Shown in pieces: positions 1-49,632 of a DNA stretch of 49,632 nucleotides (positions are counted from its first letter, which is position 1; every line of letters begins with the position of its first letter). Under the pieces are notes generated by a model. It was not told the origin of the DNA and did no database searches. It worked only from the letters and a program-made list of their open reading frames with translations. A program made the position numbers and the translations under genes. Source of the stretch: Candidatus Nitrosocosmicus sp. (GTDB lineage: Archaea > Thermoproteota > Nitrososphaeria > Nitrososphaerales > Nitrososphaeraceae); contig JAPSGR010000012.1 in assembly GCA_031177355.1 (NCBI GenBank), positions 1-49,632 on the forward strand, in the 5' to 3' direction.

Positions 1-1
1 A

Positions 2-586
2 AATGGACAAAATCAAGGGAATCAAACTAATGCACTTGATTGCAAAGCCCTTAGTGCACAAATAAGTAAAAGTGCTGTTCCGATTAACAATCCAAATCAG
101 GATGTTTGTGATACTGTCATTTTAAGATCAGATCCGCTAATTATAGGACAGAATGGAACGATACTAAACAAATTCTTGGTCATTAATTCCATAATAGAAA
201 CAATGCCCGCCCCATCTAATCTTTCGTCTGCAGTTGGAGGAGATAATGGCAACAATAATGCATCAAACCCAATGGTTATAGTAATGGGCGAATTTGCATT
301 ATTACAAGAGGAACTTAAACCAGCTTTAACTTCATTATCCCAAGCAAACCTAAATGTAACAGCAGTACATAACCATCCAATTCTTGAAAAACCTCCGATG
401 ATATTTGTACATTGGAATACAATGGGAAACCTTGATACAGTTATGGGTCAAATAAAGGATGTAGTAGCTGATTATCAAAAGATTCAAGTACAATCAGGAT
501 CGAATCAGAATCAAGGAAATAATTCAACAGCCAATCCTTTGGAACAAGTAGGCAAGACCTTGAGTGGTGCATTGGGACTAGATTAA
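2..586 (+). CDS. DUF1259 (LppY/LpqO-family) protein, 5'-truncated by the window edge
   Basis: The frame is open from base 2 to the TAA at 584-586, so only the C-terminal about 194 residues are seen. The TTG at 176 is an internal codon and not a convincing start. The segment GEFALLQEELKPALTSL followed by NVTAVHNHPILEKPPMIFVHW (around bases 287-420) matches the DUF1259 / LppY-LpqO pattern, in which the same motif (growth of a 'NVTALHNH' strand into 'MHxxG') occurs twice per protein; here only the second copy is complete. Family members are usually secreted or lipid-anchored and have no defined activity. The tail is Asn/Gln-rich (SGSNQNQGNNST), typical of exported proteins in this window. Function beyond the family name is unknown. 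Confidence 0.8.
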   Translation, partial: NGQNQGNQTNALDCKALSAQISKSAVPINNPNQDVCDTVILRSDPLIIGQNGTILNKFLVINSIIETMPAPSNLSSAVGGDNGNNNASNPMVIVMGEFALLQEELKPALTSLSQANLNVTAVHNHPILEKPPMIFVHWNTMGNLDTVMGQIKDVVADYQKIQVQSGSNQNQGNNSTANPLEQVGKTLSGALGLD

Positions 587-1064
587 CATTACAGCCTCTT
601 TTCATAATTTATTGAAGCACCATAACTATTGTACAGGATTAGTGGTAACTATTATCCATTGTCATATCGCAACTAACAAGCAAATAATCAATAGCGAAAA
701 AATTTTATCAGTAATTACCCTTTTAGTTATCGTCCCGCTGTAAAACAGGGACTCATATATAATAGTTGGATTAATAAAGCAGTATTCGGCTTAGTATTAA
801 AGTATAGTAGTTAAAGTGAATATTATATACTCAATAATTATCGAATGACTCCAAGATTTCCTTGTAGTTAATTGAATAAAACCAGAATTATTCCAATTAA
901 AACCAGTATCACATCATCTTATCATAATAACAATATTGGAAATTCAAGTCAATTCTCAATACCGCATGCAGATCTAGTCTTACTAACCTGAAACCCTGAT
1001 TTGCCAGTCAAGTAAGTAACATAAATTATCTTATCTTACAGTTAGTTCTATAGAAAATCATAGT
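587..1064. other. Intergenic, 478 bp
   Basis: There is no convincing ORF. A short hairpin, gtccc (732-736) pairing with gggac (748-752) with a tgt/aca extension inside the loop, is the only structure seen; it could be a terminator or RNA fragment but has no adjoining T-tract. Confidence 0.4.
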
Positions 1065-2189
1065 TTAGTCTTTATATACTGTTTGTCCTTCGCCTATTAC
1101 TAATATAGGAAAACTTGAAAATGAAAAAGGATCTCCATTCCAAACTATAAATGATGCCTTATAACCTGGCTTAACCTGGCCTATTTTTTGCGCACCAATT
1201 ATATCAGCAGCTACTGAAGTGATTTTCGAAATTGCGGCGGGTTTTGAAAGTCCAAAGCGCAATAAGTGTCTCACAGTATAAAACATGTTTCTTTGAAGAA
1301 CGATAGGATGATCGCTCATAAGAGAAAATTTTGCTCCAGATCTCAACAAAAGTTCAGCGTTTCTCCAACTATTGTGCCTCAATTCATCTTTATTGGAAAA
1401 AGAGTCCATAGGCCCGTAAATAATAGGTGTGGAATTTGCTTTCAATGCTTCAAAAATTTCGACTCTATGAACGTCAAGACAGTGATTTGCAACTACTTTT
1501 AAATCAAACTCCTTTACTAATTGAATTAAAATTCGTACATCATCTTCTCTGTGGACATGCATCATTACTTTGTACTTTTGATTTAAGATGTCCATCAATA
1601 CTTCAGTTTCGGGATCAATGTCATCCCTTTTTTTTGAACCTTCATTTAAAAGATTTTGTGTTTTTTTGGCCTTGATTAAATTTTCTCTTAGTAGAGATAC
1701 AAGACCCATGCGAGTTGATGGTCTTTTTCCCTTCCAAGTTGTAGTACTTCTTGGATGAAATCCTAATGCGGCTTTTATTCCTATATCGCCAATGAAAGCA
1801 TCATCAATATCTTTGGCAAAATTTCTTATTAGAACAATTTTTCCTCCAATAATGTTGCCGCTCCCAGGAAAGGCACCTGAATAAAGGACTCCATGTTCTA
1901 TAGATTCCTCAAACATTGGATCATCCATATAGATACTATGTAACGCATTTGCTAAAGGAGTAAAGGGATCCATTTGTTCATTTTCTTCATATTGTCCACT
2001 GTATTCGGCAGAACGCTGTAATCCAATGTGACTATGTGAGTCAATAAAAGCAGGTGTTACAACAATATCATCACCTTCTATAATTAATTCCCCCTCGTCT
2101 TCCGTAGGCCTTTTAATATCAACATATTTTATTTCATCATTTTCAAAACCGATGAAAACGTTTTTTCTTTCATTAATACCATCATACAA
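1065..2189 (-). CDS. Amidohydrolase-superfamily metal-dependent hydrolase
   Basis: This is a TIM-barrel amidohydrolase of the imidazolonepropionase-like type. Counting from the TTG at 2189, the first metal motif is FIDSHSH (H52, H54). It is followed by MHVHRE (H211/H213), ANHCLDVH (H236, H241) and MSDHP (D293), which are the expected metal and catalytic positions. A GAFPGSGNIIGG loop near residue 106 resembles the subgroup annotated as imidazolonepropionase-like. The substrate cannot be told. The frame stays open upstream to a TGA near 2228 and would add the typical first strand (KIIKASHLYDG). There is no ATG/GTG/TTG there, but GAGGT lies 9 nt before an ATA at 2211-2213, so the true start may be that ATA. 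The gene is monocistronic; the next gene on this strand starts more than 1 kb away. Confidence 0.85.
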   Translation of the reverse strand: MYDGINERKNVFIGFENDEIKYVDIKRPTEDEGELIIEGDDIVVTPAFIDSHSHIGLQRSAEYSGQYEENEQMDPFTPLANALHSIYMDDPMFEESIEHGVLYSGAFPGSGNIIGGKIVLIRNFAKDIDDAFIGDIGIKAALGFHPRSTTTWKGKRPSTRMGLVSLLRENLIKAKKTQNLLNEGSKKRDDIDPETEVLMDILNQKYKVMMHVHREDDVRILIQLVKEFDLKVVANHCLDVHRVEIFEALKANSTPIIYGPMDSFSNKDELRHNSWRNAELLLRSGAKFSLMSDHPIVLQRNMFYTVRHLLRFGLSKPAAISKITSVAADIIGAQKIGQVKPGYKASFIVWNGDPFSFSSFPILVIGEGQTVYKD

Positions 2190-2213
2190 ATGGGATGCTT
2201 TTATTATTTTTAT

Positions 2214-2635
2214 ATTTTTATTACCTCATAGAAGTAGACTTCTAGTCGATTTGAAGTAACATACTATTTATAGTCATACTTGCATACAAACATCGTTTGG
2301 ATAACAACAACAACAACAAACATCAATAGATAGGCTATATCACTTTAAGGTAACATATCTAATTGCCATTAGTAATCAAATATAATTAATACTTTAATCT
2401 TGGATTGATAAAATTACTCATTGTCTGTGAGAATAGCCACGATCCTTGAAAAAAAATGAAAAATGACATTATGGGTATGAAAGATTAAGAAGATAAATAA
2501 AATAAAAGTACATACATAATGCCAACTGTTTTTTATTTCATATAGTTAAGGTAATCAGTATATTATTCTAGCTGCTAAAATCATCACTATTATTAGATTT
2601 GTCAGGCTATCCATATTGTGTACAGGAAAATGAAC
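2214..2635. other. Intergenic, 422 bp, with a (CAA)n tract
   Basis: It contains a short (aac/caa)n microsatellite at about 2303-2322 and the GAGGT motif (about 2223-2227) upstream of the amidohydrolase. No ORF or RNA was recognised in the rest. Confidence 0.5.
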
Positions 2636-4108
2636 CTAGCAATTACTATCGGTGATAGCAAATACTGTTTTAATCTGCTTTTGATTTCTCCTAAAATTGA
2701 CTATCCCAATTACAAATATAATTACGGATAGAGCTATGACCAGATAAAAGAGAAATGAATCATTTGGCTCAGGTATATTGGTATTATGGTGCATAGTAAA
2801 CGAATCATGACTCATTGTTTCTAATGATGGCGGCGAGGTCACTGAAAGAAAAGAGGCCACTATTAGAACAATTATGCCTAAAATTGACTCGATTTTTAAA
2901 GATCTATTAAGTGTTTTAAATAAAAGTGTTCTTTTTTTGTGATATTGTTGAATAAGGTTAGCATTATTTTTTTTATCGAGAATTTTTAACGAATTAGATG
3001 TTATTGATGTATATTTATATATTTTAATCTGATTATATCGTCCAATAAAAATCAATGGAAAGGCCAATGCTAGCTTTAAAACAAGTATTTGTCCATACGT
3101 TGTATCAAACACTGAACCTAAATCCTGAAGATGCACATAACCTAAATAGAGACCAGATATTCCGATTATACAAAGAGCAATAATAACTATAAAAGAAAAA
3201 TACATGAGAGCGATAGACATGTCGTGAACACTTATTATTCTATTAGAAATGTTAGGAATTGTATTTGTAGTATTTGGTTTATCATCCAGGTCATCAATAG
3301 GTTTGAGATTTTTTACAACAACTAAAGAAAGATAAAACAAGCCACCTAACCATATGGAAACGGCCATAAAGTGAACCCAATCCACGGAAACTGCAATAGT
3401 AGGGAATGAGGATAGCGAGTTACTATGACTTACCATACTGTTTGAAAAGAGATTGATAGCAGATAAAGCGAGTACAATTAACAATAATAATTGATTGGAT
3501 ATGCTATTGCTAAAGGATATTATATTTGCAGATTCTTTATCGAGGTTCTCATTTTTTATCTGATTTGCTTTCTTCTTTTTTCTATATATGATATATAAAG
3601 TAAACATTACTCCGATTAATGTCGAAGAAGTCACAATTCTAAAAATCCAAACTTGACCTACAGAAGTGGTATCTAATATATCAAATGCCGATAATATATC
3701 GATTTCCAAGTTCTGAGCTAATTGATACGATTGAAGCAGTAATGAACCAGTAGAAAAAACAATTATAGAAAAGCAACAAATTATTACTACAGATGTGACT
3801 CTTTTTAGATTTAAAATCCTTGTATGAAAATAGACATTGTCTTGCTTGGATAATATATTACCTCTTTTTTTGCTGAGAAATTTGCTAAAAAAGAAGTAAT
3901 TGAATATTATACCTAAAATTGCTACTTGAGATATTATTATTAGGGATTTTAATATTGCATCATTTACAGATGTTACTGCTTCAGATGTAGCAGCATTACT
4001 TACAGCGGTTTCAACTTGGACTTGTGCATATATATTAAAATTAATTAAATAAAGAGAAAAAATAAACGATATAACTAAAAAATAGGATACTATCTTGAAA
4101 GTCAACAT
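2636..4108 (-). CDS. CopD-domain copper-resistance membrane protein
   Basis: The 490-residue polytopic membrane protein starts with a signal-anchor and an Ala/Ser/Thr-rich outer loop, then has about eight hydrophobic helices. The segment VDWVHFMAVSIWLGGLFYL, followed later by a GISGLYLGYVHL helix and YGQILVLKLALAFPLIFIGRYNQ, is characteristic of the CopD domain (copper export or uptake partner of CopC). Charged cytoplasmic loops rich in Lys/Asn separate the helices. It lies 39 bp downstream of the secreted protein at 4148-4762 on the same strand, so the two are probably co-transcribed, and opposite to the CopC-domain gene at 4950. Known role: CopD works with periplasmic CopC in copper movement across the membrane. 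Ammonia oxidisers are copper-demanding, so uptake and not resistance is equally possible. Confidence 0.85.
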   Translation of the reverse strand: MLTFKIVSYFLVISFIFSLYLINFNIYAQVQVETAVSNAATSEAVTSVNDAILKSLIIISQVAILGIIFNYFFFSKFLSKKRGNILSKQDNVYFHTRILNLKRVTSVVIICCFSIIVFSTGSLLLQSYQLAQNLEIDILSAFDILDTTSVGQVWIFRIVTSSTLIGVMFTLYIIYRKKKKANQIKNENLDKESANIISFSNSISNQLLLLIVLALSAINLFSNSMVSHSNSLSSFPTIAVSVDWVHFMAVSIWLGGLFYLSLVVVKNLKPIDDLDDKPNTTNTIPNISNRIISVHDMSIALMYFSFIVIIALCIIGISGLYLGYVHLQDLGSVFDTTYGQILVLKLALAFPLIFIGRYNQIKIYKYTSITSNSLKILDKKNNANLIQQYHKKRTLLFKTLNRSLKIESILGIIVLIVASFLSVTSPPSLETMSHDSFTMHHNTNIPEPNDSFLFYLVIALSVIIFVIGIVNFRRNQKQIKTVFAITDSNC

Positions 4109-4147
4109 ATGAACAGCTTTTAGTGGCGTTATAGCAGTCTAAAAAAA

Positions 4148-4762
4148 TCAGTTGGAGGTTCTATTGATCTCCTGGTTTATCTTATACTGAGAAATATATG
4201 GTTCAGGGAAACCGATTCTTTCTTCAGGGCATCCAAATCCCCCCAAAAGTGCTTTTCTTTCTACGCCTTCAGATATTTGTACAGTCGAGTTATCTGATAT
4301 CCCTTGTTCGCCTGCAGGTGAACATGAGAAAGTCACGTCAAATGCCGTGCCATTGATATTTCCATATAGCCGGTAATCAAAAGTTGTTGCAACGGTAGGA
4401 TAGAATGTCTCTGATTCATAGCTTCCGACTTCACCATATGCAGGTTCTAGGTTAGATGTCATATTTTTATCACCTGCTATAACTTCTACTTGTAACATAT
4501 CTTCTATTCCAATTATTGGTTGAGTACCATTTACTCTGGTATTAGTTGGATCAGTAGCATTTGGCCAATAAGCATCAAGTGTTGCCGCAGTTTTATCGTC
4601 AACATATAATGGTTCATTTGCAGAACCTACTACAAACAAATAATCTTTACCATTAATCTCAAAAAGGGCCCGCTGATGAGCAGAAGACATTTGCAAAACA
4701 GGAGCTGTTAGCATCGAAACTGCAATCATGACTCCAAAGAATGTTAGAAAGACTATACTCAT
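4148..4762 (-). CDS. Secreted protein associated with CopD
   Basis: This is a 204-residue protein with an N-terminal hydrophobic signal (FLTFFGVMIAVSMLTAPVL) followed by a soluble, beta-rich ectodomain with several N-X-T/S sequons. No named domain was recognised. Two Cys residues (in FSCSPAG and GGFGCPEE) could form a disulfide. A TATA-like element, TTATAATAAA (minus strand, 4783-4792), is centred about 25 nt upstream of the ATG, implying a leaderless transcript. It is the first gene of a probable two-gene unit with the CopD-domain protein and shares a divergent promoter with the CopC-domain gene, which suggests a role in copper handling at the cell surface. That role is inferred from context only. 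Confidence 0.7.
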   Translation of the reverse strand: MSIVFLTFFGVMIAVSMLTAPVLQMSSAHQRALFEINGKDYLFVVGSANEPLYVDDKTAATLDAYWPNATDPTNTRVNGTQPIIGIEDMLQVEVIAGDKNMTSNLEPAYGEVGSYESETFYPTVATTFDYRLYGNINGTAFDVTFSCSPAGEQGISDNSTVQISEGVERKALLGGFGCPEERIGFPEPYISQYKINQEINRTSN

Positions 4763-4949
4763 TAATTATTTTGTAGTTTTTCTTTATTATAACACTTGTT
4801 GTACAACATCCGAACAGTAGAAAGATCTATCAGAACTAATTACTAATGCTTTCAAATAAAATACCATATTTAATAACTTGATCGAGTATATTATTGTAAT
4901 TCGATAGTTGTACAATAAGTATAATATACTTTTTAGTCGATAACATGAT
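4763..4949. promoter_or_regulatory. Divergent copper-locus promoter with paired TTGTACAA palindromes
   Basis: The minus-strand TATA box is at 4783-4792 and the plus-strand TATA box (tataatata) at 4920-4928, each about 26 nt from its start codon. A perfect 12-bp palindrome, tgttgtacaaca, is at 4797-4808 and an 8-bp palindrome, ttgtacaa, at 4908-4915; both sit about 12-15 bp upstream of their TATA box. A second inverted repeat, ttattgta (4891-4898) with tacaataa (4911-4918), overlaps the right-hand site. Placement just upstream of BRE/TATA would suit an activator or a shared metal-responsive regulator. Confidence 0.6.
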
Positions 4950-5723
4950 ATGAATGCTGTAGTTGTTACCTTTTTTGTTATTTTATTTATATCAGGAAAT
5001 GGTTTATTATTTTGGCAAGCATATGGTCATGCAAGCCCTATTACCTATGAGCCTAGTCCTAACGAGATAATTGATTCAGTACAATCTGTACCTGACAAAG
5101 CGACCATTTCATTTACAGAAACCCCTGAGCCAAGAGCAAGTAGTATTAAGGTTATAAATTCTAATAATGAAAGAGTAGATAACGATGATTTAAAATTAGT
5201 GGATTCTGAAAAATCACTCTCTGTTTCTTTAGACAAATCTAAAATGGCAACAGGTACTTATACGACAGATTGGATTGTATTATCAAGAGAAGATGGTCAC
5301 ATCACTAAAGGCTCTTATGTTTTTTCAGTGGTAGATAGCAATATTACAAGTGAAGAACAACAACAGCAACAACAAAATACTTCAGATGTTTCATCAGGAT
5401 ATTCAAAGAATGTTACAACGCCTGATAATGTAATCCTTACCTTTGATATAACTCCTAACAAGGTCGGTCAAAATACCTTTAATCTTTCTGCAGCATATAC
5501 TAATGGAACAGTAGTTGAAAATATTAGAAATGTGTACTTAGAGTTTAACAATCCTGTCAAAAACTTGGGACCGATAGTTGATGCAATGGAAAAGTTTGAT
5601 ACAGGAAAGTATTATCTTATAGGAAACTATCTAAGTCAAGATGGAAACTGGGAAATAGAAATTACTGTTCAAAGAATAGGCGAGTATGATATCAATCAAC
5701 AATTTGATGTAGAGATCGAATGA
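4950..5723 (+). CDS. CopC-domain secreted copper-binding protein
   Basis: The 257-residue protein has a signal sequence (residues 1-25) followed by GHASPITYEPSPNEII, the CopC N-terminus. Cleavage before H27 would expose an N-terminal His as in CopC, and SREDGHITKGSY supplies D115 and H117, matching the Asp and His that complete the high-affinity Cu(II) site. The CopC beta-barrel spans about residues 27-129. A Gln/Ser-rich linker (six consecutive Gln near 138) leads to a second beta domain (about 157-257) like those fused to YtkA/CopC proteins, unassigned here. The ATG lies 26 nt after a TATA box, giving a leaderless transcript. It is transcribed away from the CopD gene pair. Probable role: extracytoplasmic copper capture or delivery. 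Confidence 0.88.
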   Translation: MNAVVVTFFVILFISGNGLLFWQAYGHASPITYEPSPNEIIDSVQSVPDKATISFTETPEPRASSIKVINSNNERVDNDDLKLVDSEKSLSVSLDKSKMATGTYTTDWIVLSREDGHITKGSYVFSVVDSNITSEEQQQQQQNTSDVSSGYSKNVTTPDNVILTFDITPNKVGQNTFNLSAAYTNGTVVENIRNVYLEFNNPVKNLGPIVDAMEKFDTGKYYLIGNYLSQDGNWEIEITVQRIGEYDINQQFDVEIE

Positions 5724-6300
5724 TTGATTTCTTTAAATTTCAAAAATAATCTAAACTTGTGAATAATTACCCACACGAAATAACTGCAGAATTATAATTT
5801 TAGTTTCTAAGCAGTGAGGTAAATTTTAAGACAGGACATACCTCATTTCTTTTCAGATAAAAAAAATGGATCATCTTGAATCTAAAAATCTGATTACTAA
5901 GTAATTTAATATATTGGCCTATTTTTAGTATAAGAAAAGGTCGAGATTAAATATTGTATCATATAAATTAGATTATTTACATGAGTAATTGAGCCATTTT
6001 ATACTATCTCATTAATTAATATTCAATACTAACAATTGGTACACATCAAAGCTTGGATTTTGAATGAAAATCATGGATATATAAAGACCATGTTACTAGT
6101 GTCGAATTTCCTAAAACAATAACCTTCTGTTTAGTAGCAATCTTTAACAATACCAAACTAAATTTAAGAATACCGGAAAAAAGAACACCAATAATTAGAC
6201 TCTAGGTTCTTCCTGTGAAGTATATCTGAATACCCTTCAGTTATACATGTATCTTCAGAACTAGTTGTAATCTGTTCCTCCAGGCTTCGTAATCTGGTTA
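5724..6300. other. Intergenic, 577 bp, between convergent genes
   Basis: This is AT-rich DNA. An open frame on the minus strand continues past the end of the 6301 gene (about 6163-6340, reading LLDKIVTRLRSLEEQI) but has no ATG, GTG or TTG, so it was not called. No terminator hairpin was seen. Confidence 0.4.
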
Positions 6301-6798
6301 CTATTTTGTCAAGAAGACTTCTGTTGAAATAGTGTTAGAAATTATATTATCTAGCGTATCTAACATATGAATCTCGACTCTGACATCTTGGATGGTTTTG
6401 TCGGCAAATGAAGTTGCAAATTGAACAATTCCGGATTGTCCTACTACATATCCCTTTGGAATGGATGACGTTTTCAAAAGGGTCCCATCGGATTGATAAA
6501 CTTTCATAATTCCACCCATTGGGGTGTGTACTACATTGGGGTCATATGTTTGGTAATTAACAAGAACTTTAAGTTGATTAAAAGTATTATCTGACAACGG
6601 AGCAAAATTTACAGAGTCTAAACTAATATTTATTTTGTTTGAAGTATTTATAGCATTTTCTCGAGGGGTTTCTTGAGCAAAAGCGTTCACAACCGATAAC
6701 AACCAACTGTTATTAAATTCAGTAATGCCTGTAAAAAATATTGCACCAGCTAACAAGACAATCACAGGTATTCTAACATATTTGAGATTTAGTTTCAT
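6301..6798 (-). CDS. Secreted protein of unknown function
   Basis: This is a 165-residue exported protein. The longest frame starts at 6840, but the ATG at 6798 gives a better signal peptide (MKLNLKYVRIPVIVLLAGAI), and a TATATAT element at 6826-6832 would lie inside the longer version about 31 nt upstream, so 6798 is preferred. After the signal comes a compact domain with alternating beta-strand character (INISLDSVNFAPLSD, KVLVNYQTYDPNVVHTPMGG, DVRVEIHML), suggesting an immunoglobulin-like beta-sandwich. There is no Cys, catalytic motif or anchor. The family was not recognised. Convergent to the CopC gene but 577 bp away, so no functional link is claimed. Confidence 0.65.
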   Translation of the reverse strand: MKLNLKYVRIPVIVLLAGAIFFTGITEFNNSWLLSVVNAFAQETPRENAINTSNKINISLDSVNFAPLSDNTFNQLKVLVNYQTYDPNVVHTPMGGIMKVYQSDGTLLKTSSIPKGYVVGQSGIVQFATSFADKTIQDVRVEIHMLDTLDNIISNTISTEVFLTK

Positions 6799-6840
6799 TT
6801 TCAATGACTCACTATTTATTGAACCTATATATGCAATCAT

Positions 6841-7192
6841 CCTAATTAATTGGTGATATGAATATATAATGTATAAAGCATGTTTTTAACTTAATAAAAA
6901 TATAAGAGAAAATTCATCGAGATTATACTTTTTATATATTCTCTTACTTTGAATAATAAAAATGAGGATATAGTGATTGATCGATATTTGAATAGTCATT
7001 AAAGAATTATTTAGAATATAAATAGTTTTATTGGGGTAATCGAGACAATGATAAAAATAGATATCCTGCAAAATACTTAATAAGTAGATAAATCGAGGAT
7101 AATTCTTATCTGTTCGAAATTCCTCAAACATATTTATAAAAAACTCTAAAATAGCTAATATATATTGAATTATAGTAATAGAATTTACAAGT
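6841..7192. other. Intergenic, 352 bp, two outward promoters
   Basis: A TATA-like ctaatatatattg (about 7155-7166) serves the secreted protein at 7193. The long minus-strand frame here (6886-7302) is antisense to that gene and looks like chance. Nothing else was seen. Confidence 0.4.
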
Positions 7193-7450
7193 ATGAACAT
7201 AACTAAAACATTACTAGTATCAACAGCAGTGGTTCTTGCACTTGCATTGGTCTTAGCTCCATTAGCCATTTCAGAAGATGCATTAGCAAAAAAAAGTAAC
7301 AAGGCAAAACAAATTATCAGTCAATCACAAAAATCAAAACAAAATAGCCAAGTAATCTCGGGTGGTAGTTCAATAGCCTCTGGAAACAACATCAACCTCC
7401 AATTCCAATCTAACTCAGGTAGTAACGCATTAGCCCAATCCAACAACTAA
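7193..7450 (+). CDS. Small secreted Ser/Asn/Gln-rich protein
   Basis: The 85-residue protein has a clear signal peptide (MNITKTLLVSTAVVLALAL ... APLAIS, cleavage near residue 27) followed by a low-complexity mature part rich in Lys, Ser, Gln and Asn (SKQNSQVISGG, QFQSNSGSNALAQSNN). A TATA box about 30 nt upstream implies a leaderless or very short-leader mRNA, and a run of eight T follows the stop directly. No domain was recognised. Such short exported Asn/Ser/Gln proteins recur in this window and may contribute to the cell surface or extracellular matrix, which is an inference only. Confidence 0.75.
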   Translation: MNITKTLLVSTAVVLALALVLAPLAISEDALAKKSNKAKQIISQSQKSKQNSQVISGGSSIASGNNINLQFQSNSGSNALAQSNN

Positions 7451-7458
7451 TTTTTTTT
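7451..7458 (+). terminator. T-tract terminator after the small secreted protein gene
   Basis: Eight consecutive T residues begin immediately after the TAA of the preceding gene and are followed by gttttg. This is a typical archaeal oligo-T termination signal; there is no stem-loop. Confidence 0.6.
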
Positions 7459-8258
7459 GTTTTGCTATACTTATGAATCAATTATTTTCTCAATGAAATA
7501 GTAATATTCGTTTGAAAAAGAATTCCGCATATACGATTTCATTCTACAATACTCACTACTAATCGGATTATGTTAATTGATTAAATAAAATTAGGATGGA
7601 TGATTAAATTAGTTCTCCTATTGACACCAGTATAGATTAGTATCCTTCAGTTTATCAAATGCAATATGAAGTATCGATATTTGTTTCATTTGATTGACAC
7701 TGGATCGGTGATACCTTTAAAATATACATGCACATTTAGTTAAGATGATTATATCCTTTGAATAAGGTATTTTTAAATACAATTATTTATGTCGGGATAA
7801 GACATATACTAAGTTTATAGTTGTCTAGATTTTAAGCAAAATGCTAATGTCTATATCATACTCAACAGAAACTCCCCATTATGAAATAATGTAAAATCAT
7901 ATTATCGTATTGATCAATGTTTTAATTCTTATAATTGCTTTGGTAATGTTCCTAATGAAATAGAAAGATATAAGATTTTATAAAATGTATATAGTTTTGT
8001 GAGTATTGCTAGGTATCAGCAGAATATTTTCAATGTAATTGTTAGGTTTGGTCATGATTTAAGTTGAATCTATGAAAAGTATTCAATTTGCAGACAATGT
8101 TAAAATAGGTAAAAAAGCATGGCGATTCTTGACACATTTGTAAACTTATAAGCAATAAAAGCGAGATGTTATGATCGAAGATATGAAGCATTATATTGAC
8201 CCAGTGTTAAGATCTAAAGACTTTTCTTTTAACTTCAACTTGTACATTTGACTATAAT
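7459..8258. other. Intergenic, 800 bp, with possible micro-ORFs
   Basis: No gene of ordinary size is present. Two adjacent tiny plus-strand frames look vaguely protein-like: 8072-8143 (starts MKSIQFADNVKIGKKAW) and 8171-8251 (starts MIEDMKHYIDPVLRSKDF). They may be micropeptides, the remains of a gene, or chance; neither has a well-placed TATA box. Confidence 0.35.
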
Positions 8259-9071
8259 ATGAACCGTTTAATGTTACTTTCATCTATGTTTGCAATTATT
8301 TCTCTATTCTTCTTCATTATGTTATTCTATAATAATTTGTTCACAGTAACTGAATCCCATGAAAGGTTAACGGCATCACTTACTTTACATAACGAAAAAA
8401 CCAGAAATTACTCTAATTTTGGAATAATACCTAATATAGTAAATGCTACCACTAATTGGATAGCAGAGTATGGATATGCAGGAGTTTTTACAGCAGCATT
8501 AGCTGAAAATCTTTTTCCACCAATCCCAAGTGAATTAATATTTCCATTGGCAGGCATTACCGCTTTTACCAAAGATTTGGGGTTTTTGGAAGGTGTAATT
8601 GGTATGTCTTTGGCAGGTGCAGCTGGGTCAACTGTAGGTGCATTAATAATCTACTATATATCCCGAAGAATTGGTAAAGCCGCTGTTCTTAAGATTGGGA
8701 AGCGTATAGGAATTGGAGAAGAAGAATTAGAAAAGGCGGAAGAATGGTTTGATAAACACGGTCAAGCTGCTGTTTTCTTCGGAAGAATGGCCCCAGGTGT
8801 CCGAGAGATCATTTCAATTCCTGCAGGAATTGAAAAAATGAAACTAAGTGCATTTATTGTCTTTACTTTTGCAGGCTCTTTAGTATGGTGCACATTTTTG
8901 ACAACAATAGGCTTCTTTCTAGGCGAGGTATGGAACAGACTCTATAAAGAATATTCATTTGTATTGGATTTCGCAGCGATTGTCATAATTGGAGGAATAA
9001 TTACAGTAATTCTTTATCGACATCATAAAAAGAAGAGGAAGAATAAGAGAAAGAGTAATAAAAAAATATGA
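8259..9071 (+). CDS. DedA-family (VTT-domain) membrane protein
   Basis: The 270-residue protein has an N-terminal membrane anchor (residues 6-24), then the DedA core. This core comprises AALAENLFPPIPSELIFPLAG (E83 and the PPIPSE re-entrant motif at 87-92), a GAAGSTVGALIIYYISRRIG helix, and FFGRMAPGVREIISIPAG (about 173-189), where Arg and Pro are the family's essential residues. The C-terminus is strongly basic (HHKKKRKNKRKSNKK), cytoplasmic by the positive-inside rule. DedA/VTT proteins are linked to lipid scrambling or flippase activity and membrane homeostasis. The core begins only near residue 65, so the N-terminal helix is an addition compared with the usual about 200-residue members. 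It is monocistronic. Confidence 0.9.
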   Translation: MNRLMLLSSMFAIISLFFFIMLFYNNLFTVTESHERLTASLTLHNEKTRNYSNFGIIPNIVNATTNWIAEYGYAGVFTAALAENLFPPIPSELIFPLAGITAFTKDLGFLEGVIGMSLAGAAGSTVGALIIYYISRRIGKAAVLKIGKRIGIGEEELEKAEEWFDKHGQAAVFFGRMAPGVREIISIPAGIEKMKLSAFIVFTFAGSLVWCTFLTTIGFFLGEVWNRLYKEYSFVLDFAAIVIIGGIITVILYRHHKKKRKNKRKSNKKI

Positions 9072-9225
9072 GCAAGGTCAATTGAGAATTACTTGTTGAA
9101 TTTGATTATTTATCTCGAATTATCTAGAGGAATTAGCTCTACAAAGTATATCAGAACCGTCGATGATGTAAAAATGTATTTATTATAATTATTCCAAATG
9201 TTTAATAACTTTTGTAATTTCCTAT

Positions 9226-10371
9226 TTATTTAGATTTATCCTTAGTTGTCGAAATGGATTCTTTTAATAATTCTTCGTAGATATTTACTGCCGCAATAGT
9301 GCCACTTGCAGTAGCCAATACTGCATAGTGTCTATCTGTGTCAATATCTCCGACAGCATAAACTTTTGGTAAACTAGTTTGTTGTTTTTCATTTACCTTT
9401 ATAAATCCCTCATCCAATTCACATCCAAGTTGACAAGCAATCTTATTGTGAATATCAATACCTAAATGGTAAAAGATAATTTCTGCTTGATAAAATACGC
9501 TATTTTTGGTAAGAACTCCCTTTATTGTATTTGATATTACATCTTCGACGACCTCTATAACTTCATCATTTTCAATAATTTTGATATCCAAGGCAATTGC
9601 TTCACTTATTTGTTTTTTTGTCAATGGGTTGCTTATCGCATAGTTAACATCCTTCGCATTGTCCATACCATCATAGTTTGGTTGTTGTAAAAATACTGTA
9701 ATATCTCTAGTCCAACCAAGAAAAAGTTTGGCATAGGCTAATCCTCCGTCGCTGGAATTATTAGAGGTAATTATGACTAATTTCTTATTTAAAGTTCCAA
9801 ACCCGTCACAATGAGGGCAGTGCCAAATGCCCTTTCCTAAGAATTTTTCAAAATTTTTTACTCGAGGTTTTAAGTGCTCTACCCCCGTAGCTATAATCAG
9901 ATATCTCGCCTTGAAAGTTTTTTCATTTATTTTATTATTCTGTTTTTCTAAAACGTGATGATCTTCATTACCTTTTGAAATCGATGACTTGGATGTCTTG
10001 ATCAAAAAAAAGTTACTATCTCTTTCTATCTCCACACTTTCTACTTTCTCTTCGATTCTTCTTACAGAATTATACTGTAATACATCACTCCAGGATTTTT
10101 GGATTGCTTGGGTTATAGGATAGTTTTCAAATCCAAGATATCCATGTACTATATAATTTCTATCCTTTAAAATATCAAAAACAAGTGTCGATCTTAGATA
10201 CCTTCCCAACAGTAAGGCAGCAGACAGGCCTCCAAAACCCCCACCTACAATGCCGACATCAAAGACGTTTTCAAAACTATATTTACTATCAGAATTACCA
10301 CTATTATCTGCATTTACTGTTTCATCTATGATATTTTTGCTATCATTCTTATGTAAATCGGTCTTTTGCAC
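9226..10371 (-). CDS. Thioredoxin-reductase-like FAD/NAD(P) oxidoreductase
   Basis: The 381-residue flavoprotein has the FAD-binding GGGFGG loop at 43-48, the redox-active pair C185-P-H-C188 followed by DG as in thioredoxin reductases, and a C-terminal AVGDID FAD-site motif. The second Rossmann strand (KKLVIITSNNSSDGG) lacks the Gly-X-Gly-X-X-(Ser/Ala) NADPH loop expected in TrxR. It resembles the TrxR-like group, where the pyridine-nucleotide site is altered or another donor such as ferredoxin is used. An Asn/Ser/Asp-rich 30-residue N-terminal extension and a hydrophilic insertion (about 128-150) are unusual. No thioredoxin gene is adjacent. It is divergent from the cyclase gene across 123 bp. 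Confidence 0.85.
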   Translation of the reverse strand: MQKTDLHKNDSKNIIDETVNADNSGNSDSKYSFENVFDVGIVGGGFGGLSAALLLGRYLRSTLVFDILKDRNYIVHGYLGFENYPITQAIQKSWSDVLQYNSVRRIEEKVESVEIERDSNFFLIKTSKSSISKGNEDHHVLEKQNNKINEKTFKARYLIIATGVEHLKPRVKNFEKFLGKGIWHCPHCDGFGTLNKKLVIITSNNSSDGGLAYAKLFLGWTRDITVFLQQPNYDGMDNAKDVNYAISNPLTKKQISEAIALDIKIIENDEVIEVVEDVISNTIKGVLTKNSVFYQAEIIFYHLGIDIHNKIACQLGCELDEGFIKVNEKQQTSLPKVYAVGDIDTDRHYAVLATASGTIAAVNIYEELLKESISTTKDKSK

Positions 10372-10494
10372 TTTCGCATTATAAATTGTATTTTAATAGT
10401 ATAAATAATCCTTACATGATTCAGTGGCAATTTTCACTCGTTATTTACTAATTAATAGATAATGTTTTAAAAAATACTTTGAAAGTTAAACGTT

Positions 10495-11445
10495 ATGTTG
10501 ATCATTATTAAAATAATGAATTCGATTAGTAATGGCTTCAATAGAGTTAATACTGCTAAGACAAATAATAAAGGACTGGCTGATGTGCCCTTAAAATATC
10601 AAGACAAAGAACCTAGAATGCAAAGAAAGTCTAATGAGACTAATTCATCAACACGTAAAAGAGACCAGAAGGATTTAGATGTATCTTTTAAAAGACAAAA
10701 AGGAACAAGTAATGATGATGATGATCAGCAGCAACAAGGAGAGGTAAAAGAGGTTAAAGATAGTAGTAGATTAGAGACTATAAACATTAAGAAATATTTT
10801 GATCCAACTATCTATCAAATGCTATTAAGCCCTCAGGAGCACAAATTAAGAACCGAGAAATTGGTAATAGTATTTTGGGATATAGCAGGCTTTGCCACTT
10901 TATGCAACAGATTAAATAACTATCCCTTTATAATCGTAGACCTTTTAAAAAATGTTTTCAGCGAAGCTGAAAGGGTCATACTAAAGAATAATGGAATAAT
11001 AGATAAATTCATTGGAGATGGAATCATGGCTTTTTATGGATACCGTCAATCAAAAGAAAATCAAATGGCAATAGACGCAATTAATACCGCACTGGAATTA
11101 AGAGAAAAATTCAAGTTGGTCAATAAACAATTAACTAAACGACTAATCAAAGAACACCTTAATGATTATAAATTTAATATTAGTCTAAAATGTGGAATCC
11201 ACATTGGAGATGTTCTTATAGGTTTATTGGAAACAGAATACAGAAATCAAATTACTCTTATTGGTTCGAATGTCAATTTTGCCAACAGATTAGAGGGAAA
11301 AGCAGAAGATGATCAAATCATTGTTTCTGAAAACGTGCTGGAATTGGTTAAAGACAGTTTTGCATTTCAATCAATAGAACATGACATATATTCATATGGC
11401 AAAGTCAAAGTGTTTAACATCTTGTCAAAAAAGAATAATCTGTAA
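10495..11445 (+). CDS. Class III adenylate/guanylate cyclase-domain protein
   Basis: The 316-residue protein has a disordered, charged N-terminal third (about 1-95, with DDDDQQQQ at 74-81) followed by a short linker helix and a class III cyclase catalytic domain (about 121-315). Metal-binding Asp are present in FWDIAGF (D129) and FIGDGIMAF (D175), and the preceding Lys of DKFIGD fits adenine recognition. The transition-state Asn/Arg are present in VNFANRLEG, and the second purine-recognition position is Thr (ITLIG), as in class IIIb adenylate cyclases. No sensor domain or membrane segment was recognised, so the input may be the N-terminal tail or a partner. The ATG is 26 nt after a TTTTAAAAAA TATA-like box. 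cAMP signalling in these archaea is poorly understood. Confidence 0.85.
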   Translation: MLIIIKIMNSISNGFNRVNTAKTNNKGLADVPLKYQDKEPRMQRKSNETNSSTRKRDQKDLDVSFKRQKGTSNDDDDQQQQGEVKEVKDSSRLETINIKKYFDPTIYQMLLSPQEHKLRTEKLVIVFWDIAGFATLCNRLNNYPFIIVDLLKNVFSEAERVILKNNGIIDKFIGDGIMAFYGYRQSKENQMAIDAINTALELREKFKLVNKQLTKRLIKEHLNDYKFNISLKCGIHIGDVLIGLLETEYRNQITLIGSNVNFANRLEGKAEDDQIIVSENVLELVKDSFAFQSIEHDIYSYGKVKVFNILSKKNNL

Positions 11446-11555
11446 TGATTATAATTCTCTTTTGTAATACGTCAGTCTTTCGTCGCTTAATTCAACGAAC
11501 AATAAAAAAAATGAAAGAATATGTTGCGATATTTCAGATACCTGATCAATTTAAA

Positions 11556-11756
11556 TTAAGATGTCGCAGAATTATTGATCGTAAGTAATGAGTTGTTTAC
11601 ACCCTGAGTTCTGTCTCCCATCGGCATTGCAGGATGGTCCAACCCTGTTTTAGTTTTATTATCATGACTCAATCCTTGTGCAGGTATTACTAGTAACCCA
11701 ATCAAAGAACCTGCCATAACTAGACTCAAAACAAGAAATAATTTCAAGTTAATCAT
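11556..11756 (-). CDS. Small secreted His/Met-containing peptide
   Basis: The preferred start is the ATG at 11756 (66 residues), because a consensus-like TTTATATA box (minus strand, 11780-11788) is centred about 28 nt upstream and would lie inside the longer frame beginning at 11801. The product has a strong signal peptide (LFLVLSLVMAGSLIGLLVIP) and a short mature tail of about 40 residues with SHDNKTKTGLDHPAMPMGD, then Asn/Ser-rich residues. Two His and several Met could bind copper, but this is speculative. The family was not recognised. Confidence 0.6.
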   Translation of the reverse strand: MINLKLFLVLSLVMAGSLIGLLVIPAQGLSHDNKTKTGLDHPAMPMGDRTQGVNNSLLTINNSATS

Positions 11757-12235
11757 ATGTAATCCTTCGTATATTATAATATATAAAGCGTAATAGTTCA
11801 TAGGCTAAACATATACTACCGCATTACAAATTGGATTGGATTGAGACAACAGTTCTATTTGCTTGGTCATGTTTATTAATATATAGAACATTTTTTTTAT
11901 CTCTCGTAAAGAATTTTATCTATTTCAATAGATATTCATTTTTATATCATAATTTTCTATTACTTTGGAGTTATCATATGAGTAACATCTTGTGTGTATG
12001 TGAAATCGCTCTCTTTCCAAGAAATAAGATAATGTAGGTTTATTTTGAGAATTATGGTTACATATCTACCCATTACAATACATTACAAATTCAAGATAAC
12101 TTTGCATAATAACTCGAACTAATTATGACCCTAAAGATTGGAATATTGATCTTTAGGAAATTATATTAAAGAAGCAAAAGATTCACGCTACGTTTGAAGA
12201 AATATATTTTGGTAACGAATTAAAGAGAGAGCCAC
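11757..12235. other. Intergenic, 479 bp
   Basis: It holds the TATA box of the preceding minus-strand gene (11780-11788). A 68-codon plus-strand frame (11831-12037) is Phe/Leu/Tyr-rich from AT-rich DNA and is judged spurious. Confidence 0.4.
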
Positions 12236-12568
12236 TTAACTAACTTGTACCAATTTGGATGCTAATCCTACATGATATGTATTTTTATATTGTACTCCGT
12301 CTTCGAGATTATTATTAATACTCTCAAACACGTCATTAATTCGGTTACCCATAGAAGGAGACTTTCTATTTATGTGATCTAATATCTCTTTCTTTGTAGC
12401 TGGAAATTCGAGATCTTCGAGAAGATTTGCAAGTTTGGATGTTGTAGTCTTGTCTGTTGTTTCATTAACAGGTGGTTCATGAGTTAAATCACCGGCTCGC
12501 TGCACAGATGAATCTACTCCTGATTGACTCGGATCTGTATAATTCTTGTCTCTTTGAACATAACTCAT
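12236..12568 (-). CDS. DUF2795-like small protein
   Basis: The 110-residue product starts at the ATG at 12568 (MSYVQRDKNY). The longer frame from 12598 contains a TTTATAAT promoter element (12588-12595) and is rejected. The N-terminal half is hydrophilic and disordered; the C-terminal half (about 48-105) reads LANLLEDLEFPATKKEILDH, a helical segment of the DUF2795 type ('LxxLxFPATKxEIxxH'), followed by a segment where the family normally carries a short loop and strand. DUF2795 proteins are small, soluble and uncharacterised, common in actinobacteria and archaea. It stands alone with no operon partner. Confidence 0.75.
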   Translation of the reverse strand: MSYVQRDKNYTDPSQSGVDSSVQRAGDLTHEPPVNETTDKTTTSKLANLLEDLEFPATKKEILDHINRKSPSMGNRINDVFESINNNLEDGVQYKNTYHVGLASKLVQVS

Positions 12569-13140
12569 ATCATTAATCAATATTAAATTATAAAACATAG
12601 TATATGACCGTAGGCAATTTCATGCAAAAGACTTGATTATAAATAGATCAAAAAAAAATAGGCATACCTGCTTGCTCCGGACGGGCTATAAAGTCCGATT
12701 TCTAATGTCAATAGAACTGACTAGATAGAATAGGTGAATGAAGGTGATGCATAATTTTTGGTATTAAAGATAAACGAAAGTAAGTTAATGCCCGATTTGA
12801 TATGATATAAATAAGTGTCAAGCGAAAAAGAATTCCTCGTTTCCTTTCTTTGATGCCATAGAGTCTTCACGTGCCGCTCTCTCTTTCTTTGATGTTCTAT
12901 TTGTAAAAGCCAGTCCACTGTTCCTTTTTTAGTTGCCTGTATCCATGAAACAGTAATAAATCATTGGGAATACGAATAATAATCCTAGTAGAGCATTTTA
13001 TCATTCTATTTCAAAGATAAAGGCTTTAGAATGGTATCTTACCTTCTTATTTTGAGATATACTTATGGTTCCCAGACATTAAATTCACTGGTCTAGTAGC
13101 TTCTATATATTTTAAATACTATGTTCCTTATTTAAGAATA
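12569..13140. other. Intergenic, 572 bp
   Basis: A small hairpin, cggac/gtccg around 12677-12696, lies in a locally GC-richer patch and could belong to an RNA. A minus-strand frame at 12820-12930 reads TNRTSKKERAARED, protein-like but without a start codon, so it was not called. The promoter of the 13141 gene (tatattttaaata, about 13106-13118) is at the right end. Confidence 0.35.
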
Positions 13141-13299
13141 ATGAGTGAAAAGGAAGAGGAAGTTTATAATCAGGATAAAATTGTAGAAAAAATACATAAA
13201 GAGGAGGGATTAGATGAAGAAGACAATAGCTACAATGTTAGTGATTCATTAAGTGATAGCAATCAACAGGATGCAGAGAGGGATAATGCATCTACTTAG
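13141..13299 (+). CDS. Small acidic hydrophilic protein
   Basis: The 52-residue ORF starts with ATG at 13141 (MSEKEEEVYNQDKIVEKIHK) and ends with TAG. A TATA-like tatattttaaata is 23-35 nt upstream, as for other genes here. The protein is strongly acidic (Glu/Asp/Ser/Asn-rich), lacks Cys or hydrophobic segments and is predicted to be disordered or helical. No family was recognised. It is shorter than usual gene-calling cut-offs and easily missed. The well-placed promoter and balanced composition, unlike random AT-rich ORFs, support it. Confidence 0.6.
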   Translation: MSEKEEEVYNQDKIVEKIHKEEGLDEEDNSYNVSDSLSDSNQQDAERDNAST

Positions 13300-13523
13300 A
13301 GAGAATCAATTTCTTATATCATGCTAAAAGAATTTTACAAGGCAGTTAGCGCACAAGAAATAACATTAGCCATGACGTAACGAATTAGTCATAACACCCA
13401 TATGTTTATCATGCAAAAGCGTATACATTCGGCGCACCTAAAATAATGAAATCTTATTCTCATTTGATATAAATAACAACACAATTAAATAAACCAGCGT
13501 AATATTTTTTTGACGAATATATA

Positions 13524-13988
13524 ATGAGCCGAATTGTCCCCTTGAAAAATCAGATATTAGGATTGTTTATGTTTTCAATGTTATCCCTGGCCATGATAGA
13601 TACGTTGTTGATTTTGCCAAATATACATGCTCAATTATCTAGCAATAACACACCAGCTGAATCATCTGAGCCTGAAACTCCACTTGAGTTTATTTCTGTA
13701 ATAAGAAGTTTGTTAAATCAAACATTAGTTGAATACAGCAATCAAAATTACACGGGAGCAGAAGAACTTGCAACTGCTGCTTATTTGGATAATTATGAAT
13801 ATGTAGAAGCACCACTAGCTGAAATCGACAGGCCATTGATGGAAACGACCGAAATTATGATGAGAGAAGAACTGCGCCAAATGATACTAGATCGAGTACC
13901 TATACAAGAATTGCAATCCCATGTTGACAGCATCAACGTGAATTTGGATAAGTCAGTAGAGTTATTGTCTAATTCAAGCACCCAATAA
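13524..13988 (+). CDS. Secreted helical protein resembling iron-permease periplasmic domains
   Basis: The 154-residue protein has a signal peptide (about residues 1-37, ending NIHAQ) and a mature, all-helical domain. Its core reads LLNQTLVEYSNQNYTGAEELATAAYLDNYEYVEAPL with a later MREELRQMI helix. This pattern of 'Y-x-x-A-x-x-L-A-x-x-A-Y-L-D-x-(Y/F)-E' resembles the extracytoplasmic helical domain fused to FTR1-type iron permeases. Here it is free-standing, with no permease nearby. It could be a metal-responsive or structural periplasmic module. The similarity is from memory of the motif and remains an inference. TATA-like sequence lies upstream (tttgacgaatatataatg, close to the ATG). Confidence 0.7.
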   Translation: MSRIVPLKNQILGLFMFSMLSLAMIDTLLILPNIHAQLSSNNTPAESSEPETPLEFISVIRSLLNQTLVEYSNQNYTGAEELATAAYLDNYEYVEAPLAEIDRPLMETTEIMMREELRQMILDRVPIQELQSHVDSINVNLDKSVELLSNSSTQ

Positions 13989-14389
13989 AAAATAAACAAG
14001 ATAGTGAATAGACAATTTAGCTAAAACGTCATTACACGAGTAAGTCAGGACAAGATCTCAATTAGCAGTCAGTGCAATGAATTAGTCCCGGCTTAAAATA
14101 CTAATTTAAGCAACTTATATTTCATAAGGAAATTAACGTATAAACATGATAAGGATTTCTATTTGTATAATACAACTGCAGATCTTTAGTCATTTCAGAT
14201 CTCAATCTAACTGCCATTTCTTGATAGGAGAAGGTGGTACTACAGAATACAGAATATTATAACCATGTATTGACCATACTTTGCGAACACAAAAATATAT
14301 TATTTGTATTAGACTATGCAAGCAGAGGTTTAAATTCATTCACTAAAAATAATCAGATCACTTGATTACCATAATACCATACATATACT
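13989..14389. other. Intergenic, 401 bp, with a possible coding remnant
   Basis: A minus-strand frame at about 14204-14320 reads KVWSIHGYNILYSVVPPSPI and then stops, without a usable start codon. It looks protein-like and could be a gene remnant, but no family was recognised. Confidence 0.3.
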
Positions 14390-14800
14390 TTACATAGAAG
14401 CTACGTTTGTAGGTTTTACTTTCAGGAGGATTCTTTTTTCTCCAGGTGTACCGAACGGATATTTATCTTTGTTCAGATATTTTTTTGCCATTTTATCAAT
14501 GTGATTTTCTGCTTCCTCTCCTGTAATTTGATCAATCACTTCACCTCTGACTGTGACCATATGATAAGGATTATTCTTATCCGCGATTGAGATAGCTATC
14601 CTTGGGTCTCGTGCAACGTTTTTCTGTTTTGTTCTTCCTACTGCAGTATTAATAAGTATTTGATTATCCTCTATATCCACCCAGGTAGGAGTTATCTGTG
14701 GAGACCCATCTTTCATGATTGTAGCAACAAAAGCAAGATTTTTGTCTTCAAAGAGATTTCGTAGAGATGAATCAATTTGTCCGTTTTCTTTCTTACTCAT
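14390..14800 (-). CDS. PPOX-class F420-dependent oxidoreductase
   Basis: The 136-residue protein has the split-barrel flavin/F420-binding fold. Its motifs are FEDKNLAFVATIMKDGSPQ, PTWVDIEDNQILINT and GRTKQKNVARDPRIAIS, the typical strand-loop pattern of PPOX (pyridoxamine-phosphate-oxidase-like) F420 enzymes, and the length is normal for the family (130-150). AOA make F420, which fits. Substrates in this family include biliverdin, quinones and aldehydes; none can be assigned. A CTATAAAA box about 30 nt upstream of the ATG implies a leaderless transcript. The neighbours are unrelated. Confidence 0.88.
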   Translation of the reverse strand: MSKKENGQIDSSLRNLFEDKNLAFVATIMKDGSPQITPTWVDIEDNQILINTAVGRTKQKNVARDPRIAISIADKNNPYHMVTVRGEVIDQITGEEAENHIDKMAKKYLNKDKYPFGTPGEKRILLKVKPTNVASM

Positions 14801-15614
14801 ATCTATTTAGTAAGAATAATTGCTTTTATAGATATAATTTTCGAAACTCTCTCCATCATGCTACAGCAATTTAACATAAAGTACGAGTTTTGCAATCCTA
14901 AATCAGCAGGTTTTCTAAGCAGATATATAGTATACGAATAGATTAATGTGGATAAATTGTATATTTCTAATAGTAAAGCAAATATGCATCTCGTTACAAG
15001 TTTCAACTCTAGATTAGCGATTCTTTTTAAAATCTCATAATATCTACGTCTGTATCTGTTTTGATGGGTCCTTTATCTTCTTATATTTCTCTTACAATTA
15101 GAATGACTGATATCGGATTCTTGGAAAAGTTATCAAAAATGCATTATTGCTGATCTACTAACCTTTTTTCTTTGCGGCATAGAAAAGGAGTAATACGTTG
15201 TTTTTCTAAAACAGATGTTGTATAAATCCCTGTTTCAGCAAGTATCATAGCACTCTTTAATCATTCAATGTGCCTAAAGTCATTGACATATTGACTTCTT
15301 TTTTTTATAGCTGCGAAGTTTGTCTTAAGTGACTTCCATAATACACCCCATCTTTCTTTGGCTTTAATGTAATTACATAACACAAATAGATTACAACACA
15401 ACAGAAGGTCCATCCCTATCTGTCCAAATGTAAAGTTTTTCTCGTATATTTTAGTGGTGCTTAGCCCCACTGGATATGTCATTTTCTGCGCCCTCAAGAA
15501 TTATTGTATTTTCAACAATTAAACCATTTGCAGTCAATACCGTGTTGCAAGTTAAGAAGTAAAGGCAATTTCATAAAATTATAAAAGATTATCAAACAAA
15601 CTAAACTAAACTAA
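14801..15614. other. Intergenic, 814 bp, with a doubtful ORF
   Basis: A 78-codon minus-strand frame at 15261-15497 (begins MRAQKMTYPVGLSTTKIYEK) has no overlap with other genes and an uneven hydrophobic segment (LLLCCNLFVLCNYI), but no recognisable promoter or family. It is left uncalled at roughly 25% likelihood. Another frame at 14803-15006 is judged chance. Nothing else was seen. Confidence 0.35.
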
Positions 15615-17102
15615 TTATTGACCCGTAGGATATGTATCCGGTACATCCTTATTTCTTTCATAGTGGACATGCAAAGGAGTTATAGCTGTAGTTTTGTCAA
15701 TAAATACTAAAGAATCATAACGTGATTGTAGTTTAGTAGGAACATAGTTCCTGTAACTATCATATTTAGGATTATACACTACTCCAATGGCTCTTTGTGT
15801 CATGATTTCTGTCTCTTTCTCTTTTTGTTCCTTTCTCGTATTGTATTTCTCTATATCAAACGAAAATTCAATATTCTTGTAGGATTTAGTTGAAATGTTT
15901 TTTCGATCTTCTATTTTTTTAAACAATAGTAGTTTATCACTACTATTGCCTTTTTGACTTTTATTATCGTTATCAATATCATGTAATAGTTTATCCCAAC
16001 TCCCTTCTTTTGCAGGAGGTACATTCATAGTTTGCATTTTTGCACCCCATCTGTCTGCAGCAATAACTGTTCCACTATATGTGCTAAATCCGACCAGAAT
16101 AGTATTATGATCACCTTTTTTTTCTCTCACTAGTTGACCAAGATTGATCATTCCAGAATTACTCATATCAGTAAACCGCGCATCGCCAATATGGGTATTA
16201 TGAGCCCATACAATTGCTTTTGGTTGCTTCTTCTTGTTTGCTTTTCGATGAAAATCAATTAGGCGTTCTAATGTGTTCATCATATGAGTATCACGTAAAT
16301 TCCAGGAATTAACATCGCCTTTCAGCATGGTACGGTAGTATTTCTCTGCTTCTTTCGCAGTTATTGCGTTCTGTTCAGCCTGAAAATAATCTTCATTTCT
16401 ACCATAATTTTTTTTTGTATAGAAATCTTGTTTACTCCGTAGAGCAGTTAGGACATGAATTACTTCTTTTTCGCAGTTTTCTGGTACAAATGCAGCAGTC
16501 CTAGCATAGGCGTCAACTTCTCTGTTGTATGGATCAAAGCAATTGTAAGCAGTCATTGCAGTATTCAGAGCACTTGGGTCCACTCTTTTCAAATACCTAA
16601 TTATCTCTTCCATGGATTCCCAGAGGCTGTATACGTCCAATCCATAGAATCCAACTCCTTCCGACTCGGAATTATAATCTTTGGCGTTGTTGTGGTCATT
16701 AAATGATTTTAACCATTCTACTAGTTCAACCATCTCTCTATTAGCCCACATCCAAGTTGGCCATCTATTAAACGAATGTAAGACATCAAATGCATTCCCG
16801 TGGGATTCAGAGCATTTTATGTATTTGTTAACCCTAAAACAATCAGGCCAATCACCCTCGACTGCAATAAATGAAAATTCTTTTTCTCTTATTAGACGCT
16901 TTGATATTTCAGAACGCCACTTGTAGAATTCTGACGTTCCATGCGAAGCCTCCCCTAATAACACATATTGGGAATCTCCGATGTAATCTACTAATTTATT
17001 GATGTCACTAGGAGAGTTTAGTAAACTATAATCAAGATTAGGCAAGTTCCTTACTTTCAAAAAAGTATCATGAATAAAATATAAAAACAGAGTATAAAGC
17101 AT
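15615..17102 (-). CDS. Erythromycin-esterase-family protein
   Basis: The 495-residue protein of the erythromycin esterase (PF05139-type) family carries LLGEASHGTSEFY (E51, H54), AVEGDWPD (E82) and WAHNTHIGD (H301, H304), the conserved Glu/His set of the EreA/EreB fold. It ends with the family's characteristic HYERNKDVPDTYP segment. Hydrophilic insertions (Asn/Lys/Ser-rich, about 382-430) are unlike the bacterial enzymes. Most family members outside antibiotic-resistance cassettes have no shown macrolide activity, so resistance is not claimed. The N-terminal 14 residues are doubtful: a TTG at 17060 follows plausible TATA sequences lying inside the longer frame. It is monocistronic. Confidence 0.88.
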   Translation of the reverse strand: MLYTLFLYFIHDTFLKVRNLPNLDYSLLNSPSDINKLVDYIGDSQYVLLGEASHGTSEFYKWRSEISKRLIREKEFSFIAVEGDWPDCFRVNKYIKCSESHGNAFDVLHSFNRWPTWMWANREMVELVEWLKSFNDHNNAKDYNSESEGVGFYGLDVYSLWESMEEIIRYLKRVDPSALNTAMTAYNCFDPYNREVDAYARTAAFVPENCEKEVIHVLTALRSKQDFYTKKNYGRNEDYFQAEQNAITAKEAEKYYRTMLKGDVNSWNLRDTHMMNTLERLIDFHRKANKKKQPKAIVWAHNTHIGDARFTDMSNSGMINLGQLVREKKGDHNTILVGFSTYSGTVIAADRWGAKMQTMNVPPAKEGSWDKLLHDIDNDNKSQKGNSSDKLLLFKKIEDRKNISTKSYKNIEFSFDIEKYNTRKEQKEKETEIMTQRAIGVVYNPKYDSYRNYVPTKLQSRYDSLVFIDKTTAITPLHVHYERNKDVPDTYPTGQ

Positions 17103-17459
17103 ATCAAGATATTAATGCTATTATGGCCTTCACATATTGGATCTGAAATTGTCATATACGAAGTAAATTTCAATGGATGATTGAATAAAAGATTCCATTA
17201 TTTTATACCTAATAGCCTAAAAGGAAAAAAAATCTAATTCTGAACTTTAATCTACCTCTAAATCTCGTTACCACACCTTCTGGCCAAATATCAAGTTATA
17301 TTAAGGGATTATGTACAATTGCTGTGGATAAGAAGATAAGTTAAAAAAATGACATTATCTCTACCTTATCATGTATTCAATATATATTCAACAGAACCAT
17401 TGCATCTAAATGATGATTTTAGACAATTATTTGTGAATGAGTGATTTAACCAAATTGGG
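17103..17459. other. Intergenic, 357 bp
   Basis: AT-rich; no ORF, repeat or structure was recognised. Confidence 0.4.
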
Positions 17460-17822
17460 TTAAAAATAATCTGAAAGTATCTTATTCAAAACAGATTCAA
17501 ATTCACCTAAATCTTTGTCTTTTGAATCGCCATTAACCTCTTGTTTTTTGTCAGTTACCAAATTGTTTATTGCATCATCAACCTCAGATAAACCAATTAG
17601 TGCTTTATTTAATCTATTTGACAGAAAAAATATAGTTGAGAATATATAATTAATTTTATCATTATCGAATTCCAATTTAGCAGACGAAGGAAATATATCA
17701 TCCAGACTTTTCCTTAATTCTTGTCCACTTTGTCTGATACAGTCAGGATTTCCATCGCATTTCTGTAGTTCTTGGGTCCATGCTACTAGCCCATCTATAA
17801 CATCTTTAGAGTAATTTGTCAT
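17460..17822 (-). CDS. Small helical protein of unknown function
   Basis: The 120-residue soluble protein is mostly helical by pattern: DVIDGLVAWTQELQK, then a C24-x4-C29 pair (KCDGNPDCIRQSGQEL), a LEFDNDKINYIFSTIFFLSNRL helix and a Lys/Asp/Glu-rich linker before a final helix. There is no signal peptide. The two Cys could form a disulfide or bind metal. The family was not recognised. It is stand-alone, with 357 bp and 461 bp spacers. Composition and length support a real gene. Confidence 0.65.
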   Translation of the reverse strand: MTNYSKDVIDGLVAWTQELQKCDGNPDCIRQSGQELRKSLDDIFPSSAKLEFDNDKINYIFSTIFFLSNRLNKALIGLSEVDDAINNLVTDKKQEVNGDSKDKDLGEFESVLNKILSDYF

Positions 17823-18283
17823 GGTATTGTAATGATCTTCGCAGTATAATTAAATTCTGTTCATATGTATTCAAGATCGGATCAAAGACAGAAACGATAT
17901 TTATTTAAATGAGATCAAATTTTAATTTTAATATTAATTTTAATATATTTATCATAAAGTTTGTTATAAATAACGTTTGAAGGTGATTGCAAATATCATT
18001 TACGCAGACCTAAATCCTTATGGTGAATGAGTATGTTTACTAAATAACTTTGCGAGCAATATAGAAATGAATATTTGATTGAATTGACAGTACCTGAGAT
18101 GCCTGAATTATCCAAACTTTGAAAATGCCTATGGCAAATGGTTGGTACCTGTAATCAACAGTATCAAAAGAAAACTATGGTTTACAAGTTATCAATTAAG
18201 TACCAACTTGACAATAAACAAAAGCTACAACATCACAATAGATACATATTGTGATATAGTTCCATTTTAACATTTTAGTTTAT
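17823..18283. other. Intergenic, 461 bp
   Basis: A low-complexity run of taattttaat-type sequence (about 17918-17952) lies near the promoter of the 17822 gene. Nothing else was recognised. Confidence 0.4.
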
Positions 18284-18901
18284 CTAATTATTTACTAAAA
18301 TGGACTGTAATCCATTAACAATATATTGAATTGCAATGGCGGCCACAAGAATAGCAAACACCCTCGTAATTATTAAAGATCCTCGTCTTCCAAGGATTCT
18401 ATAAATAGGATCAGTAAGATAATATATCACATATGTTAATCCAATAACAATTACAATTGAAACCATAGTTATCATTAATCCAGAGGTTTGAAAAGATAGT
18501 ATAACAGCAGCTATAGCGCCTGGTCCAGCCAGTAGAGGAAAAGCCAAAGGTATTACCCCTGAATCATCAGATATATTTTCTCCATATCTCCAACTGCCAT
18601 GAGTAAGTAACTCGACAGATATTATGAATAGCAATATTCCACCTGCAATCATAAAGCTTGCTATTGTTATTCCAAAAATTGATAGGATTTGTGTTCCTGC
18701 TATAGCAAACACCATGAGAAGTATTCCTGCAGTTATTACAGCCGTTTTAGATATTTCATTTCTCTCTTTCTTTGATTTCTTATCCGTAATGGAAATAAAC
18801 AGTGGAATAGTCCCGAGAGGGTCTATGACTACAAATAACGCAATGACAGTTCTCAACAAATCCAATCCAAAGGTATTAAAAATATTGACAAAAACTTCCA
18901 T
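18284..18901 (-). CDS. MarC-family integral membrane protein
   Basis: The 205-residue protein has six hydrophobic helices and the MarC signatures: VVIDPLGTIPLFISIT (about residues 23-38), MIAGGILLFIISVELLTHG and PLAFPLLAGPGAIAAVIL. The length matches the family (about 200). MarC proteins are widespread, were once thought to be antibiotic exporters, and have no firmly established transport substrate. The start ATG at 18901 gives a normal N-terminus. No operon partner. Confidence 0.9.
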   Translation of the reverse strand: MEVFVNIFNTFGLDLLRTVIALFVVIDPLGTIPLFISITDKKSKKERNEISKTAVITAGILLMVFAIAGTQILSIFGITIASFMIAGGILLFIISVELLTHGSWRYGENISDDSGVIPLAFPLLAGPGAIAAVILSFQTSGLMITMVSIVIVIGLTYVIYYLTDPIYRILGRRGSLIITRVFAILVAAIAIQYIVNGLQSILVNN

Positions 18902-19068
18902 TAGGATTTACCTATGTAAAACAACTAAAACAAAGAAAATGAACAGGTATTTCACACCTTAGTTATAAGTACATAGTTATAATAATTATCCATTTTCTTA
19001 TTGGTAGACATATAATTTTACTCAATAAATAATAAAGTGTTGTCCTAACAACAAAATAGTATACTATG

Positions 19069-19230
19069 CTATTGTCTGTCTTTTCCTTGATTTAGACATT
19101 CGTTACAAATCCAATTGTTTTCAATATATTTTCCCTCCTTAATCTCACCCTCCTTTCGCACTTCTGGTTCAACATGATCGGTAACAACAGATCCACATTC
19201 ACGACAAGTAGGAGCGATATTTTTGACCAT
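19069..19230 (-). CDS. 53-residue two-CxxC zinc-ribbon-like protein
   Basis: The short ORF runs from ATG 19230 to TAG 19069. It has a CRECG pair near residues 9-12 and an NWICNECL pair near 42-45, a classic four-Cys zinc-ribbon spacing, with a charged middle (EVRKEGEIKEGKY). A TATA-like ttatatac (minus strand, about 19262-19270) is about 35 nt upstream. Too small for ordinary gene calling but composition and paired CxxC motifs are convincing. It may bind nucleic acid or protein; no specific family was recognised. It opens the run of Cys-rich small proteins at 19-26 kb. Confidence 0.7.
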   Translation of the reverse strand: MVKNIAPTCRECGSVVTDHVEPEVRKEGEIKEGKYIENNWICNECLNQGKDRQ

Positions 19231-19577
19231 TAGACATCTTAGTCAACAATGTTATTAAAAGTATATAACCTCTTTCATAATAGTTAACTTTATTATCCAT
19301 CGATAATAGCATACAGTGTCTTTGTAGACCTGGTGACGCATTACTATAGCAATGATGAAAACGAAAAGATTCGGCTCTTAAATATTAATTGATAAATTAA
19401 TATGTATATATTAATGACATATTTTCTCATCAAACATAAATCTCTCGCAACCGAAAATGACTTTAAATCAATTGTGACGAATATTCAACCCATATCTCTA
19501 CAGCAATGATTAAAATGGTTATGTGCACCAAAATTAAATGATTTTATCTATTTATAGTATGTTTTAAAATATATTCC
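19231..19577. other. Intergenic, 347 bp
   Basis: It contains the divergent promoters of the 19230 (minus) and 19578 (plus) Cys-protein genes; tttatagtatg around 19552 is the likely plus-strand TATA element. No ORF was recognised. Confidence 0.4.
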
Positions 19578-19859
19578 ATGAGTACCACTAATTTTATGTC
19601 CACACAAAAAATTCCACAAGAAGCAACTCAGCTAAATAAATTGACAAAGGTTTCTTCCGGATATATGGAACTGAGTAATTTTAAAGATTCCGACACACAT
19701 AAGGGGTATTTCTGTTATAATTGTATTTACTTTATAAAGCCAAATCATTGTGCAATTGTTACTGATGAAGGCCAGGACCTACATGGTAATATATCCAACG
19801 AAATAGCTCCACATGGAATATGTTCATTATGGACACCTAATGAGGAAGAGATAAAGTAA
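19578..19859 (+). CDS. Four-Cys small protein, paralogue A
   Basis: The 93-residue soluble protein has GYFCYNCIYF (C46, C49), then C58 and C82 in PHGICSLW. The four Cys with 2, 8 and 23 intervening residues could ligate zinc or an iron-sulfur cluster; the spacing is loosely like high-potential iron-sulfur proteins but not identical. The segment IVTDEGQDLHG and IAPHG are shared with the next gene, showing duplication. TAA is followed after one base by the ATG of that paralogue, so the two are certainly co-transcribed and probably translationally coupled. There is no signal peptide. Function unknown; a heteromeric redox or metal-binding pair is an inference. Confidence 0.75.
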   Translation: MSTTNFMSTQKIPQEATQLNKLTKVSSGYMELSNFKDSDTHKGYFCYNCIYFIKPNHCAIVTDEGQDLHGNISNEIAPHGICSLWTPNEEEIK

Positions 19860-19860
19860 A

Positions 19861-20154
19861 ATGTCTGAGAAGAATATAATTGAAAAAGCTGCTGACGTTG
19901 TTGGAAATATAACTAAGTTTCAAAAACAATCAAAACTACAAGCAGCATATCTTGAAAGAGACGAGTTTAAAACATCTAAGTTAGATTCTGGTTATTTTTG
20001 TTATAATTGTATTTACTGGGTAGATTCAATGGGCGGAAGATGTATGATAGTCTCTGATGAAGGTCCTGATGTATTCGGAAAAACATCAGGAGTAATTGCT
20101 CCCCATGGTTGTTGTAATGGGTATCAACCAAATAACGACAAAATCAAGCATTAA
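19861..20154 (+). CDS. Four-Cys small protein, paralogue B
   Basis: The 97-residue protein is clearly related to its upstream neighbour: GYFCYNCIYW (C47, C50), C61 in GGRCMIVSDEGPDVFG and a double Cys in APHGCCNGYQP (C84, C85). The extra Cys and a two-residue longer loop between the second and third ligands distinguish it from paralogue A. An N-terminal amphipathic helix (about 1-35) precedes the Cys core. The start codon is 1 nt after the stop of paralogue A. The conserved core suggests an Fe-S or zinc site; which metal cannot be told from sequence. Confidence 0.75.
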   Translation: MSEKNIIEKAADVVGNITKFQKQSKLQAAYLERDEFKTSKLDSGYFCYNCIYWVDSMGGRCMIVSDEGPDVFGKTSGVIAPHGCCNGYQPNNDKIKH

Positions 20155-20498
20155 AACATACAAGTCAATGGAATAAAATGAAATTCAATAAAAATATTGA
20201 ATAAAAGAAACCCGAGTCCCCAGAAAGTCAACTACACCGTTACATTAATAATTCTAATGCCTGAAATTCAATTAATTTGTTAGAAACTACCATCGAGTAG
20301 AGTGGGCGTGCCTTCTGAGTTACTATGTTTTAATACTCGGTATCAGATTATTAGTTACTCAATTTTATAACTTTTTAGCGGTATTCCGTAAATTCGATGC
20401 GAAAATATTCTGCTTTAATTATATAGAATAATTTAAGATATTTTAGTTACACTAGGGATTTAAAATTTAGTCGCGTATCAATCATGATTAATTGAGTC
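20155..20498. other. Intergenic, 344 bp
   Basis: It contains short imperfect repeats around ctcgg/gagt (20290-20345) without clear structure. No ORF or terminator was recognised. Confidence 0.35.
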
Positions 20499-20810
20499 AT
20501 GTCGGTGATGATAAGAAGCAAAAAATCCAAAATAAGGAAACATAAAAGCTATTATGATTCCTTGTATGATGCACTTGTTTATTTAAACCATCATCCTATC
20601 CCATTAACTAAATATAGAATTACTTCAAATAAACATATATTGTTATTACTCTTATCTTATAGACTGGTCATCATGGTTACAGATAGAAATTTACTATCAA
20701 GTATAAATCATAACGAAGTTCCTCATTATACTATATCTCCAGAAGGAGTAGAATTTATTAGACGGTACGAGTCACTCCAAGACTTAATTAAATTGAAAAG
20801 TACATTATAA
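20499..20810 (+). CDS. Winged-helix DNA-binding protein
   Basis: The 103-residue basic protein has an N-terminal Lys/Arg patch, then a helix-turn-helix-like region (YDSLYDALVYL ... LTKYRITSNKHILLLLLSYR). It ends with the wing and C-terminal helix HYTISPEGVEFIRRYESLQDLI, the hallmark of the archaeal ArnR1-like / HTH_45 winged-helix family. Such proteins are usually small transcription regulators, often dimerising through the last helix. No ligand domain. The nearest upstream genes are the four-Cys pair, but the spacing (344 bp) does not indicate an operon. The target is unknown. Confidence 0.78.
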   Translation: MSVMIRSKKSKIRKHKSYYDSLYDALVYLNHHPIPLTKYRITSNKHILLLLLSYRLVIMVTDRNLLSSINHNEVPHYTISPEGVEFIRRYESLQDLIKLKSTL

Positions 20811-21750
20811 CCATATAGTCAAATTAGCATCATTGATTCATCCTTTTAGTATATAAACCTCTCTCGCATCAAAGTCGGTAGGTTTCATTAAATCTATCAC
20901 ATGATAATTTGTGTCTAACAATAAAGAGAAACGGCTTTCATGTTATTATAAACATCTCTGTTAATATTGAATATAAATAATATCCACTTGGGTATCAAAA
21001 ATTTGAATTTTGTTTTGTTTTAAAGATTTATCATGAACCTATTATCCAGAGGTCAGTCTAATAAAATATATTAAAAAAAGTGATATGATCTCGACCAATT
21101 CATATATCTATTTTACTGACTAGAGATTACTTCTAATCAAAAACAGCAATAGTAACGTGCAGTTTTAGCAAAATAGCAATGCCTTACGAACTAGAGCCCT
21201 TTGGAAGAAGAACAATTCGTGTGAAACCAAGAGTTATTTAAACAAACTTCTTTAATTCTACCATTCGAGTTAAAAAACCTCAAAATTCAAATTCGCCATA
21301 TTGAGAATATATGAAAAACATAGAGCAAAACTTTACATAATTAATGAAGAGTAACAATTCTGCTCCAGATCATGTTGCAAAAAGTAGTATTTGAATTAAT
21401 CCATACTAACAACCAAAAAAAGATATTGGGTTGGAAGGATATTGAGAAATGGATAAATGCGAAAAAAAGAGTTATGTGATGAATTTCATGATAAATTAAT
21501 GTATATGTAGGCGTTGTTTATAGATTGTCCAAATATTTATTTGGCAAGAGAATATTTATGCAAAGAAACATGAGTACAAAGACTAATAGCGGTATGATAA
21601 AAAAATATAGAATGGTAGATACTTTTTATTGATATATATGCCTTGATAAACAATGGTCTTTGATAAAGCATAGGAATTCAGACTTTTGATAATTTAAAGG
21701 TCCGGGGTCGAAATGCTTAACTATTTAACAAATTGTGCAAAAATAACAAC
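20811..21750. other. Intergenic, 940 bp, with micro-ORF candidates
   Basis: A 20-codon frame at 21179-21241 encodes a strikingly protein-like basic peptide (MPYELEPFGRR then TIRVKPRV) but has no TATA box at the expected distance. A 16-codon frame (about 21344-21394) is weaker. No larger gene or RNA was recognised. Confidence 0.35.
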
Positions 21751-22080
21751 ATGTATAGAACATTATTTTTAGTTTTAATTGTACCCATACTGGTAGGTTA
21801 TGGGGTAAATGCATATGCTACTAGTGGCCCACTCGGAGTTTTTGATAATAAGTCAGATAGCAACCCAAATGTGTCTTTTTTGCCAGGTGAGGGAAACATG
21901 ACCTTTACAGATAATAATAACATAACAGTAGGGCAAGAGAAAGCACTTAATAATACAATTGGAAATGCTACAGAATTTAATCAACCTAACTTTAATGCAA
22001 GTAAACCCATAGTTGAATACGATAGTAATTCTTCTGATTGGACTAAAATACATCCGTTCGATGAGGGAAGAAGTGACTAA
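21751..22080 (+). CDS. Secreted Asn-rich protein
   Basis: The 109-residue protein starts at the ATG at 21751; an in-frame TTG at 21733 would add six residues, but tatttaac about 26 nt before the ATG fits the promoter pattern here. The signal peptide (YRTLFLVLIVPILVGYGVNAYA) is followed by an Asn/Asp/Ser-rich mature chain with several N-X-T/S sequons (NVSF, NMTF, NITV, NNTI, NATE, NASK). No Cys or domain was recognised. It is probably an exported, glycosylated surface protein. A T7 tract follows at 22103-22109. Confidence 0.65.
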   Translation: MYRTLFLVLIVPILVGYGVNAYATSGPLGVFDNKSDSNPNVSFLPGEGNMTFTDNNNITVGQEKALNNTIGNATEFNQPNFNASKPIVEYDSNSSDWTKIHPFDEGRSD

Positions 22081-22102
22081 TCCTATCAATAAAAAATAAA
22101 CA

Positions 22103-22109
22103 TTTTTTT
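22103..22109 (+). terminator. T-tract after the secreted Asn-rich protein gene
   Basis: Seven T residues lie 23 nt after the stop codon, in an A/T-biased tail. This is a plausible oligo-T terminator without a stem. Confidence 0.4.
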
Positions 22110-22152
22110 GTTACCTCAGGTTAATACTCTTATAGGTATCAAAGCCACTTTA

Positions 22153-22428
22153 CTATTCAAAACCATATAGATCGTCAGGATTGGCATTTTTACTAAAAGG
22201 TTTTTTATAAAAAAAATAATCCTTATCGGATTGAAGATCTATTGCAACATTCTCCTCAAGCTCACTCTTGTTACAAGTATTACTTTGTTCGATATTTAGG
22301 TCAACTATATTCTCTATGCTTTCAGCATATAACCACAATCCCTCACATCCCGGACATTTGCTAATCTCATCATTGTTTTGTACAATTAATTGCATTTCCA
22401 AAAAGCAGTGGGGACATTGCATAGACAA
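22153..22428 (-). CDS. TFIIB-type zinc-ribbon (zf-TFIIB) protein
   Basis: The 91-residue protein has N-terminal CPHC (C5, C8) and KCPGCEGLWL (C25, C28 then the Gly-x-Trp-Leu hallmark), the zf-TFIIB small zinc-ribbon signature. The remaining 60 residues are acidic and Tyr/Phe-containing with no further motif. Proteins of this type usually bind a single zinc ion and occur as small stand-alone proteins; function is unknown. It belongs to the Cys-rich series of this region. A perfect TGACGTCA palindrome (22561-22568) lies about 135 bp upstream, with unclear relevance. Confidence 0.78.
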   Translation of the reverse strand: MSMQCPHCFLEMQLIVQNNDEISKCPGCEGLWLYAESIENIVDLNIEQSNTCNKSELEENVAIDLQSDKDYFFYKKPFSKNANPDDLYGFE

Positions 22429-22647
22429 ATATTAGATCGGTTTATCATTTATAACCTATATGATGCAGTTTATAGTACAAAAATTTTCGATCAAAATCTA
22501 ACATATTTTTTGCCTATTATTTGCAAAATTTTGCAATCTTAACAAATGTTTAGTGTATGATGACGTCAGTGTCTGGATATGATAGACAGACGGCTTAGAG
22601 GATTGTGCACTTGTCATACTGAAAAGTTTTCTAATAAGGATAAAAAA

Positions 22648-22857
22648 TTAGAATTTTAAGAGTTTCAATTTCTCCATGGCTTCATTCTCTTTTGGAGGTG
22701 GGACTTCGTCTGAATATTCATATATACCTAGGATTAGCCGATGGCAGCTCGGACAGAACTGGTGATAGATTTCGTGATTCATCTTTGTCTTTTTGTTCCA
22801 TCTCCACCTTTTTTCCATTTGTGGTTGAAAAGTAATTGTACAATGTGGACAATGCAT
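22648..22857 (-). CDS. Small two-CxxC zinc-finger protein
   Basis: The 69-residue protein starts at the ATG at 22857 (MHCPHC); upstream codons of the longer frame (to 22920) are unconvincing and include promoter-like tttaatatag. Cys pairs C3/C6 and C35/C38 flank a basic, aromatic-rich loop (MEKRWRWNKKTKMNHEIYHQ). The arrangement resembles the Zn-binding N-terminal tip of DUF4145-type proteins, but the rest of that domain is absent. It is probably a nucleic-acid- or protein-binding zinc module. Unusually, the 10-bp palindrome attgtacaat (22835-22844) lies in the coding sequence, likely by chance. Confidence 0.65.
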   Translation of the reverse strand: MHCPHCTITFQPQMEKRWRWNKKTKMNHEIYHQFCPSCHRLILGIYEYSDEVPPPKENEAMEKLKLLKF

Positions 22858-23800
22858 TCTACCTACTATGTGCAAATAAACTATATTAAATGTACAAATG
22901 TTAAATAAAATACAAGACAATCTAAATATTCGATTTGTGTATTTTTATAGTAACATACATAGATTTCTAAAACATCGTTTCGGTATAGGACGAAAAAGAC
23001 ACTCCACTAAATTGGTGATCGGGCATTAAACAACCGTGCAAGAGAGACACCCAAATAATTTTGATTATTCCCTCAAAACAATTGTGAAATAAAAGACTTT
23101 TATAATTCATTCATTTTCAAATTGTGATTAAATTTAGTTAATATAGACCACGATCAAATGTTTTGATGTAACTGAAATGAATTTGATGTCTGCCTCGCGA
23201 TGTCATACCTTAATTATATCTCGCTATTAAAAAAGAGATCTAGTCATTTTATCAAGTGGTACATTTACGAGTTACGGGCATCATGCTTTTGAAAATTATT
23301 TTCCCATGCTTGAAATACATTACAAACCAAGTTCCAAACAATGCTAGTTTTGGGCTTGTTGACATCTGTTCCTGCCTGCTTAAATGATATATCTTTGTTC
23401 ATAACCGACCCCTGCATTGGATTTTCAGTGGTGTAATCATGTTATTGGAAATTAGTACCATACTATATTACTTTTCTCATAACTATAGGTGCAGGATTTA
23501 TTGATATAAACACAAAATGCAAGTGAATTGGTCAATATGATCAAGACAATGATAGGGGTATCCTGCGATGATTGATCATCTCTCATAACTATATCAAGAA
23601 TATATGTTAAATAATAATTGGACTGTATCGGGTTAAAGAACTTTAACTTTCTTTTGTAATATTCTGAGCGACAAATCCTGAATACAATAATTTGGGATAC
23701 GATAGTCAATTGGATTCAAATTTCAAATTAATTTCGCTCTATAATATCAGCACTCAAAAATGTTAATTAAGTATATTCTTGAAGAATTTCATTGAAATCA
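22858..23800. other. Intergenic, 943 bp
   Basis: An 85-codon minus-strand frame (23452-23709) has irregular composition and no promoter and was not called. The TATA-like agtatatt (about 23770-23777) lies 24-31 nt before the next gene. No RNA gene was recognised. Confidence 0.4.
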
Positions 23801-24382
23801 ATGAGATGTAATCACGTTATCACTATCCACTTGTCTATTACATTGTTACTTCTATCGTCATTGATTTCAAGCGTTATGGCTCAGAATATACCTTTAGTCA
23901 ATACATATTCCAATAATATATGCGGTTTGTCTATAGATTATCCTGCTAAGTGGATTGTAAGAGAATTTAATCAAAAGTATAAATCTGGACCATCCACCCT
24001 TTTCGTAATGGCTGAGATAAGACCCAATACACCAGATGGTTTTAGAAATGTGGTGGAATTGGAAGCTGAAGAGATTTCTGTATATCAAGATAGATCCCTC
24101 AAAGGCATAGGAGAATTTATGGAATATTATCTATCTCAATCAAACGTTAGTATTAAAGAATCAATAAGAAAGGATATACAAAATACTCCTGCATACCAAA
24201 TAATATACGAAAGACTAACTCCAAATGGTAATGTATTGAAAACTCAAGAGGTCTATATCCCTACAGAATATAGCTTGTATATAATTCGGTACGATACAAC
24301 TGGTTCCAATTATTACGACAAATACATTACCCATTTCCGTGATATGATTCAGACACTACAAGTAGACGGCCGGAAATGTTAA
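23801..24382 (+). CDS. Secreted PsbP-like domain protein
   Basis: The 193-residue protein starts at ATG 23801 (an in-frame TTG at 23792 is possible) with a signal peptide ending near SSVMAQ. The mature part has ICGLSIDYPAKWIVREFN, then alternating strands and helices to LYIIRYDTTGSNYYDKYITHFRDMIQTLQV. The 'GxSIxYPxxW' opening and 'TxFxxMIxTLxV' ending are the PsbP/MOG1-like alpha-beta-alpha pattern common among archaeal secreted proteins. Family function in archaea is unknown. The C-terminus is short (DGRKC), with one of only a few Cys. It is monocistronic. Confidence 0.72.
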   Translation: MRCNHVITIHLSITLLLLSSLISSVMAQNIPLVNTYSNNICGLSIDYPAKWIVREFNQKYKSGPSTLFVMAEIRPNTPDGFRNVVELEAEEISVYQDRSLKGIGEFMEYYLSQSNVSIKESIRKDIQNTPAYQIIYERLTPNGNVLKTQEVYIPTEYSLYIIRYDTTGSNYYDKYITHFRDMIQTLQVDGRKC

Positions 24383-24718
24383 AACCCCAGGATATCAATC
24401 TTGAATATTTCAAATAGTTTGATAGCATTCAATTCACGTAAACCCATATTCCAAGTTATTAATAATTTGTATATATTAAGACAACAATCTATCAAGCTTT
24501 TTGGTAAGTTGTTGATAAAAATATTTTATACTAAAAGATATCCAACCCAGTGATACACTCAATCGTAGAGCATTGACTACTATTACGTCAAAGTTCATTG
24601 GCGAAATATATGTCAAACAAAATGCAAAAAAAACTCAAAATATTTGAATCTTAACGTAGATTCTTAAGTAAAAATTGTTTCAAATCAAATTATAGTATAT
24701 CAAACATAACAATTTATA
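24383..24718. other. Intergenic, 336 bp
   Basis: AT-rich; TATA-like ttatagtatatcaaac (about 24691-24706) lies before the next gene. No ORF or structure was recognised. Confidence 0.4.
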
Positions 24719-24994
24719 ATGATATCAGAAAGAGAAAATCGTCTTGTATTGGTTGAAAAGTGCAAATATCTGATGTCAAAGTTACCCTTCGGCGAGTTTG
24801 ATATTGAAGACCTTGACATTACTATCATAGTAATAGAAAGGGAGTCTAAATGGGCTAATAGGCCAACTAAGGAAATATTAATCAACATGGAACCACTTGA
24901 CAACCATGTTTTACAATCATTGTTTACTACCCCAGAGTTAGAAGACTTAGGAAATACATTGACTAGATATATTCAATATAATAGTTATATTTAG
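24719..24994 (+). CDS. Small soluble protein of unknown function
   Basis: The 91-residue acidic protein contains an N-terminal helix (RENRLVLVEKCKYLMSKL), a FGEFDIEDLDITIIVIERESKW strand region and a final helical segment (TPELEDLGNTLTRYIQ). No signal peptide, metal motif or known family. The antisense 67-codon frame overlapping it is rejected, since the plus frame has balanced charge and a TATA box (tatagtatatc) about 20-25 nt upstream. The neighbours give no functional hint. Confidence 0.6.
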   Translation: MISERENRLVLVEKCKYLMSKLPFGEFDIEDLDITIIVIERESKWANRPTKEILINMEPLDNHVLQSLFTTPELEDLGNTLTRYIQYNSYI

Positions 24995-25217
24995 TCAAAT
25001 TTTACATTACTTACTACATTCAGATATTAACACAAGCGATTGATTCAGAAGTGATATAGTTAACAAAGATTTAAAGAGGATGTATAGACCAATTTATGAG
25101 ATATTGGACGGTAGACACATACATAAATAAGTAATTCTACGTATTTTCTCTATAAAATAACCACAATTTAAGTGGGTTGTTTGTCAGATCATCAAAATTA
25201 ATTAAACAAGAAAATGA

Positions 25218-25418
25218 TTACAAGACCTCAAAGTTTTCTATAGTATGAACGTGTCCGTAAGTATGATCATAACAATAATACTGTAGACATCTAGTGCATC
25301 TCGAAATTGGCTTTAAGGTACAGTTCGCATATGAACAGGAATTTGAATCGCTTGTCGTAGCAGATAAAACTGGATTCCTGAGATTATGTTTAGAAATACC
25401 GCTTAATGAGAATGCCAT
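25218..25418 (-). CDS. AN1/B-box-like zinc-finger protein
   Basis: The 66-residue protein has a Cys/His series in its second half: C28, C33, C41, C44, C49, H52, H56, H58. The C44-x4-C49-x2-H52 stretch (CLQYYCYDH) matches the core of AN1-type fingers, although the last ligand is His and spacing of the second His is shorter. It could bind two zinc ions in a cross-brace. Small archaeal AN1/B-box-like proteins are uncharacterised. Composition is clearly non-random; no operon partner. It completes the Cys-rich cluster between 19 and 26 kb. Confidence 0.65.
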   Translation of the reverse strand: MAFSLSGISKHNLRNPVLSATTSDSNSCSYANCTLKPISRCTRCLQYYCYDHTYGHVHTIENFEVL

Positions 25419-26345
25419 TTGTTATATACAGTGTATCTTGAATATTAAAACCTTTTACTCATAGATTTATGTATAACAATATTACTATATATTTCACTTT
25501 ATCATTTATTTCTCTAAATGAATAATTGTGTATATATTTATAGATATCAAGGTTGCGTTGGAGTAAACCTAGCCACTCTTATTATTCCTTGATTTCTGAT
25601 TTTGGGTTTATTCATTTTACTTTCGAGAAATTAACTAGTAGTTGACAAGTCAATACTCCCGTATATACCAAGACAAGCATAGCTTGTCCCACTGAACTCT
25701 CCAATATTGGATAAATTCTAGTAATTAACTCGATACCATTATTTAGCAATGGCATTATATTTAATAGAGGAGTAATTTAGATATAATCGACTTCTTGAAA
25801 AGAGCTTTTTGAATTTCGTGAAGACAACAGACACAAACGCGCTTACGCCCGTGGTATTACAAAAGATTTCTCTTATGAAGAATCGTCTCAAGATTCTTTT
25901 TATTAATATCGCAGTGGACTTAACTGCGGTTATTCTCAAAATAAATCCCATTGAAATTTAAAAATCGAGATACATTGATAAACTTGATAGTGATGGATAA
26001 AAAAGGTGGCCTCCAATCCTTCTTGAGGAACGATAAAAAAATGAAATCAAGACAAATGTCGCAGCACTTTCAGTGGTGGTTGCCTTTCTAACTCTTAATT
26101 TACAAAATGAATCCATTTCTTTGATTTAGTCTTTTTAATACCCATCAACCTACCCAACATAAAACTATCAGAGTATGATTTATTATAATTATTTGAGATC
26201 GTCCTAGAAATTAACCTACCAAACACTCATTTATTCTTGGCGATCCAAACGATAAGATATATTTTGATCTTTTATATTTTGTTATAACTGTGAGCACTTG
26301 CATATATCCAAATAATATGGTCATATTTGAAAAGGAGAAAAAATT
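25419..26345. other. Intergenic, 927 bp
   Basis: A 70-codon minus-strand frame (25739-25951) is Phe/Arg/Ile-rich, lacks a correctly spaced TATA box and was not called. The right end contains the strong Shine-Dalgarno sequence for the next gene. No RNA was recognised. Confidence 0.4.
26332..26337 (+). promoter_or_regulatory. Strong Shine-Dalgarno site (AAGGAG)
   Basis: AAGGAG lies 8 nt before the ATG of the dehydrogenase. Most genes in this window show a TATA box about 26 nt from the start and no ribosome-binding site, so this leader-containing gene stands out. Confidence 0.7.
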
Positions 26346-27395
26346 ATGAAAGCCGCTGTTTTTAGAGAACACAACAAAGATCCCGAAAAAGTAGTAAAGA
26401 TAGAAGACATGGATGTTCCAAAGATAAAACCAAACGAAGTCTTGATCAAAGTAGAAGCAGCAGGGTATAATTATGATGATTTATGGGCTATTTGGGGCAA
26501 GCCGATCAAGGTTCCAATGCCACATATTTCTGGAACAGATATCTCAGGAACGGTTGAAGAGATCGGTGAAGAGGTCACGTCGGTTGTAAAAGGCGACAGA
26601 GTAGTTTCTCATGGAAATCTGAGTTGTCGTATCTGTAGTTTATGTACCTCAGGAAGAGAATATGATTGCGAAAAAAGACAAATTTGGGGTTTTCAAACAG
26701 GTCCGCTGTGGGGAGGTTATTGTCAGTATACACATCTACCAGAAGTAAATGTCGCCAAAATCAACGATAACGTATCATTTAACGATGCGGCAGCTATCTC
26801 TATGGTTGGGTTGACTTCTTGGCATATGCTTGTAGATAGAGCTAGGATTAGACCGGGACAGACTGTTTTGATAATGGGAGGAACAAGTGGAATAGGAATG
26901 GCAGGAATCCAAATTGCGAAATTATATAATTGTACAGTCATCGCCACTGCGGGAAATCAGCAAAAAATGGATAAATGTTTAGAATTGGGCGCAGACAATG
27001 TGGTAAATCACCGAGAAGAGGACTGGTACAAGAAGGTAAGAGACATTACCCATAAAAAAGGGGTAGACATAATATTTGAACATATAGGTAAAACCGTATT
27101 TCCGCAGGAGGTGGCTCTACTTAAGATGGGAGGTACACTTGTATCTACAGGAGCTACAACTGGATATGATTCCAGTATTGATTTACGATATCTTTTCTTC
27201 AGAGGATTAAATATAGTAGGCGCTACTCAAGGAACGAAAGCGGAATTAGAGGAGGTGTTGTTTTGGACCTCAAAAGGAAAAATTAGGCCCCTCATAAATG
27301 CGATATTACCGTTTCAGGATATGGTAAAAGGACATGTTATGATGGCAAAAGGAGATCAATTAGGTAAAACCATTACAACGCCACAAAAACTTTGA
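26346..27395 (+). CDS. MDR-family zinc-type alcohol dehydrogenase / quinone reductase
   Basis: The 349-residue medium-chain dehydrogenase has a GroES-like N-terminal domain, the structural-zinc cysteines C94, C97, C100 and C108 (CRICSLCTSGREYDC), and a Rossmann NAD(P) site at GGTSGIGMAG (about 179-188). The catalytic-zinc Cys expected near residue 40 is absent (AAGYNYDDLW), and the catalytic GHE motif is replaced by PHISGTD. The active-site metal may therefore be missing, as in quinone-oxidoreductase-like members that keep the structural zinc lobe. Hydride transfer to or from NADPH is expected; substrate unknown. Strong Shine-Dalgarno and a more even base composition than its neighbours hint at acquisition from bacteria. 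Confidence 0.88.
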   Translation: MKAAVFREHNKDPEKVVKIEDMDVPKIKPNEVLIKVEAAGYNYDDLWAIWGKPIKVPMPHISGTDISGTVEEIGEEVTSVVKGDRVVSHGNLSCRICSLCTSGREYDCEKRQIWGFQTGPLWGGYCQYTHLPEVNVAKINDNVSFNDAAAISMVGLTSWHMLVDRARIRPGQTVLIMGGTSGIGMAGIQIAKLYNCTVIATAGNQQKMDKCLELGADNVVNHREEDWYKKVRDITHKKGVDIIFEHIGKTVFPQEVALLKMGGTLVSTGATTGYDSSIDLRYLFFRGLNIVGATQGTKAELEEVLFWTSKGKIRPLINAILPFQDMVKGHVMMAKGDQLGKTITTPQKL

Positions 27396-28302
27396 TTTTC
27401 AAGTCAATGTTAATTGGATACTAATATGCTCGCATATAAATAAGGAGAAAAAATTACTATATATGGATTAACAATTCAGGGTTAAACATCAAAAAAATGA
27501 TATTATTGATTTCATTTGTATTGTTCAATAATCTACAGTATGGTTTGTATGTAATAACTAGAATATCATTACATGGTTATTATTCGTTACAAGTCTAAAA
27601 GATCTTTCAGAACAGGCGTTTACTATATGGCTACCAACCAACCTCTTTGATAATCGTATCTGAGGTAATTAGATAGCAAATGGAGAGTTGAATTATAACG
27701 TTTACGTTTTACCCAAAAGTATCGTTATTAAATATAATTCGAAAATATACTTAATGTATTATAATTATGAACCAATATATTACAAATGAACCCACATAGT
27801 GTCTATTTCACCTAAAAACCTTAAAGAAAAGAGAGAGGTATAGATCTGTGTTGCTGTGTTGTTTCCTGTATCATTTCGGTTTTGAAAATTAACGCTATTA
27901 CATGGTAAGAAAAATGTTTGACTAAAAGCTCACAAGATATTTTGCATTGATGATTGTGACTTCCCTATTGACAGAGTATCTCTGTTTCCAATTCTCTTTT
28001 TGGTTACAAGGCATAATTATCCATAGTGATAACTGATATGGAAATGAAAGTTAATTGGACCGCTGTTGGAATTGATTGGCAGAATTTCTTGTCTGGGTTT
28101 AAAACATACCTTGTTTTATTATACCTTTTATACTAGAAAAAGAATATTGAATTCTCAACTAGTTGCAAAATACTATCTGATCGTTTTAGAATTTCTAGTC
28201 AAAATTTGTTCTAGTGGGTTTTCCATGTTTTGATTCATGTATTTTCAAGATAAATTGGATCATAAATAAAAGGTATATTATAAATAAATCAGCAGTATCA
28301 AG
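27396..28302. other. Intergenic, 907 bp
   Basis: It starts with a copy of the upstream leader element (27442-27456). A 32-codon frame at about 28039-28137 (begins MEMKVNWTAVGIDWQNF) and a minus frame near 27786-27896 look partly protein-like but have no support. Tata-like tatattataaataaat precedes the Nei-like gene (about 28274-28288). Confidence 0.35.
27442..27456 (+). repeat. 15-nt duplicate of the dehydrogenase leader
   Basis: The 15-mer aaggagaaaaaatta occurs here and at 26332-26346, immediately before the dehydrogenase ATG, so the gene is flanked by direct copies of its Shine-Dalgarno region. Both are preceded within 40 nt by gcatata. The second copy leads into ctatatatgga, with a stop after two codons. 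Confidence 0.5.
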
Positions 28303-29232
28303 GTGTCTGAAGGTCCTGAAGTTAAGATAGCAGCAGATAAAATTTCTGTAGCATTATCAAATGGAATAACAATTGAGAATATAATACATAACAAAATTAG
28401 CAACGAATTCAAAAATAAAATAATAGGATCTTCTGTAGAATATGTTAGAACATTTGGGAAAAATATTGTGATAAGATTTTCATCCACGGTTTATCTAAGA
28501 AATCACATGATGATGTGGGGTAAATGGAGAATTTATGATAGAGAAAATTATGAAAATGGAAGTGCTAGACCACCGCCAAGATCACATCGTACCTTCTTTT
28601 ATAAACAACCAAAAAAAGAACTAAAGAATCATGACCAAACTGAAAAGAACGAGATAATAGATGTTAGAAAAGATTCAAGAGCAAGGCTAACAATCGTAAC
28701 TGCCGATAAGGTCTTGGTCCAATTCAATGGCCCAATAATTGAATTTTCATTTGTGGACCCTTCAACTAAGCCGCCTATTTCGTTATTAGGTCCAGATGGA
28801 TTAAAAAATGATTATGATAAAGACCAAGTACTATCTAATTTAGTAGCAAAATCGAATAGAGATAAGAGTCTGGTAATTTCTAAAGCCCTTTTGGATCAAC
28901 AGATAGTATCTGGGATAGGAAATAAATACAAATCAGAGATACTATTTTTAAATCAAATTTTCCCTTTCATATCTGTGACTTCACTATCACAACATGATTT
29001 AGAGCAACTTGTATTAAATATTCCAAAAATACTCAATATCGGCTATATCAATAATGGTAGAACACGACTACCTTCTTCAAGTCATGAAAAGATTACATGG
29101 GATACTACACATTGGGTTTTCAGGAGGACTGGAAAACAATGCTGGAAATGCGGATCAAAAATATTATCTGAGAAAAAAACGACATCAAGGTCAACTTTTT
29201 GGTGTCCTTCATGTCAATTTATTAGAGAATAG
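28303..29232 (+). CDS. Fpg/Nei-family DNA glycosylase/AP lyase (endonuclease VIII-like)
   Basis: The 309-residue protein starts at GTG. Family landmarks are the N-terminal SEGPEVKIAADK (E3 conserved), K53 on the beta-hairpin (RTFGKNIVIRF), the H2TH region LLDQQIVSGIGNKYKSEILFLNQ (about 197-219) and a C-terminal zinc finger with C280, C283, C301, C304 and the catalytic-loop R296 (TTSRSTFWCPSC). The residue exposed after Met removal is Ser and not Pro, the usual Schiff-base nucleophile. An insertion of about 20 charged residues (about 102-124) makes it longer than usual Nei (about 265). It probably removes oxidised bases. Ligase, Ku and LigD follow downstream, consistent with a repair neighbourhood. 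Confidence 0.9.
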   Translation: MSEGPEVKIAADKISVALSNGITIENIIHNKISNEFKNKIIGSSVEYVRTFGKNIVIRFSSTVYLRNHMMMWGKWRIYDRENYENGSARPPPRSHRTFFYKQPKKELKNHDQTEKNEIIDVRKDSRARLTIVTADKVLVQFNGPIIEFSFVDPSTKPPISLLGPDGLKNDYDKDQVLSNLVAKSNRDKSLVISKALLDQQIVSGIGNKYKSEILFLNQIFPFISVTSLSQHDLEQLVLNIPKILNIGYINNGRTRLPSSSHEKITWDTTHWVFRRTGKQCWKCGSKILSEKKTTSRSTFWCPSCQFIRE

Positions 29233-29327
29233 GTTTGTTTTGTGTTGTCTTGGTGGGTTATGAGTACCTAAATGTAGATTAACCTATGATAATTTTTGCC
29301 GTTTGAAGAGTCAACCTAACAAGCAAC

Positions 29328-31130
29328 CTATTGGTTAATTTTATTTTTTATATGAAATTGAGCCTGATAAATTTTTTGAACTTTCTCTACATCGTCAATA
29401 TCATTAACATTCTTATCATATCTTATGTTCTTTATCCTAGGAAAACGTAATGCATATCCACTATCATGGCGATCGCTTTTTTGTATAGTATCAAATGATA
29501 CCTCTAGAACTATTTCAGGCTTTACTGTGAGTTGACTACCTTCATCTTTTATGATGAGTGTTTTCAGTTTATTTGTCATGTAATCTATTTCACTGTTTGA
29601 AAGTCCTGAATAAGCCTTACCAATAATCCTCAAAGTGTCAGTAGAGTTTGGTATGAGAGTATTATTATGTTCATTTGGACCAAGTTTAAGGCCTTTTATT
29701 GCGAGCGTATAGTCTGAAAGTGTACCAGCTCTTTTTCCATGACCATATTCAGCCTTAACTACTACAGCGTCAATTGTATCTAGCTCCTCTTTCAGCTTTA
29801 TCCAGTATTTACCCCGCTTTCCTGGATGATACTTTGACTCGGGATCTTTTAGTATAAGACCTTCATGTCCTTCATTTCTGCTTTTTCTAAAATTCAAATT
29901 TATTTCGTCACCTGTGTTAACAAGAAAGCTCTTTGGAATGACAATATTGTCGTCACCTAACAATAAGCAAGCCAGTAGTTTTTTTCTGGCAGTCAGATCT
30001 TCTCTTATGACAGACCTGTTTTCATAAAACAGGATATCATAAACAATGTACTGAACTGGAATTTCTTTTAAAATAGCATTCGTTATCATTTTTTTTCTTA
30101 AACGTTTTTGTAGTTCTTGAAATGGTAAAGGTTTTTTGTCTTTATATGCAATAAGTTCACCGTCTAAAACAATGTCAATTGTGTCTGTATTCCTCTCCCT
30201 TTCGATTTTCTTTTCTCTTATTTTTAATGCAGAATCTACTAATTCCGGAAATGCATAGGAGATATCGCTGAGATTTCTAGAAAAAAGTTTACAATTATGT
30301 CCAAATTTGTGCAATTGTAACCTAATACCATCATATTTGTTTTCACAAAATATAGGTTTATTAAAGTATTCAAATATTTCGTCACCGGTAAACATAACAT
30401 CAGCTAGCATAAAGTTCATCGGTACAAATGGCTTTAATGTTACTGATTGTAATTTGTCGTTCTTTGATAACAACGCCACATTACCAACATCACCTGAAAC
30501 TAGTAATGCTTCTCTAACACTTTCAACACTTTTATCAAATGCTTTTGCAATGGCCATTTCTACTAACCCTTCATAAGATCCAATCCGCATTTCATTCGTA
30601 ACTATTTTTACCAAGTATTTAGCCTCCAATGGCGAACATCTCAGAAGTAACCCTTTGAGAATATTTTTCTTATCACTATTGGAGTTAGGTCCACTTTGGT
30701 TCGCAATTTTTTTAAATTGCGTGTAAATTTCACCTAACGTAAGGCTATCGGACTGATTTTCAACATAACTAAAAAGCGTTACGGTCTTCTTTTTGGTCAA
30801 GGCATATTCTGCAATGCTACCCATATCACCATGTTTTAAATGAATTTTTGCAATATCCTCCTCAGTTAGATCAGATATCTCCAGTATGGATTGCATAATA
30901 GTCTTAAAACCTATGTTCAAAATATATAGAGAGCCTCGAGAAAAGACTCTTCCCGAGAAAAACAAAACAGCTTGGTATAATGAATCTTCATCCAAGGATA
31001 ATAGATACCTTGCTATAATATCGATCTTCTTGTTTTTGCTTGCCGTTATTCGTACTAGTTCACAAGCCTCTGTAAACAAAGAGAAATTAAATGTACTTTT
31101 GGAGTAGATATCATTCATTCTCCCAGTCAA
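29328..31130 (-). CDS. lig: ATP-dependent DNA ligase (archaeal type I)
   Basis: The 600-residue protein has the three domains of archaeal replicative ligases. An N-terminal DNA-binding domain (about 1-225) precedes the adenylation domain with motif I ENKYDGIRLQ (nucleophile K265) and later motifs VLDGELIAY (III), EGLILKDPESKYHPGKRGKYWIK (IV-V region; longer than quoted motifs in bacteria). A C-terminal OB-fold ends near FPRIKNIRYDKN (motif VI region). It seals nicks in replication and repair and is the general cellular ligase expected of an archaeon. A later ATG (M5) is an alternative start. It is convergent with the Nei-like gene across 95 bp. Confidence 0.93.
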   Translation of the reverse strand: MTGRMNDIYSKSTFNFSLFTEACELVRITASKNKKIDIIARYLLSLDEDSLYQAVLFFSGRVFSRGSLYILNIGFKTIMQSILEISDLTEEDIAKIHLKHGDMGSIAEYALTKKKTVTLFSYVENQSDSLTLGEIYTQFKKIANQSGPNSNSDKKNILKGLLLRCSPLEAKYLVKIVTNEMRIGSYEGLVEMAIAKAFDKSVESVREALLVSGDVGNVALLSKNDKLQSVTLKPFVPMNFMLADVMFTGDEIFEYFNKPIFCENKYDGIRLQLHKFGHNCKLFSRNLSDISYAFPELVDSALKIREKKIERERNTDTIDIVLDGELIAYKDKKPLPFQELQKRLRKKMITNAILKEIPVQYIVYDILFYENRSVIREDLTARKKLLACLLLGDDNIVIPKSFLVNTGDEINLNFRKSRNEGHEGLILKDPESKYHPGKRGKYWIKLKEELDTIDAVVVKAEYGHGKRAGTLSDYTLAIKGLKLGPNEHNNTLIPNSTDTLRIIGKAYSGLSNSEIDYMTNKLKTLIIKDEGSQLTVKPEIVLEVSFDTIQKSDRHDSGYALRFPRIKNIRYDKNVNDIDDVEKVQKIYQAQFHIKNKINQ

Positions 31131-32430
31131 TTAAGGTATGAATATCTAATATACTATAGTATAAATTGTAAAAAACAAGGGCATATGTAAGTAAGGGAGG
31201 GTATGTGTAGAATAGAATGCGCAGTCTATAGCACTAATGTAATCAAATATCAAAGTTATTGTAGTATTTAAGTTAAGGCTTTAATATTCATTGACGTGCA
31301 ACGGGCAATCATTCACGGGCTTTTCCAAGAACATATATTTGGTTTCCCTGACTTATTGAATGGACCCAACTCGGATAGAGTCCAACAGCCTCGATTTATT
31401 AGGCTAGGGATGTAAAAATAAATAGAAGTTATTATACCTAGAGTAATGGAATTGGTTCAATAGATTGGATTAAAAGATTATTACGTTCTAGTAGGTAGCA
31501 AAGGACTTGGTGCCAAAGAACTCATGCACGGTCGCTTTATTTAAACACCGATAAGAATTCCAAGAAATTAGAATCAAGTTTGTAGAATCTCTTTTTTTGA
31601 AGAATAATCGGCAAATCGACAAACTAAATTTTCTGTCAAATATAACTATGGATATGAAGAAGAAGAAAAAAGAAAAATACTATAAAGATCTCAAATCAAA
31701 AAAAATAGAGGTACCTTTTCTACGAGTATGAACTATGACTTTAAGTAACTATCTAAGAAGGTAAGAGTTTTTTTCCATGCGCCTGCAGTATCATTTGGAG
31801 TATAATTATCATTTGAGGGGTTTGCAAAAGCGTGACTAACATTTGGATAAATCTAAAACAAAACTGAGGAGGATAGTAAAAAGAATGAACTTAACATGAA
31901 TCTAAAACATGACGACCATGATAGCTGACAAAGTTACATCATACATTCCAAAGCTAAATAGTTCTGCTATTCATTTTTGCATAAGCTGAAATTCAAAGCA
32001 CCCTTAGAATGCACCATAGCAATATTATATCAATTTTATTCAGTAGGAATCTAAACATCCTATTTATAAAATGTATATAAAAATACCTCGATACGGCATT
32101 GGCGAGTAAACTCCGTATATACCAATGAAATGAGGATTAGAGGTTTAGTCCCATTAGAAAATAACCTCATTTCTTGGATAATTTAATAATACCTGACTAA
32201 ATTTTTAAATTTCATTTAAGATTATATTTGTATGGATGTCGCAAAAAAGATAAGACATCGATTTTGGTACGCATGATAAAGGTTAGAATATTATAACACA
32301 GGCATTAGATTTGTAGAACAATCTCCTTTAAGTACCAAGTGCAAGTTATTCTTTTATTATTAGACTACTCAAATGATCAGTTCTCTACCCTAACAAAAAG
32401 GTATAAACCTTACAAGAATATAGAGTTGAC
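31131..32430. other. Long intergenic region (1.3 kb) with degraded coding sequence
   Basis: It contains the dienelactone hydrolase remnant (31733-31852), a locally GC-richer part with small inverted repeats (ggac/gtcc and agcct/aggct, 31362-31403), and a plus-strand fragment at about 31464-31541 reading YYVLVGSKGLGAKELMHG with no start. A Lys-rich 27-codon frame (31648-31731) is also present. The region looks like a gene graveyard, with no intact gene seen. Confidence 0.45.
31733..31852 (-). pseudogene. Dienelactone hydrolase, 3'-terminal remnant
   Basis: Forty codons ending in TAG encode the unmistakable C-terminus of dienelactone-hydrolase-family proteins: IYPNVSHAFANPSNDNY, carrying the catalytic His, then AWKKTLTFLDSYLK. 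A TAG in the same frame stands immediately before the first of these codons, and no further similarity was seen in the other frames upstream. So some 180 or more N-terminal residues, including the nucleophile, are gone. The remnant's good preservation suggests a recent loss or a deletion, not long decay. Confidence 0.75.
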
Positions 32431-32655
32431 ATGCATGAAGAATGTACAAATTTATTAGAATTATGTAAAAGGAGATACATTTACGTAACCGATGCCAAAG
32501 GAGACATAGCTTATCTTAATGACCTGACTAATCTCAGTTCATGTACCAATATATTTATGGAAATTTCTGATGAAAAAGGTGTTATATACAGAGTTCCCAT
32601 GAAGTTTTGTATTGACTGTGGAAAAAAATTATTGATTGAAGAAAAATCAATTTAA
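32431..32655 (+). CDS. Small Cys-containing protein
   Basis: The 74-residue protein has a C-terminal C60-x2-C63 pair (FCIDCGKKLL) plus C5, C12 and C38. The body contains strand-forming segments (RYIYVTDAKGDIAYL; IFMEISDEKGVIYRVPM). The single CxxCG knuckle resembles half a zinc ribbon, so a dimer or a partner ligand would be needed to bind metal. No family was recognised. There is no signal peptide. It is stand-alone, 1.3 kb from the ligase and 0.4 kb from Ku, without evidence for co-transcription. Confidence 0.55.
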   Translation: MHEECTNLLELCKRRYIYVTDAKGDIAYLNDLTNLSSCTNIFMEISDEKGVIYRVPMKFCIDCGKKLLIEEKSI

Positions 32656-33048
32656 TTATTTAAGTAGCATTATTAAAATCGTTCTAAAGCAAGGGAAGTA
32701 TAAGTTCTATTTGTTATATATTTTCAAAGGATTACTAAATAATAAATTGAATCAAAGAAGTCGTCTAAAAATTGGATTTTAATGTAGTAATTTTAAACTC
32801 ACTTTGAAGAAGAATTGCTATTAAATTATCACATCTGAAATACACAAGGAGAAATACAAAATACAATATTTGTATTTATTATTATCTTATAACAATTTTT
32901 ATGTAAAGACATCAATATTTTTAATTAATAACTAGTATAACTAACATAGAGACTGTTGAAACTTAGTTGATCAAATTAGATATAATCATGATAGACGATT
33001 TGAGTATTACCTTAAATATACAGAACATCCTAATATTTTAGATCATCT
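32656..33048. other. Intergenic, 393 bp, upstream of Ku
   Basis: AT-rich; the Ku promoter probably uses cttaaatata (33011-33020), about 30 nt before the TTG start. Nothing else was recognised. Confidence 0.4.
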
Positions 33049-33906
33049 TTGGGTACAAGGAGTGTTTGGAATGGAAGTATATCTTTTGGATTGGTCAACA
33101 TTCCAGTAAAGTTATTCACAGTTACAGACAACAGTAGTGAATTTTCGTTTAATCAATTAGATGGTAAAGGACATAAAATTCAATATAAAAAGTGGTGTCC
33201 TGTAGAGGAAAGAGAAGTTTCTTATGAAGAGATAAAAAAAGGTTACAAATTAGCAAACGATGAGTATATTATTATCGAGAAAGAGGATTTAGACAACATA
33301 AAAGCAATTACTACTAAGACAATTGATATAAAAGAATTTATTGATTTAAAAGATTTCGATACTATCCTTATTGAAAAAAGTTACTATGTTTCCCCATTTT
33401 CCGAAAAAAGAGGAAAAAAAGGAGCAAGAAGTAAACATAAGGAAAGTATCGCCATGGCATCTAACAAGGCATATTACTTATTTGTAATTTCACTTAAAGA
33501 AACAAACAAGATAGCAATAGGCAAGGTTGTATTCAAAGATAAGGAACACTTGGTGAGTATTCGTCCTTATCAGAAAGGTTTGTTAATGCATCAGCTGATG
33601 TATCAAGAAGATATCACACCAATTGACGAAATAGAGGGTATGCCTGGTTCTGAGTCTGCCATATCCAGTGCAGCAATAGACGACAAGGAATTGGAACTTG
33701 GGAAAATGTTGATTGAAAATTTATCAAATAACCAGTTTGATGTTACAAATTATACAGATGAATACTCAAAACAGTTGGAAGGTATTATTGATGCAAAATC
33801 AAAAGGAATTACATATAAGGCAGAGGAGGTGCCTAAATCTCCCGATAATAACGATAATCTTCTTGAAGCATTAAAAGCAAGTATTCAGAGAAGCAAAATG
33901 TCATAA
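33049..33906 (+). CDS. ku: Bacterial-type Ku protein (NHEJ end binding)
   Basis: The 285-residue protein begins with TTG, the only possible start because an in-frame TAA lies 18 nt upstream. The N-terminus TRSVWNGSISFGLVNIPVKL is the Ku signature; the beta-barrel core continues through WCPVEEREVSYEEI and ends with the ring-forming and C-terminal regions (SIRPYQKGLLMHQLMY, FDVTNYTDEYSKQLEGII). The length is normal for bacterial homodimeric Ku. It binds DNA ends and recruits LigD. The LigD gene is convergent, with 8 nt between the stop codons. This pairing is the rule in bacterial NHEJ but very unusual in archaea. Confidence 0.95.
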   Translation: MGTRSVWNGSISFGLVNIPVKLFTVTDNSSEFSFNQLDGKGHKIQYKKWCPVEEREVSYEEIKKGYKLANDEYIIIEKEDLDNIKAITTKTIDIKEFIDLKDFDTILIEKSYYVSPFSEKRGKKGARSKHKESIAMASNKAYYLFVISLKETNKIAIGKVVFKDKEHLVSIRPYQKGLLMHQLMYQEDITPIDEIEGMPGSESAISSAAIDDKELELGKMLIENLSNNQFDVTNYTDEYSKQLEGIIDAKSKGITYKAEEVPKSPDNNDNLLEALKASIQRSKMS

Positions 33907-33914
33907 AATAGGTA

Positions 33915-36872
33915 TCAAATATCTAAACTTGAAATCCTCCCAAGAATTTCTTCTAAATTTTGTTTACTAGATAAAAGACCCACCCATGGATTACTCCTTC
34001 TGTACACATCAGGCACATTGAATAAAGTAAATTCCTGTGGATTGATTTCATCCAGTTTTTCCCACTCAAGAGGAACTGATACTGTTGCTCCCTCTACTGG
34101 CCTCACAGAGAAAACAGAAGCCAGCGTCTTTCCAAATGAATTTTGGTTATAATCAAAGAATATTTTACCTTTTCTATCAGATGTTTTCCAATTAGTAGTA
34201 ATTTTGTTTGGTACACGTTGATTCAAGATTTGAGAAATGACTTTGGCAAATTGTCGCGTTTGATCATATGTATAATAATTAACTATTGGTACAAAGATGT
34301 GCAAGCCTGTTTTTCCAGACGTCTTTACAAATGATTTTATTTTTAGATCTTCAAATATCCGCTTCAGACTATAAGCGATTTCAACAGTTGCCTTAAAAGA
34401 TTCTAAGTTATACAATGGTTCTTTAGATTCGTCTTGAGTATCAATATTGATATATGGATCCAAATCAAAAATAATAAAATCAGGATAATTCAAACCACAT
34501 TTATCATTCTCAACATTATTCACATTATCACATTGATCATAGTCAAAAACTCTGCTGTTCCATGGATGAATTTCTATGCATCCAAGGTTTATAAGCCACC
34601 GCAAGGTTTGCTGATTGTTGCAAACGATATAATTAATTGCACTATTATTTGACTCAGAATAAACTTTAACGGTTTTTACAAATCCGGGTCTCTTGGTCTT
34701 CCAATCCTTTTGATAAAATGCATCCCCAGTTATACCATTTGGATACCTGCTTAGTGATAATGGTCGGTCTATTATAAATGGTAACAAATGTGTATACATT
34801 TTTGAATAATATTCAATTAAATCACCTTTAGTGACGGACGAATGACTCTTTGTCTGTGGCCAAAATTCCTTCTCAACATTGGATACAGGTAGTCCATCTT
34901 TTGATCCAGAGATCTCATTCATTTTACTATTATTGTTTTTAAAGATATTAGAAGTAAGATCATTTTCTCTCGATCTTTCATTTATTTTGACTATGGGAAT
35001 AATGGTATCTATCGTGTTTTCGATAGTACATTCAGAAGGGGATTTGTCCGTTCGAATTCTTTGAAAAATTGGAGCACGCATTATTTTATTGTTAGTCCAA
35101 TCCGTAAATTTAACTTCAATTACTACTTTAGGTTTAACCCATATTGTATGTCTATTAAGATAGGGAACATAATCGATGGGGGATGATGAGACAACCAAAT
35201 CCCTCAATATTTCATAAATATCAGATAGGACACCACAACTGAATCCGCTTCCCGTATGACCAATAAATATTAATTTTGGGTTATTAATTGTAGTTGTATT
35301 TTGTGAAGATTTATCAATTGCTGCAAGTAAAAGAGATCCAAAATAATTTTTTCGATTGCCTTCTCCTTTTGTATACCCTATGATAATGCAATCTTGGGTT
35401 TTGACATTTTTGATCTTAAGCCAACTTTTTGACCTTATTCCTTCAACATATTGACTTGATTTTAATTTGGCAATTACTCCCTCAAGGTTCATTTTCTGTA
35501 TCGTTTCAAAAACATTTAATCCAGCCTCTTCTACAAAATCAGATATTCTTATTAAGCCGTTTTTTTCAGTAGTAAAGAGATGGCTTAAAATCTTCCTCCT
35601 CTGGATAAATGGATAAGAAGTCAAATTTTGTCCATCCAAATATAATATATCGAATATGTAAAGAACGACAGGATAAATTTTTGAAAGGTATTGAATGTTG
35701 CGGTCTGATGTCACATTCATCCTTTTCTGGTGTTTTTGAAAATTAGGATATCCCTTACTGTCTAATAGGACTATTTCACCATCCAAGACGACAAAATCCC
35801 TAAAGTTATTTTTCATGAATGCGTTTTTGAAGGCATTTTCTAGTTCAGGATATCGATAAGTTATATCCTCACCGCTCCGAGATTTGATCTTGCAAGTTTG
35901 GGTTAGTTTGTCTACAAGTGTTATAGCCCTAATACCATCCCATTTAATCTCAAAGACCCAATCCCTGTTGTTAAATGCGGTATCTGCAGCACAAGAAAGC
36001 ATAGGTTTTACCCTCTCAAAAAATATTAGTTTTGGTAAGTGATTCAGAGATGAATTGTTAGCAGTGATATCTTTTTGGGTTTCATCCAACTGGCAACCAC
36101 ACTCGGCTGTTTGATAATGTTCTTTAGCAATTTCTTTTACTTTGCAGTTATTCTTTTGAATTTTAGTAGTGTGATCATCAACTATGTTCGTATGAGTTGT
36201 TTCAGTTAGATCAGGTTTATTATGACTTTCAGCTTTTTGATTTTTATTTTTGTTGTCTTTGGATGCCACTTCAATTGCATATTTGTCTTTATGTTTAATC
36301 AAAAGCCATTGATTGGAAGTTCTAGTCTTTACTAGAGAGAATTTTCCCTTTATCTTTTGTCCGTATAGGTTAAACGTGACTTTTCCTTTTTTATGTATGA
36401 TATCGGATATATCTTCAGAGAGAGAAGTAGTGTGAGGGGGTTTTTTTCCAGAAGATTTCGCGTCAATTTCGGATTCTAAAGAAAAAGTACCAATATCCCA
36501 AACAGTAACTGAACCAGCACCATAATTACCTTTAGGAATTATACCTTCAAAGGTAAGATAATCGATCGGATGATCCTCAGTTCGAATAGCAAGTCTTTTG
36601 ACAGAGGGATCAAGCGAAGGTCCTTTTGGAATTGCCCATGATAACAAGACATTATTCTTGACAGATTCGAGTCTGAAATCAAAGTGCAAGTGAGTTGCTT
36701 TATGTTTTTGAAAAACAAAGCGATGGATTGTTGCTAATTCGTCGTGTGTTGTAGGATTTAGATTTATTTTGTCAATATATTCATTTTTTCTCTCAGAACC
36801 GTTATCTCCGCTTGGCTCCGGCGAGATCTTAAAGTTTCTTTTTCCTTTATATTCTTCTAACATTTGAAACAC
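33915..36872 (-). CDS. ligD: LigD: phosphoesterase-ligase-polymerase NHEJ enzyme
   Basis: The 985-residue multidomain enzyme has an N-terminal 3'-phosphoesterase (about 45-195) with H57, H63, D65, R67 and H101 in [15 protein letters not shown] and EDHPIDY. An ATP-dependent ligase (about 285-620) follows with motif I FEIKWDG (K310), LDGEIVLLD and EGVIAK. The C-terminal primase-polymerase (about 680-985) has FDLDP (D803, D805), SGKTGLH and FFDYNQN (D908). All catalytic residues are intact. The PE-Lig-Pol order is that of Pseudomonas-type LigD, not the Pol-PE-Lig of mycobacteria. Between PE and ligase is a 90-residue Lys/Asn-rich linker. With Ku it completes NHEJ: end trimming, gap filling with ribonucleotides, sealing. 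Confidence 0.95.
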
Positions 36873-36991
36873 TTCCCTCTACTAAGAGAATCATCCCAAA
36901 TTAGCACTTTAATTGGATTTTACAAATTCGCCAGCTCAAGAAGAACATTCTAGACATACTTAAAATCACTTTGTATCAAGTCAACTCATAT

Positions 36992-37192
36992 TTAACTATT
37001 ATACAAATCTATTTTAAATTCTCTTTTACTATCAGAATAAATAGTTTCAAGCATTTTTAAAGAAGACCCCAATTTTCCAGATATCTCATAAAAAAAGTCT
37101 ATAAATTTTGAATGTTCGACAGCATTCCTCTCCAATATTTTGAACGATTCTAATTCTTCTATTTTTTTGTGGGGGGATGTATGGTCTTCCAA
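36992..37192 (-). CDS. Small helical protein of unknown function
   Basis: The 66-residue protein with a TTG start is charged and entirely helical by pattern (IEELESFKILERNAVEHSKF then FFYEISGKLGSSLKMLE). No metal motif, signal peptide or known family. It lies 119 bp upstream of ligD on the same strand, so it could be co-transcribed with it, but spacing is not tight. An overlapping plus-strand frame (37177-37371) has a less protein-like composition and is rejected. Confidence 0.5.
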   Translation of the reverse strand: MEDHTSPHKKIEELESFKILERNAVEHSKFIDFFYEISGKLGSSLKMLETIYSDSKREFKIDLYNS

Positions 37193-37538
37193 GTCAATCA
37201 GAAAATTATCTATATCTATTTTATAAGTATCATTGTGAAAATGATTATTATAACTGTGTAAATATATTTACATCAATTTTATATAGCAAAATAGATTTAG
37301 CAGTTTATGGACATCTAATTAATAGTCACTGTTATAAAGGCGTTATGCACGAGCGAATCTTTTATTTTTAGAAGATCTATTTCCACTAATTAGCCAATGT
37401 TATCTGACCATAAAGATATCATTATGGATTAAATATATTTAGTTATTAGTTATTATTTACGGATCCACAAGAAAAAATTTATTTAAATGGTCAGTCAAGT
37501 TTAATAATTTTTTATTATTGCAATGTATTAATTAAGCA
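37193..37538. other. Intergenic, 346 bp
   Basis: A plus-strand frame, 37177-37371, spans much of it (Tyr/Cys/His-rich, no promoter) and is judged spurious. Nothing else was recognised. Confidence 0.4.
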
Positions 37539-37781
37539 ATGATTTATGAATGCCCGAGCAAACATGTTTGCTTTAGCAAAGATGAATTAAACAATTGTGG
37601 TATGAGGGGCTGCGACAAACAAACGGTCAAAATAAGTTTAGAGAATATCAAGTGGTTTTATAAGATCAATAAGAATGGACTTTGTATTAATAGAGATGAT
37701 TTACACTTGATACTTGAAGATTCTAATATGCCAAGAGATGTTAAAACCAAAATACAAAGTATATTTTATGGCAATATCTAA
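37539..37781 (+). CDS. Small protein with Cys-rich N-terminus
   Basis: The 80-residue protein has C5, C11, C20 and C25 within the first 25 residues (YECPSKHVCFSKDELNNCGM), enough for one metal site, followed by helical segments (ISLENIKWFYKIN; NRDDLHLILEDSNMPRDVKTKIQ). No named family. It is a plausible zinc-binding module plus helical bundle. The gene is 98 bp upstream of the SRPBCC gene in the same direction and may share a transcript with it. Confidence 0.6.
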   Translation: MIYECPSKHVCFSKDELNNCGMRGCDKQTVKISLENIKWFYKINKNGLCINRDDLHLILEDSNMPRDVKTKIQSIFYGNI

Positions 37782-37878
37782 ACATTTTAATAAATTCACA
37801 GAGGAATTTGGTTATATTATTAAATTTGAATTGGAAATGAGGAATCCATAAACGATAAGCCAATCTAAAGAGAATGTA

Positions 37879-38310
37879 TTGAAAGAGATTCACACTGAAA
37901 TCGATATTCAAGCTACATCTGAGAGAGTATGGGAAATACTCACAGATTTTAAGAATTTTCAACAATGGAATCCTTTTATTTATAAAATAGATGGAACTCC
38001 TTCTGTAGGGGCGAAAATCAAACTACATCTACGAACTCCTAAGGGTAAAAGTAGAACTTATCAACCCAGGATTACAAAGGTTAAACCCTTTAAAGAGATA
38101 CGTTGGTTAGGAAAATCACCTATACCTGGCATATTTGATGGAGAAAGAATCTTTATTTTAGAACCAATTGGAGCTAATCAAATCCGGTTTGTACACAGGG
38201 AGATTTTTACAGGACTTTTAGTTGATTTAGTAGGAAACCGTTTGGATAAGGATATGTATAGTAGTTTTAATTCTATGAACGAGGCATTAAAAAAAAGAGC
38301 TGAGCAATGA
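37879..38310 (+). CDS. SRPBCC-family lipid/ligand-binding protein
   Basis: The 143-residue protein starts with TTG; an in-frame TAA lies 27 nt upstream, so no longer version exists. The pattern IDIQATSERVWEILTDFKNF followed by WNPFIYKIDG, then strands to REIFTGLLVDL and a long C-terminal helix with FNSMNEALKKRAEQ, is the START-like polyketide-cyclase/SRPBCC fold in full length. These proteins bind hydrophobic ligands in a helix-grip cavity; some are enzymes, many unassigned. No catalytic residue set is evident, so only ligand binding can be suggested. Confidence 0.85.
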   Translation: MKEIHTEIDIQATSERVWEILTDFKNFQQWNPFIYKIDGTPSVGAKIKLHLRTPKGKSRTYQPRITKVKPFKEIRWLGKSPIPGIFDGERIFILEPIGANQIRFVHREIFTGLLVDLVGNRLDKDMYSSFNSMNEALKKRAEQ

Positions 38311-38597
38311 CATTTAGTCAAATTACTACAGTAGTTGGAGCCATAATAATTGAAGTCTAAAAAGATATGACTCTAAACGTATAGGATGGATTGCTTGAAA
38401 ATGACCAAAAAAACACAGGTTGTGATTAAAACGTAACCCGTAGAGAGTAAAATATACAAATGCAAATTGCCAATTATCTATCCTTAATAGTGATTATAAA
38501 ATACCGAATAATCCTGACGTTCTCAATTAAAAAAAATTCTATAAAACCATCCTTATATTTGAAGTCAAGAAATGGATTACAGATTAGTGACTTGATC

Positions 38598-38732
38598 TTA
38601 CTTCTTTTTAGGAGCCTTCTTGCTAGTTGAGGATGTTTTACTACCTTTACTTGATACTTTTTTCTTAGTTTCCTTCTCAGTTTTGACTGATTCTTTTTTA
38701 TCGTCCTTTGGGTTACCTTTTTTAGATACCAT
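38598..38732 (-). CDS. 44-residue Lys/Ser/Thr-rich basic protein
   Basis: The ATG at 38732 begins VSKKGNPKDDKKES and the chain continues with many Lys, Ser and Thr to end SKKAPKKK. This frame has the composition of a disordered DNA- or RNA-binding tail (histone-H1-like). The overlapping 92-codon frame 38474-38752 is the same DNA read out of phase and is rejected as random Arg/Lys/Phe/Ile-rich sequence. A gtaaatag TATA-like element is centred about 26 nt upstream (about 38754-38762). Possible role: chromatin or nucleic-acid compaction, inferred from composition only. Confidence 0.65.
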   Translation of the reverse strand: MVSKKGNPKDDKKESVKTEKETKKKVSSKGSKTSSTSKKAPKKK

Positions 38733-39117
38733 TTAAAAGTTAAAGGAGACATACTATTTACAAAGTATTCTCAAATTTAATATAACAAACCATATATAGA
38801 ATACAATCAAAGAATTATCATCAAAATTCTGTTGAGCCAAATCTACTATTGAATAGATAATACAGTTATGAGAATAAAGAATTAAGGTTATTTCAAAAAA
38901 AATCAATGGATAGAATTACAATACTCAGGTAACAACATTATATTATTATGACCTTACGCATTCCTAGGATAATAGCATATAATTGAGATGACAACCACTA
39001 TGAAAATCTCTACGGAATGCGATTTACATATCTTATACCAATTCACAACAATGCATAGCAAAACATTTGAACTTACAAAATACGATCTATTTAATACACA
39101 GGTATAGAAATTTGGAT
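38733..39117. other. Intergenic, 385 bp
   Basis: Promoters of the flanking genes: the minus-strand TATA near 38757 and ttaatacaca (39091-39100) before 39118. A 39-codon plus frame (38988-39107) overlaps the second promoter and was not called. Confidence 0.35.
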
Positions 39118-39651
39118 ATGAAAGAAGAAACAGTCAAAAAAATAGTTTTAAAAACAATCAAAGACATTCATGAAAATCCATATGCAATCAAAGAAAATGA
39201 ATGTGCTGCATGTCATGTTCTCTTCACTTTGTCAAAGGAAATGAAATTAAATGAACAAGAATCATCAAATTTATTGTCAGAGGTACTGCTTTCTAACCCT
39301 GATCTTGATTCTTCCTTCATAGAGATGGTAGAATATATACATATGAAGAGAAGAATGATAGGAACTGCATTTGCAATAAAAACACGGGAGGCAAAGGACA
39401 AATATATCTCTTCGAATTTTAAAAATACATTATCAGAATTGCATTCGGATACTATTCGTTATGGATCAGATATCGTATTAAGGAGATTGCTATTGAGTAT
39501 GATTTCACTCGAAATAGCAAAAAATATAGGAATCGATCACCATGCAGCAACAGAAGAGGTTTACTATTTTATGAGAAAGAACGAATTGGAGACTGACAGA
39601 TACATATTAGAATTTTTAAATCATCTTTACCGGAGGATTAGGCGGGCATGA
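39118..39651 (+). CDS. All-helical protein of unknown function
   Basis: The 177-residue protein starts at ATG 39118 (MKEETVKKIVLKTI); a longer TTG-initiated frame from 39067 would overlap the TATA-like ttaatacaca. It is helix-rich throughout, with repeated 'hydrophobic-x-x-hydrophobic' helices: ENECAACHVLFTLSKEMKLN, SDIVLRRLLLSMISLEIAKN and HHAATEEVYYFMRKNELETD. C30 and C33 in CAAC may be structural. No named family, signal peptide or membrane segment. The composition is typical of soluble chromosomal proteins. Function unknown. Confidence 0.65.
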   Translation: MKEETVKKIVLKTIKDIHENPYAIKENECAACHVLFTLSKEMKLNEQESSNLLSEVLLSNPDLDSSFIEMVEYIHMKRRMIGTAFAIKTREAKDKYISSNFKNTLSELHSDTIRYGSDIVLRRLLLSMISLEIAKNIGIDHHAATEEVYYFMRKNELETDRYILEFLNHLYRRIRRA

Positions 39652-39886
39652 GTGATGCTAGTGCATGAACTTTGAACATCGTTTGTGGTAAAATAAGTAT
39701 ATCTCAATATATGCATAAGATATATCACCCATATTCAATTTTATCAACACAATAGTTAAAAAAATGGTAATGGAAAATATACTATGGTTTGAAAAAGATA
39801 ATCTTTTTAAATAATTTTCCCATGGCATGTAAGATTGTTTATAGAGTAGTGTTTAAAACTGCATTTCAATATTAAAGATAAAAAAA

Positions 39887-40009
39887 TTAGGCAGGTATTG
39901 GTCTTTCTTCTGACTTTTCTGACTCGGATAGGTGTTGAAGCAATTTCTTTTCTCTTTCTATTGCTTTCTTCTGTTCTTCTTTCTGAGATATCTCATATTC
40001 AAAGCACAT
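39887..40009 (-). CDS. 40-residue charged helical peptide
   Basis: The likely ORF begins at ATG 40009 (MCFEYEISQKEEQKKAIERE) and ends SERPIPA-like. A TATA box (ttatatata-type, about 40034-40047, minus strand) is about 25-38 nt upstream and lies inside the longer frame that begins at 40108, so the shorter one is preferred. It is a single amphipathic Glu/Lys-rich helix with a Cys at position 2. Similar tiny charged proteins are common in ammonia-oxidising archaea. No function can be given. Confidence 0.5.
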   Translation of the reverse strand: MCFEYEISQKEEQKKAIEREKKLLQHLSESEKSEERPIPA

Positions 40010-40313
40010 GATATAAGATAATGAACATAATTTAAATAATATATATAAAAAAAAAGAAAACGTTTTTCGTGTCATCCTCCCTTCCGTAATGAACATCCAT
40101 GTTATCAACGAACTGCATTGTAATTAGGACGTTTTCGTTTATTGAGTAGGTAACTTCACAAACCCTGTCGACAATAGCAATAATTTTATAAGTATATAAA
40201 ATTTATAAGATCAAATACAATAATCTGAATGAACTCAATCAAAAATTATTAAATTTACTAGATTTATTTAAATTCAACCTATCATTTATATATTTTCAAT
40301 ACGCATATGTAGT
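40010..40313. other. Intergenic, 304 bp
   Basis: Divergent promoters of the flanking genes; a very A/T-rich patch at 40030-40055 is the minus-strand TATA region. No other feature was recognised. Confidence 0.4.
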
Positions 40314-40913
40314 ATGTCATCAGAAAGAGAATTTAATGAAAGCCCAAAGCATTTTATGGTATTAGATGCGATTGCCAGAGGTATGAAAAAAATAAGTAGT
40401 ATAGCTAAAGTTACCAAATTATCAAAAGACGAAGTGGAGTTAATTGTTAACGATTTGAGAACTCAAAAACTGATAAATGTGAATGAAAAAAGAGGTTTTT
40501 TTGGCAATAAAAAAATTGAACTTTATATGACGGATACAGGATCCAGAATATTAGAGACTAAAAAGGTAGAATTATCTAACAAAGCTCAGCGGCTTCAGCA
40601 GCTTTATCAAAGTGGAGATAGAGAACAAACGCAGAGGTATATGGAAGATAACAGGATGTGGATGCCAATGATGTTGTTTTCTGGGATAATGAGTATGGTA
40701 ATGTTTGCAGGTATGATGTCATTTATGGGAATGGCAATGAACCCCGCGGAAAGTGCTCAAACTGAAGGACAAGTAGATGAATCAGGAGGGTCAGCATCTG
40801 AAGATACAGGTGCAGCAACAGATTCGGGTGCAGCTGACACGGGTGACACAGGTGGTTTTAGCGATATGGATGCTGGAGGTGGTATGGATACAGGAGGTTT
40901 TGACTCCTTTTAA
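40314..40913 (+). CDS. Membrane-anchored winged-helix protein with acidic Gly tail
   Basis: The 199-residue protein has three parts. Residues 10-85 are a winged-helix DNA-binding-like domain (HFMVLDAIARGMKKISSIAK; then DEVELIVNDLRTQKLINV; wing GFFGNKKIELYMTDTG). Residues 86-114 are a charged coiled-coil-like linker. Residues about 115-142 form one Met-rich hydrophobic segment (MWMPMMLFSGIMSMVMFAG), with 14 Met in about 28 residues. The last 55 residues are Gly/Ser/Asp/Thr-rich and net acidic with no Lys or Arg. The layout is that of a one-component membrane-bound regulator, in which the tail sits outside and the wHTH inside. The Met-rich segment could sense copper or oxidants; this is inference. 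Confidence 0.72.
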   Translation: MSSEREFNESPKHFMVLDAIARGMKKISSIAKVTKLSKDEVELIVNDLRTQKLINVNEKRGFFGNKKIELYMTDTGSRILETKKVELSNKAQRLQQLYQSGDREQTQRYMEDNRMWMPMMLFSGIMSMVMFAGMMSFMGMAMNPAESAQTEGQVDESGGSASEDTGAATDSGAADTGDTGGFSDMDAGGGMDTGGFDSF

Positions 40914-41133
40914 TGCTGTTACAAATAGTATTATATAATCAACATTAATGAAGCAAATCACTATATTTAAAATGGAATCACCGCAATTTGTAAAATATGC
41001 TCCTACCGTGGGATAATAATGTGCTATTAACCCTAAACTATTTTGTAATTAGTCTAATACTTGTGATTATCTTTGATGACATAGTAATAAATTAATGTAT
41101 TTATACTCTGAAATCCTCTTTCATATTTATCAA

Positions 41134-41673
41134 ATGCCCATCCGTAAAAAAACGAAAATTAGTGACATTATGACTAAAAAACTTGAAACAATAGGATCTT
41201 CTTCTTCCGCCCAGGATGTGGCAATTAAGATGAGGGATAAGCAGGTTAGTTCTATCCTCGTGATGGATGAGAGATACGGTATCCCTCTAGGAATTGTTAC
41301 TGAACGAGATTTAGCAAGAAAAGTATGTGTTACTGATAAGAACAGTACTCAATTATTAGCCAGCAAGGTAATGTCATTTCCTCTTATTAAAGTCAACGCA
41401 GACGTATCCACTTTAGAAGCAGCAGATTTGATGTTGAAAAACAGAGTTAGGCATTTACTAGTTGTTTCTACCGAGACTAGTCAAGACAAAGATGAAAATG
41501 ATTTCAACGAAGATAAAGATTTGATAAAACCGGTCGGAATAATAACTCCTATGGACTTTATCAGGTATAATCTAATGGCTCCTACCGATGTGAGTTTAAG
41601 CAAAGATAGTGAAGAAGATAGCGAGACAGAGCGTATATTAGAATATTATAAAAATGACTCTAATTTTGATTAA
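41134..41673 (+). CDS. CBS-domain-pair protein
   Basis: The 179-residue protein starts at ATG 41134 (MPIRKKTKISDIMTKKL); a 13-residue longer frame from 41095 overlaps a TATA-like tatttatact and is not preferred. CBS1 spans IMTKKLETIGSSSSAQDVAI to GIVTERDLARKV, CBS2 spans VMSFPLIKVNADVSTLEAAD to VGIITPMDFIRY. Between the final two strands of CBS2 is an acidic insertion (DKDENDFNEDKD), and the tail is acidic. CBS pairs sense AMP, ATP or S-adenosylmethionine and normally regulate a partner; no fused effector is present. Confidence 0.88.
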   Translation: MPIRKKTKISDIMTKKLETIGSSSSAQDVAIKMRDKQVSSILVMDERYGIPLGIVTERDLARKVCVTDKNSTQLLASKVMSFPLIKVNADVSTLEAADLMLKNRVRHLLVVSTETSQDKDENDFNEDKDLIKPVGIITPMDFIRYNLMAPTDVSLSKDSEEDSETERILEYYKNDSNFD

Positions 41674-41870
41674 TGAATTAATTTGACCAGATGGCTCATC
41701 TATCAAATCGTATTAATCAAGTTTACATCAAAAATTTAATAATTGGATCTCAGATTAGCGATGTACAATAAAGGCCGATAACATAATGTTTGCTTACAAG
41801 AAAAAGTTTTTAGTTCTCAATAATACCATTAGAGACTTGGGTGTAAATTTAATTTAATATATACAAACCT

Positions 41871-43088
41871 TTGAATTACATTGTAATTATTTTGATTATA
41901 TTTCTATTCTCATTCGTGAGCAAAGATTACGTTAATGTTTCGTTTGCCCCGTCTCCATCATTTGAACTTCAAGAACTCATAAATGAAAATCGCAAATGGG
42001 TTCAAACCTATGGCAGCAGTAGTACCAATCTAAAAACAAGTTATACCGATATCCTTTCTGTTAACTACATTAGCGATGGACAGACTCTAAATGCTACGCT
42101 TTGGTTGTATTCGGGTTTCAACTATTCTTCGGCTGCTGCATCACCTGCTAACCCTAACGATAATCAATCTTCTGCAAAGCTTAGTTATGGAATGCTAATT
42201 GATGCCGATGCGAATACCAAAACAGGATACAATGGTGCAGATTATGATTTCTATGCAGAGCTATTAGGTGGAAATCTAAATGCATATCTTTACCAGTTAT
42301 CGTCAACAGGAGGCTATAAGTTAGTAGGATCGGAAACAAATCTTAACCTATCTCATACCGAGTCACCAGTAGGCCCTGGATATGTTAATATAGATTTGGA
42401 TCTGAGTTCAATAAACTTCCCCAGTGAATACAATTTATTATTTTACACTGCAGAGTCCTTTGGATCCAATGAAGTCAGGCAATTTACCAATTGGGTGACC
42501 GTTCCCCCACCGAATCTAGAAATCTCTACATCCCCAAGTGATATAACAATAAGACAAGGGGAAGAACAGTTAGTACCAGCTAGAATAAAATCTACATCTG
42601 GTTTTTCTAATGATGTAATTAATATTACATTAGGTGTTACAAATAATTTTAACAATAAATTTAACGACTATATCATTGGATCGGCGTTTAATTCAAGTGA
42701 ATTCGATGTACACATACAAAGAAATCAACCACCTTTAATAAAAATAGCCGTTCCTCAAGAAACCCCTCTAGGTATTTATACAATACCTTTGATCGTAACA
42801 ATAAGAGAACCATCTATGGCGACAACCACAAAGCCAACATTCAATGCTCCGCTAGGTGGAACGGTAGATCCTAGATTTGAACTATCCAAAAAATATCCAA
42901 CAGTTGGTTATCTAACAAAGCCAATAAATTTGACTGTTACGGTAATTCCACCCAAGGGTATTGAAGATCAATTTAAAGACTTTTGGTCTACATATGGACA
43001 ATTTATAGGTATTTTTGCAGGAGCGTTTGTTGGTGCATTTGCTAAACAAATGTTTGACAAAGCAAAGAAAAGAAAAGAGAACGAGTAA
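41871..43088 (+). CDS. Large exoprotein with beta-domains and C-terminal membrane anchor
   Basis: The 405-residue protein starts at TTG (41871) with a signal sequence (VIILIIFLFSFVS). The mature part has a first beta-domain (about 50-210: LSYGMLIDADANTKTGYNGA ... DFYAELLGG) resembling DOMON/lectin-like domains, with possible calcium- or ligand-binding Asp/Asn loops. A second Ig-like domain follows (about 215-350; PSDITIRQGEEQLVPARIKS). A C-terminal transmembrane helix (FIGIFAGAFVGAFA) ends in a basic cytoplasmic tail. There is no Cys. The TATA box (aatttaatatatac, about 41851-41864) sits close, so initiation slightly downstream is possible. It is a surface protein of unknown role. Confidence 0.78.
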   Translation: MNYIVIILIIFLFSFVSKDYVNVSFAPSPSFELQELINENRKWVQTYGSSSTNLKTSYTDILSVNYISDGQTLNATLWLYSGFNYSSAAASPANPNDNQSSAKLSYGMLIDADANTKTGYNGADYDFYAELLGGNLNAYLYQLSSTGGYKLVGSETNLNLSHTESPVGPGYVNIDLDLSSINFPSEYNLLFYTAESFGSNEVRQFTNWVTVPPPNLEISTSPSDITIRQGEEQLVPARIKSTSGFSNDVINITLGVTNNFNNKFNDYIIGSAFNSSEFDVHIQRNQPPLIKIAVPQETPLGIYTIPLIVTIREPSMATTTKPTFNAPLGGTVDPRFELSKKYPTVGYLTKPINLTVTVIPPKGIEDQFKDFWSTYGQFIGIFAGAFVGAFAKQMFDKAKKRKENE

Positions 43089-43406
43089 GTAAATACCGTG
43101 CTGCAGAACAATATAAAGCATATGCATCCATTAATTCCAAACTATCTTTTGTAATTTATTTAAAAGAAACATTGACAAAACCTTGTACATATACAGCATT
43201 AAGCAATAAGAGTGTCAGACAAGAGAATTTTGAATCATCCTACAATTTTATAAGTTTACCTCAAACTAGGGCTTAATCATATGGGAGTTCAGCTATTTAG
43301 TTATCTCAATTTCCTGTCATTTATGCATCATCATCTGTTATTTTTCGTCTTAATGAATTCTGTTGAGACAATGCCCATCATATAGTAAATTAAATCCTGC
43401 CTAATC
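43089..43406. other. Intergenic, 318 bp, with a possible small ORF
   Basis: A 34-codon plus-strand frame with a TTG start (43172-43276, begins MTKPCTYTALSNKSV) is protein-like, but its promoter is weak. It was not called. No terminator was recognised. Confidence 0.35.
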
Positions 43407-43721
43407 CTAATCGAAAAGAACAAGTACATCATTATTCTCGATTTTGGTCTTGTAAGTATTTAGAGGCATCTCTGCGGGCGGATTTTGAGGTATCCCGTCT
43501 TTTAAATTAAATGCAGACAAGTGTAATGGACATGTTACAGTTTTTTCCTCTTCATTTAAGATTCCTTCAGACAGATCAGCATAGGCGTGAGTACATATTC
43601 GATCAGTTGCAAAGATATGATCACCTGTTTTTACTATCAGAATTTCTTTACTGTTATAGTCAAATGAGAATATATTGTTATTATCTAATGAATTTAGGTC
43701 ACAGACTTTTATCCATGTCAT
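43407..43721 (-). CDS. Rieske [2Fe-2S] ferredoxin-like protein
   Basis: The 104-residue protein has both Rieske cluster motifs: ICTHAYADLSEG (C43, H45) and CPLHLSAFNLKDG (C64, H67), with the surrounding beta-sandwich (LIVKTGDHIFATD; LNTYKTKIENNDVLVLFD). Its length equals soluble Rieske ferredoxins of NirD/dioxygenase-ferredoxin type, without a transmembrane anchor. It would carry single electrons to an oxygenase or reductase; no partner is adjacent, so its role is open. It starts with a normal ATG at 43721, preceded on the minus strand by AT-rich promoter-like sequence. Confidence 0.92.
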   Translation of the reverse strand: MTWIKVCDLNSLDNNNIFSFDYNSKEILIVKTGDHIFATDRICTHAYADLSEGILNEEEKTVTCPLHLSAFNLKDGIPQNPPAEMPLNTYKTKIENNDVLVLFD

Positions 43722-44490
43722 ATTAGCAACTATACTTAAAAAAGCTCATATTTTGCTTTTTTGGGTAGATTTTAACCTTTTTTTATTTCGTTAAAATTTA
43801 CTAATATAGTACATATATGCTACTAAGAGATCTATACTTCTGTATAATTTTGTTCTTAACTTGCAATTATTTATTCACATTCTTCTTAATTTTAGACTAT
43901 TTTGTTCCAACTCTGCGAAGTAATGTATATGTTGTATTAAATAAAATTATGACTATTACTACAAGTAAATTGTCGTTTCCATTCTAATCAGTATATGATA
44001 CTTTAAAAGGTTTTGAATCTATGCTATAAATCGAACTTGAACCTCCATATTCTTTCGATTGTACACAGTGAAAATATTGAGGCAAGGAATTGATAATTAT
44101 AAGGTATTGTATACATGCAGGTATTAAAACACAATTAACTATGCAGTTTCTAATACTGAATTCATCTCGAGATCTTCAATTGCTATACAAACTGCCTCTA
44201 ATTTATCAAATTTAAACCCGAAATATATATTATATTCGTCTAAAGTTGACGTCAGGACAACACTTCACAGGTGACTGAACCGGTATGTCCATTTAAGATC
44301 CACACCGATGTGAACATTATCAATAAAGTTAGTAACATTATTTCTTGGATTATTAGTAAGTATAGGCTATTTGTATCAAGATTGTTTGTTATAGCAGATC
44401 AATTACGATTAATAAGTAAAAACAACAGACATTCCGTCTGTTGAAGAGGATAACTACATAGTCAATCCTTCAATTATGAAAATGGTAGAG
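43722..44490. other. Intergenic, 769 bp
   Basis: A 56-codon hydrophobic plus-strand frame (43817-43987, begins MLLRDLYFCIILFLTCNYLF) could be a small membrane protein but has no well-placed promoter and was not called. A ttgacgtcagg sequence (44246-44256) contains the TGACGTCA palindrome, also present at 22561. Confidence 0.35.
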
Positions 44491-44841
44491 TCAGTCTACT
44501 TTGTCTTTTGCCTTTCCGGCCACATCCTTAGTTGTGTCTACCACCTTGTCTTTGACATCCCCTAGTTTATCTGTGATACTGTCTAGAACTGATTCGCCTT
44601 GATTCTCCCTTTTTTGTTCAAAGTTTTTGAGTTCGGATCCAGTGCCTTGTAATATTATTTGTGCTCCATCATATGCTTCGACCTTGGACTTAGGAATTAT
44701 ATATATAGTTTCACTTGTCCCATCTTTTTCTACTATAATCGAGTCATCTTTTTCACCAATTATATTTCCAACAACTTGACGATCAGATAAAATTACACCT
44801 TTTTTTGATATGATCAATTCTGAGAAATCTATATCAGTCAT
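44491..44841 (-). CDS. PRC-barrel/DUF2171-like protein with LEA-like tail
   Basis: The 116-residue protein has an N-terminal beta-barrel of PRC/DUF2171 type (ISKKGVILSDRQVVGNIIG, then IIVEKDGTSETIYIIPKSKV). This is followed by a charged linker and an amphipathic C-terminal repeat (SITDKLGDVKDKVVDTTKDV then AGKAKDKVD), which has the 11-mer-like Ala/Lys/Asp pattern of LEA or CsbD stress proteins. PRC barrels often mediate protein interactions or RNA-processing. The tail suggests a stress or desiccation role, fitting soil archaea; both points are inference. It is monocistronic. Confidence 0.75.
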   Translation of the reverse strand: MTDIDFSELIISKKGVILSDRQVVGNIIGEKDDSIIVEKDGTSETIYIIPKSKVEAYDGAQIILQGTGSELKNFEQKRENQGESVLDSITDKLGDVKDKVVDTTKDVAGKAKDKVD

Positions 44842-45774
44842 ATTTTACCTTGGCTTGTAGAACTATAAAAAGATGTATATTTGTAAAGTTAAATTACTGT
44901 AAAATATTATTACTCACGTTTAACTATATTTTTAACTTCAATTGTGTCAATTAATAATGACTTTTAACACATTAAATAAAATCTTTGCAATGCTCAATTG
45001 CGTCCTTACTGAATTACGAATAAGGTTAAGTAACACTTATTGCGTACAGAGTCTGCAGATTTAATCAAGCATGTTTATAGTTATCCCGCAAAGTGAACAT
45101 AAAATGAACATGCAGAATGATAGTAAAAGGGAACATGATGTATTATTATATTCTGTGCATAATTGTTAAAACCTCTCATTCCAACTGCTTATGTTGCTTG
45201 AGTCAAGGGGAATTACAAGAGAACAAGCTGAAACTTGTAAAAGTAATTCATTAAGAGCCCGTCAGTAGAATAAGAAATAAAAGTCTTAACTCATTAAAAT
45301 TTTATAAAGAGATAATTAGCAATTTAGCAAACTTCGTAACAAAATACCAAACGAGGTATTTGGTGATTTTATGATTTTTTGCTTTGGCAAATTAAGAATT
45401 CTAAAACTATGTTAGGATTTAAGTGAGATAAATGATATAATGCTGTTCTCATTATTTTAGCAATAACACACTTTATGTGGAAGCCTGAGGTTTCATCATC
45501 TTTGAACAAAGTGTTACCCAAATGGCTAATTAGATTTAACAAGAGTAGATTGCCATGAGTGTATTAGACTGGTAAGGCCGTACCAGAGCCTATAGGAGGA
45601 GGATTGGAAGAATTCAAGTCAATGGTTCAATTCAATAAATAGGTCTCAATTATTAATTTAAAATAACAGGAAAAAATTCTATATTATATGATATAATCCA
45701 TTAATTACAGTATCTTTTTTACTTATTATTGGTGCTGTTTAAATTTGTATAAAGGTTAGCTCCATTTCAACTGC
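44842..45774. other. Intergenic, 933 bp, with a degraded frame
   Basis: One minus-free plus-strand frame from 45475 to 45642 reads protein-like before and after two internal stops (MWKPEVSSSLNKVLPKWLIR ... GKAVPEPIGGGLEEFKSM), as expected for a decaying gene. A micro-ORF at 45191 (MLLESRGITREQAETCKS) is also seen. Neither was assigned. A small hairpin, tggta/tacca, lies near 45573-45588. Confidence 0.35.
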
Positions 45775-46008
45775 TTAACTGTCATAAATTGGCTCTCCAT
45801 TATAGGACTTGCAATTGGGACATTGTAGTACGACGTCGTGATAATTATAAACCATTATATTTTCCGCTAACACAAATCCACAACAGCCACAAACATGTGA
45901 CTCTAATTCTACTCCTCTGATTAAGACATCTTTATCATCTATTGCAAAAATTGTTTTTTGCTCTAAATTTGGCTTAGGTATCACATGGAGTTTAATTATT
46001 TTGGTCAT
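45775..46008 (-). CDS. Small zinc-ribbon-like protein
   Basis: The 77-residue protein has two Cys groups, C40/C42/C43 (HVCGCCGFVLAEN) and C63/C66 (LQCPNCKSYNGE), spaced as a zinc ribbon, after an N-terminal beta-hairpin (IIKLHVIPKP; AIDDKDVLIRG). Normal starts and composition. The CPNCxSYN knuckle is common in small archaeal RNA- or protein-binding ribbons. No family was assigned and no operon partner is present. Confidence 0.68.
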   Translation of the reverse strand: MTKIIKLHVIPKPNLEQKTIFAIDDKDVLIRGVELESHVCGCCGFVLAENIMVYNYHDVVLQCPNCKSYNGEPIYDS

Positions 46009-46454
46009 ATGACATTCGTTTGCATTATCGTATTTAAGACGTCCTTATTCTTTTTATAAAGAAAGATAATCAAACAATACTACTTTGAAAATAAGGTTAT
46101 GCCCGGACATTTATAAAAGCAAAATTCTATGATTAATAAAATATATGGACAACCACAATAAATAAAGAAAAAACTTTTGGATGTATTTAATTATTGAAAG
46201 GACTTGTGAAGATATATTTATTCGAGGCTTGAACCACAAGCTAATAATAAGATTTGTCATCTGGAAGAATCTTCATTCAAAACAGTTTCAAAATAATATT
46301 TTGATAAATCCAAGTATTTATTAGCAATAATTATTAATAAATCATCATCTCTTAATTAAACAACACGTAGAGTTACCATATATTGAATCCAGTTTTTATC
46401 AATAGAACAATATTTTAGTGGGCCATATATCTAATTGATGTTGTTTATTTAATC
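46009..46454. other. Intergenic, 446 bp
   Basis: Divergent upstream regions of the flanking genes. AT-rich; no ORF, repeat or RNA was recognised. Confidence 0.4.
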
Positions 46455-47003
46455 ATGCATGGACCAGAATGGCTCTCAAATCCTGTATTTTCAGTCATCT
46501 TGTTGGGCATAGGAATTTTATTTTTATTGTTGGCATTAAGAACTGAAAAAGAGCATCGCAGACATCAACATCACACTGCTCATAGTGGTATAGAAATTAA
46601 AATAATTGGAAAAAAGGTAGTCGATACTAGTATAGGGTGGTTATTCTTTACCCTTTTTATTGGAGGAATCGCACTTGGAACGCATTTTTTATCAGAATAC
46701 ACATTCCATCTTTACGATACAACATCCATAGATAGTATTACTCACGGATTATCAGCGATGGGCATAACAGCAATTGTTTTAAATTTTATGATAACAAGAA
46801 AAAGGAGATACTACTTTCCTATTAGTATTGGGGCAGCTTGGATAGGATTTGTTATATGGGAAGTTTATGAATGGATTAGTATTAGTATTCACGGCCCAAC
46901 TGGGTTCATACAAACAGAACCCATAGACATGTTCGTAGATTTATGGGTGGACACCTTAGGATGTCTTGCAGTCTGTTTCCTCTACAAAGAATTCACTAAT
47001 TGA
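46455..47003 (+). CDS. Five-helix integral membrane protein, DUF2238/YjdF-like
   Basis: The 182-residue protein has five hydrophobic helices: about 10-28, 59-77, 92-111, 120-139 and 162-176. Conserved-looking polar motifs inside membrane segments are DSITHGLSAMG, VIWEVYEWIS and DMFVDLWVDTLGC, which resemble the Glu/Trp and Asp motifs of YjdF/DUF2238 proteins. A His-rich cytoplasmic loop (HRRHQHHTAHSG) between helices 1 and 2 could bind metal. Function is unknown, and the family assignment is tentative. It is monocistronic with an ATG start. Confidence 0.72.
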   Translation: MHGPEWLSNPVFSVILLGIGILFLLLALRTEKEHRRHQHHTAHSGIEIKIIGKKVVDTSIGWLFFTLFIGGIALGTHFLSEYTFHLYDTTSIDSITHGLSAMGITAIVLNFMITRKRRYYFPISIGAAWIGFVIWEVYEWISISIHGPTGFIQTEPIDMFVDLWVDTLGCLAVCFLYKEFTN

Positions 47004-47191
47004 TTAGGATTTCGTTAAATCAATAAGAGATCATAACCAGAGTAAATCATCAACGTATGGATTTGACGCAAAATAATTTGTAACACCATATAAAATGCCC
47101 AGAAACTGTTCTTTTTTATTGAATTATATTTCTTCATATCAAAAAATTCCAAAGCCTCATTGTAAACCTTAGTAATTAGTAAAGGTCACAT

Positions 47192-48010
47192 TTAACTGAC
47201 CTCGTTTATCTCACCTAAGGATTCCTCAATAGCCTTATCTAATTCGACAGGATTATGAAGTATCAGCCAATGACCTTCTCCATCAATAACTTTTAACTTG
47301 AATTGTGGAATTTCTTGCTTCATTATTTTTTTAAGGTTTAAGAATACTTCGTCTTTGCTGCCTACAATTCCAAATAATTTGCAATTAGAATTTTTCAAAT
47401 AATGATTTATGTTTTTCGGCATAGTACGTAATGCATTTCTTGAAGCAATAAATCCTTCCACGGAGGTTTTAGAAAAGATTTGCTTAAAACGATTCCAGTT
47501 TCTTTCACTTTGAAAAGCCTCCTCTTTTGAAAAGCTTTTCTTACGTTCATAATCAGCTACAGCAGCCATTCCGTTTTTCAATGCAATTTCTATTGCAGCA
47601 GAATCTTCAAGATCATCTTCATGAATAGGAATTGAAGATCCACTTATGAATATTATCGCATCTAACATGTTAATGTGGTTTTTTGCAAAAACGGCCGCTA
47701 TTTTTCCACCTATTGAATGACCTAACAAAGTACATTTAGAAATTTGTAATTTCTTAAGCAACTTATACAAATCATTAGCCAGATCTTCCATCGTAAAGGT
47801 AGGTTTATTTCCCATATTGGATCTGTGATGGCCCCGCAATTCATAAGCTAGAATTTTATACTTACCAGATTTTAAAATGAGAGATATTTCCTCTTCCCAT
47901 ATCATTATATTTCCACCCAGTGGGTGAATTAATACAATAGGATATGATTCATCATTTCCGTGAACTTCATAGTAAACCTTGAGATTATCTTCTAAAAAGA
48001 TATAAGGCAT
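47192..48010 (-). CDS. Alpha/beta-hydrolase-fold protein
   Basis: The 272-residue protein has the complete triad: nucleophile S99 in LLGHSIGGKIAAVFA, D220 in GIVGSKDEVF and H247 in GEGHWLILHNPVEL. The oxyanion-hole motif IHPLGG (28-33) and the RGHHRS segment (59-64) are also typical. The size fits the single-domain esterase/haloperoxidase/3-oxoadipate enol-lactonase group. A lid region (about 125-200) is helix-rich. The substrate is undetermined: carboxylic ester or lactone is most likely. It is stand-alone; the ATG is at 48010. Confidence 0.9.
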   Translation of the reverse strand: MPYIFLEDNLKVYYEVHGNDESYPIVLIHPLGGNIMIWEEEISLILKSGKYKILAYELRGHHRSNMGNKPTFTMEDLANDLYKLLKKLQISKCTLLGHSIGGKIAAVFAKNHINMLDAIIFISGSSIPIHEDDLEDSAAIEIALKNGMAAVADYERKKSFSKEEAFQSERNWNRFKQIFSKTSVEGFIASRNALRTMPKNINHYLKNSNCKLFGIVGSKDEVFLNLKKIMKQEIPQFKLKVIDGEGHWLILHNPVELDKAIEESLGEINEVS

Positions 48011-48757
48011 GTTGTTATCAATTTAGTTTTAGTATATTAATCGATGGTTTTATCTGAATTCATTTTCTAATTCCAGTTCACTTGAAGACTTTAGGTATTG
48101 ATCCGCAGGTCTCAAATGGTGTTATTCTTTTTTGACAAATCATGATAAATATGCAACGAAATAGATTTCTTGTTTGAAGTCCTACGCAGTCACAGATGCT
48201 TTCAAGGAATTAGCTCACTAGGAGTTGCATTGATTTAGATTTAACCTTGAATTTCCTGATATCTATGGTAGACAGTAACATGTATCTGATTTATTGTTTT
48301 TCTACCCATTGGCATAAGCTTAGTGTCAAATATCTCAATTCATACTACGTGACTACCAAGTCCGTGGCCAACATTATTACCTATTTTATAATCAAGAATT
48401 ACACTTTTACATCAATAATTGTATTGTTTCTGAACCAAGCAAGACCATGAACAACAGAATTATGTTCCCATTTCACACTAATGTTGATAGAAATGACAGT
48501 CAAGATCAATCCACATATAATTTCTAATGATTGATGTGCAAGTTGAGAACACATTTGTTATCACTGGTAATGTCATTTTATTTGATTGGCACAAATTAAA
48601 TATAATAAAGCAGAAAACAGCAAATTTTTTGTAATGATGTTTGAAAACATGAAAAAGCATAGATAAGAACCCAAAATAAAATTGATATATAAAAAATGGT
48701 AATTCCTGCTACGAAATAATAGTATATAAAATAGTTGATAATAAAATCAACTATCTT
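48011..48757. other. Intergenic, 747 bp
   Basis: Two frames (48247-48450 plus, 48478-48660 minus) are Tyr/Ile/Cys-rich and lack promoters; both are rejected. No RNA or repeat was recognised. Confidence 0.4.
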
Positions 48758-49210
48758 TTATTGAAGGGCTGATGTATTTGTAGCGTTTGCACTAGTAGCG
48801 TTTGCACTAGTAGCGTTTGCACTAGTAGCGTTTGCACTAGTAGCGTTTGCACTAGTAGCGTTTGCACTAGTAGCGTTTGCACTAGTAGCGTTTTGATCTG
48901 CAGAGTAATCTAATTCACCTGGAGGACTAGATGAACCAGTTATGTTAGCTGTCTGAGCACTTACATCCTCAGGAGTTGTTGCATTGGAAAACTCAGTAAA
49001 GTTTGCTGCTACCTCTTCTGCTGAATCAGAAGTACCGGTCAAAGGATTAACATTTGTTTCGGTATTGCCATTATCTCCACCATTCTCATTGTTGCCTCCA
49101 TCTTCATCTTCATTGCCTTGTGCATAGACACTTCCATTAATTGAAAAAATTGCGGAAGCTAGCACAAATGCTAGTAGAATAGCTAAATTTGTGTTAATGA
49201 TTTTCTTCAT
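48758..49210 (-). CDS. Secreted protein ending in N-glycosylation-sequon repeats
   Basis: The 150-residue protein starts at ATG 49210 (MKKIINTNLAILLAFVLASA), six codons inside the longest frame. The signal peptide ends near YAQ. The mature part has an acidic Gly/Asn stretch (NEDEDGGNNENGGDNGN), a middle with sequons NFT, NAT and NIT, then seven exact NATSA repeats and a final NATNTS, giving nine sequons in the last 44 residues. No Cys or known domain. It is probably an extensively glycosylated surface or secreted protein. A 14-bp palindrome containing the TATA box is 21-34 nt upstream (49231-49244). Confidence 0.75.
   Translation of the reverse strand: MKKIINTNLAILLAFVLASAIFSINGSVYAQGNEDEDGGNNENGGDNGNTETNVNPLTGTSDSAEEVAANFTEFSNATTPEDVSAQTANITGSSSPPGELDYSADQNATSANATSANATSANATSANATSANATSANATSANATNTSALQ
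48780..48893 (-). repeat. 15-bp tandem repeat, 7.6 identical copies
   Basis: The unit tagcgtttgcactag is repeated seven times without a single difference from 48781 to 48885, with partial matches at both ends. On the minus strand each unit is AAC GCT ACT AGT GCA (Asn-Ala-Thr-Ser-Ala). Perfect identity at synonymous positions implies recent expansion by slippage or unequal recombination. The unit length is a multiple of three, so copy-number changes stay in frame. Confidence 0.95.
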
Positions 49211-49632
49211 TAAACTATAATAGTACAAAAAAGGTTATAACCTTGCAATATTTCGAGTCCTGACTACTTGATGCGTGATATACGGATATTTTATACTTAC
49301 TGCTGATAGTTAGGCAGCGTTTGAAAGAGATATTTGTAATAAAGTTTTGTTTTTGGCGATCTAAGTCCTAATGAATTTTCAGACATTTAGATGAAGTAAT
49401 ATTTATCATGATTTATATGATAGTTTTATGTTCTGCAATTATATTTTTACTAATACCAAAGATTTATCGGTTCTAACATTCGAAACGAAATGACACTACC
49501 TTGTGAAAGTATTAAAATGACTGTAAATTTGTATTTTTTGGTAACATCGACGATGTTTTTCACAATGGCCTTTTTAATTTCGTAATACTTAGTAACAACA
49601 AATGTTGATACATCAGGTGAGTTATTATTTGA
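49211..49632. other. Upstream region and window end, 422 bp
   Basis: It contains the palindromic promoter of the repeat protein. Two 22-codon plus-strand frames encode possible single-span membrane peptides (49408-49476, begins MIYMIVLCSAIIFLLIPK; 49517-49585, begins MTVNLYFLVTSTMFFTMAF); both are uncertain and were not called. Confidence 0.35.
49231..49244. promoter_or_regulatory. 14-bp perfect palindrome over the TATA box of the repeat-protein gene
   Basis: The sequence aaggttataacctt is its own reverse complement. The embedded TTATAA (49235-49240) lies 25-30 nt upstream of the ATG at 49210, exactly where the TATA box should be. A repressor binding the palindrome would block TBP; alternatively the symmetry is incidental to an unusual TATA box. 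Confidence 0.5.

Follow-up and report, generated by a model that had tools for sequence, protein, structure and literature searches.

In archaeo-prokaryotic NHEJ (AP-NHEJ), Ku binds and bridges DNA ends, a polymerase (POL) fills in with ribonucleotides, a phosphoesterase (PE) resects 3' ends and a ligase (LIG) seals the join (PMC8656161, PMC4797286). These activities are encoded by separate operon genes in Methanocella paludicola (PMC4797286), as the sequence-only reading of the present locus had stated, and are fused in the order PE-LIG-POL in LigD of the Pseudomonas aeruginosa type (PRK05972). According to Abby et al. (2020; PMC7554672), the ancestor of Nitrososphaerales obtained a complete NHEJ complex from bacteria. 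NHEJ components have also been reported in arctic clades (PMC13006922), and the Ku of three Nitrosocosmicus species has been listed (PMC11936186). Bacterial-type NHEJ in Nitrososphaerales is already published, and the pair analysed here is a further instance, agreeing with the account of Abby et al. (2020), as far as the consulted part of that paper goes, in order, completeness of the complex and stated bacterial origin. The fusion architecture and a probable donor lineage, neither named in that part of the paper, are given below. To our knowledge, the new elements are an insertion marker in LigD, a count of joint losses and a POL, Ku, LIG-PE operon in other Thermoproteota.

The pair lies in a 49,632-nt stretch of DNA from Candidatus Nitrosocosmicus sp. 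(contig JAPSGR010000012.1; hereafter the window). The ORFs of Ku and LigD are both open and complete, and they converge, with stop codons (TAA and TGA) 8 nt apart:

33049-33906, plus strand: bacterial-type, single-domain Ku, a predicted DNA-end-binding homodimer, 285 aa, TTG start (TIGR02772, Pfam Ku and the C-terminal NLLEALKAS segment)
33907-33914: gap of 8 nt between the convergent stop codons, AATAGGTA (read directly from the sequence)
33915-36872, minus strand: LigD, a PE-LIG-POL fusion, 985 aa, GTG start (TIGR02776, TIGR02777, TIGR02778 and TIGR02779 all above cut-off; alignment)
36258-36872, minus strand: PE (3'-phosphoesterase/ribonuclease) domain of LigD, residues 1-205 (Pfam LigD_N, TIGR02777, PDB matches, six catalytic residues)
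35013-36023, minus strand: LIG (ATP-dependent ligase) domain of LigD, residues 284-620, nucleophile K310 (Pfam DNA_ligase_A_M and DNA_ligase_A_C, TIGR02779, PDB 1vs0)
33918-34910, minus strand: POL (primase-polymerase) domain of LigD, residues 655-985 (Pfam LigD_Prim-Pol 253.9 bits, TIGR02778, AlphaFold, Foldseek)
34485-34571, minus strand: POL loop with insertion 1, E767 to P797 (loop-length table and sequences; 26-40 residues in the family, 13 in ordinary LigDs)
34326-34457, minus strand: POL loop with insertion 2, D805 of motif I to K850 (loop-length table and sequences; 44-52 residues in the family, 29-30 in ordinary LigDs)

In profile searches, Ku scored 229.9 bits against TIGR02772 (cut-off 150) and 142.3 bits against Pfam Ku. 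PF02735 was the sole domain detected in the Pfam search, with neither vWA nor SAP, indicating a single core domain. The core beta-barrel above the curated cut-off and the conserved short C-terminal segment, which alignment showed to be common to bacterial Ku, place the protein in TIGR02772, and its nearest solved structures are prokaryotic Ku. LigD has an alternative ATG start at 36863, three codons in, which agrees with the start in relatives. The whole protein scored 458.9 bits against TIGR02776 (DNA ligase D; cut-off 373.2), and its domains scored 169.0 (PE, TIGR02777; cut-off 144), 253.9 (LIG, TIGR02779; cut-off 227.75) and 218.8 bits (POL, TIGR02778; cut-off 214.7). With PE and POL residues taken as described in PMC8656161 and PMC4797286, LigD retains Q55, H57, H63, D65, R67, S78, E99, H101 and Y105 in PE, including the complete six-residue active site (H57, H63, D65, R67, H101, Y105); K310 (KWDG), DGE 364-366, E464 and K486/K488 in LIG; and D803, D805, H858 and D907 in POL, where D803, D805 and D907 form the Asp triad. 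These residues were invariant or nearly so in a 13-row alignment of nine family (Nitrososphaeraceae) and four bacterial sequences. The nearest solved structures of PE and POL are LigD, Prim-PolC or AP-NHEJ enzymes, the best PDB matches of PE being Methanocella 5dmp and P. aeruginosa 2lj6, and those of LIG are mycobacterial (1vs0) and other ATP-dependent ligases. The AlphaFold model of POL (pLDDT 93) matched LigD/Prim-PolC structures in Foldseek with E values of 1e-20 to 1e-28. Identification of Ku and LigD by chance is excluded. The sequence-only reading had proposed a convergent Ku and intact three-domain LigD, 8 nt between stops and all catalytic residues visible; the ORFs lie exactly where it had placed them, alignment bore out the residues and a domain search put all models above their curated cut-offs.

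The predicted Ku, ligase, polymerase and phosphoesterase activities correspond to those of Methanocella AP-NHEJ, whereas that system lacks the POL insertions and the window carries, instead of split genes, one 985-aa ORF convergent with Ku. The comparison of LigD with the Pseudomonas order, made in the sequence-only reading, holds for domain order and catalytic residues; the protein nevertheless shares only about 28-31% identity with proteobacterial PE-LIG-POL proteins, reaches 628 bits over its full length against the curated 895 for the PRK05972 subfamily (NF004628), carries two additional POL insertions and belongs to another LigD lineage. The closest sequences (up to 605 bits) are the insert-type LigDs of Chloroflexota and Armatimonadota (defined below), which agree in fusion, domain order and both POL insertions, at 37-41% identity; Ku is tandem, divergent or unlinked in these bacteria where seen, but convergent in the window. 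Convergent LigD and Ku genes whose ends abut or overlap, a parallel to the window, were observed in Bacteroidota (L094, L095, L106, L113, L127). Bacteroidota, which gave the best plasmid hit, were ruled out as donor by the insertions and trees. Elsewhere, the window of this archaeon encodes an erythromycin esterase family protein (15615-17102; Pfam 387 bits) and a protein with an adenylate/guanylate cyclase catalytic domain (10495-11445).

Within the order, as sampled here, the system was seen in the window's own family only. A search of the window's genome and 60 relatives gave Ku matches in 24 of the 61, all Nitrososphaeraceae; the pair is not unique to this genome but belongs to a family-wide system. 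Near full-length fused LigD was likewise confined to this family. In the other sampled families of the order Ku was absent, and nothing beyond PE domains standing alone and ordinary ATP ligases was present. Of the 32 family genomes with a completeness of 83% or more, both genes were found in 20 and neither in 9, with Ku alone in one and LigD alone in two (Fisher p 1.8e-5, for rows that are not independent and presence calls partly from draft genomes). Independent pairs on the rpoB tree changed in the same direction 5-6 times versus 0-1 (p about 0.06). Four of 15 same-genus genomes (G003, G005, G006, G012) lacked both genes; therefore, the system is a dispensable, though regular, part of family genomes. 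Since the LigD tree roughly tracks genera, this patchy presence is most simply read as repeated joint loss: the family's common ancestor would already have had both Ku and LigD, and its descendants have mostly retained or lost the two as a unit. Departures from joint presence were also seen: in G015, about 12 stops interrupt what is left of Ku (C80:3245-3819), and LigD is intact (999 aa; L055); G035 has LigD and no Ku match; and the genus g9 genomes G022 and G029 carry two Ku genes each, with LigD on a separate contig (L025, L026, L029, L009).

The two POL insertions, which flank catalytic motif I, separate LigDs into two classes of loop length with no overlap. We defined insert-type LigD in this study by the lengthening of both loops, to at least 20 and at least 44 residues. 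Both insertions were present in all 14 family LigDs sampled, the window's own included, and, with loops of 20-43 and 44-52 residues, in 18 of 19 LigDs from Armatimonadota, 14 of 28 from Chloroflexota, 3 of 3 from Gamma/Betaproteobacteria and one 'CPR1' MAG. The 22 LigDs from other phyla and the eight POLs from other Thermoproteota had neither insertion, their loops, like those of every remaining row, being 13 and 29-30 residues long. Both insertions are also missing from the POL structures of M. tuberculosis, M. smegmatis, P. aeruginosa and Methanocella. In insertion 1, family LigDs (L018, L031, L055 and others) often have two cysteines (C...KCGLN), a possible metal or disulfide site; these were missing from the bacterial insert-type LigDs. 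In the LigD tree, the family formed one clade (support 100, starred) joined to LigDs of Armatimonadota, Chloroflexota and Gamma/Betaproteobacteria (99, starred), as it was in a POL-only tree (97). With 25 Chloroflexota and 18 Armatimonadota LigDs added, the sister group of the family was an insert-type Chloroflexota/Proteobacteria/CPR1 clade (support 91), and Armatimonadota fell outside this grouping. A LigD clade of the family with other Thermoproteota was nevertheless not rejected by AU tests (p 0.21 for POL; 0.60 and 0.33 for concatenations). Because sequence trees alone leave this kinship possible, the insertions carry the argument, and they point to the insert-type bacterial lineage as the kin of this LigD. 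Judged from these sequence features, LigD most likely entered these archaea from insert-type bacteria (Chloroflexota, Armatimonadota and a few Proteobacteria), the direction being suggested by the wide bacterial versus narrow archaeal distribution. The bacterial link implied by the transfer that the sequence-only reading suggested is supported for LigD, as kinship, by trees and insertions; bacterial acquisition was already published in 2020 (PMC7554672), and the Ku tree leans elsewhere.

The Ku tree joined the family to other Thermoproteota (support 84-87, unstarred) and not to the bacteria with kindred LigD, while the alternative with Chloroflexota/Armatimonadota was not rejected (AU p 0.10); for Ku, the tree does no more than lean towards other Thermoproteota. 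Ku was found in 12 of 300 genomes of the phylum besides the window's own, spread over three other families. In each of the 11 loci read (L161-L171; for example, L161 6964-10014, plus strand), the genes for POL, Ku and LIG-PE share a strand and in most are closely packed; LIG is fused ahead of PE, an unusual order, in ten, and the two are separate genes in one (L164). This operon, of which a limited literature search found no published account, shares the four activities with the window's pair and neighbours it in the Ku tree, but differs in its split POL, LIG-PE fusion and lack of POL insertions. The description of such systems as rare in archaea, made in the sequence-only reading, stands overall, but neither within Nitrososphaeraceae nor in some other Thermoproteota families, where the split operon occurs. 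Should Ku and LigD both descend vertically from an old Thermoproteota system of this kind, bacteria would have received insert-type LigD from archaea. The Ku grouping, a LIG tree without outgroup that unites the family with other Thermoproteota at 91 and the AU tests would agree with this, but we regard it as unlikely, given that other Thermoproteota have split genes in LIG-PE order and neither insertion in any of eight POLs, that fusion, domain order and insertions are common to family and bacterial LigDs, and that Ku was not found in the other sampled families of the order. It is conceivable, if still doubtful, that LigD came from insert-type bacteria and was later linked as a convergent pair with a Ku from a different source, archaeal or other, since the family falls in different places in the Ku tree and the LigD tree, and in several genera the two genes are not neighbours; Ku is short, however, its placement is unstarred and its sister position to the bacterial clade was not rejected. 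Were this Ku of other-Thermoproteota origin, Thermoproteota might tentatively be credited with two independently assembled NHEJ systems.

The archaeal setting is well anchored. Archaeal amoA (392 bits), in keeping with the suggested ammonia oxidiser, and rpoB were found in the window's own assembly, which is 2.32 Mb long and 97% complete; a search for SSU rRNA in this assembly found none, and the placement in Nitrososphaeraceae draws on amoA, relatedness and the literature. In two same-genus genomes, G007 (2.99 Mb) and G013 (3.43 Mb), each a chromosome in a single contig, the same convergent pair is present, and every other same-genus genome with Ku and LigD on one contig has the convergent pair. 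The contig is taken as archaeal because of amoA, rpoB and these two chromosomes, as the sequence-only reading had assumed; synteny recurs as well, with homologues of the CBS-protein and 37539-37781 neighbours kept in order beside Ku at 68-74% identity (L018, L021). Although Ku and LigD belong to bacterial protein families, bacterial contamination within the archaeal bin has virtually no probability and was ruled out by the single-contig relatives, the conserved neighbours, the flat GC along the window (about 0.29-0.35) and the clustering of both proteins inside their own archaeal family. Recent delivery by a mobile element was also rejected: flanking repeats are weak short matches only, the window has no tRNA and the pair is common across the genus. 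Near the pair, the window encodes an Fpg/Nei-type DNA glycosylase (28303-29232) and a second ATP-dependent DNA ligase (29328-31130; 600 aa), distinct from the housekeeping ligase at C93; the latter was rejected as an NHEJ part, being found order-wide, including in genomes without NHEJ. The position of these two genes 2-5 kb from the pair, the intact LigD without intact Ku in G015 and G035, and the gap-filling enzyme M. smegmatis Prim-PolC as the closest solved structure of POL in sequence and fold could suggest that the main task of LigD is not end joining but gap filling or excision repair. We consider this improbable: Ku co-occurs with and adjoins LigD, the complete PE-LIG-POL set is retained and the distribution of the second ligase is unlinked to NHEJ.

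We therefore favour a working AP-NHEJ pair, and consider it highly probable that the two genes form such a system, with a LigD of the insert-type bacterial lineage, ancestral to the family. We infer activity, partner binding, transfer direction and physiological role from sequence comparison. A Ku homodimer would encircle and bridge broken DNA ends and recruit LigD; POL would fill gaps, probably with a preference for ribonucleotides; PE would trim surplus 3' ribonucleotides and 3' phosphates; and LIG would close the nick with ATP. Desiccation in soil, named as an example in the sequence-only reading, may be a selective reason for retaining the pair. The POL insertions provide a testable marker of the source of LigD, and the family, having repeatedly lost both genes jointly, lends itself to comparisons that address the role of NHEJ in archaea. 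These results confirm that minimal two-protein NHEJ occurs regularly in the genomes of soil ammonia-oxidising archaea, which can nevertheless dispense with it.
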